A stretch of 64,000 nt of DNA from Lichina pygmaea (Eukaryota; Ascomycota; Lichinomycetes; Lichinales; Lichinaceae): positions 1-64,000 of the forward strand of contig OY730170.1 in the NCBI GenBank assembly GCA_963422465.1. Direction: 5' to 3'. Within the stretch, counting starts at the first letter, position 1, and each line of letters starts with the position of its first letter. Under the pieces are notes generated by a model. That model had not been told where the DNA came from. It was given only the letters and a program-made list of their open reading frames with translations, and ran no database searches. Positions 1-64,000 of the stretch are shown in pieces. A program made the position numbers and the translations under genes.

Positions 1-160
1 ACCCTAACCCTAACCCTAACCCTAACCCTAACCCTAACCCTAACCCTAACCCTAACCCTAACCCTAACCCTAACCCTAACCCTAACCCTAACCCTAACCC
101 TAACCCTAACCCTAACCCTAACCCTAACCCTAACCCTAACCCTAACCCTAACCCTAACCC
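1..160. repeat. Telomere repeat array, C-rich strand
   Basis: About 27 perfect tandem copies of CCCTAA run from the first base, so the window starts at a chromosome end, with the G-rich TTAGGG strand on the minus strand as expected for a left telomere. TTAGGG is the usual repeat of filamentous ascomycetes. No variant repeats are visible. The array passes straight into retrotransposon sequence, with no intervening subtelomeric gene. Confidence 0.98.
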
Positions 161-333
161 TTAGGCAGCTTTGTCTCTGGTTGGAATTGAAAGTAGACTT
201 GGAGTTGCATAAGCCAGTCGTCAACCTTGTTTCTTTCACTGTAGAACAGGTCTGGCTTGGCGACACTAATCTTTCCATCTGGGAAGTTGGGGTTGGTTAC
301 TCCTAAGGTACTCATCCTTGAGGGTCTTCCAAG
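161..333 (-). pseudogene. gypsy-1 gag 5' fragment capped by the telomere
   Basis: This stretch matches 41828-42001 with few substitutions, i.e. the first codons of the gypsy-1 gag read on the minus strand (start near 315, motif MSTxGxTNPNF) and the short leader next to the 5' LTR. The rest of gag and all of pol are missing because telomere repeats begin inside gag. The sequence at the joint, cccttagg, shares bases with the telomere repeat, which suggests telomere addition or recombination at a broken element. It cannot encode a functional protein. Confidence 0.85.
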
Positions 334-928
334 TGTTGTGGTCTGTACTGTACTGTCCTATCCGAGTAAAGGATTAGGGTGAGAGGTGGAAGGCAGGTTG
401 GTTCTCACAGGAGAGGAGTGTCAAGGAGTGTGAAGGGTTTTGGTGGAACATAGTGGTGGTGACACCTGCACAATGGCTTCGTACAAAAGGATTGTATTGA
501 AGTAGATCTAGTTGTCTGGATCACAACATGAGTTGAAGATGATTGTTCGATAAGGGAACTATCACCAGACTATATAGTGCTCAGTTTGTGAGCACAGTGA
601 GCTCTGCTCACTTTGCTCACAGTTCATGCACGCTGCGGTGAGCTGGGTGAGCTCTGCTCACTTTGCTCACTTGTTCATGCACGCTGCAGTGAGCTGAGTG
701 AGCTCTGCTCACTTTGCTCACTTTTCATGCACACTGCGGTGAGCTGGGTGAGCTCTGCTCACTTTGCTCACTTGTTCGTGCATATGCATGCTGCGGCGAG
801 CACCCTCTGGTTTGTCTCGCCAGTCATGTGACGGGTTCCTGTGTCACGCTGCCTGGTACTTCTGTCCAGTATCCTGTCTGCTGCTTTCTGTGAGTATATA
901 CAGACTGTGTTCCTCCTGGGTCATAACA
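334..928 (-). repeat. gypsy-1 LTR (5' LTR of the telomere-truncated copy)
   Basis: This 595-bp LTR starts TGTTG and ends TAACA and is close to the LTRs at 24942-25485 and 42002-42595. It contains an internal minisatellite of about 49 bp (gctctgctcactttgctcac core) in several copies between roughly 590 and 800. The attached gag reads leftwards, so this is the upstream LTR of a minus-strand element. Its outer edge abuts a LINE at 929, not host DNA. Confidence 0.88.
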
Positions 929-3177
929 AAACACAAGAAGGAATAGCCAAAACCTTTGAGGAAAAGACTAAAGCCTTCTCACAACAGTTCTTTCCAAAAG
1001 CTCTAGTTCCAGAACCAGGCTCAGAAAGCTCCCAGACTATCTCTGAGATACAGCTCTCCCAGGAGGTAACATGTGAAGAAGTGGAGCAAATTCTGGCCAA
1101 GAAGAAACCTTTCACAGCAGGAGGGAGAGATAAGCTGCCAAATGGATTTCTGAGAGCTCTGGGGCCTAGGTTCTGCCAAGCTCTAGCTATTCTGACTTCA
1201 ACATGCTGGAAACTGGAGTACTTCCCTGAAAGATTTAAGAGTGCAAAAACAGTCTGCTTGAGGAAACCTGGCAAGGGAACCTACAATCAAGCTAAAGCCT
1301 GGCGCCCTATAGCTCTGCTAAACACAACAGGCAAGCTGATGGAAGCTATTGCTGCAGCCGGACTAAGCAAGATAGCAGAAGAAGCTGGACTATTGCCAGA
1401 TATCCAGATAGACTTTAGGAAAGGAAGATCCACAGAAGCAGCACTTTTCCTTCGAATCTCCCAAGTGGAAAAAGTCTGGAAGGAAGGTATGGTTGCATCC
1501 CTACTCTCACTGGATATCTCAGGAGCCTATGACAGAGTTCTCCCCAAGATACTACAGCAAATTCTGAAAAGAAAAGGAATACCTACCTGGCTAGCTTCCT
1601 GGATCTACTCCTTCTGTGATAAGCACTCTACCACTCTTGTCTTTGATGATTCTGAGTCTTGTTCAATTCCTATTCATTGTGGAGTTTCTCAAGGTTCTCC
1701 ATTATCCCCTATTCTTTTTCTATTCTACATTTCTGAATTGCATGAGACTGTGCATACTCTCTCTTCTGGTGTATCTGCCCTGGGGTTTGCAGATGATACA
1801 AATCTGCTTGCTTTTGGTCACTCCTTGAAAAGTAACCTTCTGAAGTTAAAGAACACACACCTCAAATGTCTATCATGGGCTGCAAGACATGGAATAGTCT
1901 TCTCTCCTGATAAATATGAAATACTTCATTTTTCCAGAAGAAGATCAGACAATCTTCAGCTCAAGCTCAGACTGGGCAATGTGATTCTCAAACCAAAAGA
2001 AGAAGTGCGAGTACTTGGAGTGTACCTAGATGCAAAGCTCCACTGGCACAAACACCAGAGGATTATTCTTCAAAAAGTACAGAAAGCACTCTCTTCTCTT
2101 TCTAGAACTTCCTATTCTACTTGGGGCTTTCCAGTTCACACATCATGTCTGGTGTACACTGCTATACTGAGATCTCTACTGAGCTATGCAGTGGGGATCT
2201 GGTTTAACCCTCTAAGAAAATCCTCCAATATCTCTTCTCTTGTTTCATTTCAAAACAGATGCCTAAGACTTATTGGGGGTACCTTCAAAGCCACTCCTTC
2301 TTTTCTATTAGAGAGTGAGCTTTTTCTTCTACCTCTAGACCTATACTTTAAATTTCACACTGCCTGTTTTCTTTCTTCTATTCAAAACTCCCCTCTCAAA
2401 TACTTTCTTGACAGTATCTTTTCCACTATTTCCAGCTATGCCTCTCTCTTGAAGAAACCTTGAAAGGAATTCTCAACTATCTCTTCTAACTGGAAATTCA
2501 CTTGGTTAAGTCAAATAACTACTAACCAGGCTAGTTCAAAGAAAGAACTACAAAAGCTCTTTACTAAAGAGTGGGAAGACCAATGGGAAGAGAAGAAAAG
2601 AAGAAGCTATCCAGGCTGGCAGACTTTCTGTCAAAAGCCACACAAAAACAATCTGAAGCTCTACAAAGAGTTACAGAAAGCTAAGGCAAGTCTGCTACTG
2701 CAAATCAGGACTGGAAGAATTGGTCTGGCAAGTTTTCTTTTCAGAGCTGGAGTTCCTGACTTCCCTACCCCACTATGAGTGTGTGGCCAAGCAGAAGAAA
2801 CTGCAAAATATATCACCTCTTCACGCTTTATTTATTCAAGACAAAGACAACAAGTTTTTTTTAATCCCCAAGACTTCACCACTATTATTTCAAACCCAGA
2901 GCTACTACAGAAGTTCTTGTACTGGTTTATATCTTTGAAAAGACTAAACCAGTTTAATCTAGCTTTCAAACTCCACTATTCCCAATCTAATACCTAGATT
3001 CTCTTCTCTTACCAGAAACTTCAAGATTCCTTTTGTTACATTCCCTAGTCACACCCTGCCTTCAGTTTTTATCCCTTCAAAGGTTTTCTGAAGAAGTTCA
3101 CTATTAGCTAGAAGATCTGCATGGCTGTAAAGCTACTACCAGTGTAAGAATCAAATAAAAAAAATAAAAAAAATAAA
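929..3177 (+). mobile_element. Tad-clade LINE, subfamily A, 5'-truncated copy
   Basis: This copy has an open reading frame from the truncation point to a TGA at 2461-2463. It carries the end of the linker after the endonuclease and most of a non-LTR reverse transcriptase, including the FADD catalytic box near 1786-1797 and the motif GVSQGSPLSPILF. The C-terminal Cys-His motif lies in a decayed frame near 2770-2830. The 3' end is gtgtaagaatcaaat followed by an A-rich (aaataaaa) tail. No target-site duplication is visible: the left flank is gypsy-1 LTR and the right flank gypsy-3, so the locus has been rearranged. Confidence 0.88.
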
Positions 3178-4071
3178 ATGTTTGCAGAGTTCATGCAAAT
3201 TCAAGCTACTAACACTACTCCCAAGTCCAAGTCTGAACACACTGCTGACCCAGAGATCTTCAGTGGTGATGGCAGAAACACGGAAATCACGCATGAGAAG
3301 CTTGAGAGCTTCATCATGTCACTGTCACTCAAGATGACACTAAACACTGACTGGTACTCCACAGAAACATCGCAGATTGCGTATGTCTTTTCACGCACAA
3401 CTGGCATTGCGCAGTCCTACATCTCAGCTAAGATCACAGCTGGCCAGTACATTGACTGGCATGACATTGTCCAAGATCTCCAGAACATCTTCTCTGACCC
3501 AGACCCAGAGTTCCTAGCTCAGAGAAAGCTTATCACCTTGTGTCAGGCCAACTGTTTCTTTGCTGAGTTCTTCACAGAGTTCAATCAGTATGCTCCACAC
3601 ACAGACTTCAACAACAAGGCCTTGAAGTGCTATCTTCGATGCACTGTCTCTGAAGAGCTTGCCAAGCAGCTTGTCAGCATCAACCTCAAGGACATCAGCT
3701 ATCAGAAGCTTGTTGAGGAATGCCAGCTGCAGGACAACCAGTTGTGTGCCACTTCTGCCAACTCTCACCATCCACATCAAGCACCTCCCACCCAAGCCTC
3801 AGTTCCACAATCAGAAGCTTCAGTTCTGTGTCCAGGGTTCATCAAGCCAGTCTTCACGCCACAGCCACCAAGTCCTACCATGGATCTCAGCCACTCTAAG
3901 CTGACACCAGAAGAGCAAGAACATTGCTGAAGCAAAGGCCTCTGCTTCTACTGTGGGAACTGAGGTCATGTCTCAACCTTCTGTCCAGTGAAAAGCATGC
4001 CTGTTGTTGCCACCACCACAACCACCACCAAGTCTGCCACTGTTGAGACTACTCCAGAGTCAGAAAACAAG
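3178..4071 (+). pseudogene. gypsy-3 gag
   Basis: An open frame of 250 codons from 3178 holds a retrotransposon capsid-like domain (motifs DPEIFSGDG and FSDPDPEF). After the TGA at 3928-3930 the same frame continues to a CCHC zinc knuckle, C-x2-C-x4-H-x4-C, at about 3946-3990. That knuckle is itself interrupted by a second TGA at 3961-3963. Both stops could be CGA- or TGG-derived transitions. The frame ends at a TAG at 4069-4071. The first ATG may be internal, since the 5' end of the element is lost. Confidence 0.8.
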
Positions 4072-4145
4072 TAGTCCTTGGTCATCATCACACCCAAGGA
4101 CATGAAAAAGATCTCCATGTTGGCTATCTGTCTCCAGACCAGCAA

Positions 4146-6494
4146 TTGGACAGTAAGTGCTTGTTTCTTCCTTGTATCCTAGATGGGAAATTCAAGTGCA
4201 ATACTCTTATTGACTCTGGCTGTTCAGCATTTGGCTGCATTAGTACTTCCTTTGCGCAATCTCTTCACCAAAAACCTCTCCCCTACCCACGCACATTGCG
4301 ATTGTTTGATGGCAAGACGTCACAAACCACACATCTCGCCAAGACAATCATGACCACAGCACATGGTGTGCACTAGGAGGAAGTCTCTCTCTTTGTGTCT
4401 CCTGGTCTTCACTATGATGTGATTCTGGGGATGCCATGGCTCCAGAAGCACAGGCCACACATTGATTGGACAAACACCTTAATCATGTTCAAGTCAGATC
4501 ACTGCTGATCTGCATGCCTCAAGTCAAACAATAGCTATCTAATCTCTTTGGATCTTGAAGCCAAGATGTCTGCTGGAAAGTCTCAGGATCCCAAGCCCCT
4601 TTCTGCTACACCAATCCCCATCAATGCTGCCGTATTTTCTCTCCTTACTGCCAAGCCAGATCACCAGGTGTTCAGTATTTCTCTGAGAGACATTGAGCAG
4701 GTGTTGAAGCTAAAGAAGCACATGGATCCTGCCACACTTCTCCCTACTCAGTACCACAAGTTCCTGGACATCTTCAGCAAGGATGATGCTAACAAGCTTC
4801 CTTCTCTACGCCCAGGAGTTAACCACAAGATCAAGATGGAACCAGGAACCCAGGCACCCTCTGGACCTCTGTACAGCATAAGCAGAGAAGAACTTGAAGT
4901 TCTCAAGAAGTACCTGACAGAGAACCTGAACAAGAGCTTCATTCAAGTATCTTCATCACCTGCTGCTGCACCAGTCCTCTTTGTCAAGAAGCCAGAAGGT
5001 GGATTGTGTTTCTGTGTAGACTACAGAGCACTCAACACCATCACCATCAAGAACTGTTACCCCCTGCCACTGATCTGGGAGATGTTGGACCAGCTTTGCA
5101 AAGCTGTGTGGTACACCAAGCTTGACATTTTTGGTGCCTTCAACTGTATCCAGATGAAGGAAGGTGAAGAATAGAAGACTGTGTTCTGCACACACTCAGA
5201 CCTCTACGAATACCTCATCATACCCTTTGGTCTTGCCAATACTCCAAGCATGTTCCAGAACTACATCAATGATGTTTTGGGACCTGACATCCTTGATGTC
5301 TTTGGCACTGCCTATGTGGATGACATCCTTGTCTACAGTCAGACACTCAAGGAACACCAGAAGCACGTCAAGCTTGTTCTCAGTCAACTACAAGATGCAA
5401 GCCTGCAAGTTGACATCTCCAAGTGTTACTTTGAAGTCCATCAAGTCAAGTACCTTGGCCTTATCATTCAGTCTGCCACTGAAGACAGCTGACCCAGATC
5501 TGTGAGTATGGACCCAGCCAAGACTGACACCATCAAGGAGTGGAAGCCTCCTGCCAGTCTCAAGGAAGTGCAGAGCTTTATTGCCTTTACAAACTTCTAC
5601 CACCAGTTCATCAAAGACTTTGCCAAGCTTGCATCCCCACTCACAGCTTTGACCAAGAAGAATGTTACCTTCAAGTGGGAAACCCCAGAGCAGCGCTTGT
5701 TTGAAAGCATCAAGAAGACATTCAGCACTGTACCCATCCTGCAGTACTTTGATCTGGAGAAGGAGTGTGTTGTTGAGACTGACACTTCTGACTACATCTC
5801 TGGTGCTGTCCTGTCACAGCCAGACCACGAAGGAGTTCTACGCCCTGTTGCCTTCTTGTCACACCGCCACCTGCCGGCAGAATGCAACTACAAGATCTAC
5901 GACAAAGAGTTGCTGGCAATTGTCTGTGCCTTTGAAGAATAGTGAGCAGAGCTTGAAGGATCTCCAGAACCTGTCAAGGTGATCTCTGATCACAAGAACT
6001 TGGAGTACTTCATGTTGTCAAAGTGCCTTTCCCGCTGTCAAGTCTCTTGGAGTGAGTTCTTGTCACACTTCAATTTCAAGATTAGCTACTGTCCAGGCAG
6101 TCAGTGCAAGGCCGACGCTCTCACTCGATGTTCCCAAGACCTCCCATCAGACAGAGATCTCTGTCAAGACTTCATGGAGCAAGTCGTCCTCAAGCCCAAG
6201 AATCTTGCATATTCAGAGGTTCAAGTCAAGCCCATCCAGATCCTGAGACATTCAGAAACTGCACCAGTTGACACTGAACCTGGTGCTGCACCTTTTTCAG
6301 ATGTCATCCAAGCTGCCTATAACAACCTTGCTGAAGGTGATCCAGTGGCAACAGTGTCACAGATGCTAAGAGATAGTGTCAGGCACAGTCGAGAAGTGTC
6401 TCTCTCAGACTGCAGCTTGGAAAATGACTGTCTCTTCTACAAGAACCGACTCTGGATCCCTGAGAACGATGAACTACGCCCACGAGCGGCCTGA
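4146..6494 (+). pseudogene. gypsy-3 pol (protease-RT-RNase H)
   Basis: One reading frame, -1 relative to gag, carries an aspartic protease (IDSGCSAFG near 4209-4235), a reverse transcriptase with an intact YVDD box (near 5313-5324), and RNase H (ETDTSDYISGAVL, YDKELLAIV). In-frame stops interrupt it at about 4374 (TAG), 5172 (TAG), 5490 (TGA) and 5940 (TAG). At 5172 and 5940 Trp is the expected residue in the family, so these are TGG-to-TAG changes. The frame ends where integrase would begin. Confidence 0.85.
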
Positions 6495-6533
6495 GGCTCA
6501 CAGGAGTTCGCTATGTGAAGGAGGGGGGTAATG

Positions 6534-6887
6534 TCACGGTTCTGGCCCAGTTGCATATCTGGCACAAGTCACGCACCTTGCCGGGAAGTTCCATCTGCAC
6601 TGTTGCCTGTTTGCTCCGCCGTATCCCCTGCCTATAAGAACTTCTCCTGCTCCCCCAGCTTCTTCTCTTCTTCTTTTCTCTTTTCCTTCCTTGTCTTTCG
6701 TCTTGTACATCAATCCAAGTCTCAAGTCTCAAGCCAAGTCAGGTCAAGGTTACCGAATCAGTTAGGCTTGAGTTCTGCTCTGCCAGTGCCTCGTCACAAA
6801 GTGCACATCCTGGCTCTATTTTGTCTCTTGTCACCCAATAAGAATTTTGGTCTGGATAGCATTGCAAACAAGACGCTTAGATAGACA
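6534..6887 (+). repeat. gypsy-3 3' LTR
   Basis: The sequence from tgtcacggttctgg to gatagaca directly follows a polypurine tract and has TG...CA ends, so I read it as the 3' LTR of gypsy-3, about 354 bp. The 5' LTR is lost, so the right border rests on the terminal CA only and no TSD can be tested. Confidence 0.6.
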
Positions 6888-7326
6888 GTGCTCAAAAAAG
6901 ATGTACGTACAGCTATTGACAGAATAGAAGAGAAGATGGTTGATTGGCAGAGCAGAAGGTATGATACACAAATATCAATGGACGGGGCATACCAGGAAAT
7001 GTGCCTGTCCTTTGGCATCAGACTCGGGCCAGAGCAGGGGATTGGGAAGAGTGCCCCTTGCCTGGGGGCAAGGAGTTGAATTGAATCTAAAAACCATAGA
7101 GCCATCCAAAGAGATGTTGAGGGTCTTGATTCAACATGAGAAGATGATGCTGAATTCTTATGCATCCTAGCTTTCCTCGGAGCCTATTCCTACGAAAAGT
7201 GAACCCGTGCTATAGCCATTGGAACCAACGAAGCATCGAGACGCATAAGGGAAGGCATGCTGAGAGAAAAACCCGCCGCTTAGGGAAGAAGAGACAAAGG
7301 GAGGGGACCGGAAAGGAAAACTGTGA
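6888..7326. other. Spacer between gypsy-3 and the flippase gene
   Basis: The first 190 bases form a short open frame on the plus strand (6888-7079) with no recognisable domain; it has no start or splice context that makes it convincing. The right half should contain the 3' UTR of the minus-strand flippase gene. I see no RNA gene or transposon here. Confidence 0.4.
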
Positions 7327-10300
7327 TCATCTCTGTGCGCCTGGACCATTACCCCTGGAACTGGCCATCTCACCGTACCTGCCTCGTTCGCGGGTCGTGT
7401 CGTACGCCTGGAGGATGCGAGTCTGACTCTCGTCCGCCTGCGAGAAGGCATATCCACGCTGCTTGCGCATTCGTTGCACCTGGCGAACCTTACGTATCGC
7501 CTTTTGAAATTGCTCCATCCTGCGGAAACGAGCGAGTTAGCAATACAGAGAGCGATGACGAAAGTGGGAAAACGAATGTACGTACCTCGGACGATAGTCC
7601 TGAACGTTGTATTTCTGGATCTCCTGAATGTGGTGATAGGTCTGCGGGAAATACATGCGTTTCGCGCTACATCATCGAACCCTCTCACGTCAGGGCATCG
7701 GAGAAAGACATCGTTGGAACCGGCGGGCGGGAACGAGAAATGGGTGCGACTCACTACTTCCATGCGTAGTCTCGGGCGAGACATAAGACAGGCAGAACCA
7801 ATGCCATCAGCCAGAAGATCGGGCTCGGGAAAAGCCTTTGAATGACACCATGATATTCCGTGGAGAATCTCATCGTCTGGGTCGCGATGGTAGCGTAGAT
7901 GGGTAGGAAGACCATCCAGATGATCATGGAGCCCGGGATGGCCAGGACGGTGTATTTGGTCCACATGTTCGTGATCAAGGCCGCCTTCCCCAAAACAGTA
8001 GTCAGGACGGCTGTGTAGAGCGCTGTTCCCCAAACCCAGTGTCCCGCTGTCTTCCCATCGGCCTGTGGCAGGTCGTACCGCCAAATGTACACCGATGCGA
8101 AGTAGAGGATCAAAGAGTGATAGAAGCCGTTGGCGACCCAGGACCAGAAGGAATGCATCTTGAAAAAGGTACCCTGCTGGCCAAGCCGATAGAGTTGTGG
8201 ATAGCGGTCGAGGAGGCGCGCGCTGATGAATTGATCGAAGATGCCCATGGCGAGGGGTGGGAATACGGTGAAGAAGACGTTATAGAAGGAGAGCGTCCAC
8301 GATTCGTATATGACCTCTCCCGAAAAGGCGTTTTGGAATGCGTACTACATCCGCCCGGGTGGCGGCGGCGGTCATCAGCACACATCGTTCAAAGGCCCCC
8401 GCTCGTTTGTCTGTCTGTGCACGACTCACCCAGAATTGAGTCATGTAGAGGGTGATGTTCTTGTAGAAGGAATAGAGAATGACTCGGCTGACACGCTGGT
8501 AGCTCCAGGCTCCGTGGACGAGGAGAAGCTTCCGAAGGAAACGGAACTGCCCGATTGACACGTCCGCGCTACGTGCTGCTTGAAGACCCTCGACGCCGCT
8601 GATGCCGACCCCCACGTGGGCCGCTTGGATCATCGAGACGTCATTGGCGCCGTCGCCGATCGCCAGCAGCAGGGCCTTGAGATGGCGTTTCACGAGCTTG
8701 ACCACCAACGCCTTTTGCAGAGGTGACACGCGACTGTTGACGGGTCAGCGCTACGGTCTACGAGTAAGGACTGCTCCCTCCAATCTTCTGCCACAGCGAA
8801 AAACAGTAAAGAAACGAGAACACGAGAGATGGGGACGGGGCCAAAGGGTACTCTCTCATACCAACAGATCACGGCCTTGCACATGACGGCAATGTCCAAG
8901 AACAGCTTCTCCATGTCCTTCTCGAGCGCGTAGATCAACGACTTGCCATCGATCACGAGCGCGAGCGTATCCAGCTCCACGCTACCGGTCGCTTGCGTCC
9001 GGATCGCCGCGAGCTTCTTCGAGATGTTTTCCCGGGTCGCGTCCGAGGTCTCCTCGTTGACGATGAGCAGGGTCATGTCTTCGCTGATGAGCTTGCAGCT
9101 CATGCCAATGTTGATGGCCGTCTCCTGTCGATCGCCGGTCAGGACCCAGACCTTGATGCCGGCCGTCTGAAGAGTGTGGATCGTGTCGGGCACGCCATCT
9201 TGCAGCCGGTCCTCGATGGCGGTGGCACCGAGCAGGTGGAAGTCTCGCTCGATGACCTCAGCAGCCTTCTGCAGCTCCTCGGCCCGGTTGCCGCCGACGG
9301 TGGTCGACGCGGCCTCGAAGATGCGGTTCCACTCCTGGAACTCCTCCTCGGGGATCTCCCTCGTGGCCAGGCAGAGGGTCCGCAGGCCCTCGGTCGCGTA
9401 GTCCTCGAGGTGCTGGAGCGTGGCTTCCAGGGTCGGCGAGTGCTGCACCAGCCGCTCGATGATGACGGTGTCGGCACCCTTGCAGTAGATGCGGATCCGG
9501 CCGTCCGGACATCTGTAGACGGCCGACATGCGCTTGCGGGTCGAGTTGAACTCGCACACCGCCAGCAGCTCGTACTCGTACTGCTCGCCGTCGACGGCGA
9601 TCATGACCGAACGTGGCTTGCGCGCGGTGAAGCGGTACCCCAGCTCGACGGCGCCTTCGACGAGGGCGCCTTCGTCGGGCGAGGCGGCCTGGTACTTGAT
9701 TCTGTCCGGGTCGTCCTCGCTCCGCTCCGGGATGACGGTGTGGCACGTCGCCAGCAAGACGAGGAAGTCGTGCATGGTCGCCTTCGTCTCGTGCGTCCGA
9801 AGGTTCTCGCGGAGGCGGTTGAAGCCGTGGATTCCGACGCTGCCGCCGTCCTGCTCGACGGCTCGCCGATCCTCGGGCACATCCTCGCCGTACTGGATGC
9901 CGGCGATGGAGCACTGCTTGAACTCCATCTGGTTGCAGGTCAGGGTGCCGGTCTTGTCGGAGAAGATGTACTGGATCTGACCGAGCTCCTCGACGAGGCT
10001 CGAAGTGCGACAGACGGCCGGGGTGTCGGTCGTGTCGTAATAGATGTCGAGATCGGAGTTGATGAGGAAGGCGTGGTAGTACTTGACCAGCTCGACGGTG
10101 ACGAAGAGCGAGATCGGGACGAGGTTAGAGTAGAGGATCCAGTAGGTCAGCATGTCGGAGAAGAACTGCGTCGCGGCGTTAGTGCCGCCGAACTCGAGAT
10201 AGGAAAGGCGCGTGCGCGAGGTCGAGCGGATGACGAGGTTGCCGATGGAGCTGATCAGGCTGAGGACGAGCAGGATGCCGACGAGCATGACGATCTGGTA

Positions 10301-11854
10301 GTTGAGCATCCTCTCGACCGCGGTCCGCTTGATAGGCGTGGGCATGGCGTTCCTCATCAGCTTCGTCTCGTGGCCGGTGAAGACGACGACGCCGTGGATC
10401 CAGGGCGTGTTGCGCAAGGTGGCGCCCCGGAGCAGCAGCTGCTCGGGCGACAGGGCCAGCTCCTTCTCGCCGCCTCCGGCATCGACGGTCAAGGTGGCCT
10501 CGTAGGTGTAGAGACTGCTGTTCGGCTGCTCGGACCGGATCCGGCCGCGCTGCCGGCTCAGTTCTGTCGGGCTCACCAGGTGGGCCGTCTCGGGGAGGGC
10601 CTGCTTGATCTTGAGGTTCGTCTCGCCGTCCAGGTTCGCGGTCTCGATGTAGCAGAGGCCCTCGGGTTCGGAGCTCGCTTGCAGGACGAGATCGGCCGGA
10701 AAGGCCTCCTCGGACTCGACCCGCACCACGTCACCGACGGCGACGTTGATCCACCTCGTGGGTTGGAAATCCGACCCCTTGAGCACCTGAGCCTTCGAGT
10801 GGTTGAGCGACTTGTCCGACGTCTTCCTCTTGAAGTCCTCGAACAGCTCCTTCAAGGCCGAGACGAGCAGTACGACGGCCAGCGGGCCGATGGTGGTGAA
10901 TCGATTCGTGGGCGAGATGCCCGGGATCTGTTGAATGATGGCGGTGAACAAGAAGAACATGTTCGCGAACTTGGAGAACTCCTGGAACAAGAACTTGGGC
11001 AGGAAGGTGGCGACGTTGTACTTGGCCGTCGAGACGTGATTGTCGACGTAGCGGTTCGCCGAGTTGGCCGGTGGGTTGTTGAGGTGAACAATGCGCGGAC
11101 CCATCTTCGATAGATCGGCCTTGCCCCGTCCGAAGCCAATTTTGAGCCTGCTGGCCGGCGACTTCCAGCCACGTCGCTTGCCACCACCAGCGCCGTCGCC
11201 GCCACCGCCGCCGCCCTGCTCGGGGTCGTCCGAATCGACTCGATGCGCCCTGACGCCGGCCTCGGTGAGAGGCACGTCCATCTCGGAGTATTGAGGGCCC
11301 ATGCCGAGCATGGTCTTGGCACGGCCCATCAAGCCGCCGCCCAAGCTCATGACGCTGTTGCGATCGCGAGGACGACCGCCACCAGCTGTAGAGGAGGGAG
11401 AACCGTCTACGCCGGCATGGTACAGGTCGTTCACCGAGCGCTGGTCCTCCGGATAGTCGTCGAGATCTGAATAGCGCTCGAAGCTGCTCGCGTCTGACGA
11501 CGTTTGCGGATGGATGCGATCAGGTTGGCCGGAGCCGTGAGGTCGATAGACTCCGAGCGCGGAAGGCGCCCCGCCGAGATTCGTGGCATGCGACGGCGCT
11601 CCAGACTCGTTACCCGCCCCACCGACGTACTCATCGTAGGCGAGCGACGGCCTCGCGAAGGGGTCATCCCCATGATCCAGGTTGTACGTATGGAGAAGCT
11701 CGTCGTCGTTCAGCGGCGGTCGCTGGCCGGAGCTGTATACTGGCTGCTCGTCGTTGACGTCGAGCAGGCTCGTGTCAATGGCGTTCAGGTCCACCCCCCT
11801 TGCTCGTGCAGCTGCCGCCGAGGGGCCTCGCACGGAAGGTCGTCGGTTATCCAT
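7327..11854 (-). CDS. DRS2: Drs2-type phospholipid flippase (P4-ATPase)
   Basis: A P4-ATPase of about 1386 residues that would move aminophospholipids to the cytosolic leaflet of trans-Golgi and endosome membranes, supporting vesicle formation, normally with a Cdc50-family partner. Exons, in coding order: 11854-8862, 8733-8430, 8344-7755, 7666-7586, 7519-7327, all joined in frame with GT..AG introns of 66-128 nt. A low-complexity N-terminus of about 250 residues precedes the first membrane pair ([20 protein letters not shown], about 300). The actuator DGET lies at about 409, PISL in TM4 at 580, the phosphorylated Asp in DKTGT at 633, and GDGAND at 1024. The spacing and the IPGISPTNR motif favour the Drs2 subclass over Dnf1/2 or Neo1. 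The start at 11854 (MDNRR) was chosen; an in-frame ATG at 11989 would add 45 residues. No inactivating change was found. Confidence 0.93.
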
Positions 11855-13108
11855 GGCCACGACGACAGCCCTGTCGCTTACGACAGCCTCGTGCCGGTTG
11901 AAATGCTCTGCGACGGCGGATCTATCACACTGCGTGCATTCAATCTGTGGGAGTTGAACATTGCGCGTCTTCCAGCGGAGCCTCAGCAAGAGTGATAATT
12001 ACACTCAAGATATGTGCCCTGATGTCTCCCGAGCTGCTCGACTGTTCGGGTGGTTGTGGTCTTCCGCAGTACGTACTGTAATTGGCAACGTCAGCAGGAA
12101 GGTAGTGTCTGCCCGTTCTACCCTGCTATTCCGGGCACACGGCTGTGTATCGATGGTTTTGGACCACGACAGCCACTGCATTCGCGTTCATACAGTACAG
12201 TATAAGCAGCCCACCACATGGCTGTGACAGGTGCAGTGGCTTGACAGACCTCACCTCGACATCTGCATAAGTGCATCAGTACATGCTAGTACATACAGCA
12301 GTACGAAATTTCTCGGTCTACTGATGTCGTATAACAGTAATTGTAACTCACCAGACTTTACGTTCCGTACATACGATGGGTACTCCGTACGTAAAGTACT
12401 TCCGTACGCAATGATGTTGTCTCGTACGACGTTAGGGTGAGACCTTTTTGAGCCGCAATCTGAGCCGCAGTCCGGTTTACGTACGGAAGTACGTATGTAC
12501 GGAGTACGTTACGTACGTAGTACGGAAGTACTCCGTACAGTATTTAGAAGTTCTGAGACATTTTGACGCGCCCAGAAGCACGACAGCATGTGTCATGCTA
12601 ACGTCGAGATACGGCTGAAAGTCAAATACGTATGTACCTGCAGAAGTACTCCGTACTCTGTAATACGTACCTTCGTACGTACAATCCGTACATACGTACG
12701 GAATACTCCGTACAGAGGTACCGTACTGTACGGTACGGTACGGTAAAAGACAATAGCTGGTACATACGTACTCCGTACATACAATACATACTTGTACGTA
12801 GCCTCCTGCAAGTTGTTGCAGGCTTCCCAGAGCCTCAAGTTGGTGGCACCTGAAGCTCATCAGGCGTACATACGTACATGGGTACTGCAAAGCTCTCTCC
12901 ACTCATCAATCGCGAGAACATCACATCAGGATCTTGGCGCCTCGGACCTCTTTTGCACCTGTGTCAAAGTCGGCCACTCACAACCTTCGGCCCTCCACGG
13001 CCCCGGCCATTGTGTCTCGCTCTTCCCCTCCGACGTCAAACTTCAGGTTGCCTGAGTCGCCATCTCGAGCGGCTCGAGCAGACGGCCAGCGTCCACCAGC
13101 CTGTGGCC
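11855..13108. other. Divergent intergenic region between DRS2 and CDC9
   Basis: The two housekeeping genes are transcribed away from each other, so this 1.25-kb spacer should hold both promoters. Its centre is filled with GTAC/TACGTA-rich sequence (see 12360-12875). Pyrimidine-rich tracts occur near 13021-13030, close to the ligase start. I see no convincing extra gene; the short ORFs here are made of the palindromic repeats. Confidence 0.6.
12360..12875. repeat. GTAC / TACGTA palindrome-rich tract
   Basis: Several dozen copies of GTAC, TACGTA, CCGTAC and GTACGG occur within about 500 bp, for example ccgtacgtaaagtacttccg at 12387-12406 and the dense run 12475-12540. Inverted copies can pair, so the tract could form hairpins. 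Smaller clusters of the same words lie at 16340-16435, 22685-22720 and 62585-62945. All are in host DNA, and they are rare inside the retroelements. Confidence 0.75.
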
Positions 13109-16100
13109 ATGCCTTCCAAGCAATCTACGCTCGGGTATCTCACCCCCAGTCGCTTGCCAGTCGATGAAGTCGTCGATATGATGGTCTTCGGTGCCCAGTT
13201 TGCATGGTGCTAATTCGAGCTTTGCACATGATAGCAAGTTCTTTGGCGGCCGATCTGGGCCGAGCGGCTTGCCGGTACAATCGACACTGGCCCTCTCTCC
13301 GCGTGCTAAATCCTCTCCGGATGGTGACGCCCTCGCGAACGGCGCCACGGTGGCTGCGTCCGAGGACGAGCTCGAGGCCGCAGGGGAGAACCAGTCTGCT
13401 GTTGCTCCGGCTGAGCATCAACATCAAGATTCCCCTACTACAGCCGAGCGTGCAACCACGTCTGGTAAGCCTTGCCATATACTTTCACGTGGACGTGTAT
13501 GCGCGAAAAGTCTCTCATGACTTCATCCTACGTCCGAGGAGGCGTCACGTTCAACTCATACGATACGATTCCTTTCAGGCAAGAGATCAAAGCGAGCGCT
13601 GTCCAACGACTTCAGCGGATCTAACGATCCCGACGGCTCAGAAAAAATGCCCAGCAAGGGCCAGAATTTCGTCAAAATAGACAGTGATGACGAACCGGTC
13701 AGAAAGAGGCCCAGACGGACGCGTGATCGCGATATTCCCTCCAGTAAGATTGAGATCGACGGCGAACAGAAGATTTCGGCGCCGCTCTCCGGAGAAAAGT
13801 TTAAACAAGCAAAGGCGCCAGGCCCGAAGGTCAGCCCATCGGCCTCCGAAGAGTCTGCCTCGGAAAATGAGGCACTTGATGCATCGGACGGAGGGGAGGA
13901 GGAGGAGAAGCCTGAGGCGGCAATGGCAGTTCGGAAGAAGATACAGTCGAACTTGGGAACCAGTGGACAGGACCCGTATCCGGATTGGCGCCCTCACGAT
14001 CCCGTCCCGTATGCGGCCCTCTGCATCACCTTCTCCCTCATCGAGCTGACTACCAAACGCCTCATCATCCTCTCGTACTGCGCTCAGTTTCTGCGCCAGG
14101 TCCTGCGCTTGACCCCGGAGGATCTGCTACCGACAGTGCAGCTAATGGTCAACAAGCTTGCCGCCGACTACGCCGGCGTCGAGCTTGGAATCGGCGAATC
14201 TCTCATCATGAAGGCCATCGGCGAGGCTACGGGCCGTCGCTCGGCCGCCATCAAGTCCGATCATAACGAGATTGGGGATCTGGGGCTCGTCGCCGCCAAG
14301 AGCCGGTCGAACCAGCCCACGATGTTCAAGCCCAAGCCGCTCACCGTCCGCGGCGTCCACGAAGGCTTGCTGGCCGTCGCCACGGTGACGGGGCAGGGTG
14401 CTCAGAGCCGAAAGGTCGCCGGCATCAAGAAGCTGCTCTCCGCGGCCGATGCGGAGTCGGCGGGGCCGGACAAAGGCATAGACGTATACGTAGAAAAGGG
14501 CGGCGCAAGCGAGGCCAAGTATTTGATTCGCTTCTTGGAGGGCAAGCTGCGGCTCGGCCTCGCCGAGAAGACAGTTCTCGTTGCCCTTGCCCGGGCCATG
14601 GTCGCCCACGAAGTATCGGCCACTGGAAAGATCCCGAGCACGGAACAGCTGGCCAAGGGTGAGGCCATTCTCAAGACTGTGTACAGGTATCTCGCCCCCC
14701 AAGTCCCGTCAGCCTGGGTTCGAGCGTCAACGCTGACGGAAAGGTGTGGCAGCGAGCTCCCTAGCTACGAGGTGATCATCCCAGCCAGCCTTAAGCATGG
14801 CATCAGCAACCTTCGAGACCACTGCAAACTGCATCCCGGCGTGCCGCTGAAGCCGATGTTGGCAAAACCGACCAAGTCCATCACCGAGGTCCTCAACCGG
14901 TTCGAGAACAAGGAGTTCACGTGTGAGTACAAGTACGATGGGGAACGAGCCCAGATCCACTTCATCTCTTCTGGACCGACCTGCGACACGGATGCCAAGC
15001 TTCCGCCGTCCAGCAAGGGCAAGGGCGGCTTATCCGCAATCTTCTCCCGGAACTCGGAAGACCTATCCAAGAAGTATCCGGACGTGCTCGAGAAATTAGA
15101 GGGCTGGATCAGGCCAGGCACGGAGAGCTTCGTGCTCGACTGCGAGACTGTGGCGTGGGATGTCGCGGAGAAGAAGGTGTTGCCGTTCCAGCAGTTGATG
15201 ACCCGAAAGCGTAAAGATGTCAAGGCCGAGGAGGTCAAGGTCAAAGTCTGCATCTTCGCCTTCGACCTGCTCTTTCTCAATGGACGGGTCAGTGTCCCCA
15301 ACTCCTGCCAGCAAGATCACGGACTCCCTTCTAAGCTGACAATACGCAGCCGACGGTACACAAGTCGCTTCGAGAGCGACGGCAGCTGATGCGCGACGCC
15401 TTCGTCGAGGTCGAGGAGGAGTTCGCCTTTGCCAAGTGCATGAACACGAGCGACCTTGAAGAAATCTCCGCGCTCTTGGACGAGAGCGTAAAAGCTTCGT
15501 GTGAAGGATTGATGGTCAAGATGCTCGACGGCGAGGAGAGCGGATATGAGCCGAGCAAACGGAGTCGAAACTGGCTGAAGGTAAGGTTCCCAAGACGTAT
15601 CCCCTGGTGCCGAACGCCGTGACCCTGACTCCCAACCTAGGTCAAGAAAGACTACCTTTCCGGGGTCGGGGATTCTCTGGATCTAGTCGTGCTTGGGGCC
15701 TACTACGGGAAAGGAAAGCGGACGTCCGTGTATGGTGCATTCCTCCTGGCTTGCTACAACCCATCTTCGCAAACGTTTGAAACGGTTTGCAACATTGGGA
15801 CCGGTTTTTCAGAAGCCGTGCTTGAGGAGCTACATAGTAGGCTTTGTCAGCATGTCATCGAGAAGCCCAAGCCATTCTACGCGCACTCCAGCGTCCCCAA
15901 GGACCAGCCCGACGTCTGGTTCGAGCCGAAGTTTGTCTGGGAGGTGAAGACGGCGGATCTCACGCTAAGCCCCCGGTACAAGGCAGCGACGGCACTCGGC
16001 GTGGATCCTCAGGGGAATCGGGGTGTCAGCCTCCGATTCCCGCGTTTCATCCTGCAGAGAGACGATAAGAAGTCGGAAGACGCAACGACAAGCAGAAGTG

Positions 16101-16177
16101 TGGCGGAGATGTATCGGAAGCAGGAGAGTGTCGTGAAGGACAGCAAGCCTTCGGTTGATGATGACTTTGAGTACTAG
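13109..16177 (+). CDS. CDC9: DNA ligase I (ATP-dependent replicative ligase)
   Basis: Seals Okazaki fragments and repair nicks in the nucleus, forming an enzyme-AMP intermediate. Exons by eye: 13109-13134, 13235-13464, 13579-15287, 15350-15580, 15641-16177, giving about 910 residues, a normal length. The first intron splits a PCNA-binding PIP box: QSTLG from exon 1 joins KFF from exon 2, giving Q-x2-L-x2-F-F right at the N-terminus. An acidic, basic-rich linker with NLS-like KRSKR follows. Then come the ligase DNA-binding domain, the adenylation domain with catalytic Lys537 in EYKYDGER, and the OB-fold ending in VAEMYRKQ. Introns end in CAG or TAG, with branch-like ctaat or ctgac upstream. 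The start is the first ATG in frame with the PIP box. No lesion was seen. Confidence 0.95.
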
Positions 16178-16441
16178 AAGTAATTCACCTGGGCTGAAGA
16201 GGATAGGTGGCAACACCTGCTCTGTTTGGACACCTTGCTCTCACTTTCGGCGATAGATCTGTGCACCACGAACGATAACCACTGTTCAAGTGGGAGACTC
16301 CCTAGAGATCGGGCCGTGTCATCCTCCACGATCGCGTGTGACATCTGGGTACGATACCGTACAATACCGTACAATACCCCACAATTGTGTCTATAATTAG
16401 CTGCACAAAGGTGAAACTGACGACGGACGTACGTCACTTAC
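16178..16441. other. Ligase 3' flank
   Basis: Short region holding the presumed ligase 3' UTR, followed by a small GTAC-rich cluster (16340-16435, including gtacgataccgtacaatacc). No gene is seen. Confidence 0.5.
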
Positions 16442-16729
16442 CTACGGTCGTCGTCCTGACATCGACGAGTCTTTTCGGTGGACGCATACGCCTGGCCGCA
16501 CTGTAGAACTCCGCACCCACAGAAAGCGGTTCCAGTCATCTCCAACCGCTTTTGCAGGGATTGAAGCTCGCTTGGCCGATCTTCCTTGTCCTAGCTCTAG
16601 AGTGACTTTCCGACACTCGCCAGCCGAGCTGGTGCACATGAGCACGACCAGCATGGCCGCGGAGAAACAGACGAGTGGGAAGACTGACAGGTCAGCCTTG
16701 GCATGCAGACTCAGCTCCCACTTGCGCAT
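16442..16729 (-). CDS. Possible small secreted protein, 95 residues
   Basis: Not recognised. The single-exon frame begins MRKWELSLHAKADL and then has a hydrophobic stretch (about residues 14-31, LSVFPLVCFSAAMLVVLMC) followed by TSSAGEC, which could be a signal peptide with cleavage near residue 35. The mature part would be about 60 residues, basic, with two Cys. It is divergently arranged with the secreted protein at 17034, sharing a 300-bp spacer. It could also be an exon of a longer gene, or a chance frame. Confidence 0.35.
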   Translation of the reverse strand: MRKWELSLHAKADLSVFPLVCFSAAMLVVLMCTSSAGECRKVTLELGQGRSAKRASIPAKAVGDDWNRFLWVRSSTVRPGVCVHRKDSSMSGRRP

Positions 16730-16952
16730 CTGCTAAAGCTTGTCAGCTACGTTATCTATCCATCGTAGCCACTTTATGGAGAACCCCATGCGTAGTGGGG
16801 AAGCATCACAGATCGGCACACTACTAGTGATCCCGCTCCAGGATCCTTCGGCGAGCTGACTCCTGTTTAGCCGGCACAGACGCAGCTCTATGCAGCTATG
16901 GAGCAGATGCTGAGTGCGGGGTTCACATCATCCTCCTCAGGTGATGACGAAC

Positions 16953-16960
16953 ATAAAAGG
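16953..16960 (+). promoter_or_regulatory. TATA-like element upstream of the 17034 gene
   Basis: The sequence ataaaagg lies 74 bases before the ATG at 17034, a plausible core-promoter position for a fungal gene with a short leader. It is a consensus match only. Confidence 0.4.
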
Positions 16961-17033
16961 GTGCTTGGGCACCCCAATCCCGGACCTATTGTGATGGTTC
17001 CAGACCTCCAAAGCGACCTGTCACTCTTGCAAG

Positions 17034-17486
17034 ATGCAGTATACCTGGACCACTATCGTTGCCTTCCTTGCGTTGTTGCTGCTCTCCTACGATGTTGACG
17101 CTCAGTCTGCCTACTGCAACACCAAAACAAGCGCGACCCGGTACGTTCAAAACAACGAATACGCATACGCCTTCCGCTTCCAGGTTCCCGCTCTACAGTC
17201 GAGGGGCCGGATCGGAATCAAGTGCATCATGAATAGCGGGGCGAAAGGGAGTGCTGTGAAGACACTTCAGTACTCCATAAACAACTGTTACCGCCCTTCA
17301 CCAAGACTGGTGGTAGATGGCGACTACGGGCCACGTACCACGGCAGCGGTCAGGCGTGTACAGAGAAAGATCGGCACAGTCGCAGATGGGATCTACGGTT
17401 CCAGAACCCTGATCTTGATGAAGTTCTATGGTGTCGGGTTGAACGTCCAGAGACGACAGTGCGTTCGCTACGGTGTCTCAGCATAG
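17034..17486 (+). CDS. Secreted protein with a peptidoglycan-binding-like domain
   Basis: Intronless, 150 residues. Residues 1-23 form a clear signal peptide (hydrophobic core TIVAFLALLLL, likely cleavage after VDA). The C-terminal half resembles PG_binding_1 (three-helix, bacterial cell-wall-binding type): KTLQYSINNC, then LVVDGDYGPRTTAAVRRVQ at about residues 95-114, then a second partial GxYGSRT motif. Six Cys in the mature part could form disulfides. In bacteria this domain targets hydrolases to peptidoglycan; in fungi it occurs in some secreted proteins of unclear role. No catalytic domain accompanies it here. A secreted, cell-wall-directed or effector-like role is inference. Confidence 0.75.
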   Translation: MQYTWTTIVAFLALLLLSYDVDAQSAYCNTKTSATRYVQNNEYAYAFRFQVPALQSRGRIGIKCIMNSGAKGSAVKTLQYSINNCYRPSPRLVVDGDYGPRTTAAVRRVQRKIGTVADGIYGSRTLILMKFYGVGLNVQRRQCVRYGVSA

Positions 17487-17681
17487 GTATGTGTGTACAA
17501 GAAGTACAAGACCTTTTTGGAAGAAGAGATTATGTGACCAGACTTCACACTATCTGCTTTCTCAGACAATCTTTCTTCATGGACTATCTACTTTCTATCT
17601 TATCATAATATACTGGTTAAACATGTCTTTCAAATTACCGATGTGTTGTTACCAGCACTAACTACAAGATCAGGACTCTGT

Positions 17682-17877
17682 TGTTGCAGTCTGTACTGTA
17701 CTGTCCTACTGTATGTAGGATTGTGGTGAGATATAGAAGGCAGGTTGGTTCTTGCAGAAGGGAAGTGTCAAGAAGAAAAGAGAGTGTTGGAATATAGTGG
17801 TGATGACACCTGATCAAAGACTTTGTACAAGACAATAGTTTGTATTGAAGTAGATCTAGTTTTCTGGATCATAATAT
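17682..17877 (+). repeat. gypsy-1-like LTR, left part, split by a LINE
   Basis: It starts tgttgcagtctgtactgt like the gypsy-1 LTRs and continues to the LINE insertion point. The last 13 bases (17865-17877, tggatcataatat) are duplicated at 20264-20276. The right part of the LTR resumes at 20277 and can be followed, diverging strongly, to about 20430. No internal gypsy sequence is attached, so it is probably a solo or broken LTR. Confidence 0.75.
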
Positions 17878-20263
17878 TTATTTATTTTTTATTTATTTGA
17901 TTCTTACACTGGTAGTAGCTTTACAGCCATGCAGATCTTCTAGCTAATAGTGAACTCCTTCAGAAAACCTTTGAAGGGATAAAAACTGAAGGCAGGGTGT
18001 GACTAGGGAATGTAACAAAAGGAATCTTGAAGTTTCTGGTAAGAGAAGAGAATCTAGGTATTGGATTGGGAATAGTGGAGTTTGAAAGCTAGATTAAACT
18101 GGTTTAGTCTTTTCAAAGACATAAACCAGTACAAGAACTTCTGTAGTAGCTCTGGGTTTGAAATAATAGTGGTGAAGTCTTGGGGATTAAAAGAGACTTG
18201 TTGTCTTTGTCTTGAATAAAGAGAGCATGAAGAGGTGATATGTTTTGCAGTTTCTTCTGCTTGGCCACACACACATAGTGGGGTAGGGAAGTCAGGAGCT
18301 CCAGCTCTGAAAAGAAAACTTGCCAGACCAATTCTTCCAGTCCTGATTTGCAGTAGCAGACTTGCCTCAGCTTTCTGTAACTCTTTGTAGAGCTTCAGAT
18401 TGTTTTTGTGTGGCTTTTGACAGAAAGTCTGCCAGCCTGGATAACTTCTTCTTTTCTTCTCTTCCCATTGGTCTTCCCACTCTTTAGTAAAGAGCTTTTG
18501 TAGTTCTTTCTTTGAACTAGCCTGGTTAGTAGTTATTTGACTTAACCAAGTGAATTTCCACTTAGGAGAGATAGTTGAGGATTCCTTTAAAAGTTTCTTC
18601 AAGAGAGAGGCATAGCTGGAAATAGTGGAAAAGATACTGTCAAGAAAGTATTTGAGAGAGGAGTTTTGAATAGAAGAAAGAAAACAGGCAGTGCGAAATT
18701 TAAAGTATAGGTCTAGAGGTAGAAGAAAAAGCTCACTCTCTAATAGAAAAGAAGGAGTGGCTTTGAAGGCACCCCCAATAAGTCTTAGGCATCTGTTTTG
18801 AAATGAAACAAGAGAAGAGATATTGGAGGATTTTCTTAGAGAGTTAAACCAGATCCCCACTGCATAGCTCAGTAGAGATCTCAGTATAGCAGTGTACACC
18901 AGACGTGATGTGTGAACTGGAAAGCCCCAAGTAGAATAGGAAGTTCTAGAAAGAGAAGAGAGTGCTTTCTGTGCTTTTTGAAGGATAATCCTCTGGTGTT
19001 TGTGCCAGTGGAGCTTTGCATCTAGGTACACTCCAAGTACTCGCACTTCTTCTTTTGGTTTGAGAATCACATTCCCCAGTCTGAGCTTGAGCTGAAGATT
19101 GTCTGATCTTCTTCTGGAAAAATGAAGTATTTCATATTTCTCAGGTGAGAAGACTATTCCATGTCTTGCAGCCCAGGATAGACATTTGTGGTGTGTGTTC
19201 TTTAACTTCAGAAGGTTACTTTTCAAGGAGTGACCAAAAGCAAGCAGATTTGTATCATCTGCAAACTCCAGGGCAGATACACCAGAAGAGGGAGTATGCA
19301 CAGTCTCATGCAATTCAGAAATGTAGAATAGAAAAAGAATAGGGGATAATGGAGAACCTTGAGGAACTCCACAATGAATAGGAATAGAATAAGACTCAGA
19401 ATCATCAAAGACAAGAGTGGTAGAGCGCTTATCACAGAAGGAGTAGATCCAGGAAGCTAGCCAGGCAGGTATTCCTTTTCTTTTCAGAATTTGCTGTAGT
19501 ATCTTGGGGAGAACTCTGTCATAGGCTCCTGAGATATCCAGTGAGAGTAGGGATGCAACCATACCTTCCTTCCAGACTTTTTCCACTTGGGAGGTTAGAA
19601 GGAAAAGTGCTGCTTCTGTGGATCTTCCTTTCCTAAAGCCCATCTGGATATCTGGCAATAGTCCAGCTTCTTCTGCTATCTTGCTTAGTCTGGCTGCAGC
19701 AATAGCTTCCATCAGCTTGCCTGTTGTGTTTAGCAGAGCTATAGGGCGCCAGGCTTTAGCTTGATTGTAGGTTCCCTTGCCAGGTTTCCTCAAGCAGACT
19801 GTTTTTGCACTCTTAAATCTTTCAGGGAAGTACTCCAGTTTCCAGCATGTTGAAGTCAGAATAGCTAGAGCTTGGCAGAACCTAGGCCCCAGAGCTCTCA
19901 GAAATCCATTTGGCAGCTTATCTCTCCCTCCTGCTGTGAAAGGTTTCTTCTTGGCCAGAATTTGCTCCACTTCTTCACATGTTACCTCCTGGGAGAGCTG
20001 TATCTCAGAGATAGTCTGGGAGCTTTCTGAGCCTGGTTCTGGAACTAGAGCTTTTGGAAAGAACTGTTGTGAGAAGGCTTTAGTCTTTTCCTCAAAGGTT
20101 TTGGCTATTCCTTCTTGTGTTTCCAGGTCAGGAACCAGAGGAAGATCAGGAGTCTTGTTGGCTTTGGACTTTCCCCACTTTGCAAGCTTCCAGAACTTTG
20201 AAGAGCTGGCCAGCTCATGGATTTGGTGTCTGAAAGTGTTCTGTTTTCCATCTCTGACTGCCT
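17878..20263 (-). mobile_element. Tad-clade LINE, subfamily A, 5'-truncated, with 13-bp TSD
   Basis: Inserted in an LTR with TSD tggatcataatat on both sides. On the minus strand an open frame runs from the truncation to 18054 (at least 638 codons). It covers the linker, the reverse transcriptase with FADD near 19256-19267, and the C-terminal C-x-C-x7-H-x4-C motif near 18240-18280. The RT part is unbroken, so this is a relatively young copy, but it lacks ORF1 and endonuclease. The 3' end is the usual gtgtaagaatcaaat plus an A/T-rich tail (17878-17905 on the plus strand). Confidence 0.92.
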
Positions 20264-20276
20264 TGGATCATAATAT

Positions 20277-20430
20277 AAGTTGAAAACAGCAATTCTATAA
20301 GATGTTACTCTTCTTATATAGAGTGTCTGGTGAGCTGTATATAACTGTACTCACCAGTGAGCAGTATTGTATACTCACCAGTGAGCAGTATTGTATACTA
20401 CTCAGTGAGCTGTATACTATGTAGCTTGAC
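20277..20430 (+). repeat. gypsy-1-like LTR, right part (diverged)
   Basis: Continues the LTR begun at 17682 after the LINE: aagttgaa...tctataagatg parallels aagttgaagatgattgttctataag of the other LTRs. It then runs into three short repeats of gagcagtattgtatact, and the far end is not recognisable. The boundary is uncertain. Confidence 0.5.
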
Positions 20431-20630
20431 AGTAAGTACTAGCGTCCACGGTGGTGGACTCTGCGAAGCACCGGGCGCCTACTTCTAGTCAAGAAGAGCG
20501 CTCAGTGCAAGTTGTGATGTGTGAGTTGATTGCTTGATCAAGGTAGCTAGCAAGCAAAGTGACTATCTATAGGCCGCTCCTAGCTCCTGCCTTCCCGCTA
20601 TGCCTAGGCAGGCGCTCTGTCAGGTGCTGA

Positions 20631-22250
20631 CTAAATGTGCCTGAGGCTCTGTGCTGCGCTGTGGAGGCGTAGCCTGTAACAAGGTGCCCGGCTTCGAGAG
20701 ATCGTCGCCCCGACGAGCATGTCCAGCGGAGGTGTATCGGTTGGAGCTGGTGGAGCCGTCAAGGCTTTGTTGGCCGGCAGGACTAAGTCTACTGCCTCGG
20801 GAATGTCTGTGCCTATATCGTCCGGATAGCCGCTGTGGTGCTGATGTCCTTGAGCCTTTGTGGTCCTGCAGTGCAGCTCCGAGCTGATGCTGCCCGGGAG
20901 GCTCCTTGTGGGCAGGGCCTGATTCTCTCCGCCGTGCTCATGATCATCGCCATTGCTTCCTCGGTTGCCTCGCACAAATTTGCCCCGGTGGGCATTGCTG
21001 CTGTGGATCTGTTGCTCCCGGTGGGCCTTCTTGGCATCACTCAAGCCGTTGTCAGCATCACCGTCGTGCCTCTCTCCACCACGATCCACGTCTCCATCGC
21101 TGCAGCTGCCATTGCAGATGTCGCCCGAGTCACCACCGTAGTCATGATCACCATCAGCCGATCGGTTGCTGGGATGGCTGTAGAGCTGGATGCTGAGCGA
21201 CTCAGTATACTGTCCGTGGAGCTGGTGATCTCGAGTCCTTGTAGCTATGCAGCATAGCTCTGAGCTGATGCCGCTGGTGAGGCTTCTCGTGGGCGGGGCC
21301 TGCCTCTCTCCACCGCGATTGTGATCATCATCGCCATCCGATCCGTCATCGCTCGCTTGGTCATCAAAGCTGTCGCTCTCACTCTGTCGGTTCATGGTGT
21401 AGTTCCGATGGTCGCCTAGTACGAAGTTGCCCCGGTGGGCATTGCTGATTCCACCGTGATCTTGATGGCCCTCATCGCTCGGTTGCTTGCCGGGATAGTC
21501 AGTGAGCTTTTCTGGCTTTGCCTCAGTGCCTCTGAGAGCCTCTGCTGATGGCGTCACCGTGGTCTTTCTGTGCTCCTTGTCATCACCTGAGTCACCACGA
21601 TAATCACTATCACCATCGGAGGCTCAGTCCTTGTGGCGTGCGTAGGGCTGGGAGTAGTGCAGTTCAGTGTCGCTGTTGTGGGGGTTGCTGTTGCTGCAGT
21701 GCTGATCTCCATTGGCTGCTTGGTCGTGGATGTTGTGTTTGTCAGGTTGGATGTAGTGCAGCTTGGTACAGCCCCCGTGGAGCCGGTGCCCTCAAGTCTT
21801 CGTAGCCTCGCAGTGTAGCTCCGAGCTAACACCACCGGTGAGGCTGCTTGTGGTCAGGGCAAAGTCACCCCGGTGGGCATTTTTGTGGCGGCCCGGCTGG
21901 TCGTCGCTACAGCTGCCACCACTGTAGCCATAGTCGGCGTTCTTCGCAGTAGGTGGGACTGGCATTTGTCCACGATGTTTGTACTTCTGAGGCATCTCCC
22001 TGCCATTGCTTGCTTGATCATGCTTGTGGTCTGAGCGATCGTCACTGTGTAGCGGGTGCTTCTTGCAATACTCTTGCAGCTGCCAGTGCAGCCTGTTGTT
22101 GGATGGGAATGTCTCAAGGCAGTTGTTGCAGGTAGCAACAGTGTGAACACTGAGTGAGACTCTGATTCCTCCATCAGGCTTGCAGCTATTGCTGTCATCA
22201 TCTCTGGTGTAATCTTTTTCATTAGCATCATCACCCTTGTACCCATGCCA
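20631..22250 (-). pseudogene. Degenerate macrorepeat locus with a C2H2-like finger
   Basis: Not recognised as a known gene. On the minus strand a 308-codon frame (21557-20631) and a second frame (about 22140-21792) encode diverged repeats. The unit NAHRGxF...GGExQAxPTRSL...ISSELxC...H recurs about every 440 bp (for example the DNA word ccccggtgggcat at 20983, 21433 and 21868). Upstream, at about 22128-22050, is a C2H2-like motif, C-N-N-C-LETFPSNNRLH...H, of a kind common in fungal retroelement polyproteins. Composition is Asp/Gly/His-rich. It is more likely a decayed repeat-rich gene or element remnant than an active gene, as the frame is not continuous. Confidence 0.45.
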
Positions 22251-22466
22251 CAGAGGCTACTTTGTACTTCTATCGCTACCCCAGCAGTTTACCACCCTAT
22301 AGAGTGTGTGGAACAATAAGGTTTTTCACTCTTAGAACTTTTTTGCTTCTATAAGTGTTAGAGCCCAGAGGTTTTCCTTGTTATACAGCTACACAGTGTT
22401 CCCGGCATAGTCTAGCCACTAGCTAGTTCTGAAGCAGAGAAGGAATACAATACAATACAATACAAT

Positions 22467-22658
22467 ACAACATCTAGAAGCTTTTTCTACCAGACACTAC
22501 AAGATTTCCTTTTGCTACACCTTCTAGTCACCTCCCTGTCTTCAGTTTTTATCTCTTTAAAGGTTTTCTGAAGAAGTTCACTATTAGCTGGAAGATCTGC
22601 ATGGCTGTAAAGCTACTATCAGTGTAAGAACCAAATACAAATAAAATAAGAATAAAAA
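22467..22658 (+). mobile_element. LINE 3'-end fragment
   Basis: Matches the last 170 bp of the full-length LINE (41197-41370), from acatctagaagc through gaagttcactattagctgg to gtgtaagaaccaaat and an aaataaaa-type tail. It is preceded by a (acaat)n run at 22446-22466. It is an extreme 5' truncation with no clear TSD. Confidence 0.8.
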
Positions 22659-22892
22659 TGCCAAAAGCTCAAAGCAAAGCCCTTACATACCTCCGTACAT
22701 ACTCTGTACATACGTAAGCCCTTAGAGATTACTAACGGTCGAAAGTCGTACCGTATTCAAGCTGTCAGGTGGGTGACCACCGAGATGCAGGACAGCACAA
22801 GCATTTAGTTTGTACTATGAATAGTCTGACTTGATCTTACCTTGACGTCTCGGCTTCTATATTGGTATGTGCGAGATGGGCTGAGTGAGAGC
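22659..22892. other. Upstream region of the glycosyltransferase gene
   Basis: Contains a small GTAC/TACGTA cluster (22685-22720), then about 130 bp of ordinary sequence before the ATG at 22893. An upstream in-frame ATG at 22842 would add 17 residues. No TATA box stands out. Confidence 0.4.
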
Positions 22893-24941
22893 ATGGCTCA
22901 GCTGTGCAGGCTCCTCGCAATCTCTTACCTGGCATGCACCTTCGTTCAAGCACGAGACGCCAACTACGAAGTCGTCCTCGCGCAACCTCCTCCGAGTTCT
23001 CCGCCGCAGAGGATCCCGAAGGTAGTTCACTTCATCTTTGTCAACCTGAAGCCCTTAACCTGGGTTGAATATGCGGCCGTCAGCTCGGCATGGAAGATCA
23101 TCGGGGCCAAGAGGATCAACCTCTAGGTTCCTCCAGAGCCAAGCTTCCGTAGCGAGATATAGGCTCGTGTCTTGAAGATACCGCCTGTCACAGTACGCTC
23201 CGTGGAAATGCCGGATAGTGTCTTCGGCCGCGAAATACGCCGGATAGAGCATGTGGCCGACATCGTGAGGCTCAGGGTACTGTACGAGGAGGGAGGTATG
23301 AATCCAAGGCAATCCACGTCCCTCGGCCCGACTGGAGCAAGTTTCCAGGTTGACTTGCTTTACATTCGACAATGTTGACCATTGCTCAGGGATATATATG
23401 GACACCGATCTGGTGGCGTTACGGTCGTCAGACACAGTTCTTTCAGACCCATCAACAAAGACAACTGTCATGGCGGAGGAAGCGGGCGTTGGCCTTTGTA
23501 ATGCCTTGATCATGTCGACACCCAAGGCACCCTTCATCCGGCGATGGATGGACTGGTATCGTTCGTTTGAGGACCAAAAGTGGAATGACCACTCTGTCAT
23601 CTTGCCCTATCATATGTACCCAGACAGGGATCCGGACATCACTGTCCTTCACGACCACGCTTGGTTCTACCCGATGTACGGAAGACACAATCGAGGTTTC
23701 AGGACGATGTGGCTTGGAAAAAGCTGGTGGGATATCGATCGCAGCTTTGGCGTCCATCTCTGGCGGGGGTCGAGAGGTCCCATGGCAAGCCTGTTGACGC
23801 CACAAACCGTGCGCGCGATCGACACCCCGCTCTTCTGCGCCATGAGGAAACTTTTCGACGACGTCGATGGTGACGGCATCGTATCCCTATCACCGGCTAC
23901 AAATCCCAACTGCTCCGTTCCACGAGTGTCTGAGGTCGTGCGCCACCAAGACGGATTATTCTCGGTGTACGAGTTCGACACAGACGACATTGACGCCAAG
24001 TGGGTGGACCGGTTAGGTAACAATCTCCATGGCTGGGCTCCAGTGGGAACTCGACGGTTGTCGAGTGGCCTCGACGGCTCAACTGATCGGTACTTCGCCG
24101 AAAGCTCGTATGCAGTCTTGCCTGTTCCGTTGGGCTGGGATCCCCGCGCCAGGACCACCAATGTCGACTTCAAGTTTGACACCAAAACCCTCGCTTACGG
24201 CCAAGAGATAGTCCTTGTGAAAACAAGCATCGGTGAAAATGGGGCGATTGTTATCAAACTCATCATGGGAGAGGAGGGCCAACAACATTCATTTGTTGAG
24301 TTTGCATGGATATCCAAGTACATGTCGTGGGCAACAAAGACAGACAGCGATGATCTGGCGATAAAATTTCCTATTGGGTATGTATGTGTGTTCCAGGCAG
24401 AGGCTTGACTGATGCAGGAAGTGTCACTCCCAGCTCCTGGTGAGTCGAAGCTAACATCAGCAAGGTTTTGGCAGCTCAGCAACGGGGATTGGCATAACCT
24501 GACAGTGAGCTACGACCGCAAGACGGTCGGGACGGTGGATGTCTCCATCAACAGCACACTCCTTCGCCGTGTCGTCGTGCAGAGAGTATCTACAAAGCCT
24601 ACTGCGTACGAAATTTGGGTAGGTTCACAGGATGAGAGTCACAAGGGCCCTCGCTTCCAGAGGACTATCCGACAACTTAGATTCTTCTCCAGAGCTGTTG
24701 GCCCCAGCCGTCAATCAAAAAAGAGCTCTGGTAACAACTCCAGTGAGTGAAGGACTGGTCTCTTTGTGATGTGAAAGACTTTCCAAGATCCCTTGAACTG
24801 ACTTCACAGCTGGGTAGCCCCTCATGGAAGGGATGTTGTTGACATGTGGCTCTTGAAAAGTGATGACAAGCTATCAGTGGACATGCTACTACTGCCAATC
24901 TTTGCAATGGTGATCTCAATCCTACTGCTATACTATCTGAT
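22893..24941 (+). pseudogene. GT32-like glycosyltransferase with two Trp-to-TAG codons, 3' end cut by an LTR
   Basis: Would be a type II Golgi or ER sugar transferase: N-terminal anchor (LLAISYLACTFVQA), then IPKVVHFIFVN, the DxD nucleotide-sugar motif IYMDTDLVAL at about 23392-23421, and HAWFYPMYGRHN with WxxxVHLWRG-like motifs at about 23660-23770, typical of GT32. A LamG-like region (DWHNLTVSYD, about 24488) and a C-terminal membrane segment (LLLPIFAMVISILLLYY, about 24880) follow. The frame reads through 23124-23126 and 23160-23162, both TAG where Trp fits (INL-W, EI-W-ARV). One intron, 23296-23389, joins cleanly. A TGA at 24406-24408 is either a third lesion or lies in a very short intron (24382-24417). 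The last exon runs into the gypsy-1 LTR at 24942. Confidence 0.75.
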
Positions 24942-25485
24942 TGTTGCGGTCTGTACCGTACTGTCCTATCCGAGTATAGGATTAGGGCGAGAGGCGGAAG
25001 GCGGGTTGGTTCTCGCAGAAGAGGAGTGTCAAGGAGCGCGAAGGGGTTTGGTGGAACGTGGTGGTGGTGACACCTGATCAATGGCTTCGTACAAAAGGAT
25101 TGTATTGAAGTAGATCTAGTTGTCTGGATCACAACATGAGTTGAAGACGATTGTTCCATAGGGGAACTATCGCCTGGCTATATAGTGCCCAGTTCGTGAG
25201 CAGAGTGAGCTCTGCTCACTTTGCTCACTTTTCATGCACGCTGCGGCGAGCTGGGTGAGCTCTGCTCACTTTGCTCACTTTTCATGCACGCTGCGGCGAG
25301 CTGGGTGAGCTCTGCTCACTTTGCTCACTTGTTTGTGCATATGCATGCTGCGGCAAGCACCCCCTGGTTTGTCTCGCCAGTCACGTGACCGGTTCCCGTG
25401 TCACGCTGTCTGGTACTTCTGTCCAGTATCCTGTCTGCTGCTTTCTGTGAGTATATAAAGACTGTGTTCCTCCTGGGTCGTAACA
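24942..25485 (-). repeat. gypsy-1 3' LTR
   Basis: 544 bp, TGTTG...TAACA. It differs from the 5' LTR (42002-42595, 594 bp) mainly by one fewer copy of the internal 49-50-bp minisatellite unit (gctctgctcactttgctcac core). It interrupts the last exon of the glycosyltransferase gene. Confidence 0.9.
25452..25460 (+). promoter_or_regulatory. TATA box in the LTR pointing towards the antisense ORF
   Basis: tatataaag lies 25 bp before the LTR edge and 77 bp before the ATG at 25529, oriented against gag-pol. The same word is kept in the other LTR (42552-42560), while the telomeric copy has tatatacag. It is a good candidate core promoter for the antisense ORF; transcription is inferred, not shown. Confidence 0.5.
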
Positions 25486-25528
25486 CTATCCTCCTCTCCA
25501 TCTTTCATCGTCTTGATGAAATCTGGTC

Positions 25529-25933
25529 ATGCCTCCAAAGTCACGTGCGACTGTTAGCCGAACTCAGCTGGCTGCTCAAATCCGCGATCAGGGTTTTGTT
25601 TCGCGTACACCCTGTGACTTTTGTGTTCTCCGTGGTTGTCTGTGCTTCCAGATGCCGGGAGAAGATGATAAGTTGAAATGTGCTGCGTGCACTCGGCGCG
25701 GAAGGTCTTGTGTCTCTGTGTCCTGGGAATCTTTGAACATGTCCCGGGACAACCTCCGTGAGGATGTTGCCGCTGACGAGGCAACACGCGATGCACTCTT
25801 TGAACAACTTGCCACAGTGCAGGCTTGTCTGTCTTGGAAGCGAAAGGTGTTAGAGGGCGCCGAGGTCTGTGTGAGGCAGAAGCTTCAGTGCTTGGTGAAA
25901 GAGATGGAGTCAGATGGCGAGGATTTGACTTGA
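25529..25933 (+). CDS. Antisense ORF of gypsy-1: Zn2Cys6 cluster plus coiled coil
   Basis: 134 residues, encoded opposite to gag-pol, between pol and the 3' LTR. Its stop is 4 bp from the pol stop (tail to tail). Cys29-x2-Cys32-x6-Cys39-x11-Cys51-x2-Cys54-x6-Cys61 exactly fits the Gal4-type binuclear zinc cluster pattern, and basic residues (TRRGRS) sit in the second half. Residues about 75-125 are rich in heptad-like Leu/Glu/Lys and could be a coiled coil for dimerisation. There is no middle-homology region. The frame is fully open in an element whose pol is damaged. A DNA-binding or transcriptional role is inference; a chance frame is unlikely, given the conserved counterparts at 28514, 45800, 56967 and 59337. 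Confidence 0.75.
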   Translation: MPPKSRATVSRTQLAAQIRDQGFVSRTPCDFCVLRGCLCFQMPGEDDKLKCAACTRRGRSCVSVSWESLNMSRDNLREDVAADEATRDALFEQLATVQACLSWKRKVLEGAEVCVRQKLQCLVKEMESDGEDLT

Positions 25934-25937
25934 TCGG

Positions 25938-28048
25938 TCATTGACACGTCCCTCCTGCAGGCTGAGCTGTTCGGTCCTGCTCCTGCTGAAACTGTCGCAG
26001 AAGAAGCCGGCAGTTCGCGAGGTTCTTGAGTGGTTCCCAGGTATTTTCCGAGTCTGGGTATCCTTTCCACTTGACGAGGTATTGCTGACCTTTTCTAGCC
26101 AGGATCTGTTCAACCTTGAACTCTTGTTCTTCTTCGGGTTGGTAATGGAATGTTTCCTGCAAGGGTGTGCTCTGGTCGGCTGGTTCAATCATTGATATAT
26201 GAAAGTTTGGATGGACTCTGGCATCCCTTGGTAGTCGTATCTTGATGTTGACTGGTCCTGTTTTTTCTTCGACCGAAAATAGTCCAACCTTGATGTTGTC
26301 AAGTTTCTTTGTCTTTGGTTTCTTTGTTTTCCAATTTCTTGTAAGGAGGTAGACTTTATCCTCCTTCTTTAGCTGAGGTGCCATTTTTGATTTCTTGTCC
26401 ATTTGACGTTGCATTCTTTCTGAGGTCTCTTGAAGGTAGTGCCTCATCATTGTGTGTGTTTGTCGTAGGAGCTTGTCATGTTGGAGTGCTTTCTCCGTGT
26501 TTGGTGAAGCTCTGCTTGGCATCCTGATGTTTGTATGTTGTCCAAAATTGGCAAAAAATAGTGATTCCTTTGTTGAGTCTGATCTGTGCTGGTTGATTGC
26601 CAGCTGTGCCACCAGTAATAACTGTACCCAATTACTGTGGGTCTGGTTGATGTAATGCCGTAAGTAAGTCTCCAGGACTTGGTTTGCTTGCTCTGTCTGG
26701 CTGTCAGTTTGTGGGTGATAGGCCGTAGACATTTTGGGTTTTGTTCCTATGGCTGCACTGATTGTCTTCCAGTAGTTGGATGTGAAGAGTTTGTCTCTGT
26801 CTGTAATGATCATGATCAGAACTCCGTGGTCTCTGACCAATCTGTCCAGTAAAAGGTGTCCCAACTGTTCTGCTGTGTGGGTCTTCTTGAATAGTACCAC
26901 TATTAGATATTTTGTGAATCTGTCCACTATCACCATAATCAAGTTGTAGGTGATTCCTGTGACTGGGTCCTTGGACTTGGGTAGCTTTGTGATGAAGTCC
27001 ATTGACATGTCTTCCCACAGGCCTCTCAGTATCGTGTTTGGGTGTCCTTCTCTGTATAGCTTGTGTTTTCCATGTTTGTTTTTCTGGCATAGTAGACACT
27101 TGCTGATGTAGTTTGTGACATGTTGTCAGAGGTTAATGACATTGTTCCCTGCCTGTTGGATAAGGTCTGTGGTCTTGGAGATTCCTGGGTGACCATGTGC
27201 TGGGTTGTCGTGGTAGTTCCTTATTAGTTCTTCAGTGTCTTCTGCCGTGAGCTTGTTGATCTGTGGCTGAGGCACCAGGTTTCCTTGCTGGTCCTGCTGT
27301 AAGATCATTCCTTGGTGTTCATCATCTTCTATGTAGTCTTTTTGTCAGCTTAGTGTGTCTACTCTCCTGTTGTCTTGTCCAGGGGTGTACAAGATCTTGA
27401 ACTTGTGTTGCCCTAGGAGTTCAGCCTATCTGACTTGCCGTCTGTTCAGCTTCTTGGTTGTTGTGAACGTTGTCAGATTCTTGTGGTCTGTGAGAACAGT
27501 GAGTTCAGAACTGCTTTCTGTGTACACTCTCCAGTGTTCAAGTGTGTTGACAACTGCCAATAGCTCTTTGTTGTGGATATCATAGTTTTGTTCCGCTTGT
27601 GTTATTTTTTGTGAGTAGTAGGCAACTGGGTGCCACTTGCTGTCTGCCTGTTGGCATAGACATGCTCCTACTGCCTGATCTGAAGTGTCTGTCTTGATTT
27701 GTGTTGGTTGGCCTGTCTTGAAGTTGAGGAGAACTGGTTTCTTGGCGCAAGCGTCCTTGAGCTGTTGGAATACTTTTTGTTATCTCTCCATCCACTGGTA
27801 CTCCACGTTCTTCTTCGTGAGTTCTGTCAGTAGTGTTGCCATCTGTGAGTAGTTCTTTATGAACTGTCAGTTGAAGTTGGCAAATCCTAGGAAGGCTTGT
27901 ACTTCCTTAACTGACATCAGTGTTGGCCATTGCTGAATCACTTTGATTTTCTCAAGGTTAATCTTGATCCCTTTGATCCCTATGACATATCCAAGGAATT
28001 CAACTTCCAGTTTGTTGAACTCGCATTTCTTTGGGTTGAGCTTGAGCC
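25938..28048 (-). pseudogene. gypsy-1 pol, 3' part: RNase H, integrase, chromodomain
   Basis: Read on the minus strand from the gypsy-2 insertion: RNase H (KTDTSDQAVGACLCQ, HNKELLAVV), then the integrase zinc-binding region (HDNPAHGHPGISKT), then the catalytic core in an open frame 27008-25938 (MDFITKLPKSKDPVTG, DSQTEQANQVLE). The frame ends with a chromodomain (VEQILARKGQQYLVKWKGYP, NTWEPLKNL), which defines a chromovirus and would direct integration to modified histones. In-frame stops occur near 27121, 27345, 27445 and 27780, several at positions where Trp is expected. Confidence 0.9.
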
Positions 28049-28461
28049 TGTTAAAGGCCAGTCCACGTTCACACAGAATGTGGGTGGTCCTGTCTTTGAC
28101 CGAGGAGGGCAGAGACTCAATAGATGAATAGCAAGTGGGGTAACTCTCTTGCTATTGTCGCTCGTAATGTGCATTCAGCCTGGAGAGCTATTCTCTCCGG
28201 CTATCTGGGTTCTTATATACAGGAGCCTGAGGGGGGGGGGTCCTCCCGAGGGGTATCAGCTTTCTGCGTGGACAAGCTGGACAAGATGGTTACACATCGT
28301 CCACCTCGTCCACCGGGTCGGGTGAACATTGTTCCTGTGGATGAGCTGGACGAGCTGGTTACACATCGTCCACCTTGTCCACCGGGTCGGGTGAACATTG
28401 TTCCGTGTACCTCTGTACACTTGCTTCGGTCAGCTCAGCTGTTCCGGCCTGGGCCTTAACA
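28049..28461 (-). repeat. gypsy-2 3' LTR
   Basis: Starts TGTTAAAGG and ends CTTAACA. On the minus strand it has tatataag (28219-28212), the likely sense promoter TATA. Two copies of an internal repeat (gtccacc...cgggtcgggtgaacattgttcc) lie at 28310-28405. A run of ten G (28229-28238) is present in both LTRs. Confidence 0.93.
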
Positions 28462-28513
28462 CCATCCCCTCCCTCCAAAGGTTCTGTCCCCAGATCCTCT
28501 CGCTTCTCTTACC

Positions 28514-29044
28514 ATGACCCGGACATCTTGTGTTAATCGTCGTGGAGTCCTCGGTTCTCGTGTTGGCAAGATGGGCAAGGTATCCAAAGTTTCATGCAGC
28601 GCATGTCGTCGTGACTGTGCCAAGTGTGTCGTCAGTTCAGAGTCCACATTTTGCGGTCAGTGCCTTGAGAAGGGTCGCCGTTGTGATCTCCATCTCGCGG
28701 AGTCGGAGTGGGAGAAGATGGAGCTTGAGCGCACTCAGCTTGAGGCTCAACTGAAGGAGATCGAGGAGCAGGAGTCTGTTCTCCTTCCTCGCAAACTTCG
28801 TCTCCGTCGTCAGTTGGGTGTGTTGTCCAAGAAGGAGGGTGAGGCCATCAAGCGTGAGCTTGCTGCGATCGAGGATCAGGAGGATCTCGAGCAGGAGGCT
28901 ACGCGTGTGGAGTCCCCGCCGCCTTTGGAGGACTTCTTCTCTTCGGAGGCCTTGGCTTCTCTCGAGCCTTTGTCTCCATCAATCCTGGCTTCTGCGGGTT
29001 TTGTCGGTGGAAACTCCGCAGCTTCTCGTTCGTCGCAGGGCTGA
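28514..29044 (+). CDS. Antisense ORF of gypsy-2: Zn2Cys6 cluster plus coiled coil
   Basis: 176 residues, encoded against gag-pol. Its 3' end overlaps the pol 3' end (stop at 28899) by about 146 bp. Cys28-x2-Cys31-x6-Cys38-x8-Cys47-x2-Cys50-x6-Cys57 matches a Gal4-type Zn2Cys6 cluster (SCSACRRDCAKC ... CGQCLEKGRRCD). A strongly charged Glu/Leu/Arg region at about 60-130 (ERTQLEAQLKEIEEQE) predicts a coiled coil, and an acidic, Pro/Ser-rich tail (about 131-165) could be an activation-type region. The frame has no lesion although pol has several. Compare 25529-25933. Function is inferred from domains only. Confidence 0.78.
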   Translation: MTRTSCVNRRGVLGSRVGKMGKVSKVSCSACRRDCAKCVVSSESTFCGQCLEKGRRCDLHLAESEWEKMELERTQLEAQLKEIEEQESVLLPRKLRLRRQLGVLSKKEGEAIKRELAAIEDQEDLEQEATRVESPPPLEDFFSSEALASLEPLSPSILASAGFVGGNSAASRSSQG

Positions 29045-32000
29045 AGTTCTCGGTGGGTTCCCACGAGTTCTCCTCATTGTCATACCCTAACCACTTGACC
29101 AGGTATTCGATTTTCTGTCCACTTCTCCGGCTGTCTAGGATCCTTTTGATATCGTACTCTTCTTCGTCGTCCTCGAAGTGCCATTCTGTTTTGATTGCTG
29201 CGTCGCTGGGTGCTGGCTCGAGCAGCGAGACGTGGAATACTCGGTGTATCCGTGCCTTTTTTGGCAGTCTCAGTCGGTAGTTGACTTCTCCAGTGCGCTT
29301 CTCAATCTCAAACAGTCCGATTCGTACATGATCCAGCTTTTTGCTCAGTCACTTCGAGCGCAGGTTTTTTGTTGACAAATAGACCTTATCCCCCCTCTCC
29401 AGGGTTGGTCCCTTCAACCTTTTGCTGTTTAGGCGGTGGCTTGTTGTCTTTTGTGCGGATTCAATTGCAGTCTTCATTTCCTCATGCATAGCAGTGAGTT
29501 TTTCGATGTTTGTTGAAGTGCCACTTCCAGCCGCCATCGCTTCCCAGCGGGGGTTTCTGCCGTAGTTCGCAAAGAACAGCGTCATGCCTGTCACGCTGTG
29601 TTGCTGATCGTTGTACGCAAACTGAGCCATTGGTAGCAGTTCTACCCAATCGTCCTGTCGGTGGTTGACGTAGTGGCGTAGGTACTGTTCCATCGTCTGG
29701 TTTGTTCTCTCAGTTTGTCTGTCTGTTTGTGGATGGTAGGCAGTAGACATCCTCGTGTCTATCCCTAGCTGTCTTGTCCACGTGTTCCAGAATTTCAAGG
29801 TGAAGAGTTTGTCTCGATCTGAGATAATCTTCGTGGGTAGCCCTCGCTGGCTAACCAATTCTTTGAGCAGGACATTGGCGAGTTCGCTCGCTGTTCCTGT
29901 CTCTCGCCACAGGATCAGGTGAGCGTATTTGGTGAGTTTGTCGACAACCACCAAGATACTGTCATATTTCACCTTTGTTACCGGGTCCTCTGACCTCGGC
30001 AGCTTCACCACAAAATCCATTGTGATGGTATCCCAAGCCACTTCTGGGAGGTCCATTTGTTGACTCTCTCCATAGGGTTTGTGGCGTGACAGTTTGTTTT
30101 TCGCACACTCTTCGCAGTTGCGAATAAATTCCGTCACTTTCCACTTTATTCTGTTGAAGTGGTAACATCTCCGGATCTTTTCCAGGGTCTTGTCTTGCCC
30201 AGGATGTCTGTGTAGAGGTCCATCGTGATGTTGTCGAATCACGTCCTCTTGTGTGCTCTCTGGCACTTCTTCCTTGTTCGTGGCCGCAACGTTGTGGCCT
30301 AGGGTCAGGAGTGCACCCATTTCTTCAGTTTTCGCTAACTGAGGTTGAGCATAGACCAGAGTTTGTCCTTTTGTCACTAGGATTGGGTGCTCTTCTGTCG
30401 TGTTGTCTGTCGTCATATCAGGCTGTCTGCTAAGCGCGTCCGCTCGTGCGTTTTCTGATCCTTTTCGATAGAAGATCTGGAAGTCGTATGAAGCTAAAAG
30501 CTCCGCCCATCAGACTTGTCGTCTGTTTAGCTTCTTCATCATCGTGAAGTAAGCCAAATTCTTGTGGTCTGAGTACATGTCCACTGTGTACTTTGCTCCT
30601 TCCAGGTAAGGTCTCCACTCCTGGAATGTGTCGACAATCGCTAACAACTCCTTGTTGTGAACATCATACCTGAGTTCTGGGCCAGAGAACTTTCTCGATC
30701 AGTATGCGACAGGGTGTAGGCAGTTTTCGGCGTCTGGTTGACACAAGCAAGATCCAAGTGCTTGGTCCGAGGCATCTGTCTCCATGATGATCCGCCGTCC
30801 GGGATCAAATGATGCCAGTATGGGTGCGGAGGTGAACTTCTCTTTCAGCTCCTGGAACGCTCTCTCTTGGCTGTTCCCCCATGTGAAGGTTTCTTCCTTC
30901 TTTGTTAGTTCAGTCAAGGGTGCTGCTGTCCTCGAGTACTCCTTGATGAATCGTCGGTAGAAGTTCGCAAATCCCAGGAAGGATTGGACTTCTTTGAGGT
31001 TTTTGGGTGTTGGCCAGTCTCGTACTGCCGTGATCTTTGTATCGTCTATACGGATTCCTTCCGTCGTCAGGATCGATCCCAAATATTCCACTTCTTTCAC
31101 GTGGAAAACACTCTTATCAAGGCGTAACCTCATTCCTACTTCTTGGAGCGCATGTAGGATCTTCTTGACATGCTGTCTGTGCTCCTCCAGGGTTCCATTG
31201 GTGTAAACCAAGACATCGTCGATATAAGCAGTAACAAATATATCCAGGTATTGTCGGAGGATGGCGTTAATGAGTGATTGGAATGTCGCCGGTGCATTCG
31301 TAAGGCTGAATAGCATAACAGTATACTCGTAATGCCCGTACCTCGTACGAAAGGCTGTCTTCCATTCTTCGCCATCTTTCATCCTAACCAGGTTGAAAGC
31401 GCCTCAGATGTCGAACTTGGTAAACCACTTGGCTCCTTGGATTCAGTCCTGGATTTCTGATATTAACAGTAGCGGGTAGCGATTCTTAATCGTGATCGCA
31501 TTAAGCTGCTGGTAGTCAACACACAGTCGTAATTTGCCGTCCTTCTTTGGCACAAACAATATTGGGTATCCGGCCGGTGATGTTGAAGGTCTTATGAACT
31601 CTTTCGCTAGGTTCTCGTCCAGGTAATCTCTTAAGGCCTCAAGCTCCTTTGCTGATAGAGTGTAAATAGGGCTATGTGTGGGTTTCTTTCTGTCTTCCAG
31701 CGGAATTTCGTGATCCCACTCTTGGTGTTCTGGTAGCGTCACGACCACTTCCTCACCAAACATCTCCTGGTAGTCTTTATACTCACTTGGCAGCTGCGGT
31801 GCCTGAGTCTTGCCCACGGCGTCATGCGTGGTGCAAAGTTGATGGTTTCGGAGCTTCATCCAAGCCACATAGGCTCGCCCTCGCCGGTGGTGCTTCTTCC
31901 ACCCTGCATATGAGATCTCTTTGATTCTCACTTTCTCTGGCTCTGCTCGAGTTGCCAGACTCTTCTTCGGAAAGACTAGGTGCCTTCTTTTCCAGTCGAT

Positions 32001-32507
32001 CCTTGGGTTTTGACTTTCCAACCATGGAAGACCTAATATAACTTCATGTGGTATCTGGACCAAGTCGAATTCTTCTGATCCGATTGTCGTACTGTCGACA
32101 CACAGTCGTAGGTTCTTGGTCTCCTTTGTCACTTGTCCTTGGTCGTTGGAGAGTGGTGTCCCGTCTACTACCGTTAGTTGGTATAGATTCCTCTTTTCCT
32201 GAGTCGGGATCTTGTGCTTCCTGGCGAAACTTTCTGACATGAAGTTGCCAGTAGCTCCAGAGTCGATCATGGCGTTTGTCAGATGCCTGTTGACTCTCAT
32301 CTTGATGTGAAAATGCGGACTGCAGGCTGTCGTGTCGAGGCTCTGCTCGACCCCTTCTCTCCGGAGTGTTGTCTTGCCTGCTCTTCCGACTCCGGATTTG
32401 AAGAGCACTGCTAGTTTTTTGAACAACCAAGGCTCTGAGCCTGGTGTTCTGCCACGTGTCTTTCGCATTTTTCGGTGAAGCATAGCTCCCATGCGTCTTC
32501 TCCGCAA
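28899..32507 (-). pseudogene. gypsy-2 pol: protease, RT, RNase H, integrase, chromodomain
   Basis: A single reading frame, -1 relative to gag, carries protease ([10 protein letters not shown]), RT with intact YIDD (near 31225), RNase H (METDASDQALG), integrase (HHDGPLHRHPGQDKT, then WDTITMDFVVKLP) and chromodomain (KIEYLVKWLGYDNEENSWEP, near 29105). It is interrupted by in-frame TGA codons at about 31443, 31386, 30698, 30510 and 29349, where Trp or Arg is expected; none is TAG. The stop is TAG at 28901-28899. The element is dead or nearly so unless these codons are recoded. Confidence 0.9.
32360..32420 (-). promoter_or_regulatory. gypsy-2 gag-pol -1 ribosomal frameshift signal (slippery site and pseudoknot)
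   Basis: On the minus strand, gag ends TCA AAA AAC TAG: the heptamer A AAA AAC (32420-32414) fits X XXY YYZ for tandem -1 slippage. After a 6-nt spacer (32413-32408) comes an 8-bp stem TGCTCTTC (32407-32400) with GAAGAGCA (32386-32379). Loop bases TCCGGAGT (32396-32389) pair perfectly with ACTCCGGA (32367-32360), giving an H-type pseudoknot with loops of 3, 2 and 11 nt. The -1 frame is the pol frame. Seen directly; function is inferred from the general architecture of such signals. Confidence 0.8.
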
Positions 32508-33955
32508 TCATCGTGTTCTTTCCCTTGCTGGCTTAGCTGGTGCTTGATGCTCCAGGCTTTCTTGTGGTATTCTGGGCCAGGGAAGTAGTGCCTTCTTCTT
32601 TTCTCTAGGAGATGTTCCTTGCAGTGGTGGTCCTCGCATCCTTTCCAATAAGGACGTCCGCAGGCTGGTGTCGTAGCCTGGTGATGGTCCACTTGCACTG
32701 CGATGTCTTGGGGCTGTGAGATACTGATGGTGTCATCCACCCATCGCGTCACTCTTGCTTCGCCGTCCTCCGACAAGGTCGCATCCTGTTGTCGGAGTAG
32801 TGGTGTCTCGGGAACTGGTGGCATGCCGGTTATGTCAATCTCGTAGTCTGTTGTGTCGAATTCGGAGATCAGGTCATCCTCCCAATGAACCTTATCGATC
32901 TGGTCTTGGATTGTGTGCAGGTCCTCCAGTGACCTCTGCAGATTGTTCTCCAGTCTTTCGATGTGCTGTCTGAGATTGTCCTCCTGTCCGAGGAGTGTTG
33001 CTTCTGACCGGTTCATGGGTAGCGTGCCTCTGGGAGCCCTCGGTGGCTCCTGAATGCCTTTGCCTTTCCAGGCACCAGTGGCATTCAACTGCTTACCCTT
33101 GCCTTCTTTCTTCCTCTTGCTTTGGCAGTTGGCTGCGAGGTGTCCTACCTTCTGGCAATTGTAACACTTCCGTGTTTCTTTCTTCTTTGTTGCCTGTGGT
33201 GTTGTTGCATTGATCTCCATGGGTGTCAAGCCATACTTGTCTTGTGCTGGCACTGTCTTTTTGCCCCATGGCCTTGCATGCTTGCCTCGCTTCTCGAGTT
33301 CTTGTTCAAATTGTCGGTTGTCGATGCGTACCGCTGTGTCAATCATATCCTCGAGGTCGGTGGGTCAGTCTCCTTGTGCGATGTCGTCCTTGACTTGTTC
33401 CTTGAGAGCTTGGTAGAATAGTGCTGTCAAGGCACTGTCTCCCCATTGCGTCCTCACTGACAACTGTTGGAACTTCGCCGCAAAGTCTGATGCTGACCCT
33501 GTCTGCCGTAGTGCTTGGAGCTTTCGTTCCACATCTTGTTCTTCATCAATGACCCCGAAGGTCTTCTTCATCTGGGTCTTGAAGGTAGAGAATCTCCCAA
33601 TGATCTGCCGTGTTGTGGTCTCCATGCTAGAGGGGTCTTCCTTGTTGTCGAGGAAGTCTTGTAGGTAGACATTGAACCAGGCAAATGTCGGTCTGTCCAG
33701 GTAGGAAGCTGCGAACAGCACCTTCTCCTGTTCCGTAGGGAATTGTGCGGTGTTGAATCTGTAGTAAAGCTCAAGCTGAGAGAAGAATAATTCCAATCCC
33801 CCTTGTGATCCATCGTACCTCTTCGGCGTACCTACCTTCAACGGCTTTGGAGGTAAGGTGAGGGTGGTAGGGACAGGTGGTTCCTGGACTTGCGCCTGAG
33901 GCGCAGCCCAAACTTGGCCTGCCTGCGAAGGGGTAGGGCTGCGTGGATCTGCCAT
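32411..33955 (-). pseudogene. gypsy-2 gag
   Basis: One frame of about 515 codons starting MADPRSPTPS, with a capsid domain (KRYDGSQGGLELFFSQLELY, then WFNVYLQDFL) and a CCHC knuckle, CYNCQKVGHLAANC, near 33180-33140. A single TGA at 33364-33362 replaces an expected Trp (QGD-W-PTDLED). It ends at TAG 32413-32411, immediately after the slippery heptamer. Confidence 0.88.
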
Positions 33956-33993
33956 CGTATTGAGCCGGTGTCCTATGTGTTAGAGGCTGAAAC

Positions 33994-34406
33994 TGTTAAA
34001 GGCCAGTCCACGTTCACACAGAATGTGGGTGGTCCTGTCTTCGACCGAGGAGGGCAGGGACTCAATAGATGAATAGCAAGTGGGGTAACTCTCTTGCTAT
34101 TGTCGCTCGTAATGTGCGTTCAGCCTGGAGAGCTATTCTCTCCGGCTATCTGGGTTCTTATATACAGGAGCCTGAGGGGGGGGGGTCCTCCCGAGGGGTA
34201 TCAGCTTTCTGCGTGGACGAGCTGGACAAGATGGTTACACATCGTCCACCTCATCCACCGGGTCGGGTGAACATTGTTCCTGTGGACGAGCTGGACAAGC
34301 TGGTTACACATCGTCCACCTCGTCCACCGGGTCGGGTGAACATTGTTCCGTGTACCTCTGTACACTCGCTTCGGTCGGCTCAGCCGTTCCGGCCTGGGCC
34401 TTAACA
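33994..34406 (-). repeat. gypsy-2 5' LTR
   Basis: 413 bp, the same ends as the 3' LTR, followed on the right by the TSD GAGCC (34407-34411). On the minus strand the gag ATG (33955) lies 39 bp inside the LTR edge. The sequence next to the LTR (gtttcagcctctaacacat on the minus strand) is not an obvious tRNA-complementary primer site. Confidence 0.93.
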
Positions 34407-35684
34407 GAGCCCTGCCTGTTGTAGGTATCGTAGAACATCCTTCACATGTTTGGTATGTTCCTGTTGCGTGTTCGAGTAGACAAGAATGTTGTCCAGGTAG
34501 GTGATAGCTGTTTGGTCCAGGTGTGCTCTGATAATGTTGTTGATCAATGCTTGACATGTTGCTGGTGTGTTCGTGAGTCTGAATGGCATAACCAGATACT
34601 TGTAGTGTCTGTATCAGGTTCTGAAGGCTGTCTTCCATTCTTCTTCTTCTTTCATGCGTATCAGGTTGTATGCTCCTTTCAAGTCCAGCTTGGTAAAGAT
34701 TGTAGCTTGGCTGATCCTGTCTTGCAATTTGTTCACATTTGGCAACAGATATCAGTTCTTGATGGTAATGTTGTTGAGTTTCCTGTAATCCACACAAAGT
34801 TGAAGACTTCTGTCTTTCTTTAGTGCAAATAGTATTGGGTATCCTGCTGGCAATTGAGATTCTCGAATGAAACTCTTTTTCAGGTTTTCCTCCAGGTACT
34901 CACAAAGTACTTGGAGCTCTTTCTCTGATAACTGGTAAATTGGTCCAAATCCTGGCTCTGTCCCTGGTTGCAACTTGATCTCATGATCCCAAGTTTGGTG
35001 CTTAGGCAATACTGCTGTTGTTGTCTCTTCCTGAAAGAGGTTATCATACCCAGGTCAGTACTCTTCAGGGATCTCCAGAGGGTTAATAACTTCCTCTCTC
35101 TTCATCTCTGACTGTTTGGCCACCTGGTTCTGGGGTGTGCCTGTCAAGGCAGACCTCTTCTCTTGAGAGTTGTCCTTTCTGTTGGTGAGGTTCTACTGAG
35201 GACTTCTTCCCTCATCTGTCCACGCCTTCTGCGGCTGGTAACAGGTCCAAGCTGTGTTGTTTGTGCAGTTCCTAAATGTGAGTACTCCTGTCTTCCAGTT
35301 AACAACTAGGTTGTGCTTCTTTAGCCAAGGCATCCCCAAATAGATATTCTGAGTGACCAACTTGACAATATCAAGGTGGATCCTTTCAGTATGGTGTCCG
35401 GTAACTATTTCCATTGGCTGCGTCTTGTGGCAGACTAGCTCTGTCTGTCCATTTGCTATTGTGAGCTGATAGGGCTGCTGCTTGCATCTTCTTCCAGTGC
35501 CGAGAGTATCATAAAGTTGTCTTGAGATGTAGTTTCCACTGGCTCCAGAGTCCACAAGTGCGTATGTCTGTACTGGCGTGTTGGCGTGTAGTGACACAGG
35601 CAATTGCAGGTGCTTTGTGTTGCTAGAGGTCATGTTGTTGAGCTCCTGATGTCACCCCTTGACAAGGGAGTTCAGTTTTTTCCT
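34407..35684 (-). pseudogene. gypsy-1 pol, 5' part: protease and reverse transcriptase
   Basis: Protease in the frame 35633-35193 with ALVDSGASGNYI; RT N-terminal region with [15 protein letters not shown] near 34760; RT core near 34589-34430 with TYLDNILVYS. The catalytic YxDD box has become YLDN (Asp to Asn, a G-to-A change), which would inactivate reverse transcription. Stops occur near 35640, 35057 and 34617. The left end is the gypsy-2 insertion. Confidence 0.88.
35656..35681 (-). promoter_or_regulatory. gypsy-1 gag-pol -1 frameshift signal (slippery site and hairpin)
   Basis: gag ends GGA AAA AAC TGA on the minus strand, so the heptamer A AAA AAC (35681-35675) abuts the stop codon exactly as in gypsy-2, and pol is again in the -1 frame. 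After a 6-nt spacer (TGAACT) comes a CCCTT/AAGGG hairpin with loop GTC (35668-35656). A pseudoknot is not obvious. Both gag and pol carry nearby secondary stops, so the site is a relic here. Confidence 0.65.
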
Positions 35685-35939
35685 GATCAAAGTGTCTTAC
35701 CACTGACTGGGCAATGGGTCCAGCCACTCCCATCAGTTCTGAGGAATCTGTTCATGAATTTGTCTTGCTGATGCTTGTCACATCCAGGCTTGAGGCAGTA
35801 CTGCCAATTGTTGACGTAGCAGTTGTAGTTGTTGCCTTGCTGTAGGAACATGAGGTGTTTGTGCCAATCATGTGTGTGCCCGGGGAATGTGGTGTGTTGG
35901 TGTTTGTCCCAAAGATAGATCTCACACGCAAAAAAAAAA
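35682..35939 (-). pseudogene. gypsy-1 gag, 3' part
   Basis: The C-terminal gag frame, read leftwards from the LINE insertion, contains a Cys/His-rich segment (CYVNNWQYCLKPGCDKHQQ) in place of a classic CCHC knuckle and ends at the slippery site. A TGA at about 35687 interrupts it, probably from CGA or TGG. Confidence 0.7.
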
Positions 35940-36522
35940 CTCTTCCCAGTACCACTACGTTCAAGGACCATCACTTCTGATAATCACCGGACTTTGTCAG
36001 AAGTTCTGGAAACCAAGCGAGTATCTGTTGGGAACCACCAAAACCTTAAGGTGAAAACCCATCACTTTGGGTAACCCAGCTTGTTTGTCAAAAGTTGTGA
36101 TCTCTGAATCTTCGATCTTCAACTTCAACAACCAACAGACTATCTATAACAAGGCAGAGAGTGGCCAGTGGGATTCTGAAAGACTGGGGACAGGCCCCAA
36201 TTACCTAGGAACACTCAGTCTTGGGGTGTGGTCCCAGGATTGAGCAAGTACTCCCAGTCAGACAGATAACAGCTTGAACTTCTCTCAAGAGAAACATCTA
36301 GCATCAAGGAGATCAGGGCTCCCAGGATAAGAGAAATGGTTTAGAGCTTGCCTCTAGTGCTGGTAGAGTTGAAAAACTCTAGGAAAGCTCAGGCAGGGGG
36401 TGTGGTCTCCAGCTTGAGTTAATACAGCCAGATTTCCCTAGAGTCTAGTTGGAAAAGACTGCCCAGGAAAGTACAGTCTTGGGGAGTGGTCCCAGGATTG
36501 TGCAATTACTGCTAGGAACCAG
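35940..36522 (+). promoter_or_regulatory. LINE 5' UTR with repeated internal modules
   Basis: LINEs carry an internal promoter in the 5' UTR. Here a module recurs three times: cagtcttggggtgtggtccc (about 36208), gggggtgtggtctccagctt (about 36395) and cagtcttggggagtggtccc (about 36474). Downstream of the first and last copies the similarity continues (aggattgwgcaa). The repeat suggests stacked regulatory modules; promoter activity is inferred. Confidence 0.5.
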
Positions 36523-37965
36523 GTGACCCTTTGTGAACAACCCACTGTGCAGGTTACCTACCCTATGCCTGTCAAAAAGAAGAAACCGGACTCCTCCCAG
36601 AACACTACCAGAAAAACAACACCTTCTCCAACAATGCCAGCTCCCAGTTCTGCTGGTACTCAGCCTAGTTCTTCTACCCCCTATCCAGCTCTCCAGAATG
36701 ACTACAACCTACTGGACTCATGGCTCAAGACTCAAGCTACCCCAGAATCTGTACTGAAAAGCTGGGAGAATATTAAGAAAAACTCTTGTACTAATGAAGC
36801 CCAGTCCACCAAAACCCAGTCTCTCCCCACTGGTCTGACCAACAAGATTTTCCAGGAGCTGGAGAATATTAGCAAGCGGCTAGACAAGCAAGAATCTAAG
36901 CCATCATATGCCCAGGCTGTTCAGAAACATATCCCAGCTCAAATCCCTCTAGCTCCAAGGATTCTGAAGGAAGTTCTTGTCCACCCTGGTAACCAGACAC
37001 CTGATATGGCCAACAGGACTCACATCCAGCTTTTTCAAGCTCTCCAAGACAGACTCCCCAGTCTCTATAATAAACAAGTCAGAGCAGTGAGAAAACTTCC
37101 CTCAGGGGACATTCTTATTAACACTGAAACCCAAGAGACTAAGAGTTTTCTGGAGAAAGACTCTGCCTGGATATCAGCTATTTTTACCAAGGAAGCAACT
37201 ATCCAACCCAAGAGATTCCCAGTGTTGATTCATGGAGTCAGAACCACAGACATCCAGCCAGAAAACCTGGAAAAAACTCGCCAGACTATCCAGAACAGCA
37301 ACCCATCCCTGAGCAAGCAAATCACTATTCTAAGAGCCTACTGGTCAAAGAAGGCTATAGCTCAAAAGAAACCAGTTACTTCACTCCACCTGGATCTGGC
37401 CACCCCGGAACAGGCCAATCTTCTAATTGAGAGTGGAGTAGTGCTGGGCCACAGATTGCATGAGGCAGAGTCTTTTCTGGCTAACACAGTGGTGGCACAA
37501 TGCTTCAAGTGCTTTGGGTATGGACACCAAGCTTGCCTGTGCAGGAATCAAGCTGTATGTGGTGCCTGTGGAGGCCAGCATGAAAGAAGAACCTGCCAAA
37601 TCCCTAAGCAACTGCTAAAGCCAAAATGCAGCAACTGCAAAGGAGCTCACCCAGCCTGGGCTAGCACATGCCCAGTACGCCAAGAAGCAGTCAAGAAGGT
37701 AAGAGAGGCATGGATTTCCCGCCCAGGGAAGTATGAGATCTCCACTGCTACCACTGTCCCAGTCACACAGTCTCCAGTTACTTTCCTCTTCATACAGACT
37801 CTTCCAGGGGGAAAAAGACGGAAAACCACAGAGCCAACTAGAAGCTCAGAGAGACTCAGAGGAGGGTCTCCAGAAGTGCAAATTCTGTCTACAAGATCAA
37901 CAAACACAGGGGGAAAGCAGTCAGTCAACCCCTTCAAGATCTTTGAAGATGAAATGTCTACATGA
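36523..37965 (+). CDS. LINE ORF1 (Gag-like RNA-binding protein)
   Basis: 480 residues. A Ser/Thr/Pro-rich N-terminus is followed by a central region (RILKEVLVHPGNQ, about 145-320) typical of Tad/I-clade ORF1 proteins. Three zinc knuckles then occur at about residues 327-383: C-x2-C-x4-H-x4-C (CFKCFGYGHQACLC), C-x2-C-x3-H-x4-C (CGACGGQHERRTC) and C-x2-C-x3-H-x6-C (CSNCKGAHPAWASTC). It binds the element RNA to form the ribonucleoprotein. The stop overlaps the ORF2 start as ATGA. The start is the first ATG after the 5' UTR. Confidence 0.88.
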   Translation: MTLCEQPTVQVTYPMPVKKKKPDSSQNTTRKTTPSPTMPAPSSAGTQPSSSTPYPALQNDYNLLDSWLKTQATPESVLKSWENIKKNSCTNEAQSTKTQSLPTGLTNKIFQELENISKRLDKQESKPSYAQAVQKHIPAQIPLAPRILKEVLVHPGNQTPDMANRTHIQLFQALQDRLPSLYNKQVRAVRKLPSGDILINTETQETKSFLEKDSAWISAIFTKEATIQPKRFPVLIHGVRTTDIQPENLEKTRQTIQNSNPSLSKQITILRAYWSKKAIAQKKPVTSLHLDLATPEQANLLIESGVVLGHRLHEAESFLANTVVAQCFKCFGYGHQACLCRNQAVCGACGGQHERRTCQIPKQLLKPKCSNCKGAHPAWASTCPVRQEAVKKVREAWISRPGKYEISTATTVPVTQSPVTFLFIQTLPGGKRRKTTEPTRSSERLRGGSPEVQILSTRSTNTGGKQSVNPFKIFEDEMST

Positions 37966-40900
37966 AGAATACAAAGTTCACACTTCTTCAATACAATGTG
38001 CAGAAAAGCCAATCAGTCCAAGAGCTACTTCTAGCAACCCCAACTCTTCAAGAAGTAGATATTATTGCACTTCAAGAACCCTGGAAGAATCCTCACCTTC
38101 AAACCAGCACCTCAACTGTTTTTTCTTCTTTTCTTCCTTTATTTTCTCCAGAGATTGGTAGAACTCTTTTTCTTATTAACAAAAACCTGAATCTGTCATC
38201 TCTCCACCCTACTTTCTGGAGTAAAGACTTTGTTTCTCTTGAAATTCATCTGGAAAACACCTCTACTTCTCTGTGGGTGCATAATCTATACTTCACTCCC
38301 TCAAGTCAAGAGAACTACCTACAAGCATCAGAAGCTCTTCTCTGTCTACTCCAAAATGCTTTACAAGCAAAAGGGCAGCATATTCTTCTTACAGACTCAA
38401 ATCTTCACCACCCTGACTGGTCAAAGAAAAGAAGACTATATTCTGACACTGCACACAAGTTCCAAACTCTAATGAAAAACTCAAATCTGGAGTTAGCTAT
38501 TGCACCTTTTACACCCACAAGAGCTAGATCTCTTTCCCACAAACCCTGTTCACCTATTGATCTTTCCTTTATATCTTCTTCTCTTTCTAACTCTCTAATC
38601 TTTTCTAAAATTGCTTTGCAGTTCTTTCATAGGTCTGACCACAGACCTGTGCTAACTAGCCTGGACCTGGACTCACCAAGAAAAACCTGGAAGCCAGAAA
38701 GGAACTGGAAAACACTGGACACAAACCTGGCAAAACAAGAGTGTAATAATTTGCAGCTGCCCTTCCACTTTCAAGATAAACATGAAGTGGACGAGTACTT
38801 GGAATATCTTAACCACTTTCTCCAAGAAATAGCAGACAGATGCACAGAACTCCAGAAGCAATCTAGCCACTCAGTCCCCTGGTGGAACCAAGAGATCCAA
38901 ACTAAAGTTAAGCAGGAAAGAAGAATAAGAAGACAAGTGCTCAGAGGACAGGCAAGCCAAGAAGAGCTAGAAGAAGCAACTAAGCTCAAGAAGAAAGCTG
39001 TCAGAGAAGGCAAACAGAACACCTTCAGAAAACAAGTTCATGAGCTAGCCAGTTCCTCAAAATTCTGGAAGCTTGCAAAGTGGGGAAAATCAAAAGCTAA
39101 CAAGACCCCTGATCTTCCTCTGGTCCCTGATCTGGAGACTCAAGAAGGACTAGCCAAAAGCTTTGAGGAGAAGACAAAATCTTTCTCAGCTCAATTCTTT
39201 CCAGAAGCACGTGTTCCAGAACCAAGTACAGAAAGTCACCAGAGTACCCCAGAGATCCAGCTTTCTCAGGAGGTTACCACTGAAGAAGTGGAGCAAATTC
39301 TGAACAAGAAGAAACCTTTTACAGCAGGAGGAAAAGACAAGCTGCCAAATGGATTTCTGAAAGCTCTGGGTCCCAAGTTCTGCCAAGCTATAGCTGTTCT
39401 CACATCAACATACTGGAGACTGGAATACTTTCCAGAGAAATTCAAGAATGCAAAAACAGTCTGTCTAAGAAAACCTGGCAAGGGAATCTATAACCAAGCT
39501 AAAGCCTGGCACCCTATAGCTCTGCTAAACACAACTGGCAAGCTGATGGAAGCTATTACAGCAGCCAGACTAAGCAAGGTAGCAGAAGAGGCTAAACTCT
39601 TGCCAGAAATCCAGATGGGGTTCAGGAAAGGCAGATCAACTGAATCAGCACTCTTCCTTCTAACTTCCCAAGTGGAAAAAGTCTGGAAAGAAGGCATGGT
39701 TGCATCTCTACTTTCTCTGGACATCTCAGGAGCATATGACAGAGTTCTTCCAGAGATTCTTCAAAAGATTCTGGAGAGAAAAGGAATCCCTCTCTGGCTA
39801 ACTTCTTGGATCTTCTCTTTCTGTACCAGATGTACCACCACCCTAGTTTTTGATGACTCTGAGTCCTCTTCTATTCCTATTCACTGTGGAGTTCCCCAAG
39901 GTTCCCCTTTGTCTCCTATTCTTTTTCTATTCTATATTTCTGAACTTCATGAGACTGTACATTCTCCTACTACTGGTGTTTCTGCTCTGGGATTTGCAGA
40001 TGATACAAATCTGCTTGCATTTGGACACTCTCTTAAAAGCAACCTTCTGAAGTTGAAGAATACACATCTTAAATGTCTATCTTGGGCTGCAAGACATGGA
40101 ATGGTCTTCTCTCCTGAGAAATATGAAATACTTCATTTTTCCAGAAGAAGATCAGACAATCTGCAGCTCAAGCTTAGACTTGGGAATGTGATTCTAAAAC
40201 CAAAAGAAGAAGTGCGAGTATTGGGAGTGTACCTGGATGCCAAACTCCACTGGCACAAACACCAGAGAATTATTCTTCAAAAAGCACAAAAAGCACTATC
40301 TTCTCTTTCTAGAACCTCTTACTCCACCTGGGGCTTTCCAGTTCTCACAGCACGCCTTGTGTACACTGCAATACTCAGATCTGTACTGAGCTATGCAGTG
40401 GGAATTTGGTTCAACCCACTCAGAAAATCCTCTAATATTTCCTCTCTTATCATATTCCAAAACAAATGTCTGAGACTTATTGGGGGTGCTTTCAAAGCCA
40501 CTCCTTCTTTTCTATTAGAGAGTGAGCTTTTTCTTTTACCTCTAGATCTCTATTTTAAATTTCACACAGCTTGTTTTCTATCTTCTATCCAAACCTCCTC
40601 TCTGAAAGACTTTCTTGACAGTACCTTTTCTACTATTTCTTCCTATGCTTCTTCACTGAGGAAACCTTTAAAGAAATACTCAACTATCTCTCCTAATTGG
40701 AAGTTCACTTGGTTAAGTCAAATAACTACTAACCAGGCTAGTTCAAAGAAAGAACTACAAATACTCTTTACTAAAGAGTGGGAAAACCAATGGGAGGAGA
40801 AGAAAAGAAAAGGCTATGCTGGATGGCAGGTGTTTTGCCAAAAACCTCACTACAACAACCTAAAGCTCTACAAAGAGCTACAGAAAGCTGAGGCAAGTCT

Positions 40901-41204
40901 ACTACTGCAAACCAGAACTGGGAGAATTGGTCTAGCAAGTTTTCTTTTCAGAGCTGGAGTCCCTGACTTTCCTACCCCCCTATGCATGTGTGGTCAAGCA
41001 GAAGAGACAGTAAAGCATATCACCTTTTCATGCTCTCTCTACTCAAGTCAAAGACAACATGCTCTCTTTAACCCCCAAGATTTCACTACTATTATTTCAA
41101 ACCCAGAGCTTCTACAGAAGTTTCTGTACTGGTTTATGTCTTTGAAAAGACTAAACCAATTTAATCTGGCTTTCAAACTTCACTATTCACACTCCAACAT
41201 CTAG
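37962..41204 (+). CDS. LINE ORF2 (AP-endonuclease and reverse transcriptase)
   Basis: 1080 residues. The APE-type endonuclease has LLQYNVQ, ALQEPW (about 35), LLTDSNLHHPDW (about 145) and SDHRPVL (about 225), the expected catalytic set. The RT domain has GRSTESALFLL, GVPQGSPLSPILF and FADD at residues 678-681. A C-terminal C-x-C-x7-H-x4-C motif is at about 1008 (CMCGQAEETVKHITFSC). No RNase H domain is seen. It nicks target DNA and primes cDNA synthesis there. Translation probably depends on re-initiation or coupling at the 4-nt ATGA overlap with ORF1. Confidence 0.95.
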   Translation: MKNTKFTLLQYNVQKSQSVQELLLATPTLQEVDIIALQEPWKNPHLQTSTSTVFSSFLPLFSPEIGRTLFLINKNLNLSSLHPTFWSKDFVSLEIHLENTSTSLWVHNLYFTPSSQENYLQASEALLCLLQNALQAKGQHILLTDSNLHHPDWSKKRRLYSDTAHKFQTLMKNSNLELAIAPFTPTRARSLSHKPCSPIDLSFISSSLSNSLIFSKIALQFFHRSDHRPVLTSLDLDSPRKTWKPERNWKTLDTNLAKQECNNLQLPFHFQDKHEVDEYLEYLNHFLQEIADRCTELQKQSSHSVPWWNQEIQTKVKQERRIRRQVLRGQASQEELEEATKLKKKAVREGKQNTFRKQVHELASSSKFWKLAKWGKSKANKTPDLPLVPDLETQEGLAKSFEEKTKSFSAQFFPEARVPEPSTESHQSTPEIQLSQEVTTEEVEQILNKKKPFTAGGKDKLPNGFLKALGPKFCQAIAVLTSTYWRLEYFPEKFKNAKTVCLRKPGKGIYNQAKAWHPIALLNTTGKLMEAITAARLSKVAEEAKLLPEIQMGFRKGRSTESALFLLTSQVEKVWKEGMVASLLSLDISGAYDRVLPEILQKILERKGIPLWLTSWIFSFCTRCTTTLVFDDSESSSIPIHCGVPQGSPLSPILFLFYISELHETVHSPTTGVSALGFADDTNLLAFGHSLKSNLLKLKNTHLKCLSWAARHGMVFSPEKYEILHFSRRRSDNLQLKLRLGNVILKPKEEVRVLGVYLDAKLHWHKHQRIILQKAQKALSSLSRTSYSTWGFPVLTARLVYTAILRSVLSYAVGIWFNPLRKSSNISSLIIFQNKCLRLIGGAFKATPSFLLESELFLLPLDLYFKFHTACFLSSIQTSSLKDFLDSTFSTISSYASSLRKPLKKYSTISPNWKFTWLSQITTNQASSKKELQILFTKEWENQWEEKKRKGYAGWQVFCQKPHYNNLKLYKELQKAEASLLLQTRTGRIGLASFLFRAGVPDFPTPLCMCGQAEETVKHITFSCSLYSSQRQHALFNPQDFTTIISNPELLQKFLYWFMSLKRLNQFNLAFKLHYSHSNI

Positions 41205-41382
41205 AAGCTTTTCCTACCAGACACTACAAGATTTCCTTTTGCTACACTTTCTAGTCACCTCCCTGTCTTCAGTTTTTATTCCTTTAAAGGTTTTCTGAAG
41301 AAGTTCACTATTAGCTGGAAGATCTGCATAGCTGTAAAGCTACAAACAGTGTAAGAATCAAATCAAAATCAAAATCAAAATC

Positions 41383-41983
41383 CTCTGTCGTGGTGTTTCT
41401 CTATCACTTGCTTGAATAGCTTGTCATCAATGTTGATTGCTTGTGTGATGAGTTTGTCCAGTGTGTTGACTGCTCGTCTGTCAAAGGTGATTTCATCCTT
41501 CATGTTTTCCTTGAGTCCACATCAGTACATGACCATCAGGGCATCATCGTCCCAGTCAGTCAGTACTGAGTATTGTTTGAACTGTGTGGTGTACTCTGCG
41601 GCTGAGTGTTGTTGTTTGATGTGCTGGATCATTCGTATAGCCACTTTGTCTTTGTTAGATAGTCCAAGGATCCTTTTGATCTTATCCTTAAATTGTGTCC
41701 ATTTTGTCATCCATTCTGTTGTGCCATCATGGTCTCTGTTTCCTGAGAGATGTTTGTTGACGTAGGGCTTGATCTATCGATAAGCATTACCTCTCATGTA
41801 AGTGCTTGCGAAGAGGGGCCACTTCTCCTTAGGCAGCTTTGTCTCTGGTTGGAATTGAAAGTAGACTTGAAGTTGCATAAGCCAGTCGTCAACCTTGTTC
41901 CTTTCACCGTAGAACAGGTCTGGCTTGGCGATACTAATCTTTCCATCTAGGAAGTTGGGGTTGGTTGCTCCTGAGGTACTCAT
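41383..41983 (-). pseudogene. gypsy-1 gag, 5' part
   Basis: The minus-strand frame starts at 41983 (MSTSGATNPNFLDGKISIAK), 19 bp inside the LTR, and shows capsid-like sequence (DLFYGERNKVDDWLMQLQVY, then DKIKRILGLSNKDK). TAG at about 41774 (Trp expected) and a TGA near 41520 interrupt it. It continues at 35939 across the LINE insertion. Confidence 0.82.
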
Positions 41984-42001
41984 CCTTGAGGGTCTTCAAA
42001 G

Positions 42002-42595
42002 TGTTGCAGTCTGTACTGTACTGTCCTATCTGAGTATAGGATTAGGGTGAGAGGTGGAAGGTGGGTTGGTTCTTGCAGGAGAGGAGTGTCAAGGAGTGTG
42101 AAGGGGTTTGGTGGAATGTGGTGGTGGTGACACCTGATCAACAGCTTTGTACAAAAGGATTGTATTGAAGTAGATCTAGTTGTCTGGATCACAACATGAG
42201 TTGAAGACGATTGTTCCATAGGGGAACTATCACCTGGCTATATAGTGCCCAGTTTGTGAGCAGAGTGAGCTCTGCTCACTTTGCTCACTTTTCATGCACA
42301 CTGCGGCGAGCTGGGTGAGCTCTGCTCACTTTGCTCACTTTTCATGCACGCTGCGGTGAGCTGGGTGAGCTCTGCTCACTTTGCTCACTTTTCATGCACG
42401 CTGCGGCAAGCTGGGTGAGCTCTGCTCACTTTGCTCACTTGTTCGTGCATATGCATACTGCGGCAAGCACCCTCTGGTTTGTCTCACCGGTCACATGACC
42501 GGTTCCCGTGTCACACTGTCTGGTACTTCTGTCCAGTATCCTGTCTGCTGCTTTCTGTGAGTATATAAAGACTGTGTTCCTCCTGGGTCGTAACA
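42002..42595 (-). repeat. gypsy-1 5' LTR
   Basis: 594 bp, TGTTG...TAACA, with four copies of the roughly 50-bp minisatellite unit between 42258 and 42450. Its outer edge joins directly to the inverted part of a LINE (42596), so the original host flank and TSD are missing. Confidence 0.9.
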
Positions 42596-45289
42596 CACAC
42601 CCTCTGCCTGAGCTTTCCTAGAGTTTTTCAACTCTACCAGCACTAGAGGTAAGCTCTAAACTATTTCTCTTATCCTCAGAGCCCTGATCTCCTTGATGCT
42701 AGATGTTTCTCTTAAGAGAAGTTGAAGCTGTTATCTCTGTCTGACTGGAAGTACTTACTTAATCCTGGGACCACACCCCAAGACTGAGTGTTCCTAGGTA
42801 ATTGGGGTCTGTCCCCAGTCTTTCAGAATCCCACTGGCCACTCTCTGCCTTGTTATGGATAGTCTATTAGTTGTTGAAGTTGAAGATTGAAGATTCAGAG
42901 ATCACAACTTTTGATAAACAGGCTGGGTTACCCAAAGTGATGGGCTTTCACCTTAAGGTTTTAGTGGTTCCCAACAGATACTCACTTGGTTTCTAGAACT
43001 TCTGACAAAGTCTGGTGATTATCAGAAGTGATGGTCCTTGAATGTAATAGTACTGGGAAGAGTTGCCAGAAATCCAGATAGAGTTCAGGAAAGGCAGATC
43101 AACTGAATCAGCATTTTTCCTTCTAACTTCCCAAGTGGAAAAAGTCTGGAAAGAAAGTATAGTTGCATCCCTACTTTCTCTGGACATCTTACGAGTATAT
43201 AACAGAGTTCTTCCAGAGATTCTTCAAAAGATTCTGAAAAGAAAAGGAATCCCTCTCTGGCTAACTTCTTAGATCTTCTCTTTCTGTACCAGACATACCA
43301 CCACTCTAGTTTTTGATGACTCTGAGTCCTCTTCTATTCCTATTCACTGTGGAGTTCCCCAAGATTTCTTTTTGTCTCCTATTCTTTTTCTATTTTATAT
43401 TTCTGAACTTTATAAGACTGTACATTCTTCTACTACTAGTGTTTCTGCTCTGGGATTTGCAGATGATACAAATCTGCTTGCATTTGGACACGCTCTTAAA
43501 AGCAACCTTCTGAAGTTGAAGAATACACATCTTAAATATCTATCTTGGGTTGCAGGGGTGGCATGGTGTAGTGGGAAGCTGGTGAGAGTTTCCCACTACG
43601 TGGCACCCATGACCCGGAACTAGTGGTGTCAGGCCTGGAGAACCTGACTAAACTAGTTGTCAGTTCAAATCTGACCCACCCCACATTCTGCCACAAAAAC
43701 CTCTGAGATTCATAGAACTTGTCTAAGATGTACTCCTCACAAGATGTATGAAAACCCCCAAGAAATAGCTCACCCAATATCTGTCAAGATCCACAAAACT
43801 CTCATTACTGTGGTTTTCCTATTTCCCCTACAGGGTTTGAGGTTTTCCCACAGTACGTACACTACAAACCACAGGGTGTACAGTAAATGCGTGAGGTCTC
43901 TGAGTCAAGTCTACCAGAGACAAAAATTCTTCAAGAAGTTCTGCATGGCTTAACAACCAAAATCATTGTAAGAATCAAATCAAATCAAATCAAAAATCTT
44001 GGGTTGCAAGACATGGAATAGTTTTCTCTCCTGAGAAATATAAAATACTTTATTTTTCCAGAAGAAGATCAGACAATCTGCAGCTCAAGCCTAGACTTAG
44101 AAATGTGATTCTAAAACCAAAAGAAGAAGTGTGAGTATTGGGAGTGTACCTGGATGCCAAACTCCACTGGCACAAACACCAGAGAATTATTCTTCAAAAA
44201 GCACAAAAAGCACTATCTTCTTTTTCTAGAACCTCTTACTCCACCTGGGGCTTTCCAGTTCTTACAGTACATCTTGTGTACACTGCAATACTCAGATCTG
44301 TACTGAGCTATGCAGTGGGAATTTAGTTTAACCCACTCAGAAAATCCTCTAATATTTCCTCTCTTATTATATTCCAAAACAAATATCTGAGACTTATTGA
44401 GAGTGCTTTCAAAGCCACTCCTTCTTTTCTATTAGAAAGTGAGTTTTTTCTTTTACCTCTAGATCTCTATTTTAAATTTTGCACAGCTTGTTTTCTATCT
44501 TCTATCCAAACCTCCTTTCTGAAAGACTTTCTTGACAGTACCTTTTCTACTATTTCCTCCTATACTTCTTCACTGAGGAAACTTTTAAAGAAATCCTCAA
44601 CTATCTCTCCTAATTGGAAGTTCACTTGGTTAAGTCAAATAACTACTAACCAGGCTAGTTCAAAGAAAGAACTACAAATACTCTTTACTAAAAAGTGGGA
44701 AAACCAATAGAAGAAGAAGAAAAGAAGAAGCTATGCTGGATGGCAGGTATTTTGCCAAAAACCTCACTACAACAATCTGAAGCTCTACAAAAAGTTACAG
44801 AAAGCTGAGGCAAGTCTACTACTGCAAACCAGAACTGGGAGAATTAGTCTAGCAAGTTTTCTTTTCAGAGCTGGAGTCTCTGACTTTCCTACCCCTCTAT
44901 ACATGTGTGGTCAAGCAGAAGAGACAGTAAAGTATATTACTTTTTCATGCTCTCTACTCAAGTCAAAGACAACATGCTCTCTTTAACCCCCAAGATTTCA
45001 CTACTATTATTTCAAACCCAGAGCTTCTACAGAAGTTTCTGTACTGGTTTATGTCTTTGAAAAAACTAAACTAATTTAATCTGGCTTTCAAACTCCACTA
45101 TTCACACTCCAACATCTAGAAGCTTTTCCTACCAGACACTATAAGATTTTCTTTTACTACACTTTCTAGTCATCTCTCTGTCTTCAGTTTTTATTTCTTT
45201 AAAGGTTTTCTGAAGAAGTTCACTATTAGCTGGAAGATCTGCATGACTGTAAAGCTACAAACAGTGTAAGAATTAAATTAAAAAAAAAT
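42596..45289 (+). mobile_element. LINE, subfamily B, with inverted 5' segment (twin-priming type) and RIP-like decay
   Basis: 42596-43065 is the reverse complement of 35940-36402 of the full-length LINE, ending exactly at the LINE 5' end. At 43066 the sequence switches to direct orientation at the ORF2 position matching 39602. This is the structure left by twin priming. The direct part is split by a SINE (43555-43995) and ends with gtgtaagaattaaatt at 45270-45285. ORF2 is riddled with stops from G-to-A and C-to-T changes. The flanks are different elements, so there is no TSD. Confidence 0.88.
43555..43995 (+). mobile_element. SINE copy 1 (tRNA-derived), 13-bp TSD
   Basis: Inserted in a LINE with TSD atcttgggttgca (43542-43554, 43996-44008). 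The RNA polymerase III A box is tggtgtagtgg (43564-43574) and the B box gttcaaatc (43663-43671); both match the tRNA consensus. The last 60-70 bp resemble the LINE 3' end (aagaagttc, tctgcatggct, gtgtaagaatcaaat), followed by (aatca)n. It has no coding capacity. Confidence 0.93.
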
Positions 45290-45290
45290 A

Positions 45291-46389
45291 GCAGACACCT
45301 CTGTTGGGAAGCAATAGCAGCTGGGAGTGGCATTTCAACAAACATCAACAAACTCACTGCTATGCATAAGAAAATAAAAACTACAATTGAATCTGCACAA
45401 CAAGCAACAAGCCACTACCTAAACAGCAAAAAGTTGAAGAGACCAACTCTGGAGAGAGGGGATAAGGTCTATTTGTCAACGAAAAACCTGTGCTTGAAGT
45501 GACCAAGCAAAAAGCTGGATCATGTACAAATCAGACTATTCAAAATTGAGAAGTGCACTGGAGAAGTCAACTACTGACTGAGACCGCCAAAGAAGGTATA
45601 GATACACTGAGTATTCTATGTCTTGCTGCTTGAGCCAGCACCCAGTAACACAGAAATCAAAACAGAATAGTACTTCAAGGACAACAAAGAAGAGTATAAT
45701 GTTGAAAGAATTCTAGACAGCTGAAGGAACAGACAGAAGATCAAGTACCTGGTCAAGTAGTTAAAGTATGAAGATGAAGAGAACTTGTGGGAACCCACCA
45801 AGAACTTCAGCCCTGTGACAAACCTGAAGCTGCAGGATTTTCACTAAGAAAACTCACAGAAGCCAGGAGTGACAGAGACAAAGACCTGATAGAAGCTAAA
45901 GTCTCCAAAGAGAAAAGATTATCCAGAGATAGCAGAGACACCATGTGTGGAGTCTTCTGCTTGAGAGTCTCTTAGTCCTTGATCACAGCAAGCTCACACT
46001 TGATAGTGTCACTCTTCTTCTTGGACAACAAGCTTAATTGCTTGCAGAGATGAAGCTGGCAAGAAAGAAGTCTTGACATTTGTTTATTAATATCCTGCAA
46101 CTAAGCCTTGAGCTAAGTGTGCTTAAGCTCCATTTTTTCCTATTCTGACTCTGTGAGATAAAGATTATAGTGACAACTCTTCTTAATGCACTGACCACAA
46201 GATGTGGACTCCAAGCTGACAACACACTTGGTGTGGTCATGACAACATGCACTGCATGAAACTTTAGACACCTTGCCTATCTTGCCAACACAAGAACTGA
46301 GAGCTCTCCAGTGGTTATTGCAAGATGTCCAGGGTATAGTAAGAGAAGTGAGAGAATCTGGGGACAGAACCTTTAGAGAGAGAGGATAG
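45291..46389 (+). pseudogene. gypsy-2-like element, 3' end (integrase tail, chromodomain, antisense ORF), decayed
   Basis: Plus-strand pol remnant parallel to 29535-28899 of gypsy-2: the integrase C-terminus (gataaggtctatttgtcaac), chromodomain traces near 45730-45830, then the antisense Zn2Cys6 remnant read on the minus strand (about 46263-45900). The cluster reads C-x2-C-x6-C-x8-C-x2-C, with the sixth Cys changed to Tyr. In-frame TAGs from CAG and TGG fit CpA-type decay. A polypurine tract (agagagagaggatag) precedes the LTR at 46390. Confidence 0.75.
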
Positions 46390-46719
46390 TGTTAAGGCCT
46401 AGACCAGAATAGCTGAGCTGACCTAAGCAAGTGTACAGAGGTACACAGAACAATGTTCACCTGACCTGGTGGCAGAGGTGGTAGAGATGTAACTATCTCC
46501 ACCAACTCTACCACACAGAAAGCTGATACCTCTTGGGGAGAACCCCCCCTCTCAGACTTCTGTATATAAGAGAATCTAGATAGCCAGAGAGAATAGTTCT
46601 CGACTGAACAACAAGTACAAGCAATAATAGCAAGAGAGTTACCCTACTTGCTATTTGTCTATTAAGTCTCTGCTCTTCTTACCCAGACATGTGGACTACT
46701 TATATTCTGTGTGAACAAC
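46390..46719 (+). repeat. gypsy-2-like LTR, first arm of an inverted pair
   Basis: Starts tgttaaggcc in the orientation opposite to the LTR at 28049. It is the 3' LTR of the decayed plus-strand element and ends about 17 bp short (gtgtgaacaac), where a second LTR in the other orientation begins. Confidence 0.8.
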
Positions 46720-47066
46720 TGTTAAAGACCAGTCCATGTTCACACAGAATGTGGGTAGTCTGCACATCTGGGTAAGAAGGGCAGGGACTCAATAGATGAA
46801 TAGCAAGTGGGGTAACTCTCTTGCTATTGTCACTTGTACTTGTTGTTCAGTCTGGAGAGCTATTCTCCCTGGCTATCTGGGTTCTCTTATATACAGAAGT
46901 CTGAGAGGGGGGGTCCTCCCCAAGAGGTATCAGCTTTCTGTGTGGTAGAGTTGGTGGAGATAGTTACATCTCTGCCACCTCTGCCACCAGGTCAGGTGAA
47001 CATTGTTCTGTGTACTTCTGTACAATTGCTTAGATTGGCTCAGCTGTTCTGGCCTGGGTCTTAACA
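46720..47066 (-). repeat. gypsy-2-like LTR, second arm of an inverted pair
   Basis: tgttaaagaccagtcc to ggtcttaaca, same orientation as the gypsy-2 LTRs (28049, 33994). With the preceding LTR it forms a near-perfect inverted repeat with arms of about 330 bp and almost no spacer. Confidence 0.82.
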
Positions 47067-47112
47067 ATATACTGTAGCTAAGAAGATTTGTACATGTAGC
47101 TATTTGTTTAAA

Positions 47113-47397
47113 CAAATAGAATAGATGAATAGCAAGGTGGGTAACTCTCTTGCTATTGTTTTTAGTTGTGTGTGTTGTTCAGTCTGAAGAGCTATTCTTC
47201 TCAGCTATCTGGGTTCTCTTATGTACAAGAGTCTGAGAGGGGAGTTCTTCCCAAGGAGTATCAGCTTTCTGTGTGGCAGAGTTGGCAGAGCTGGTTACAT
47301 CTCTGCCACCTCTGCCACTAAGTCAGGTGAACATTCTTCTGTGTACCTCTGTACACTCACTTAGGTTGGCTCAGCTGTTCTGGTCTGGGTCTTAACA
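47113..47397 (-). repeat. gypsy-2-like LTR fragment
   Basis: Lacks the first 60 or so LTR bases but otherwise follows the LTR order (gaatagatgaatagcaagg ... gggtcttaaca). It is more diverged than its neighbour at 46720-47066, and no internal element sequence is attached. It is a third LTR remnant in a row. Confidence 0.72.
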
Positions 47398-47403
47398 TTA
47401 TAT

Positions 47404-47960
47404 TGCTGCAGTATTGCTGCAGCACCCACAGACTCAAGAATTGCTGTCTGGTTGTATTGCCACAGTATCACTGCAGCACCTACAGACTCAAGAATCACTG
47501 TCTGGTCACATCACTGCAGCACCCACAGACTCAAGAATTGCTGCCTGATCACATCACCACAGCACTCACAGACTCAAGAATCACTACCTGGTCACATCAC
47601 CACAGCATCACTGCAGCACTCCCAGACTCAAGAATTGCTGCCTGGTCACATCACTGCAGCACTCACAGACTCAAGAATTGCTACCTGGTTGCATTGCCAC
47701 AGCATCACTGCAGTACCTACAGACTCAAGAATCACTATCTGGTTGCATCACCACAACATTGCTGCAGCACTCACAGACTCAAGAATCACTGCCTGGTCAC
47801 ATCACCACAGTATTGCTGCAGCACCCACAGACTCAAGAATCACTACGTGGCCACATCACTACAGCATCACTGTTCTCAAGGATTGCTGCTTGGTTGCATC
47901 ACTGCAGTACCTATAGACTCAAGAATCACTGCCTGATTGTATTGCTGCAGTATCTATAGT
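47404..47960. repeat. Minisatellite, about 10 units
   Basis: Ten copies of a diverged unit of about 45-60 bp built around cacagactcaagaatcactg and catcactgcagcac. All three forward frames are partly open because the units lack stop codons, not because of a gene. Point differences are mainly transitions. Confidence 0.88.
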
Positions 47961-48140
47961 ATAGTATCAGATGTCAGCAGATATATCTACATACTAGCCA
48001 GTACTTCCTGACAGAGCAATCTCTAGATACTAGCATTTGATGCAACATGTACTGCACTCTTTGACAACAGTCACTACTAGTAGTTGCATCCTATAGTTAT
48101 TCTCATCACTAGTTGCACTCTATGACTACAGTCACTACTA
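47961..48140. other. AT-rich repeat flank
   Basis: Short degenerate repeats of cactactagttgcatcctatagttattc type; they continue at 51126-51250 on the other side of the LINE composite. The last 13 bases (48128-48140) are the left TSD copy of that composite. Confidence 0.6.
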
Positions 48141-51125
48141 TTTTATTTATTTATTTATTTATTTGATTCTTACACTGGTAGTAGCTTTACAGCCATGCAG
48201 ATCTTCTAGCTAATAGTGAACTCCTTCAGAAAACCTTTGAAGGGATAAAAACTGAAGGCAGGGTGTGACTAGGGAATGTAACAAAAGGAATCTTGAAGTT
48301 TCTGGTAAGAGAAGAGAATCTAGGTATTGGATTGGGAATAGTGGAGTTTGAAAGCTAGATTAAACTGGTTTAGTCTTTTCAAAGACATAAACCAGTACAA
48401 GAACTTCTGTAGTAGCTCTGGGTTTGAAATAATAGTGGTGAAGTCTTGGGGATTAAAAGAGACTTGTTGTCTTTGTCTTGAATAAAGAGAGCATGAAGAG
48501 GTGATATGTTTTGCAGTTTCTTCTGCTTGGCCACACACACATAGTGGGGTAGGGAAGTCAGGAGCTCCAGCTCTGAAAAGAAAACTTGCCAGACCAATTC
48601 TTCCAGTCCTGATTTGCAGTAGCAGACTTGCCTCAGCTTTCTGTAACTCTTTGTAGAGCTTCAGATTGTTTTTGTGTGGCTTTTGACAGAAAGTCTGCCA
48701 GCCTGGATAGCTTCTTCTTTTCTTCTCTTCCTATTGGTCTTCCCACTCTTTAGTAAAGAGCTTTTGTAGTTCTTTCTTTGAACTAGCCTGGTTAGTAGTT
48801 ATTTGACTTAACCAAGTGAATTTCCACTTAGGAGAGATAGTTGAGGATTCCTTTAAAGGTTTCTTCAAGAGAGAGGCATAGCTGGAAATAGTGGAAAAGA
48901 TACTGTCAAGAAAGTATTTGAGAGGGGAGTTTTGAATAGAAGAAAGAAAACAGGCAGTGCGAAATTTAAAGTATAGGTCTAGAGGTAGAAGAAAAAGCTC
49001 ACTCTCTAATAGAAAAGAAGGAGTGGCTTTGAAGGCACCCCCAATAAGTCTTAGGCATCTGTTTTGAAATGAAACAAGAGAAGAGATATTGGAGGATTTT
49101 CTTAGAGGGTTAAACCAGATCCCCACTGCATAGCTCAGTAGAGATCTCAGTATAGCAGTGTACACCAGACGTGATGTGTGAACTGGAAAGCCCCAAGTAG
49201 AATAGGAAGTTCTAGAAAGAGAAGAGAGTGCTTTCTGTGCTTTTTGAAGGATAATCCTCTGGTGTTTGTGCCAGTGGAGCTTTGCATCTAGGTACACTCC
49301 AAGTACTCACACTTCTTCTTTTGGTTTGAGAATCACATTCCCCAGTCTGAGCTTGAGCTGAAGATTGTCTGATCTTCTTCTGGAAAAATGAAGTATTTCA
49401 TATTTCTCAGGTGAGAAGACTATTCCATGTCTTGCAGCCCAGGATAGACATTTGTGGTGTGTGTTCTTTAACTTCAGAAGGTTACTTTTCAAGGAGTGAC
49501 CAAAAGCAAGCAGATTTGTATCATCTGCAAACCCCAGGGCAGATACACCAGAAGAGGGAGTATGCACAGTCTCATGCAATTCAGAAATGTAGAATAGAAA
49601 AAGAATAGGGGATAATAGAGAATCTTGAGAAACTCCACAATGAATAGGAATAGAATAAGACTCAGAATCATCAAAGACAAGAGTGGTAGAGTGCTTATCA
49701 CAGAAGGAGTAGATCCAGGAAGCTAGCCAGGCAGGTATTCCTTTTCTTTTCAGAATTTGCTGTAGTATCTTGGGGAGAACTCTGTCATAGGCTCCTGAGA
49801 TATCCAGTGAGAGTAGGGATGCAACCATGCCTTCCTTCCAGACTTTTTCCACTTGGGAGGTTAGAAGGAAAAGTGCTGCTTCTGTGGATCTTCCTTTCCT
49901 AAAGCCCATCTGGATATCTGGCAATAGTCCAGCTTCTTCTGCTATCTTGCTTAGTCTGGCTGCAGCAATAGCTTCCATCAGCTTGCCTGTTGTGTTTAGC
50001 AGAGCCACAGTTGAGCTATGCCAAGGCATAGCGCAGAGTCGCTATCCCTTGCAGGGTCTCTGCCATGCTTCCCCGCAGTCCTGAGGCCTTTTGCGCTCCG
50101 CTGTGTACGCTCACCCCTAGGTCCTGCTTCGGAGCGCCGGGTTGCCAGCCCGGAGCCTACACTCCAACTGCAGTTTGCTCCTTGAGCCCGTTATTTGCAG
50201 CCTGAGCCTGCACTCTGTACGGACCGGCATGCGCTTCTGTCCTCTCGGGCTATATAGACAGTCTTGTAGTAGGCCCAGACCCTACTGCCATCACTGCCAT
50301 TATATGCCACACCCCACAGCTCTCGCTGTTTCACGTTACCTCTGTAGATCTCTCGTACAGAGGCCGACCATGCCTCGCAGACTCTACGGACCCTGCAGGC
50401 CATACCAGCACCTGCAGGACTGCCTTTCCAGCCCACTAACCAAGTAGGGAGAAGTCTCCGTCTGCCCGCTGTCGCCTGTGGGGCCCCGGTTGTACGTGGT
50501 GGCCCACTGGAGATCCAGTGCCCTGGCCCCGGTCTGTAGGTGGCCTGAAGAGAATCTGTGGCAAGACCTTAGGCAAAACCATCAAGCCAGCACTTTGACT
50601 ATCACACAGCCCTTAGGTACTGGAGTGGTGGAAACCCTTCGTGCCACCTGCTCACCTTCTTTAACACGTAGTCTCTGTTTGATTAACAACACCGCAGTAC
50701 AGACATCACTCCCCTCCTAGAACAAGATCCTTGATGCATCAGCTGCTGGAGACTCTGCTAGAAGGGGGGTGTGTGATAGGAACTCCTCTCGTCTACTCCA
50801 GAGGTGCCCTGTCGGGTGTCTAGACTTCACATCCACTAGTTGCAAGGCTGGCTTTGGGCTGTAGCGTACACGGTAGACATCTGTCAGGTGGTTTTCATAA
50901 CCAGTTTGGTCGAAGTCCTCTGTTCTGCTGATGTCGCTTCACGGGGGTGTCCAGAGTGCCTGCGCGACACCTCCGGTGGCCTGTCACTCCGCGGGCACCA
51001 GCAGCTCGACCGGTGACTCAATTAGCTCTCGGTGCAGCAACTACAAGCAGCTTGGGAGACTGTCTGCCATCACTGCCCTGAGGTTCCCAGCCTGCACCAC
51101 GTGGAGGTTTGAGTTGTCGCAGGCC
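48141..51125 (-). mobile_element. Composite retroelement 1: LINE 3' part fused to a 1.12-kb unrelated 5' sequence, 13-bp TSD
   Basis: Flanked by acagtcactacta (48128-48140 and 51126-51138), so the two parts were inserted as one unit. Minus-strand order: 50005-51125 non-LINE sequence, then LINE subfamily A from 50004 to the A/T tail at 48141. RT motifs are present (FADD near 49540) with a few lesions. This is the structure of the Magnaporthe MINE composites (WEIRD fused to truncated MGL), explained there by template switching during reverse transcription. Confidence 0.9.
50005..51125 (-). repeat. WEIRD-like 1.12-kb module, copy 1
   Basis: About 94% identical to 55591-56714 over its full length by eye. 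On the minus strand it begins ggcctgcgacaactcaaacc and ends gctcaactgtgg, joined to the LINE at agcagag/ccacag. GC-rich relative to its surroundings. No convincing ORF, tRNA or rRNA similarity that I can recognise. Both copies start and end at the same base, which argues for a discrete RNA template. Confidence 0.85.
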
Positions 51126-51138
51126 ACAGTCACTACTA

Positions 51139-51531
51139 GTTGTATTGTATGATTGTCAGTATCACTAGTTGCACTCTATAGTTATTGTTGCTACTAGCTG
51201 CATCCTAGTATATTGCTTGAGTACTGTATACTATCTGCTGCTTCAGGACCTGTGATTATCATCTGATAGTTGTGAGTAGCACCTGACAGCAACACTACTG
51301 CTACAATTCATAGGATGTGTAGTGTTGCTATTTGAAGCAGCTGCTATATACTCACTTCTTCAGGCACTATAGAATACCCAATGTACAGTGATGGGCAGCT
51401 GACAGACTCTAAAACTCAGCTGCTGCTGTAGGGTGCCCAGGATGCCAGAGTGGCTATGTGGTGTCTGAACACACACTAACTAGAGTACAGTGCTATGAAT
51501 TTTTTCACTGATAAGAGACTTCCTAGATAAC
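51139..51531. other. AT-rich intergenic or repeat sequence
   Basis: Contains further degenerate copies of the cactagttgcactctatag repeat up to about 51215, then about 300 bp of unrecognised AT-rich sequence before an LTR. No gene is seen. Confidence 0.5.
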
Positions 51532-51775
51532 TGTTGTAGTCTGTACTGTACTGTTCTACCCAAGTGTAGGATTAGGGCAAGATGTGGAAGGCAGGTTGGT
51601 TCTTGCAGAAAAGAAGTGTCAAGAAGTGCAAAAGAGTTTAGTGGAACATAGTGGTGATAACATCTGATCAGTGGCTTTGTACAAGACTGAGGTTTGTATT
51701 GAAGTAGATCTAGTTGTCTAGATTATAACATAAGTTGAAGATGATTGTTCTATAAGAGAACTATCATCTGACTAT

Positions 51776-52211
51776 GGGGCGGCATGGTGTAGTGGGAAGC
51801 TGGTGAGAGTTTCCCACTACGTGGCACTCATGACCCAGAACTAGTGGTGTCAGGCCTGGAGAACCTGACTAAACTAGTTGTCAGTTCAAATCTGACCCAC
51901 CCCACATTCTGCCACAAAAACCCCCAAGATTCATAGAACTTGTCTAAGATGTACTTCTCGCAAGATGTATGAAAACCCCCAAGAAATAGCTCACCCAATA
52001 TCTGTCAAGATCCACAAAACCCTTATTACTGTGGTTTTCCTATTTCCCCTACAGGGTTTGGGGTTTTCCCACAGTACGTACACTACAAACCACAGGGTGT
52101 ACAGTAAATGTGTGAGGTCCCTGAGTCAAGTCTACCAGAGACAAAAATCCTTCAAGAAGTTCTGCATGGCTTAACAGCCAAAATCAGTGTAAGAATCAAA
52201 TCAAATCAAAA
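51776..52211 (+). mobile_element. SINE copy 2, 13-bp TSD
   Basis: TSD atcatctgactat at 51763-51775 and 52212-52224. Over 90% identical to the copy at 43555 by eye, with A box tggtgtagtgg at 51785-51795, B box gttcaaatc near 51884 and an (aatca)n tail. It is inserted in an LTR. Confidence 0.93.
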
Positions 52212-54180
52212 ATCATCTGACTATATAGTGCTCAGTTTTCAAGCTCAGCAAGCTGTGCTCACTTTACTCACTGTCAAGCCTGTCAAGCTGAGCTTGAAAA
52301 ACTGAATTTTTTATTTTTTTTTATTTGATTCTTACACTGGTAGTAGCTTTACAGCCATGCAGATCTTCTAGCTAATAGTGAACTCCTTCAGAAAATCTTT
52401 GAAGGGATAAAAACTGAAGGCAGGGTGTGACTAGGGAATGTAACAAAAGAAATCTTGAAGTTTCTGGTAAGAGAAGAGAATCTAGGTATTAGATTAGGAA
52501 TAGTGGAGTTTGAAAGCTAGATTAAGCTGGTTTAGTCTTTCCAAAGACATAAACCAGTACAAGAACTTCTGTAGTAGCTCTGGGTTTGAAATAATAGTGG
52601 TGAAGTCTTGGGGATTAAAAGAGACTTGTTGTCTTTGTCTTGAATAAAGAGAGCATGAAGAGGTGATATGTTTTGCAGTTTCTTCTGCTTGGCCACACAC
52701 ACATAGTGGGGTAGGGAAGTCAGGAACTCCAGCTCTGAAAAGAAAACTTGCCAGACCAATTCTTCCAGTCCTGATTTGCAGTAGCAGACTTGCCTCAGCT
52801 TTCTGTAACTCTTTGTAGAGCTTCAGATTGTTTTTGTGTGGCTTTTGACAGAAAGTCTGCCAGCCTGGATAACTTCTTCTTTTCTTCTCTTCCCATTAGT
52901 CTTCCCACTCTTTAGTAAAGAGCTTTTGTAGTTCTTTCTTTGAACTAGCCTGGTTAGTAGTTATTTGACTTAACCAAGTGAATTTCCACTTAGGAGAGAT
53001 AGTTGAGGATTCCTTTAAAAGTTTCTTTAAGAGAGAGGCATAGCTGGAAATAGTGGAAAAGATACTGTCAAGAAAGTATTTGAGAGGGGAGTTTTGAATA
53101 GAAGAAAGAAAACAGGCAGTGCAAAATTTAAAGTATAGGTCTAGAGGTAGAAGAAAAAGCTCACTCTCTAATAGAAAAGAAGGAGTGGCTTTGAAGGCAC
53201 CCCCAATAAGTCTTAGGCATCTGTTTTGAAATGAAACAAGAGAAGAGATATTGGAGGATTTTCTTAGAGAGTTAAACCAGATCCCCACTGCATAGCTCAG
53301 TAGAGATCTCAGTATAGCAGTGTACACCAGACATGATGTGTGAACTGGAAAGCCTCAAGTAGAATAGGAAGTTCTAGAAAGAGAAGAGAGTGCTTTCTGT
53401 GCTTTTTGAAGAATAATTCTCTGGTGTTTGTGCCAGCGGAGCTTTGCATCTAGGTACACTCCAAGTACTCGCACTTCTTCTTTTGGTTTGAGAATCACAT
53501 TCCCCAGTCTGAGCTTGAGCTGAAGATTGTCTGATCTTCTTCTGGAAAAATGAAGTATTTCATATTTCTCAGGAGAGAAGACTATTCCATGTCTTGCAGC
53601 CCATGATAGACATTTGAGGTGTGTGTTCTTTAACTTCAGAAGGTTACTTTTCAAGGAGTGACCAAAAGCAAGCAGATTTGTATCATCTGCAAACCCCAGG
53701 GCAGATACACCAGAAGAGGGAGTATGCACAGTCTCATGCAATTCAGAAATGTAGAATAGAAAAAGAATAGGGGATAATGGAGAACTTTGAGAAACTCCAC
53801 AATGAATAGGAATTGAACAAGACTCAGAATCATCAAAGACAAGAGTGGTAGAGCGCTTATCACAGAAGGAGTAGATCCAGGAAGCTAGCCAGGCAGGTAT
53901 TCATTTTCTTTTCAGAATTTGCTGTAGTATCTTGGGGAGAACTCTGTCATAGACTCCTGAGATATCCAGTGAGAGTAGGGATGCAACCATGCCTTCCTTC
54001 CAGACTTTTTCCACTTGGGAGGTTAGAAGGAAAAGTGCTGCTTCTGTGGATCTTCCTTTCCTAAAGCCCATCTGGATATCTGGCAATAGTCCAGCTTCTT
54101 CTGCTATCTTGCTTAGTCTGGCTGCAGCAATAGCTTCCATCAGCTTGCCTGTTGTGTTTAGCAGAGCTATAGAGCGCCAG

Positions 54181-54616
54181 GAGGGGCGGTATGGTGTAGC
54201 GGGAAGCTGGTGAGAGTTTCCCACTACGTGGCACCCATGACCCAGAACTAGTGGTGTCAGGCCTGGAGAACCTGACTAAACTAGTTGTCAGTTCAAATCT
54301 GACCCACCCCACATTCTGCCACAAAAACCCCCAAGATTCATAGAACTTGTCTAAGATGTACTCCTCGCAAGATGTATGAAAACCCCCAAGAAATAGCTCA
54401 CCCAATATCTGTCAAGATCCACAAAACCCTCATTACTGTGGTTTTCCTATTTCCTCTACGGGGTTTGGGGTTTTCCCACAGTACGTACACTACAAACCAC
54501 AGGGTGTACAGTAAATGCGTGAGGTCCCTGAGTCAAGTCTACCAGAGACAAAAATCCTTCAAGAAGTTCTGCATGGCTTAACAGCCCAATCAGTGTAAGA
54601 ATCAAATCAAATCAAA
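54181..54616 (+). mobile_element. SINE copy 3, 12-bp TSD
   Basis: TSD atagagcgccag (54169-54180) and atagggcgccag (54617-54628), one mismatch. The uninterrupted target can be read in the sister LINE at 19740-19752. A and B boxes and the (aatca)n tail are as in the other copies. It splits the RT region of composite 2. Confidence 0.92.
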
Positions 54617-55590
54617 ATAGGGCGCCAGACTTTAGCTTGATTGTAGGTTCCCTTGCCAGGTTTCCTCAAGCAGACTGTTTTTGCACTCTTAAATCTTTCA
54701 GGGAAGTACTCCAGTTTCCAGCATGTTGAAGTCAGAATAGCTAGAGCTTGGCAGAACCTAGGCCCCAGAGCTCTCAGAAATCCATTTGGCAGCTTATCTC
54801 TCCCTCCTGCTGTGAAAGGTTTCTTCTTGGCCAGAATTTGCTCCACTTCTTCACATGTTACCTCCTGGGAGAGCTGTATCTCAGAGATAGTCTGGGAGCT
54901 TTCTGAGCCTGGTTCTGGAACTAGAGCTTTTGGAAAGAACTGCTGTGAGAAGGCTTTAGTCTTTTCCTCAAAGGTTTTGGCTATTCCTTCTTGTGTTTCC
55001 AGGTCAGGAACCAGAGGAAGATCAGGAGTCTTGTTGGCTTTGGACTTTCCCCACTTTGCAAGCTTCCAGAACTTTGAAGAGCTGGCCAGCTCATGGATTT
55101 GGTGTCTGAAAGTGTTCTGTTTTCTATCTCTGACTGCCTTTTTCTTGAGCTTAGTTGCTTGCTCAAGTTCCTCTTGACTTGCTTGCCTTTTTTGCACTTT
55201 TCTTCTTACTCTTCTTTCCTCTTTAACCTTGTTTTGGATCTCTTGATTCCACCAGAGAACTGAGTGGCCAGATTGCTTCTGGAGCTGTGTGGATTTGCTT
55301 GCTATTTCTTGGAGAAAGTTGTCAAGATACTCCAAGTACTCATCCACTTCATATTTGTCTTGGAAGTGGAAGGGCAGGTGTAGCTTCTCACACTCTACTC
55401 TTGCAAGGTTTGAGTCCAGTGTTCTCCAGTTTCTTTCTGGTTTCCAGATTTTCCTTGGAGGATCCAGGTCCAGGCAGGTTAGTACAGGTCTGTGGTCAGA
55501 CCCATGAAAGAACTGAAGAGCCACTTTAGAGAAAATCAGAGAGTTAGAAAGAGAAGAAGAAATAAAAGACAGATCAATAGCAGAACATGG

Positions 55591-56714
55591 CCACAGTTGA
55601 GCTATGCCGAGACATAGCGCAGAGTCGACATCCCGTGCAGGGTCTCTGCCACACTTCCCCGCAGTCCTGAGGTCTTTTGCGCTCTGCCGTGTACACTCAC
55701 CCCTAGGTCCTGCTTCAGAGCACTGGGTTGCCAGCCCGGAGCCCACACTCCAACTGCAGTTTGCTTCTTGAGCCTGTCATTTGCAGCCTGAGCCTGCACT
55801 CTGTACAGACTGGCATGCGCTTCTGTCCTCTCGGGCCATATAGACAGTCTTGTAGTAGGCCCAGACCCTACTGCCTTCACTGCCATTATATGCCACGCCC
55901 CGCAGCTCTCGCTGTTTCACGTTATCTCTGTAGATCTCTTGTACAGAGGCCAACCATGCCTCGCAGACTCTACGGACTCTGCAGGCTATGCCAGCACCTG
56001 CAGGACCACCTTTCCAGCCCACTAACCAAGTAGGGAGAAGTCTCCGTCTGCCCGCTGTCGCCTGTGGGACCCCGGATGTACGTGGTGGCCCACTGGAGAA
56101 CCTCCAGTGCCCTAGCCCTGGTCTGTAGGTGGCCTGAAGAGAATCCGTGGCAAGACCTTAGGCAAAACCATCAAGCCAGCACTTTGACTATCACACAGCC
56201 CTTAGGTACTGGAGTGGTGGAAACTCTTCGTGCCACCTGCTCACCTTCTTTAACATGTAGTCCCTGTTCAATTAACAACACCGCGGTACAGACATCACTC
56301 CCCTCCTAGAACAAGATCCTTGATGCATCAGCTGCTGGAGACTCTGCCAGAAGGGGGGTGTGTGATAGGAACTCCTCTTGTCTACTCCAGAGGTGCTCTG
56401 TCAGGTGTCTAGACTTCACATCCACCAGTTGCAAGGCTGGCTTCAGGCTGTAGCGTACACAGTAGACATCTGTCGGGTGGTTTTCATAACCAGTTTGGTC
56501 GAAGTCCTCTGTTCTGCTGATGTCACTTCACGGGGGTGTCCAGAGTGCCTGCACAACACCTCCGGTGGCCTGTCACTCCACAGGCACCAGCAGCTCGACT
56601 GGTGACTCAATTAGCTCTCAGTGCAGCGACTACAAGCAGCTTGGGAGACTGCCTGCCATCGCTGCCCTGAGGTTCCCAGCCTGCACCACGTGGAGGTTTG
56701 AGTCTTCGCAGGCC
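55591..56714 (-). repeat. WEIRD-like 1.12-kb module, copy 2
   Basis: Same span and termini as 50005-51125. On the minus strand it begins ggcctgcgaagactcaaacc next to the TSD and ends gctcaactgtgg, joined to ccatgttctgc of the LINE. Differences from copy 1 are mostly transitions. Its origin is unknown. Confidence 0.85.
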
Positions 56715-56966
56715 TGAAAAACTGAATACATATGTATACTGTGTCAAGCTGGTCAAGCTGTGCTTGAAAAGCTTGCTGCATATACACACTGTGTCAAGCA
56801 ACCTCTGGTCAGTCTTGACAGTCACATGATTATCTTCTGTGTTGTACTGCTTAGTACTTCTGTTCAGTATCCTGTCTGCTGCTTTTGTGAGTATAAAGAC
56901 TGTATTCCTTCTGGGTTGTAACACTATCCTTCTCTCTTTCTTTTATTGTCTTGATAAAACCTGGTC

Positions 56967-57373
56967 ATACCTCTGAAATCATGTGTAACTCTTAGCTAAA
57001 AGTAGCTTACTGCTCAGATCTGTGATCAGAACTTTGCATTATCTATTCTCTGCAACTTCTGTGTTCTCTGTAGTCAACTATGTTTCCAAATACCAGAAGA
57101 GAACAGTAAATTGAAGTGTGCCAAGTGCACTTGTTGTGGGAAGTCTTGTGTCTCTCTGTTCTGGGGTTCCCTGAACATAGCCCAGGATAACTTTTGTGAA
57201 GGCCTGGCTACTGACAAGGTAAAGTGAGATGTGCTCTTCAAACAGCTTGCTAAGTTGCAGGCCTGTCTCTCAAAAGTAGAAGGTGTTGGAAGAGACTAAG
57301 AGTTGTGCAAAGCAGAAGTTTCAGTGTCTGGTGAAAGAGATAGAGTTGGATGGTGAGAATTTGACTGTGACAG
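56967..57373 (+). pseudogene. Antisense Zn2Cys6 ORF remnant of the gypsy-1-like element
   Basis: Aligns with 25529-25933. The start ATG is ATA and several codons are now stops. Even so, the six cluster Cys are all still readable, with spacing C-x2-C-x6-C-x11-C-x2-C-x6-C (CNFCVLCSQLC ... CAKCTCCGKSC, 57051-57150). Confidence 0.75.
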
Positions 57374-57599
57374 TTATTGATATATCTTTTCTGCAGGCTA
57401 AGTTCCTCAGTCCTGCTCCTACTGGAACTGTCACAGAAGAAGCTGGCAGTTTGCAAGGTTCTTGAGTGGTTCCCAGGTATTTTCTGAGTCTCGGTATCTT
57501 TTCCACTTGATGAAGTATCACTGACTTTTCCTAGCCAGAATTTATTCAACTTTGAATTCTTGTTTCTCTTCAGACTGGTAATGAAATATCTTCTGCAAG

Positions 57600-57886
57600 T
57601 GTAAGAGCACTAGAGTCTCAGCAGGACAGAGTTGTGATGAAGGCCTGTTCCCTAGGTGGCTACTGAAAGGTGCCTGGAAGATGTTGTCAAGTAAACCTGT
57701 AGAGTATCACTTAATAGATAGAAACTGACAACTGGCCTCTCAACTAGTGTCAGGGGGGAGGCCGGCTTATATGAATCTCACCTAATGATCATGTGACTTG
57801 GTACATACATGTCACATGACTGCTAAGTGAGATAACATGCAGCCAACCCTAGTCAGGTGCTCACACAAGCTGTGCAGCTTCTGACA
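57600..57886. repeat. Solo LTR of another family, 5-bp TSD
   Basis: 287 bp, TGTAAGAG...TCTGACA, flanked by GCAAG (57595-57599 and 57887-57891) and absent from the matching site of gypsy-1 (about 26160). It contains a TATA-like ggcttatatgaa and an inverted repeat around atgtgac/gtcacat (57790-57825). It is left by LTR-LTR recombination. Confidence 0.85.
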
Positions 57887-58338
57887 GCAAGGGTGTGCTC
57901 TGGTCAGCTGGTTCAATTATTAAGATATCAATGAAAGTTTGGATGGACTCTGGCATCTCTTGGTAGTTGTATCTTGATGTTGACTAGTCCTGTTCTTTCT
58001 TCAACTAAAAATAGTCTGATCTTGATGTTGTCAAGTTTCTTTATCTTTGGCTTCTTTGTTTTTCAACTTTTTGTGAGAAGGTAGACTTTATCTCTTTTCT
58101 TCAGCTGAGATGCTATTTTTGACTTCTTGTCTATTTAGTGCTGCATTATGTCTGAGGTCTGTTAAAGCTAGTGTGTTATCATTACATATGTTTGCTATAG
58201 TAGCTTGCTGTGCTGGAGTACTTTCTCCATGTTTGGTGAAGCTTTTTGTAGCATTCTGATGTTTGCATGTCACCCAAAATTTGCAAAGAATAGTGATTCC
58301 TTTGTTGAATCTGATCTGTGCTAGTTAATTGCCAGCTG

Positions 58339-58704
58339 ACTCTTCATGATCTCTTTATTCAAGTCAAAGACAGCAAGCTCCTTTTAATTCTCAAAATTTC
58401 ACTTCTATTATTTCAAACCCAGAGCTTCTACAGAAGTTTCTATACTGGTTCATGTCTTTGAAAAGACTGAACCAGTTTAATCTGGCTTTCAAACTCTACT
58501 ATTCACACTCTAATATCTAGAAGTCTTCTTTCTACCAGTCACTACAAGATTTCCTTTTGCTACATCCTCTAGTCACCCCCAGTCTTCAGTTTTTATTCCT
58601 CTAAAGGTTTTCTCAAGAAAATCACTCTTAGCTAGAAGATCTACATGGCTGAAAAGCTACTATCAGTGTAAGAATCAAATAAAAAAATAAAAATAAAAAT
58701 ATAA
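58339..58704 (+). mobile_element. LINE 3' fragment, 12-bp TSD
   Basis: TSD aattgccagctg at 58327-58338 and 58705-58716. Covers the C-terminal end of ORF2 (FNSQNFTSIISNPELLQKF type), the 3' UTR and an (aaaat)n tail. It is inserted into the decayed integrase. Confidence 0.92.
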
Positions 58705-59126
58705 AATTGCCAGCTGTGCCACTGGTAATAGTTGTACTCAATTGCTGTGGATGTGATTGATGTAATACCACAAGTAAGTCTCCAGAACTTGATTTACTCA
58801 CTCTGTCTGGCTGTCTGTTCATGGATAATAGACTGTAGACATCTTAGGTTTTGTTTCTATAGCTGTACTGATTGTTCTCCAGTAGTTAGATGTGGAGAGT
58901 TTGTCTCTGTCAGTAATAATCATGATCAGAACTCTGTGGTCTCTGACCAATCTGTCCAGTAAGAGATGTTCTAATTGCTGTATAGGTCTTCTTGAATAGT
59001 ACTACTATTAGATATTTTGTGAATCTGTCCACTATCACCATGATTGAGTTGTAAGTGATTCCTGTCACAGAGTCTTTGGACTTGAGTAACTTTGTGATAA
59101 AGTCTATTGACACATCTTCCTATAAG

Positions 59127-59330
59127 TAGACTTTCTGGTATCTTGTTCACAGAAGAGAATTCCTGGAAACCTACAGAGTATTTCAGTAAAGAAGCAATCA
59201 CAAAGCTGGAGGTGTTCCACCAGGAAAATCCAAGAAAGCCAAAGCTGAAGAAGAAAACAGTCTGAGCTCAAGGAAAGACTGCAAAGCAAGAGAAGACTGC
59301 AGAGCAGGAGAAGCCACATTGCTAGCCACC
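59127..59330 (+). pseudogene. gypsy-4 chromodomain C-terminus
   Basis: A short plus-strand frame, ENSWKPTEYFSKEAITKLEV with VFHQENPRKPKLKKK after it, resembles the end of the gypsy-2 chromodomain (NSWEPTENFSPATNEKLRSF). Upstream pol is missing. It defines the orientation of a fourth gypsy-type element whose 3' end runs to 60195. Confidence 0.7.
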
Positions 59331-59336
59331 TATACC

Positions 59337-59774
59337 TCAATCTGCTCCTGCTTCTTGATGGACTGCAGCTCTGAAGAGAACAACTCTTTCTCCCAAGAAG
59401 AAAGAAGACTGAGCTGTTTGCAAAGATGGAGACAACAACACCAAAGAGAACAATAACTCTTGAAAGTCTTCTGCACTAATTCCTGTCTTGTGCAAGGCAA
59501 CTTTGATATCTAACTTCTTATTCTCAACCTTCCCCAACTCCTGCTGCAAGCAATCACACTTGCAAGCAACATGATCCTAATCTGACCAAGTGACAACCTT
59601 GTCACAGTGAAGATTCTTCTCCACACAACAAGTACACAGATTCAACAATACCTCTATCTGGCATAGAAGACCAGCCAAGCAACAGTGACAGTATAGAGAA
59701 AGTGACTCCATCAGAACACAGGTAATCTCAACTGCAAGACAACAACAACAGTGAGAATTAGACTGCTTAGGCAT
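59337..59774 (-). pseudogene. Antisense Zn2Cys6 ORF of gypsy-4, one stop
   Basis: A 145-codon frame with one TAG (59576-59574, probably from CAG), running against the element between chromodomain and LTR. Cys positions 31, 38, 47, 50 and 57 fall exactly where gypsy-2 has them; position 28 is Tyr (TAC, from TGC by G to A). A charged, Leu-rich stretch follows (LQQELGKVENKKLDIKVAL). It is the third lineage with this arrangement. Confidence 0.7.
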
Positions 59775-59824
59775 AGTAAGAAGTGAGAAGATTCTGGGAC
59801 AGAACTATTGGAGGGAGAAGGTGG

Positions 59825-60195
59825 TGTTACAGCCAAGATCACAGGATCTTGCTGACACAGAACAACCATGGTCTGAACAGAAGAACTATCGGACTGGTTG
59901 CTCTGCTTGACCTGCTTGACCTGCTTGACCTGATCAAACAGGGCAGGCAGGGCAGGCAGGCAGGGCACAATACCCCTCTGCAGAGAACCCCCCCCCCCCC
60001 CCCCCCCTCCAGAGGCTTCTGTATATAAGAGCACCCAGACAGCCGGGGAGAATAGCTCTCCAGACTGAACACACTATAGCAACAACAATAGCAAGAAAGT
60101 TACCCACCTTGCTATTCATCTATTGAGTCCCTGTCCTCCTTACCCAGACGTGCGGACCAACCACATTCTGTGTGAACGTGGCCTGGCCCTTAACA
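59825..60195 (+). repeat. gypsy-4 3' LTR
   Basis: tgttacagccaag to ggcccttaaca, 371 bp, preceded by the polypurine tract ttggagggagaaggtgg. Related to the gypsy-2 LTR (gtatataagagc, ttgctattcatctattgag), but with a run of about 19 C at 59990-60007. Confidence 0.85.
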
Positions 60196-60705
60196 TGTGG
60201 CTGTTAGTCAGTGTTCTTATCCTGTCCAGAAGCTCTATCCTGGCTACCCAGCAGATGCCTACAGCTTTGGCGGGGTCTCTGATCTGCACTACCAGACTCT
60301 TGAGCTTTTGGTGTGCTGGCTGTGGTGGGTCTCAGTGTAGGCTGGGACTCTTGGTCAGAGTGCTGGTGTTGCCTTGGCGGGCTGCTGCTGTGTAGAAGTC
60401 TTGGGGTTTGGCAATGTCGAGCTTCTTCTCTGTGCAGAGGACTACATCCAGGATGTTCTGAAGAGTAGACTTCGGGGTTGGGGTCACTGCGGTGTCGGTG
60501 CTCTGGGGGGGAACCGGGGTCACGGTGGCGCTGCTGGTTGTGAACTATTCGACGATATTTATCAGAGTTTTCAAGTCTTCTTCTCCTAGCCTGGGGCTTG
60601 CTTCTTCTCCTAGCTTGACTGCTTCTAGATGTGCTACGACACGCTGGTGTAGTGCTTGCACCTCACTGGTGGTGAGTGGGCGTGGTGGCAGCATTTTCTA
60701 TGACA
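60196..60705 (-). pseudogene. 5' part of another Tad-like LINE ORF1
   Basis: The minus-strand frame, with two stops, reads LPPRPLTTSEVQALHQRVVA, then DFYTAAARQGN, then LVVQIRDPAKAVGICWV. The xYAxAAR...VxIxDPA layout is typical of Tad-clade ORF1 proteins but differs in sequence from the ORF1 at 36523. It is cut by the gypsy-4 LTR on the left. Confidence 0.45.
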
Positions 60706-60727
60706 GATATTAGAAGACTTCTAGTAA

Positions 60728-61887
60728 TTAGTACCAAGAACATAAGACTTGCGGAAGAACTTGCACGCCGCCGGTACTACCACTGCTCCCCGACGAAGTC
60801 GCACTTGTGCCCTCGGCAGCGACCGTTCTTGCCGCGACTGATATGGCGGGACCAGACGCCCCCATAGCGCCTTGATGGCCGTATCCGGCCGCCATCGAGC
60901 CGATATGCCCCGCGTCGTGATGCGAACTGTTTCCGACACCCGCTCGGAAGCCAGCAGCGTGCGCGGCCACCAAACCCTTGCCTTCGACCCCCGCCTCCAC
61001 GCCAGCGGCAAAGCCAGCGAGAGTTGCTGCCCCCTCACCGTCGATGGAGAGGTGGGTAGCGGCCGACCTGGCGGCCGCAACGAGAGCTCCGACCGTAGCG
61101 GAGGCATGAGACCCGGTGGTGGGGGCGGGCGAGTCCCTGGCGGGGGCGGCAGGGGGTGGCAGGGGCAGGGGAGGCGCCGGCAGGGGTGGGGGCGGGGGTG
61201 AGAGTAGCACTGGCCGGGGTCTGCGGCGCTGCTCCTGCGTCGGCGGTGGTGGTGCCGCCTCCATCCGGTCCGACCTCGCCCATCTCCACATCGGGAGTCT
61301 GCTCCTTTAGCTTCCTCCTCAGCCATCACTTGCTACAATTGAACCGAAGAATGTGTCAGCCAAGGAACGAGAGTATAGAATCGAGGCAACGGTGTAGGAT
61401 GAAGTGGAGGATAAGGAAAAACAATCTTTCTCGCAATTTCTTCTTCGACTTCTTCGACATGCCGGACCACACTTTTATGCCGACACCTCCGACCGCTGAG
61501 ATTGTTGCCCCGGCCAAGCTACCGGCTGATTTGATTATCTCGTGTTGTTCGAGTACCATGGTTGATCTTTGCTCGAGAAGCAAAGACGGAAACAAGGATG
61601 TAGGAACAGAAACTCGTTTACCAAGAAATCTTTGCTAACTCCGCTTCCGTAAGGAGCGACTGTCGTACTGACTTAGCAAATTAGCGTAGACATGAAACAA
61701 ACATATCGATCAGATTGTTTTTCATACTCACTGCTAACAATTTTTTGACCTGTCCTTCAAGAACTGTCGTTTTGTTGAGTGAGTCGTACGAAGGAGGTGG
61801 ACCTTCATGGCTATAATTGTGCAATGTGCGAGGAGGACTACTTCCATGTTCTACGGTAGCATTGGAATGGAAACTTGCAGTATGCAT
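60728..61887 (-). pseudogene. Unrecognised host gene, several exons, possibly truncated at the 3' end
   Basis: Exon 1 (61887-61732) reads MHTASFHSNA and includes a PPxY-type motif, GPPPSYDSL. A clean intron (61731-61635, GTGAGT..TAG) joins in frame to exon 2 from 61634 (QRFLGKRVSV ... AGSLAGATISAVGGVGIKVW, then SKKSKKK). The junction to the GC-rich Pro/Ala/Gly region (about 61326-60728) could not be resolved, and a frame change occurs in its C-rich part near 61180. The 3' end runs into LINE sequence at about 60725. A PPxY motif can bind WW domains; no function is assigned. It could be functional if the lesions are splicing effects. Confidence 0.45.
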
Positions 61888-63246
61888 GCTGGATTCGGGC
61901 CGAGAGGTCCTCGGTCTGTGGTGGAAGATCTGGACTCCGATCTGCGATGGTATCGGGTTGGAAGATCTTGCATCTAGCTTGGGAAAGTCTAGAATCCACC
62001 TCGAATCTGGGTCTTGAGTCTGGCTGGAATATCTCGAATCTGGCTTGAGATGGTCTAGGATCCGGGCTGGAGATACCTCATGAAGGAGACTCTCACGTTA
62101 AAGCGGAAACATGGACTTAGTCTACAGGTTAATGTTCCTTGATGGATTGGGTCCTTGCTCATGGAGCGAGCTTTCTGGCCACTGTAGCTAATGAAAAGAG
62201 AGATGTTACGACTCTATATAGGGAGATAGGATCACGTGAAAGAGGTTGGTTACATGAAATGAACATGTAGACTAACTCTATCGCGAAATAGGGGGAACCC
62301 TACGTATTTCTTTAGAATATGTACATACGTATTGCAGGGAAGAAGGACGATGGTGAGAGGATGGGAGGACAGAAGGGGAGGACAGGAGGCGAGGTGAGGT
62401 TCAGCGCTTCAGCCGGCGCTCTTTTGCTGAATCAGCTGATAGAAGATCATCTGTGTTGTCGGTCAGGTGTATGGAGTACAGGTTGGTGCGCTGATATCAC
62501 ACAATTTCCTCTGGTAGCTTCTACCCAAATATGACCGGAGGATACCTGACTCTCAAAAGTACAAGCTACTAGCAAAAACTTTGTCTCGCACCTTCCGTAC
62601 AGATAGGCACGACGCCAGCACTACGTACTCGGCACATAAAGTATGTACTTGTACGTCAGTCGTGTAAGTACGTGTGAGGCTGGTGTGTAGAAATAACAGA
62701 GCTTATACTAGCACCTTCTACACAGGTTTCCCGAGAGATAGCTGAGTAGCAAGAGTAGAAGTGAGCAGCAAAGCTCTGTCAGTTCTGCGCACCGACTTTT
62801 GAACTGTACGTATGTGACTTGTACTTTTCATTACGTACTGGTGGCGTGGGCGGTACGGCGGGAGGTACGTACTCAATGTACAAAAATCACTGACGGGTAT
62901 ACGTTACGTACCTACGTATAAGTACTTCCGTAGGGGCGCACACAACGGTACGGTACAACACCACGTGACCACCAAAGAAATCTCGTATATAACCGACAAA
63001 TGATCACCTCCATTCCAAAAGAATATCAACGCACCGAACCCTTGTCGTCACTTTACCTGAGGTGCTCCAACTTATCCTCTTGCGCCGTTCTGGCGCGGAG
63101 AGGAAGGCGAGGGGCACTGTCAGTAGGAAGGTGACCATTGAAGCTTGTGCGGAGAGCAAAATAAAAACAGCGGTGGTTTTTCGCTAGCAGCACCTTCTCT
63201 CTATGCCCCGCTCTGTTCGACTGAAGTTGGGCCTGTGGCTGTGCTG
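61888..63246. other. Host intergenic region with a GTAC-rich tract
   Basis: No convincing gene. 61905-62060 has repeated ctggattcgg / tctcgaatctggc phrases (short degenerate repeats). 62585-62945 is a second dense GTAC/TACGTA tract like 12360-12875. A possible TATA (cgtatataaccg, 62982-62993) lies near the right edge. The remainder is unremarkable. Confidence 0.5.
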
Positions 63247-63479
63247 TTAGATAGTTTCCGCTGAAATGAGAGAATGAGTCAAAGGAGGGGAAGAGCGAGG
63301 GCAAGAGCGTAGTGTTGGGTACGAAAATGTTCGTGGACGACTGACCGATGAGCCTTGCATTGGCAGAGGCATCGATAATGCTTCGAGTAGCTTGATCCCG
63401 GTTGTGTTGCTGGGCCGCGTATTGAAGCTGCTGGCTGGCGGGGCTGGGGATGGCTTGTCTGTGTGTAGATCCCAACACC
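63247..63479 (-). CDS. Last two exons of an unrecognised gene
   Basis: The minus strand reads (acceptor cttgtcag) VLGSTHRQAIPSPASQQLQ, continues to ANARLI, then a GTCAGT..CAG intron (63345-63261, with a tgac branch) and AETI-stop. The Gln/Ala/Ser-rich sequence and good splice signals make this plausible. Upstream exons between 63500 and 63870 could not be fixed; candidates end at GTAAGC near 63747. No known domain. Confidence 0.4.
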
Positions 63480-64000
63480 CTGACAAGCATGAGATTCGTC
63501 GTCTATACCCCTACCGAGCTACGGCAAGTGCAGTGATTTATCTGCTTGGACGACAGATGATGTCCGCTGCGGTTTGTAAAAAAAACTTGACATCTTCTAC
63601 GGCACCCTCCTACTGTTACTGACCAATCATAGCACAGAAATGACTCTGATACAAATTCCCCACCCATTGTGTCAGCAGTCTCAAGACGGTATCAGTATGT
63701 TGAGCCAAAGACAAAATGATATCCCAAGGATGCCGCTGGCTTACTCGACGGTCATTGCTCCGCAATCGAAGCTTCTGGAAGCTTAACTGACTTAGGTGGA
63801 CTATGGCCCTCATCACGTCACTCGAGATAGAAGCATTAAACGGTTGTAGACTAATCCTTCCAAGGACCCCGCCATTGAAAGAGATATGGGTATCGGTGCT
63901 TATAAAGGTCTAGTGGGGAAGGATGAAGGGAGAGCGCTTGATCCGGTAGGAAAGGCCCCGACTTGTGCAATTGTTGACGGCGTGGTGGGGCAGTGTCGGG
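63480..64000. other. Window end: possible 5' exons and promoter of the gene at 63247
   Basis: On the minus strand, ctttataagc (about 63907-63898) is TATA-like and is followed by an ATG at 63876 (MAGSLEGLVYN), but this frame stops after about 20 codons. Another short frame is 63816-63616. I cannot build a reliable model. Confidence 0.3.

What the first reader, a model, noticed from the sequence alone, without database searches (positions are those of the whole stretch)
25529..25933. Zn2Cys6 zinc-cluster gene carried antisense inside gypsy-1
A fully open 134-codon ORF lies between pol and the 3' LTR in the opposite orientation, with exact Gal4-type spacing (C-x2-C-x6-C-x11-C-x2-C-x6-C) followed by a likely coiled coil. 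Zn2Cys6 proteins are DNA-binding regulators, so the element may encode its own transcription factor or a regulator of its host. The ORF is clean while the element's gag and pol carry stops. I know of no described fungal gypsy family with this arrangement, but I cannot search.
Basis: partly seen in the sequence, partly recalled or inferred. Interest (0 to 1): 0.92.

Follow-up and report, generated by a model that had tools for sequence, protein, structure and literature searches.

The report
Antisense regulator gene swapped between retrotransposons
Two families of jumping genes in this fungus each carry, written backwards beside the end repeat, a small gene that looks like a DNA-binding switch protein, and that gene and the neighbouring promoter region have been exchanged together between otherwise near-identical elements, which suggests that the elements regulate themselves with interchangeable switch-and-target units.

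Summary
The ORF is real and selected. It lies antisense between pol and the 3' LTR in 100 of 100 loci read from four subfamilies. The nested second element, gypsy-2, carries a second such ORF. Between subfamilies dN/dS is 0.12 (gypsy-1) and 0.15 (gypsy-2) outside the pol overlap. The six-cysteine spacing holds in distant relatives; the best, weak, fold matches are Zn2Cys6 proteins. In gypsy-1 an antisense TATA box lies 77-80 nt upstream in 50 of 50 loci. New here: ORF plus adjacent U3 behaves as one exchangeable cassette. gypsy-2 copies whose pol is 98-100% identical to the window's carry either of two cassettes (24 and 16 of 40). Synonymous divergence is 1.34 in the ORF against 0.035 in pol. 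One cassette also sits on a different backbone. Best reading: a Zn2Cys6-like dimeric regulator acting on its own U3; binding, expression and direction are untested.

The parts
25529..25933 (+). aORF-1: antisense Zn2Cys6-like + coiled-coil ORF of gypsy-1 (134 codons here; the frame of longer copies runs to about 26029, in this copy through one in-frame stop)
25613..25711 (+). six-cysteine cluster of aORF-1, C29-C61
   Evidence: cysteine positions; conservation; model helices 30-35 and 52-57
25724..25912 (+). predicted long helix (coiled coil), residues 66-128 of aORF-1
   Evidence: predicted on the 166-aa relative P0002
25938..27008 (-). 3' part of gypsy-1 pol: integrase core (below Pfam cut-off), Tf2-1-like SH3, chromodomain (about 25983-26114)
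24942..25485 (-). 3' LTR of gypsy-1 (544 bp; TGTTACG... start on the - strand)
25452..25458 (+). antisense TATA box (TATATAA) in the outer edge of the LTR, 77 nt upstream of the aORF-1 ATG
   Evidence: at -77 in 30 of 30 G1A loci; TATAAAT at -79 (16) or -80 (4) in 20 G1B loci
25178..25184 (-). sense TATA-like box (TATATAG) of the LTR, present in the G1A and G1B LTRs compared
   Evidence: read
25198..25330 (.). U3 tandem array, 50-bp unit x 2.7, with short inverted repeats; candidate target of the aORF product (inferred)
28049..34406 (-). gypsy-2, a second Ty3/gypsy element nested in gypsy-1, flanked by the 5-bp repeat GAGCC
28514..29044 (+). aORF-2: antisense Zn2Cys6-like + coiled-coil ORF of gypsy-2 (176 codons; inner ATG at 28571)
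28899..29044 (.). convergent overlap of gypsy-2 pol 3' end with the aORF-2 3' end (146 bp)
28268..28404 (.). U3 tandem array of gypsy-2 LTR, 69-bp unit x 2

Best explanation
aORF-1 is an accessory gene of a fungal Ty3/gypsy chromovirus. SHOWN: it is antisense between pol and the 3' LTR, under purifying selection, present in many copies, paralleled by aORF-2 in a second gypsy family, and exchanged together with the adjacent U3 as a cassette between elements with near-identical pol and R-U5. INFERRED: it is transcribed from an antisense promoter in the 3' LTR (the TATA box in gypsy-1 would put the start near the LTR edge); its product dimerises through the long helix and binds DNA through a Zn2Cys6-like cluster; its target is the repeat array in U3 of the same cassette, so it tunes sense transcription of its own family. 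The exchange is what reverse transcription would give: minus-strand strong-stop DNA (R-U5) of one RNA jumps to the 3' R of a co-packaged RNA, copies U3 and the aORF from it, and switches back inside pol. Activation or repression cannot be told; the acidic/aromatic C-terminal segment of aORF-2 (LEDFFSSEALASLEPL) leans me weakly to activation.
Confidence: 0.55

Rival explanations
1. Linkage only: the cassette exchange is a neutral by-product of strand transfer and template switching; the aORF protein works elsewhere (for instance on host genes, nuclear import, chromatin or integration sites) and U3 merely travels along.
For: The exchanged block also takes in the 3' end of pol (G1 identity 0.84-0.88 next to the ORF; the C6/C2 block extends to about +800). 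The LTR edge is only 43-124 nt from the aORF ATG.
Against: Two gypsy families each keep two old alternative cassettes (aORF dS above 1) on much more similar backbones, and there is no mismatched aORF/U3 pair in 100 loci, though linkage alone could give the latter; the weak fold matches are to DNA-binding regulators.
Confidence: 0.25
2. Protein-protein or chromatin role: the cysteine cluster is structural and the coiled coil a scaffold (as in the kinetochore complex CBF3), acting in silencing escape or localisation, not in transcription.
For: A CBF3 chain is the top Foldseek row (E 1.4, not significant); the gypsy-1 cluster lacks the usual basic stretch (alignment).
Against: The gypsy-2 cluster has a Gal4-like C-x2-C-R-R-D-R/H-A-K-C stretch in most copies shown, and its profile lists HAP1 (CYP1) and LEU3 among non-significant matches (E 0.73-3.4).
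Confidence: 0.12
3. Antisense RNA is what matters: transcription through the region makes dsRNA or siRNA that controls the element, and the open frame is incidental.
For: Convergent overlap with pol in gypsy-2 would make dsRNA; the mechanism is discussed for plant elements (PMC7264820, passages).
Against: dN/dS 0.12-0.15 between types in the protein frame, and dN 0.004 against dS 0.216 between two G2B lineages; RNA pairing does not need codon-level constraint.
Confidence: 0.04
4. Chance ORF or shadow of a sense-strand gene.
For: The mirror frame on the - strand also shows dN/dS below 1 (0.23 and 0.41); another - frame is open in 13 of 20 G1B and 12 of 20 G2B copies.
Against: The mirror frame has stops in 100 of 100 copies, and the partly open - frame is interrupted in 60 of 60 G1A and G2A copies and has dN/dS 1.88 and 2.2; distant relatives are found as this protein.
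Confidence: 0.02

Closest known systems
brtn of Boty-like gypsy elements (Botrytis cinerea, Sclerotinia sclerotiorum; Zhao et al. 2011, Virology 417:248; not held; seen only as citation and in passages of PMC7264820, PMC8365987, PMC4227169, PMC5987419)
   Same: Antisense additional gene between pol and 3' LTR of a fungal gypsy element with a chromodomain.
   Different: The passages that I saw mention no Zn2Cys6 domain, LTR-edge antisense TATA or cassette exchange for brtn; the sequence is not held, so homology is untested.
Antisense ORFs of plant gypsy elements: Retand TRP28, Grande gene23, RIRE2 (PMC11963269 and PMC7264820, passages)
   Same: Same place and orientation; for TRP28 DNA binding is predicted and a regulatory role proposed; conserved in most copies.
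   Different: Different protein: the Pfam scans of aORF proteins here listed no TRP28.
HTLV-1 HBZ and other antisense genes of retroviruses (HBZ recalled; the antisense promoter in the 3' LTR of HTLV is stated in PMC7264820, passage)
   Same: Antisense regulator expressed from the 3' LTR.
   Different: bZIP protein (recalled), not a zinc cluster; no relation by sequence claimed.
Gal4/HAP1/PUT3-type Zn2Cys6 regulators
   Same: Six-cysteine spacing, cluster followed by a helix; weak fold match.
   Different: Element-encoded, far shorter than typical members (recalled), below the Pfam threshold.
Immunity regions of lambdoid phages (recalled, analogy only)
   Same: Regulator and its operators exchanged as one module between otherwise similar genomes.
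   Different: Retrotransposon, exchange presumably by reverse transcription; specificity not shown.

Membership tests
Zn2Cys6 fungal binuclear cluster (PF00172) | Six cysteines C-x2-C-x6-C-x(5-12)-C-x2-C-x(6-8)-C (spacing recalled) | tested here: met
   x2, x6, x8-11, x2, x6 in G1 relatives; 10 of 17 G2-type proteins hold a full pattern, 9 of them with an 8-residue loop
Zn2Cys6 fungal binuclear cluster (PF00172) | Pfam gathering score | tested here: not met
   G2 15.8 and 14.9 bits against 21; G1 not listed. Hence 'Zn2Cys6-like', not filed as a member
Zn2Cys6 fungal binuclear cluster (PF00172) | Fold: two helix-loop halves plus dimer helix | tested here: inconclusive
Zn2Cys6 fungal binuclear cluster (PF00172) | Sequence-specific DNA binding | not testable with these tools
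   needs a binding assay
Fungal antisense aORF (brtn-type) | Antisense gene between pol and 3' LTR of a gypsy element | tested here: met
   100 of 100 loci read
Fungal antisense aORF (brtn-type) | Homology to BRTN | not testable with these tools
   BRTN paper not held; no sequence seen
Plant Retand TRP28 aORF | TRP28 domain PF04195 | tested here: not met
   not among Pfam matches at E 10 or 1
Ty3/gypsy chromovirus | Chromodomain at the pol C terminus | tested here: met
   gypsy-1: PF00385 E 7.9e-16. gypsy-2: chromodomain-like C terminus by alignment to gypsy-1 pol only
Regulator-operator (immunity-type) module | Regulator gene and cis targets exchanged as a unit | tested here: inconclusive
   aORF plus U3 exchanged as a unit: shown; that U3 holds the target is inferred
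Regulator-operator (immunity-type) module | Regulator acts on its own type and not on the other | not testable with these tools
   needs a binding or reporter assay

The most novel reading that the evidence does not exclude
Retrotransposon immunity-type modules: the antisense Zn2Cys6-like protein acts only on the U3 array of its own cassette, and elements swap regulator plus target by inter-molecular strand transfer, so that families escape cross-regulation or silencing by their relatives, as lambdoid phages do with immunity regions. Two gypsy families in one genome would have done this independently.
Probability: 0.33. Interest if true: 0.93.

Novelty: new variant of a known kind. Interest (0 to 1): 0.8.

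Why it matters
Antisense genes near the 3' LTR are known from plants, retroviruses and one fungal family, but what they do in retrotransposons is open. Here the gene has a recognisable DNA-binding look, measurable selection, a candidate promoter in gypsy-1 and, above all, a natural experiment: near-identical elements that differ mainly in regulator plus U3. That makes the question 'what does the antisense gene regulate?' directly testable by pairing U3 and protein types in a reporter. If the protein acts on its own U3, retrotransposons carry exchangeable self-regulation modules, which would bear on copy-number control and on why sister families coexist.

Tried and rejected
Chance ORF: rejected by dN/dS and frame controls. 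Faster evolution instead of exchange: rejected for gypsy-2, because synonymous divergence itself differs 38-fold (aORF 1.34, pol 0.035). Within-family N/S alone is a weak test: for CpG-type transitions it is 0.94 (G1A), 1.21 (G1B), 0.95 (G2A), 0.52 (G2B); for the other changes 0.29 (0.15-0.60) in G1A, 0.42 (0.25-0.93) in G1B, 0.58 (0.19-2.17, not different from 1) in G2A, 0.16 (0.07-0.43) in G2B. Loci were picked by ORF similarity, and G1B and G2B further among stop-free hits, so these values lean low. Relation of aORF-1 to aORF-2: hhalign E 4.6e-4 but probability only 33% (0.0058 and 6.4% with fewer rows): suggestive, not shown. DUF3716 hit of P0002 (E 0.055): below threshold, no paper in the library holds the name. 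PDB by sequence: nothing significant. Organism: not identified; seven large contigs plus one of 48 kb (and the total) fit several fungi, and I did not test it. Comparison of G2B C6 and C2 pol beyond +1144 ran across an indel and was discarded; the gapped profile is used. The ungapped profile beyond +600 is spoiled by indels; one search replaces it. In one search, 1 of 30 and 29 of 435 pairs under 90% identity were dropped. Structure of aORF-2: the queue never took the job. In one search one G1A entry (C6:2919920-2920198) was entered with 126 instead of 123 nt; its true spacing is 808, not 811; entries were matched by hand from the lists before that script. While checking I found that frame numbers and differ; one search recounts stops in the numbering. 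Not-in-print statements rest on ten searches of the PMC open library only.

Full report
1. The observation. The + strand frame 25529-25933 is open and has the stated cysteine spacing. It runs against a - strand gypsy element whose pol ends at 25938 in a chromodomain and whose 3' LTR starts at 25485, so 43 nt separate the LTR edge from the ATG. A second Ty3/gypsy element, gypsy-2 (28049-34406, flanked by GAGCC on both sides), is nested in it and carries its own antisense ORF, 28514-29044, with C-x2-C-x6-C-x8-C-x2-C-x6-C (one extra cysteine apart) and a helix-like tail.

2. Copies. The genome (32.5 Mb, 8 contigs) gave 150 matches to each ORF, which is the number scored, out of 502 first-look candidates for aORF-1 and 282 for aORF-2; the true numbers may be higher. 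I read 30 copies of the window's gypsy-1 type (G1A), 20 of a sister type with about 67% identical protein (G1B), 30 of the window's gypsy-2 type (G2A) and 20 of its sister (G2B, 68%; identities). G1B and G2B loci were chosen among hits with no or few stops. In 100 of 100 loci a gypsy-1-like pol C terminus lies antisense just downstream of the ORF, and the LTR edge TAACA lies 43, 44, 52 or 124 nt upstream of the ATG used (the G2B ATG counted is an inner one). Public proteins show the same layout elsewhere: 13 of the 42 family proteins that hold the MPPKS-type start read in frame through the translated LTR edge with 44 nt to the ATG (their type, by P0013, is not found in this genome above 59% identity), and P0114 runs on into the antisense of the chromodomain.

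3. Selection. In the part that does not overlap pol, dN/dS between G1A and G1B is 0.12 and between G2A and G2B 0.15 (first 15 copies of each type). The other + frames give 1.24-2.64; the - frames 1.06-2.20, except the mirror frame, whose third positions coincide with those of the ORF (0.23, 0.41). The mirror frame has stops in 100 of 100 copies. Over the whole ORF, all 600 pairs each, the values are 0.18 and 0.20. The last 110 pol codons give 0.16. Between two G2B lineages dN is 0.004 and dS 0.216 over codons 1-105. Within G1A about 81% of pairwise differences are CpG-type transitions, with N/S 0.94, as expected of decay after insertion.

5. The promoter. In gypsy-1 an antisense TATA box lies 77 nt upstream of the ATG in 30 of 30 G1A loci (TATATAA) and 79 or 80 nt upstream in 16 and 4 of 20 G1B loci (TATAAAT), inside the outer edge of the LTR. 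The surrounding U3 of the two types is hardly alignable. A start about 30 nt downstream would fall near the LTR edge (inference). In gypsy-2 no such box is present within 150 bp (0 of 30, 0 of 20).

6. The cassette. G1A and G1B LTRs share R-U5 and the sense TATA (98% over 248 bp for one pair), while U3 and the antisense ORF differ. Thirty G1A copies against one G1B copy, in 100-bp bins: R-U5 0.97, a bin across the border 0.77, U3 0.50-0.68, aORF 0.63-0.74, pol tail 0.84-0.88, pol 0.88-0.92; within-G1A control 0.92-0.98 except the outermost bin (0.90) and one pol bin (0.89). Thirty G2A copies against one G2B copy: R-U5 0.94 (control 0.99), U3 0.59-0.79, aORF 0.68-0.82, pol 0.94-0.99 (control 0.96-0.99). 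Synonymous divergence G2A x G2B: aORF 1.34, pol 0.035, the latter no more than inside G2A (0.053; 29 of 30 and 406 of 435 pairs kept, those above 90% identity).

7. Picking by pol instead of by ORF. The 40 genome places nearest to the window's gypsy-2 pol (601 bp, 98-100%) all have an antisense ORF hit in the list: 24 of G2A type (90% protein identity or more), 16 of G2B type (65-71%), at a constant spacing of 729 or 765 bp except one (635); the second and third places listed (99%) carry the G2B type. For gypsy-1, of the 40 nearest pol places (96-100%) 26 have the G1A type and 9 the G1B type; 5 are not in the hit lists, which are capped at 150. Conversely, two copies with the same G2B cassette differ in pol (0.68-0.88 from +840 on) and R-U5 (0.66-0.73), while the cassette is 0.91-0.98 alike in all bins but one U3 bin that is a gap. 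U3 type, judged on the 100 bp next to the LTR edge against six references of each type, agrees with aORF type in 100 of 100 loci. So [U3 + aORF + 3' end of pol] moves as a block. Its borders, near U3/R and inside pol, are those expected if R-U5 strong-stop DNA transfers to a second RNA and synthesis later switches back (established knowledge of retroviral reverse transcription; inference here).

8. Candidate targets. U3 of G1A has a 50-bp unit x 2.7, of G1B a 42-bp unit x 2.5, of G2A a 69-bp unit x 2 (one copy each). Inverted repeats (6-bp arms, spacer up to 15) number 14 and 16 in one G1A and one G1B U3 against shuffle means of 1.3 and 1.5 (0 of 300 shuffles reach it; tandem copies inflate this); in G2A 3, which 36 of 300 shuffles reach; G2B was not tested. 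Such arrays suit a dimeric regulator, but nothing shows that they are bound.

9. What is known. [quoted passage not shown] function open (PMC7264820 and PMC11963269, passages; PMC8365987 and PMC4227169, passages; PMC5987419, one passage on a BRTN-like transcript in Monilinia). Word searches in PMC2864245, PMC4427930, PMC11540331, PMC3248453 and PMC4595289 gave no occurrence of 'antisense' (PMC2864245 mentions an additional ORF of unknown function). My ten library searches listed no paper that I recognised as on a Zn2Cys6 antisense gene or on such cassette exchange; I judged by titles and abstract starts, and the library lacks most subscription journals.

10. Verdict. Real, selected, and more than the finding says. 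New variant of a known kind (antisense accessory gene of an LTR retrotransposon), with a strongly supported further feature, exchange of the gene together with U3 in two families; function inferred.

Noticed in passing
window 42002-42595: Presumed 5' LTR of gypsy-1, 87% identical to the 3' LTR, but flanking 5-mers do not match (CTGAT on one side, CACAC on the other); it may belong to another copy.
   Followed up: partly
window 36523-41204 and 18054-19970: LINE-like frames with reverse transcriptase matches; one, an open 1080-codon frame with an endonuclease match too, lies within the span of gypsy-1.
   Followed up: partly
L039-L068 (G1A): Differences among copies are dominated by CpG-type transitions (about 81% in G1A), not the CpA pattern recalled for classical RIP.
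   Followed up: partly
window 17034-17486: 150-aa ORF with a signal-like start (my reading) and a peptidoglycan-binding domain (PF01471, E 1.9e-10).
   Followed up: no
window 42562 and nearby: The antisense TATA is also present at the edge of the presumed 5' LTR, from which it would fire outwards into flanking DNA.
   Followed up: no
L039-L068 (G1A): 24 of 30 G1A copies stop right after codon 134 and 4 are open to 166; the shorter form ends where the overlap with pol begins, so a truncated form may itself have spread.
   Followed up: partly
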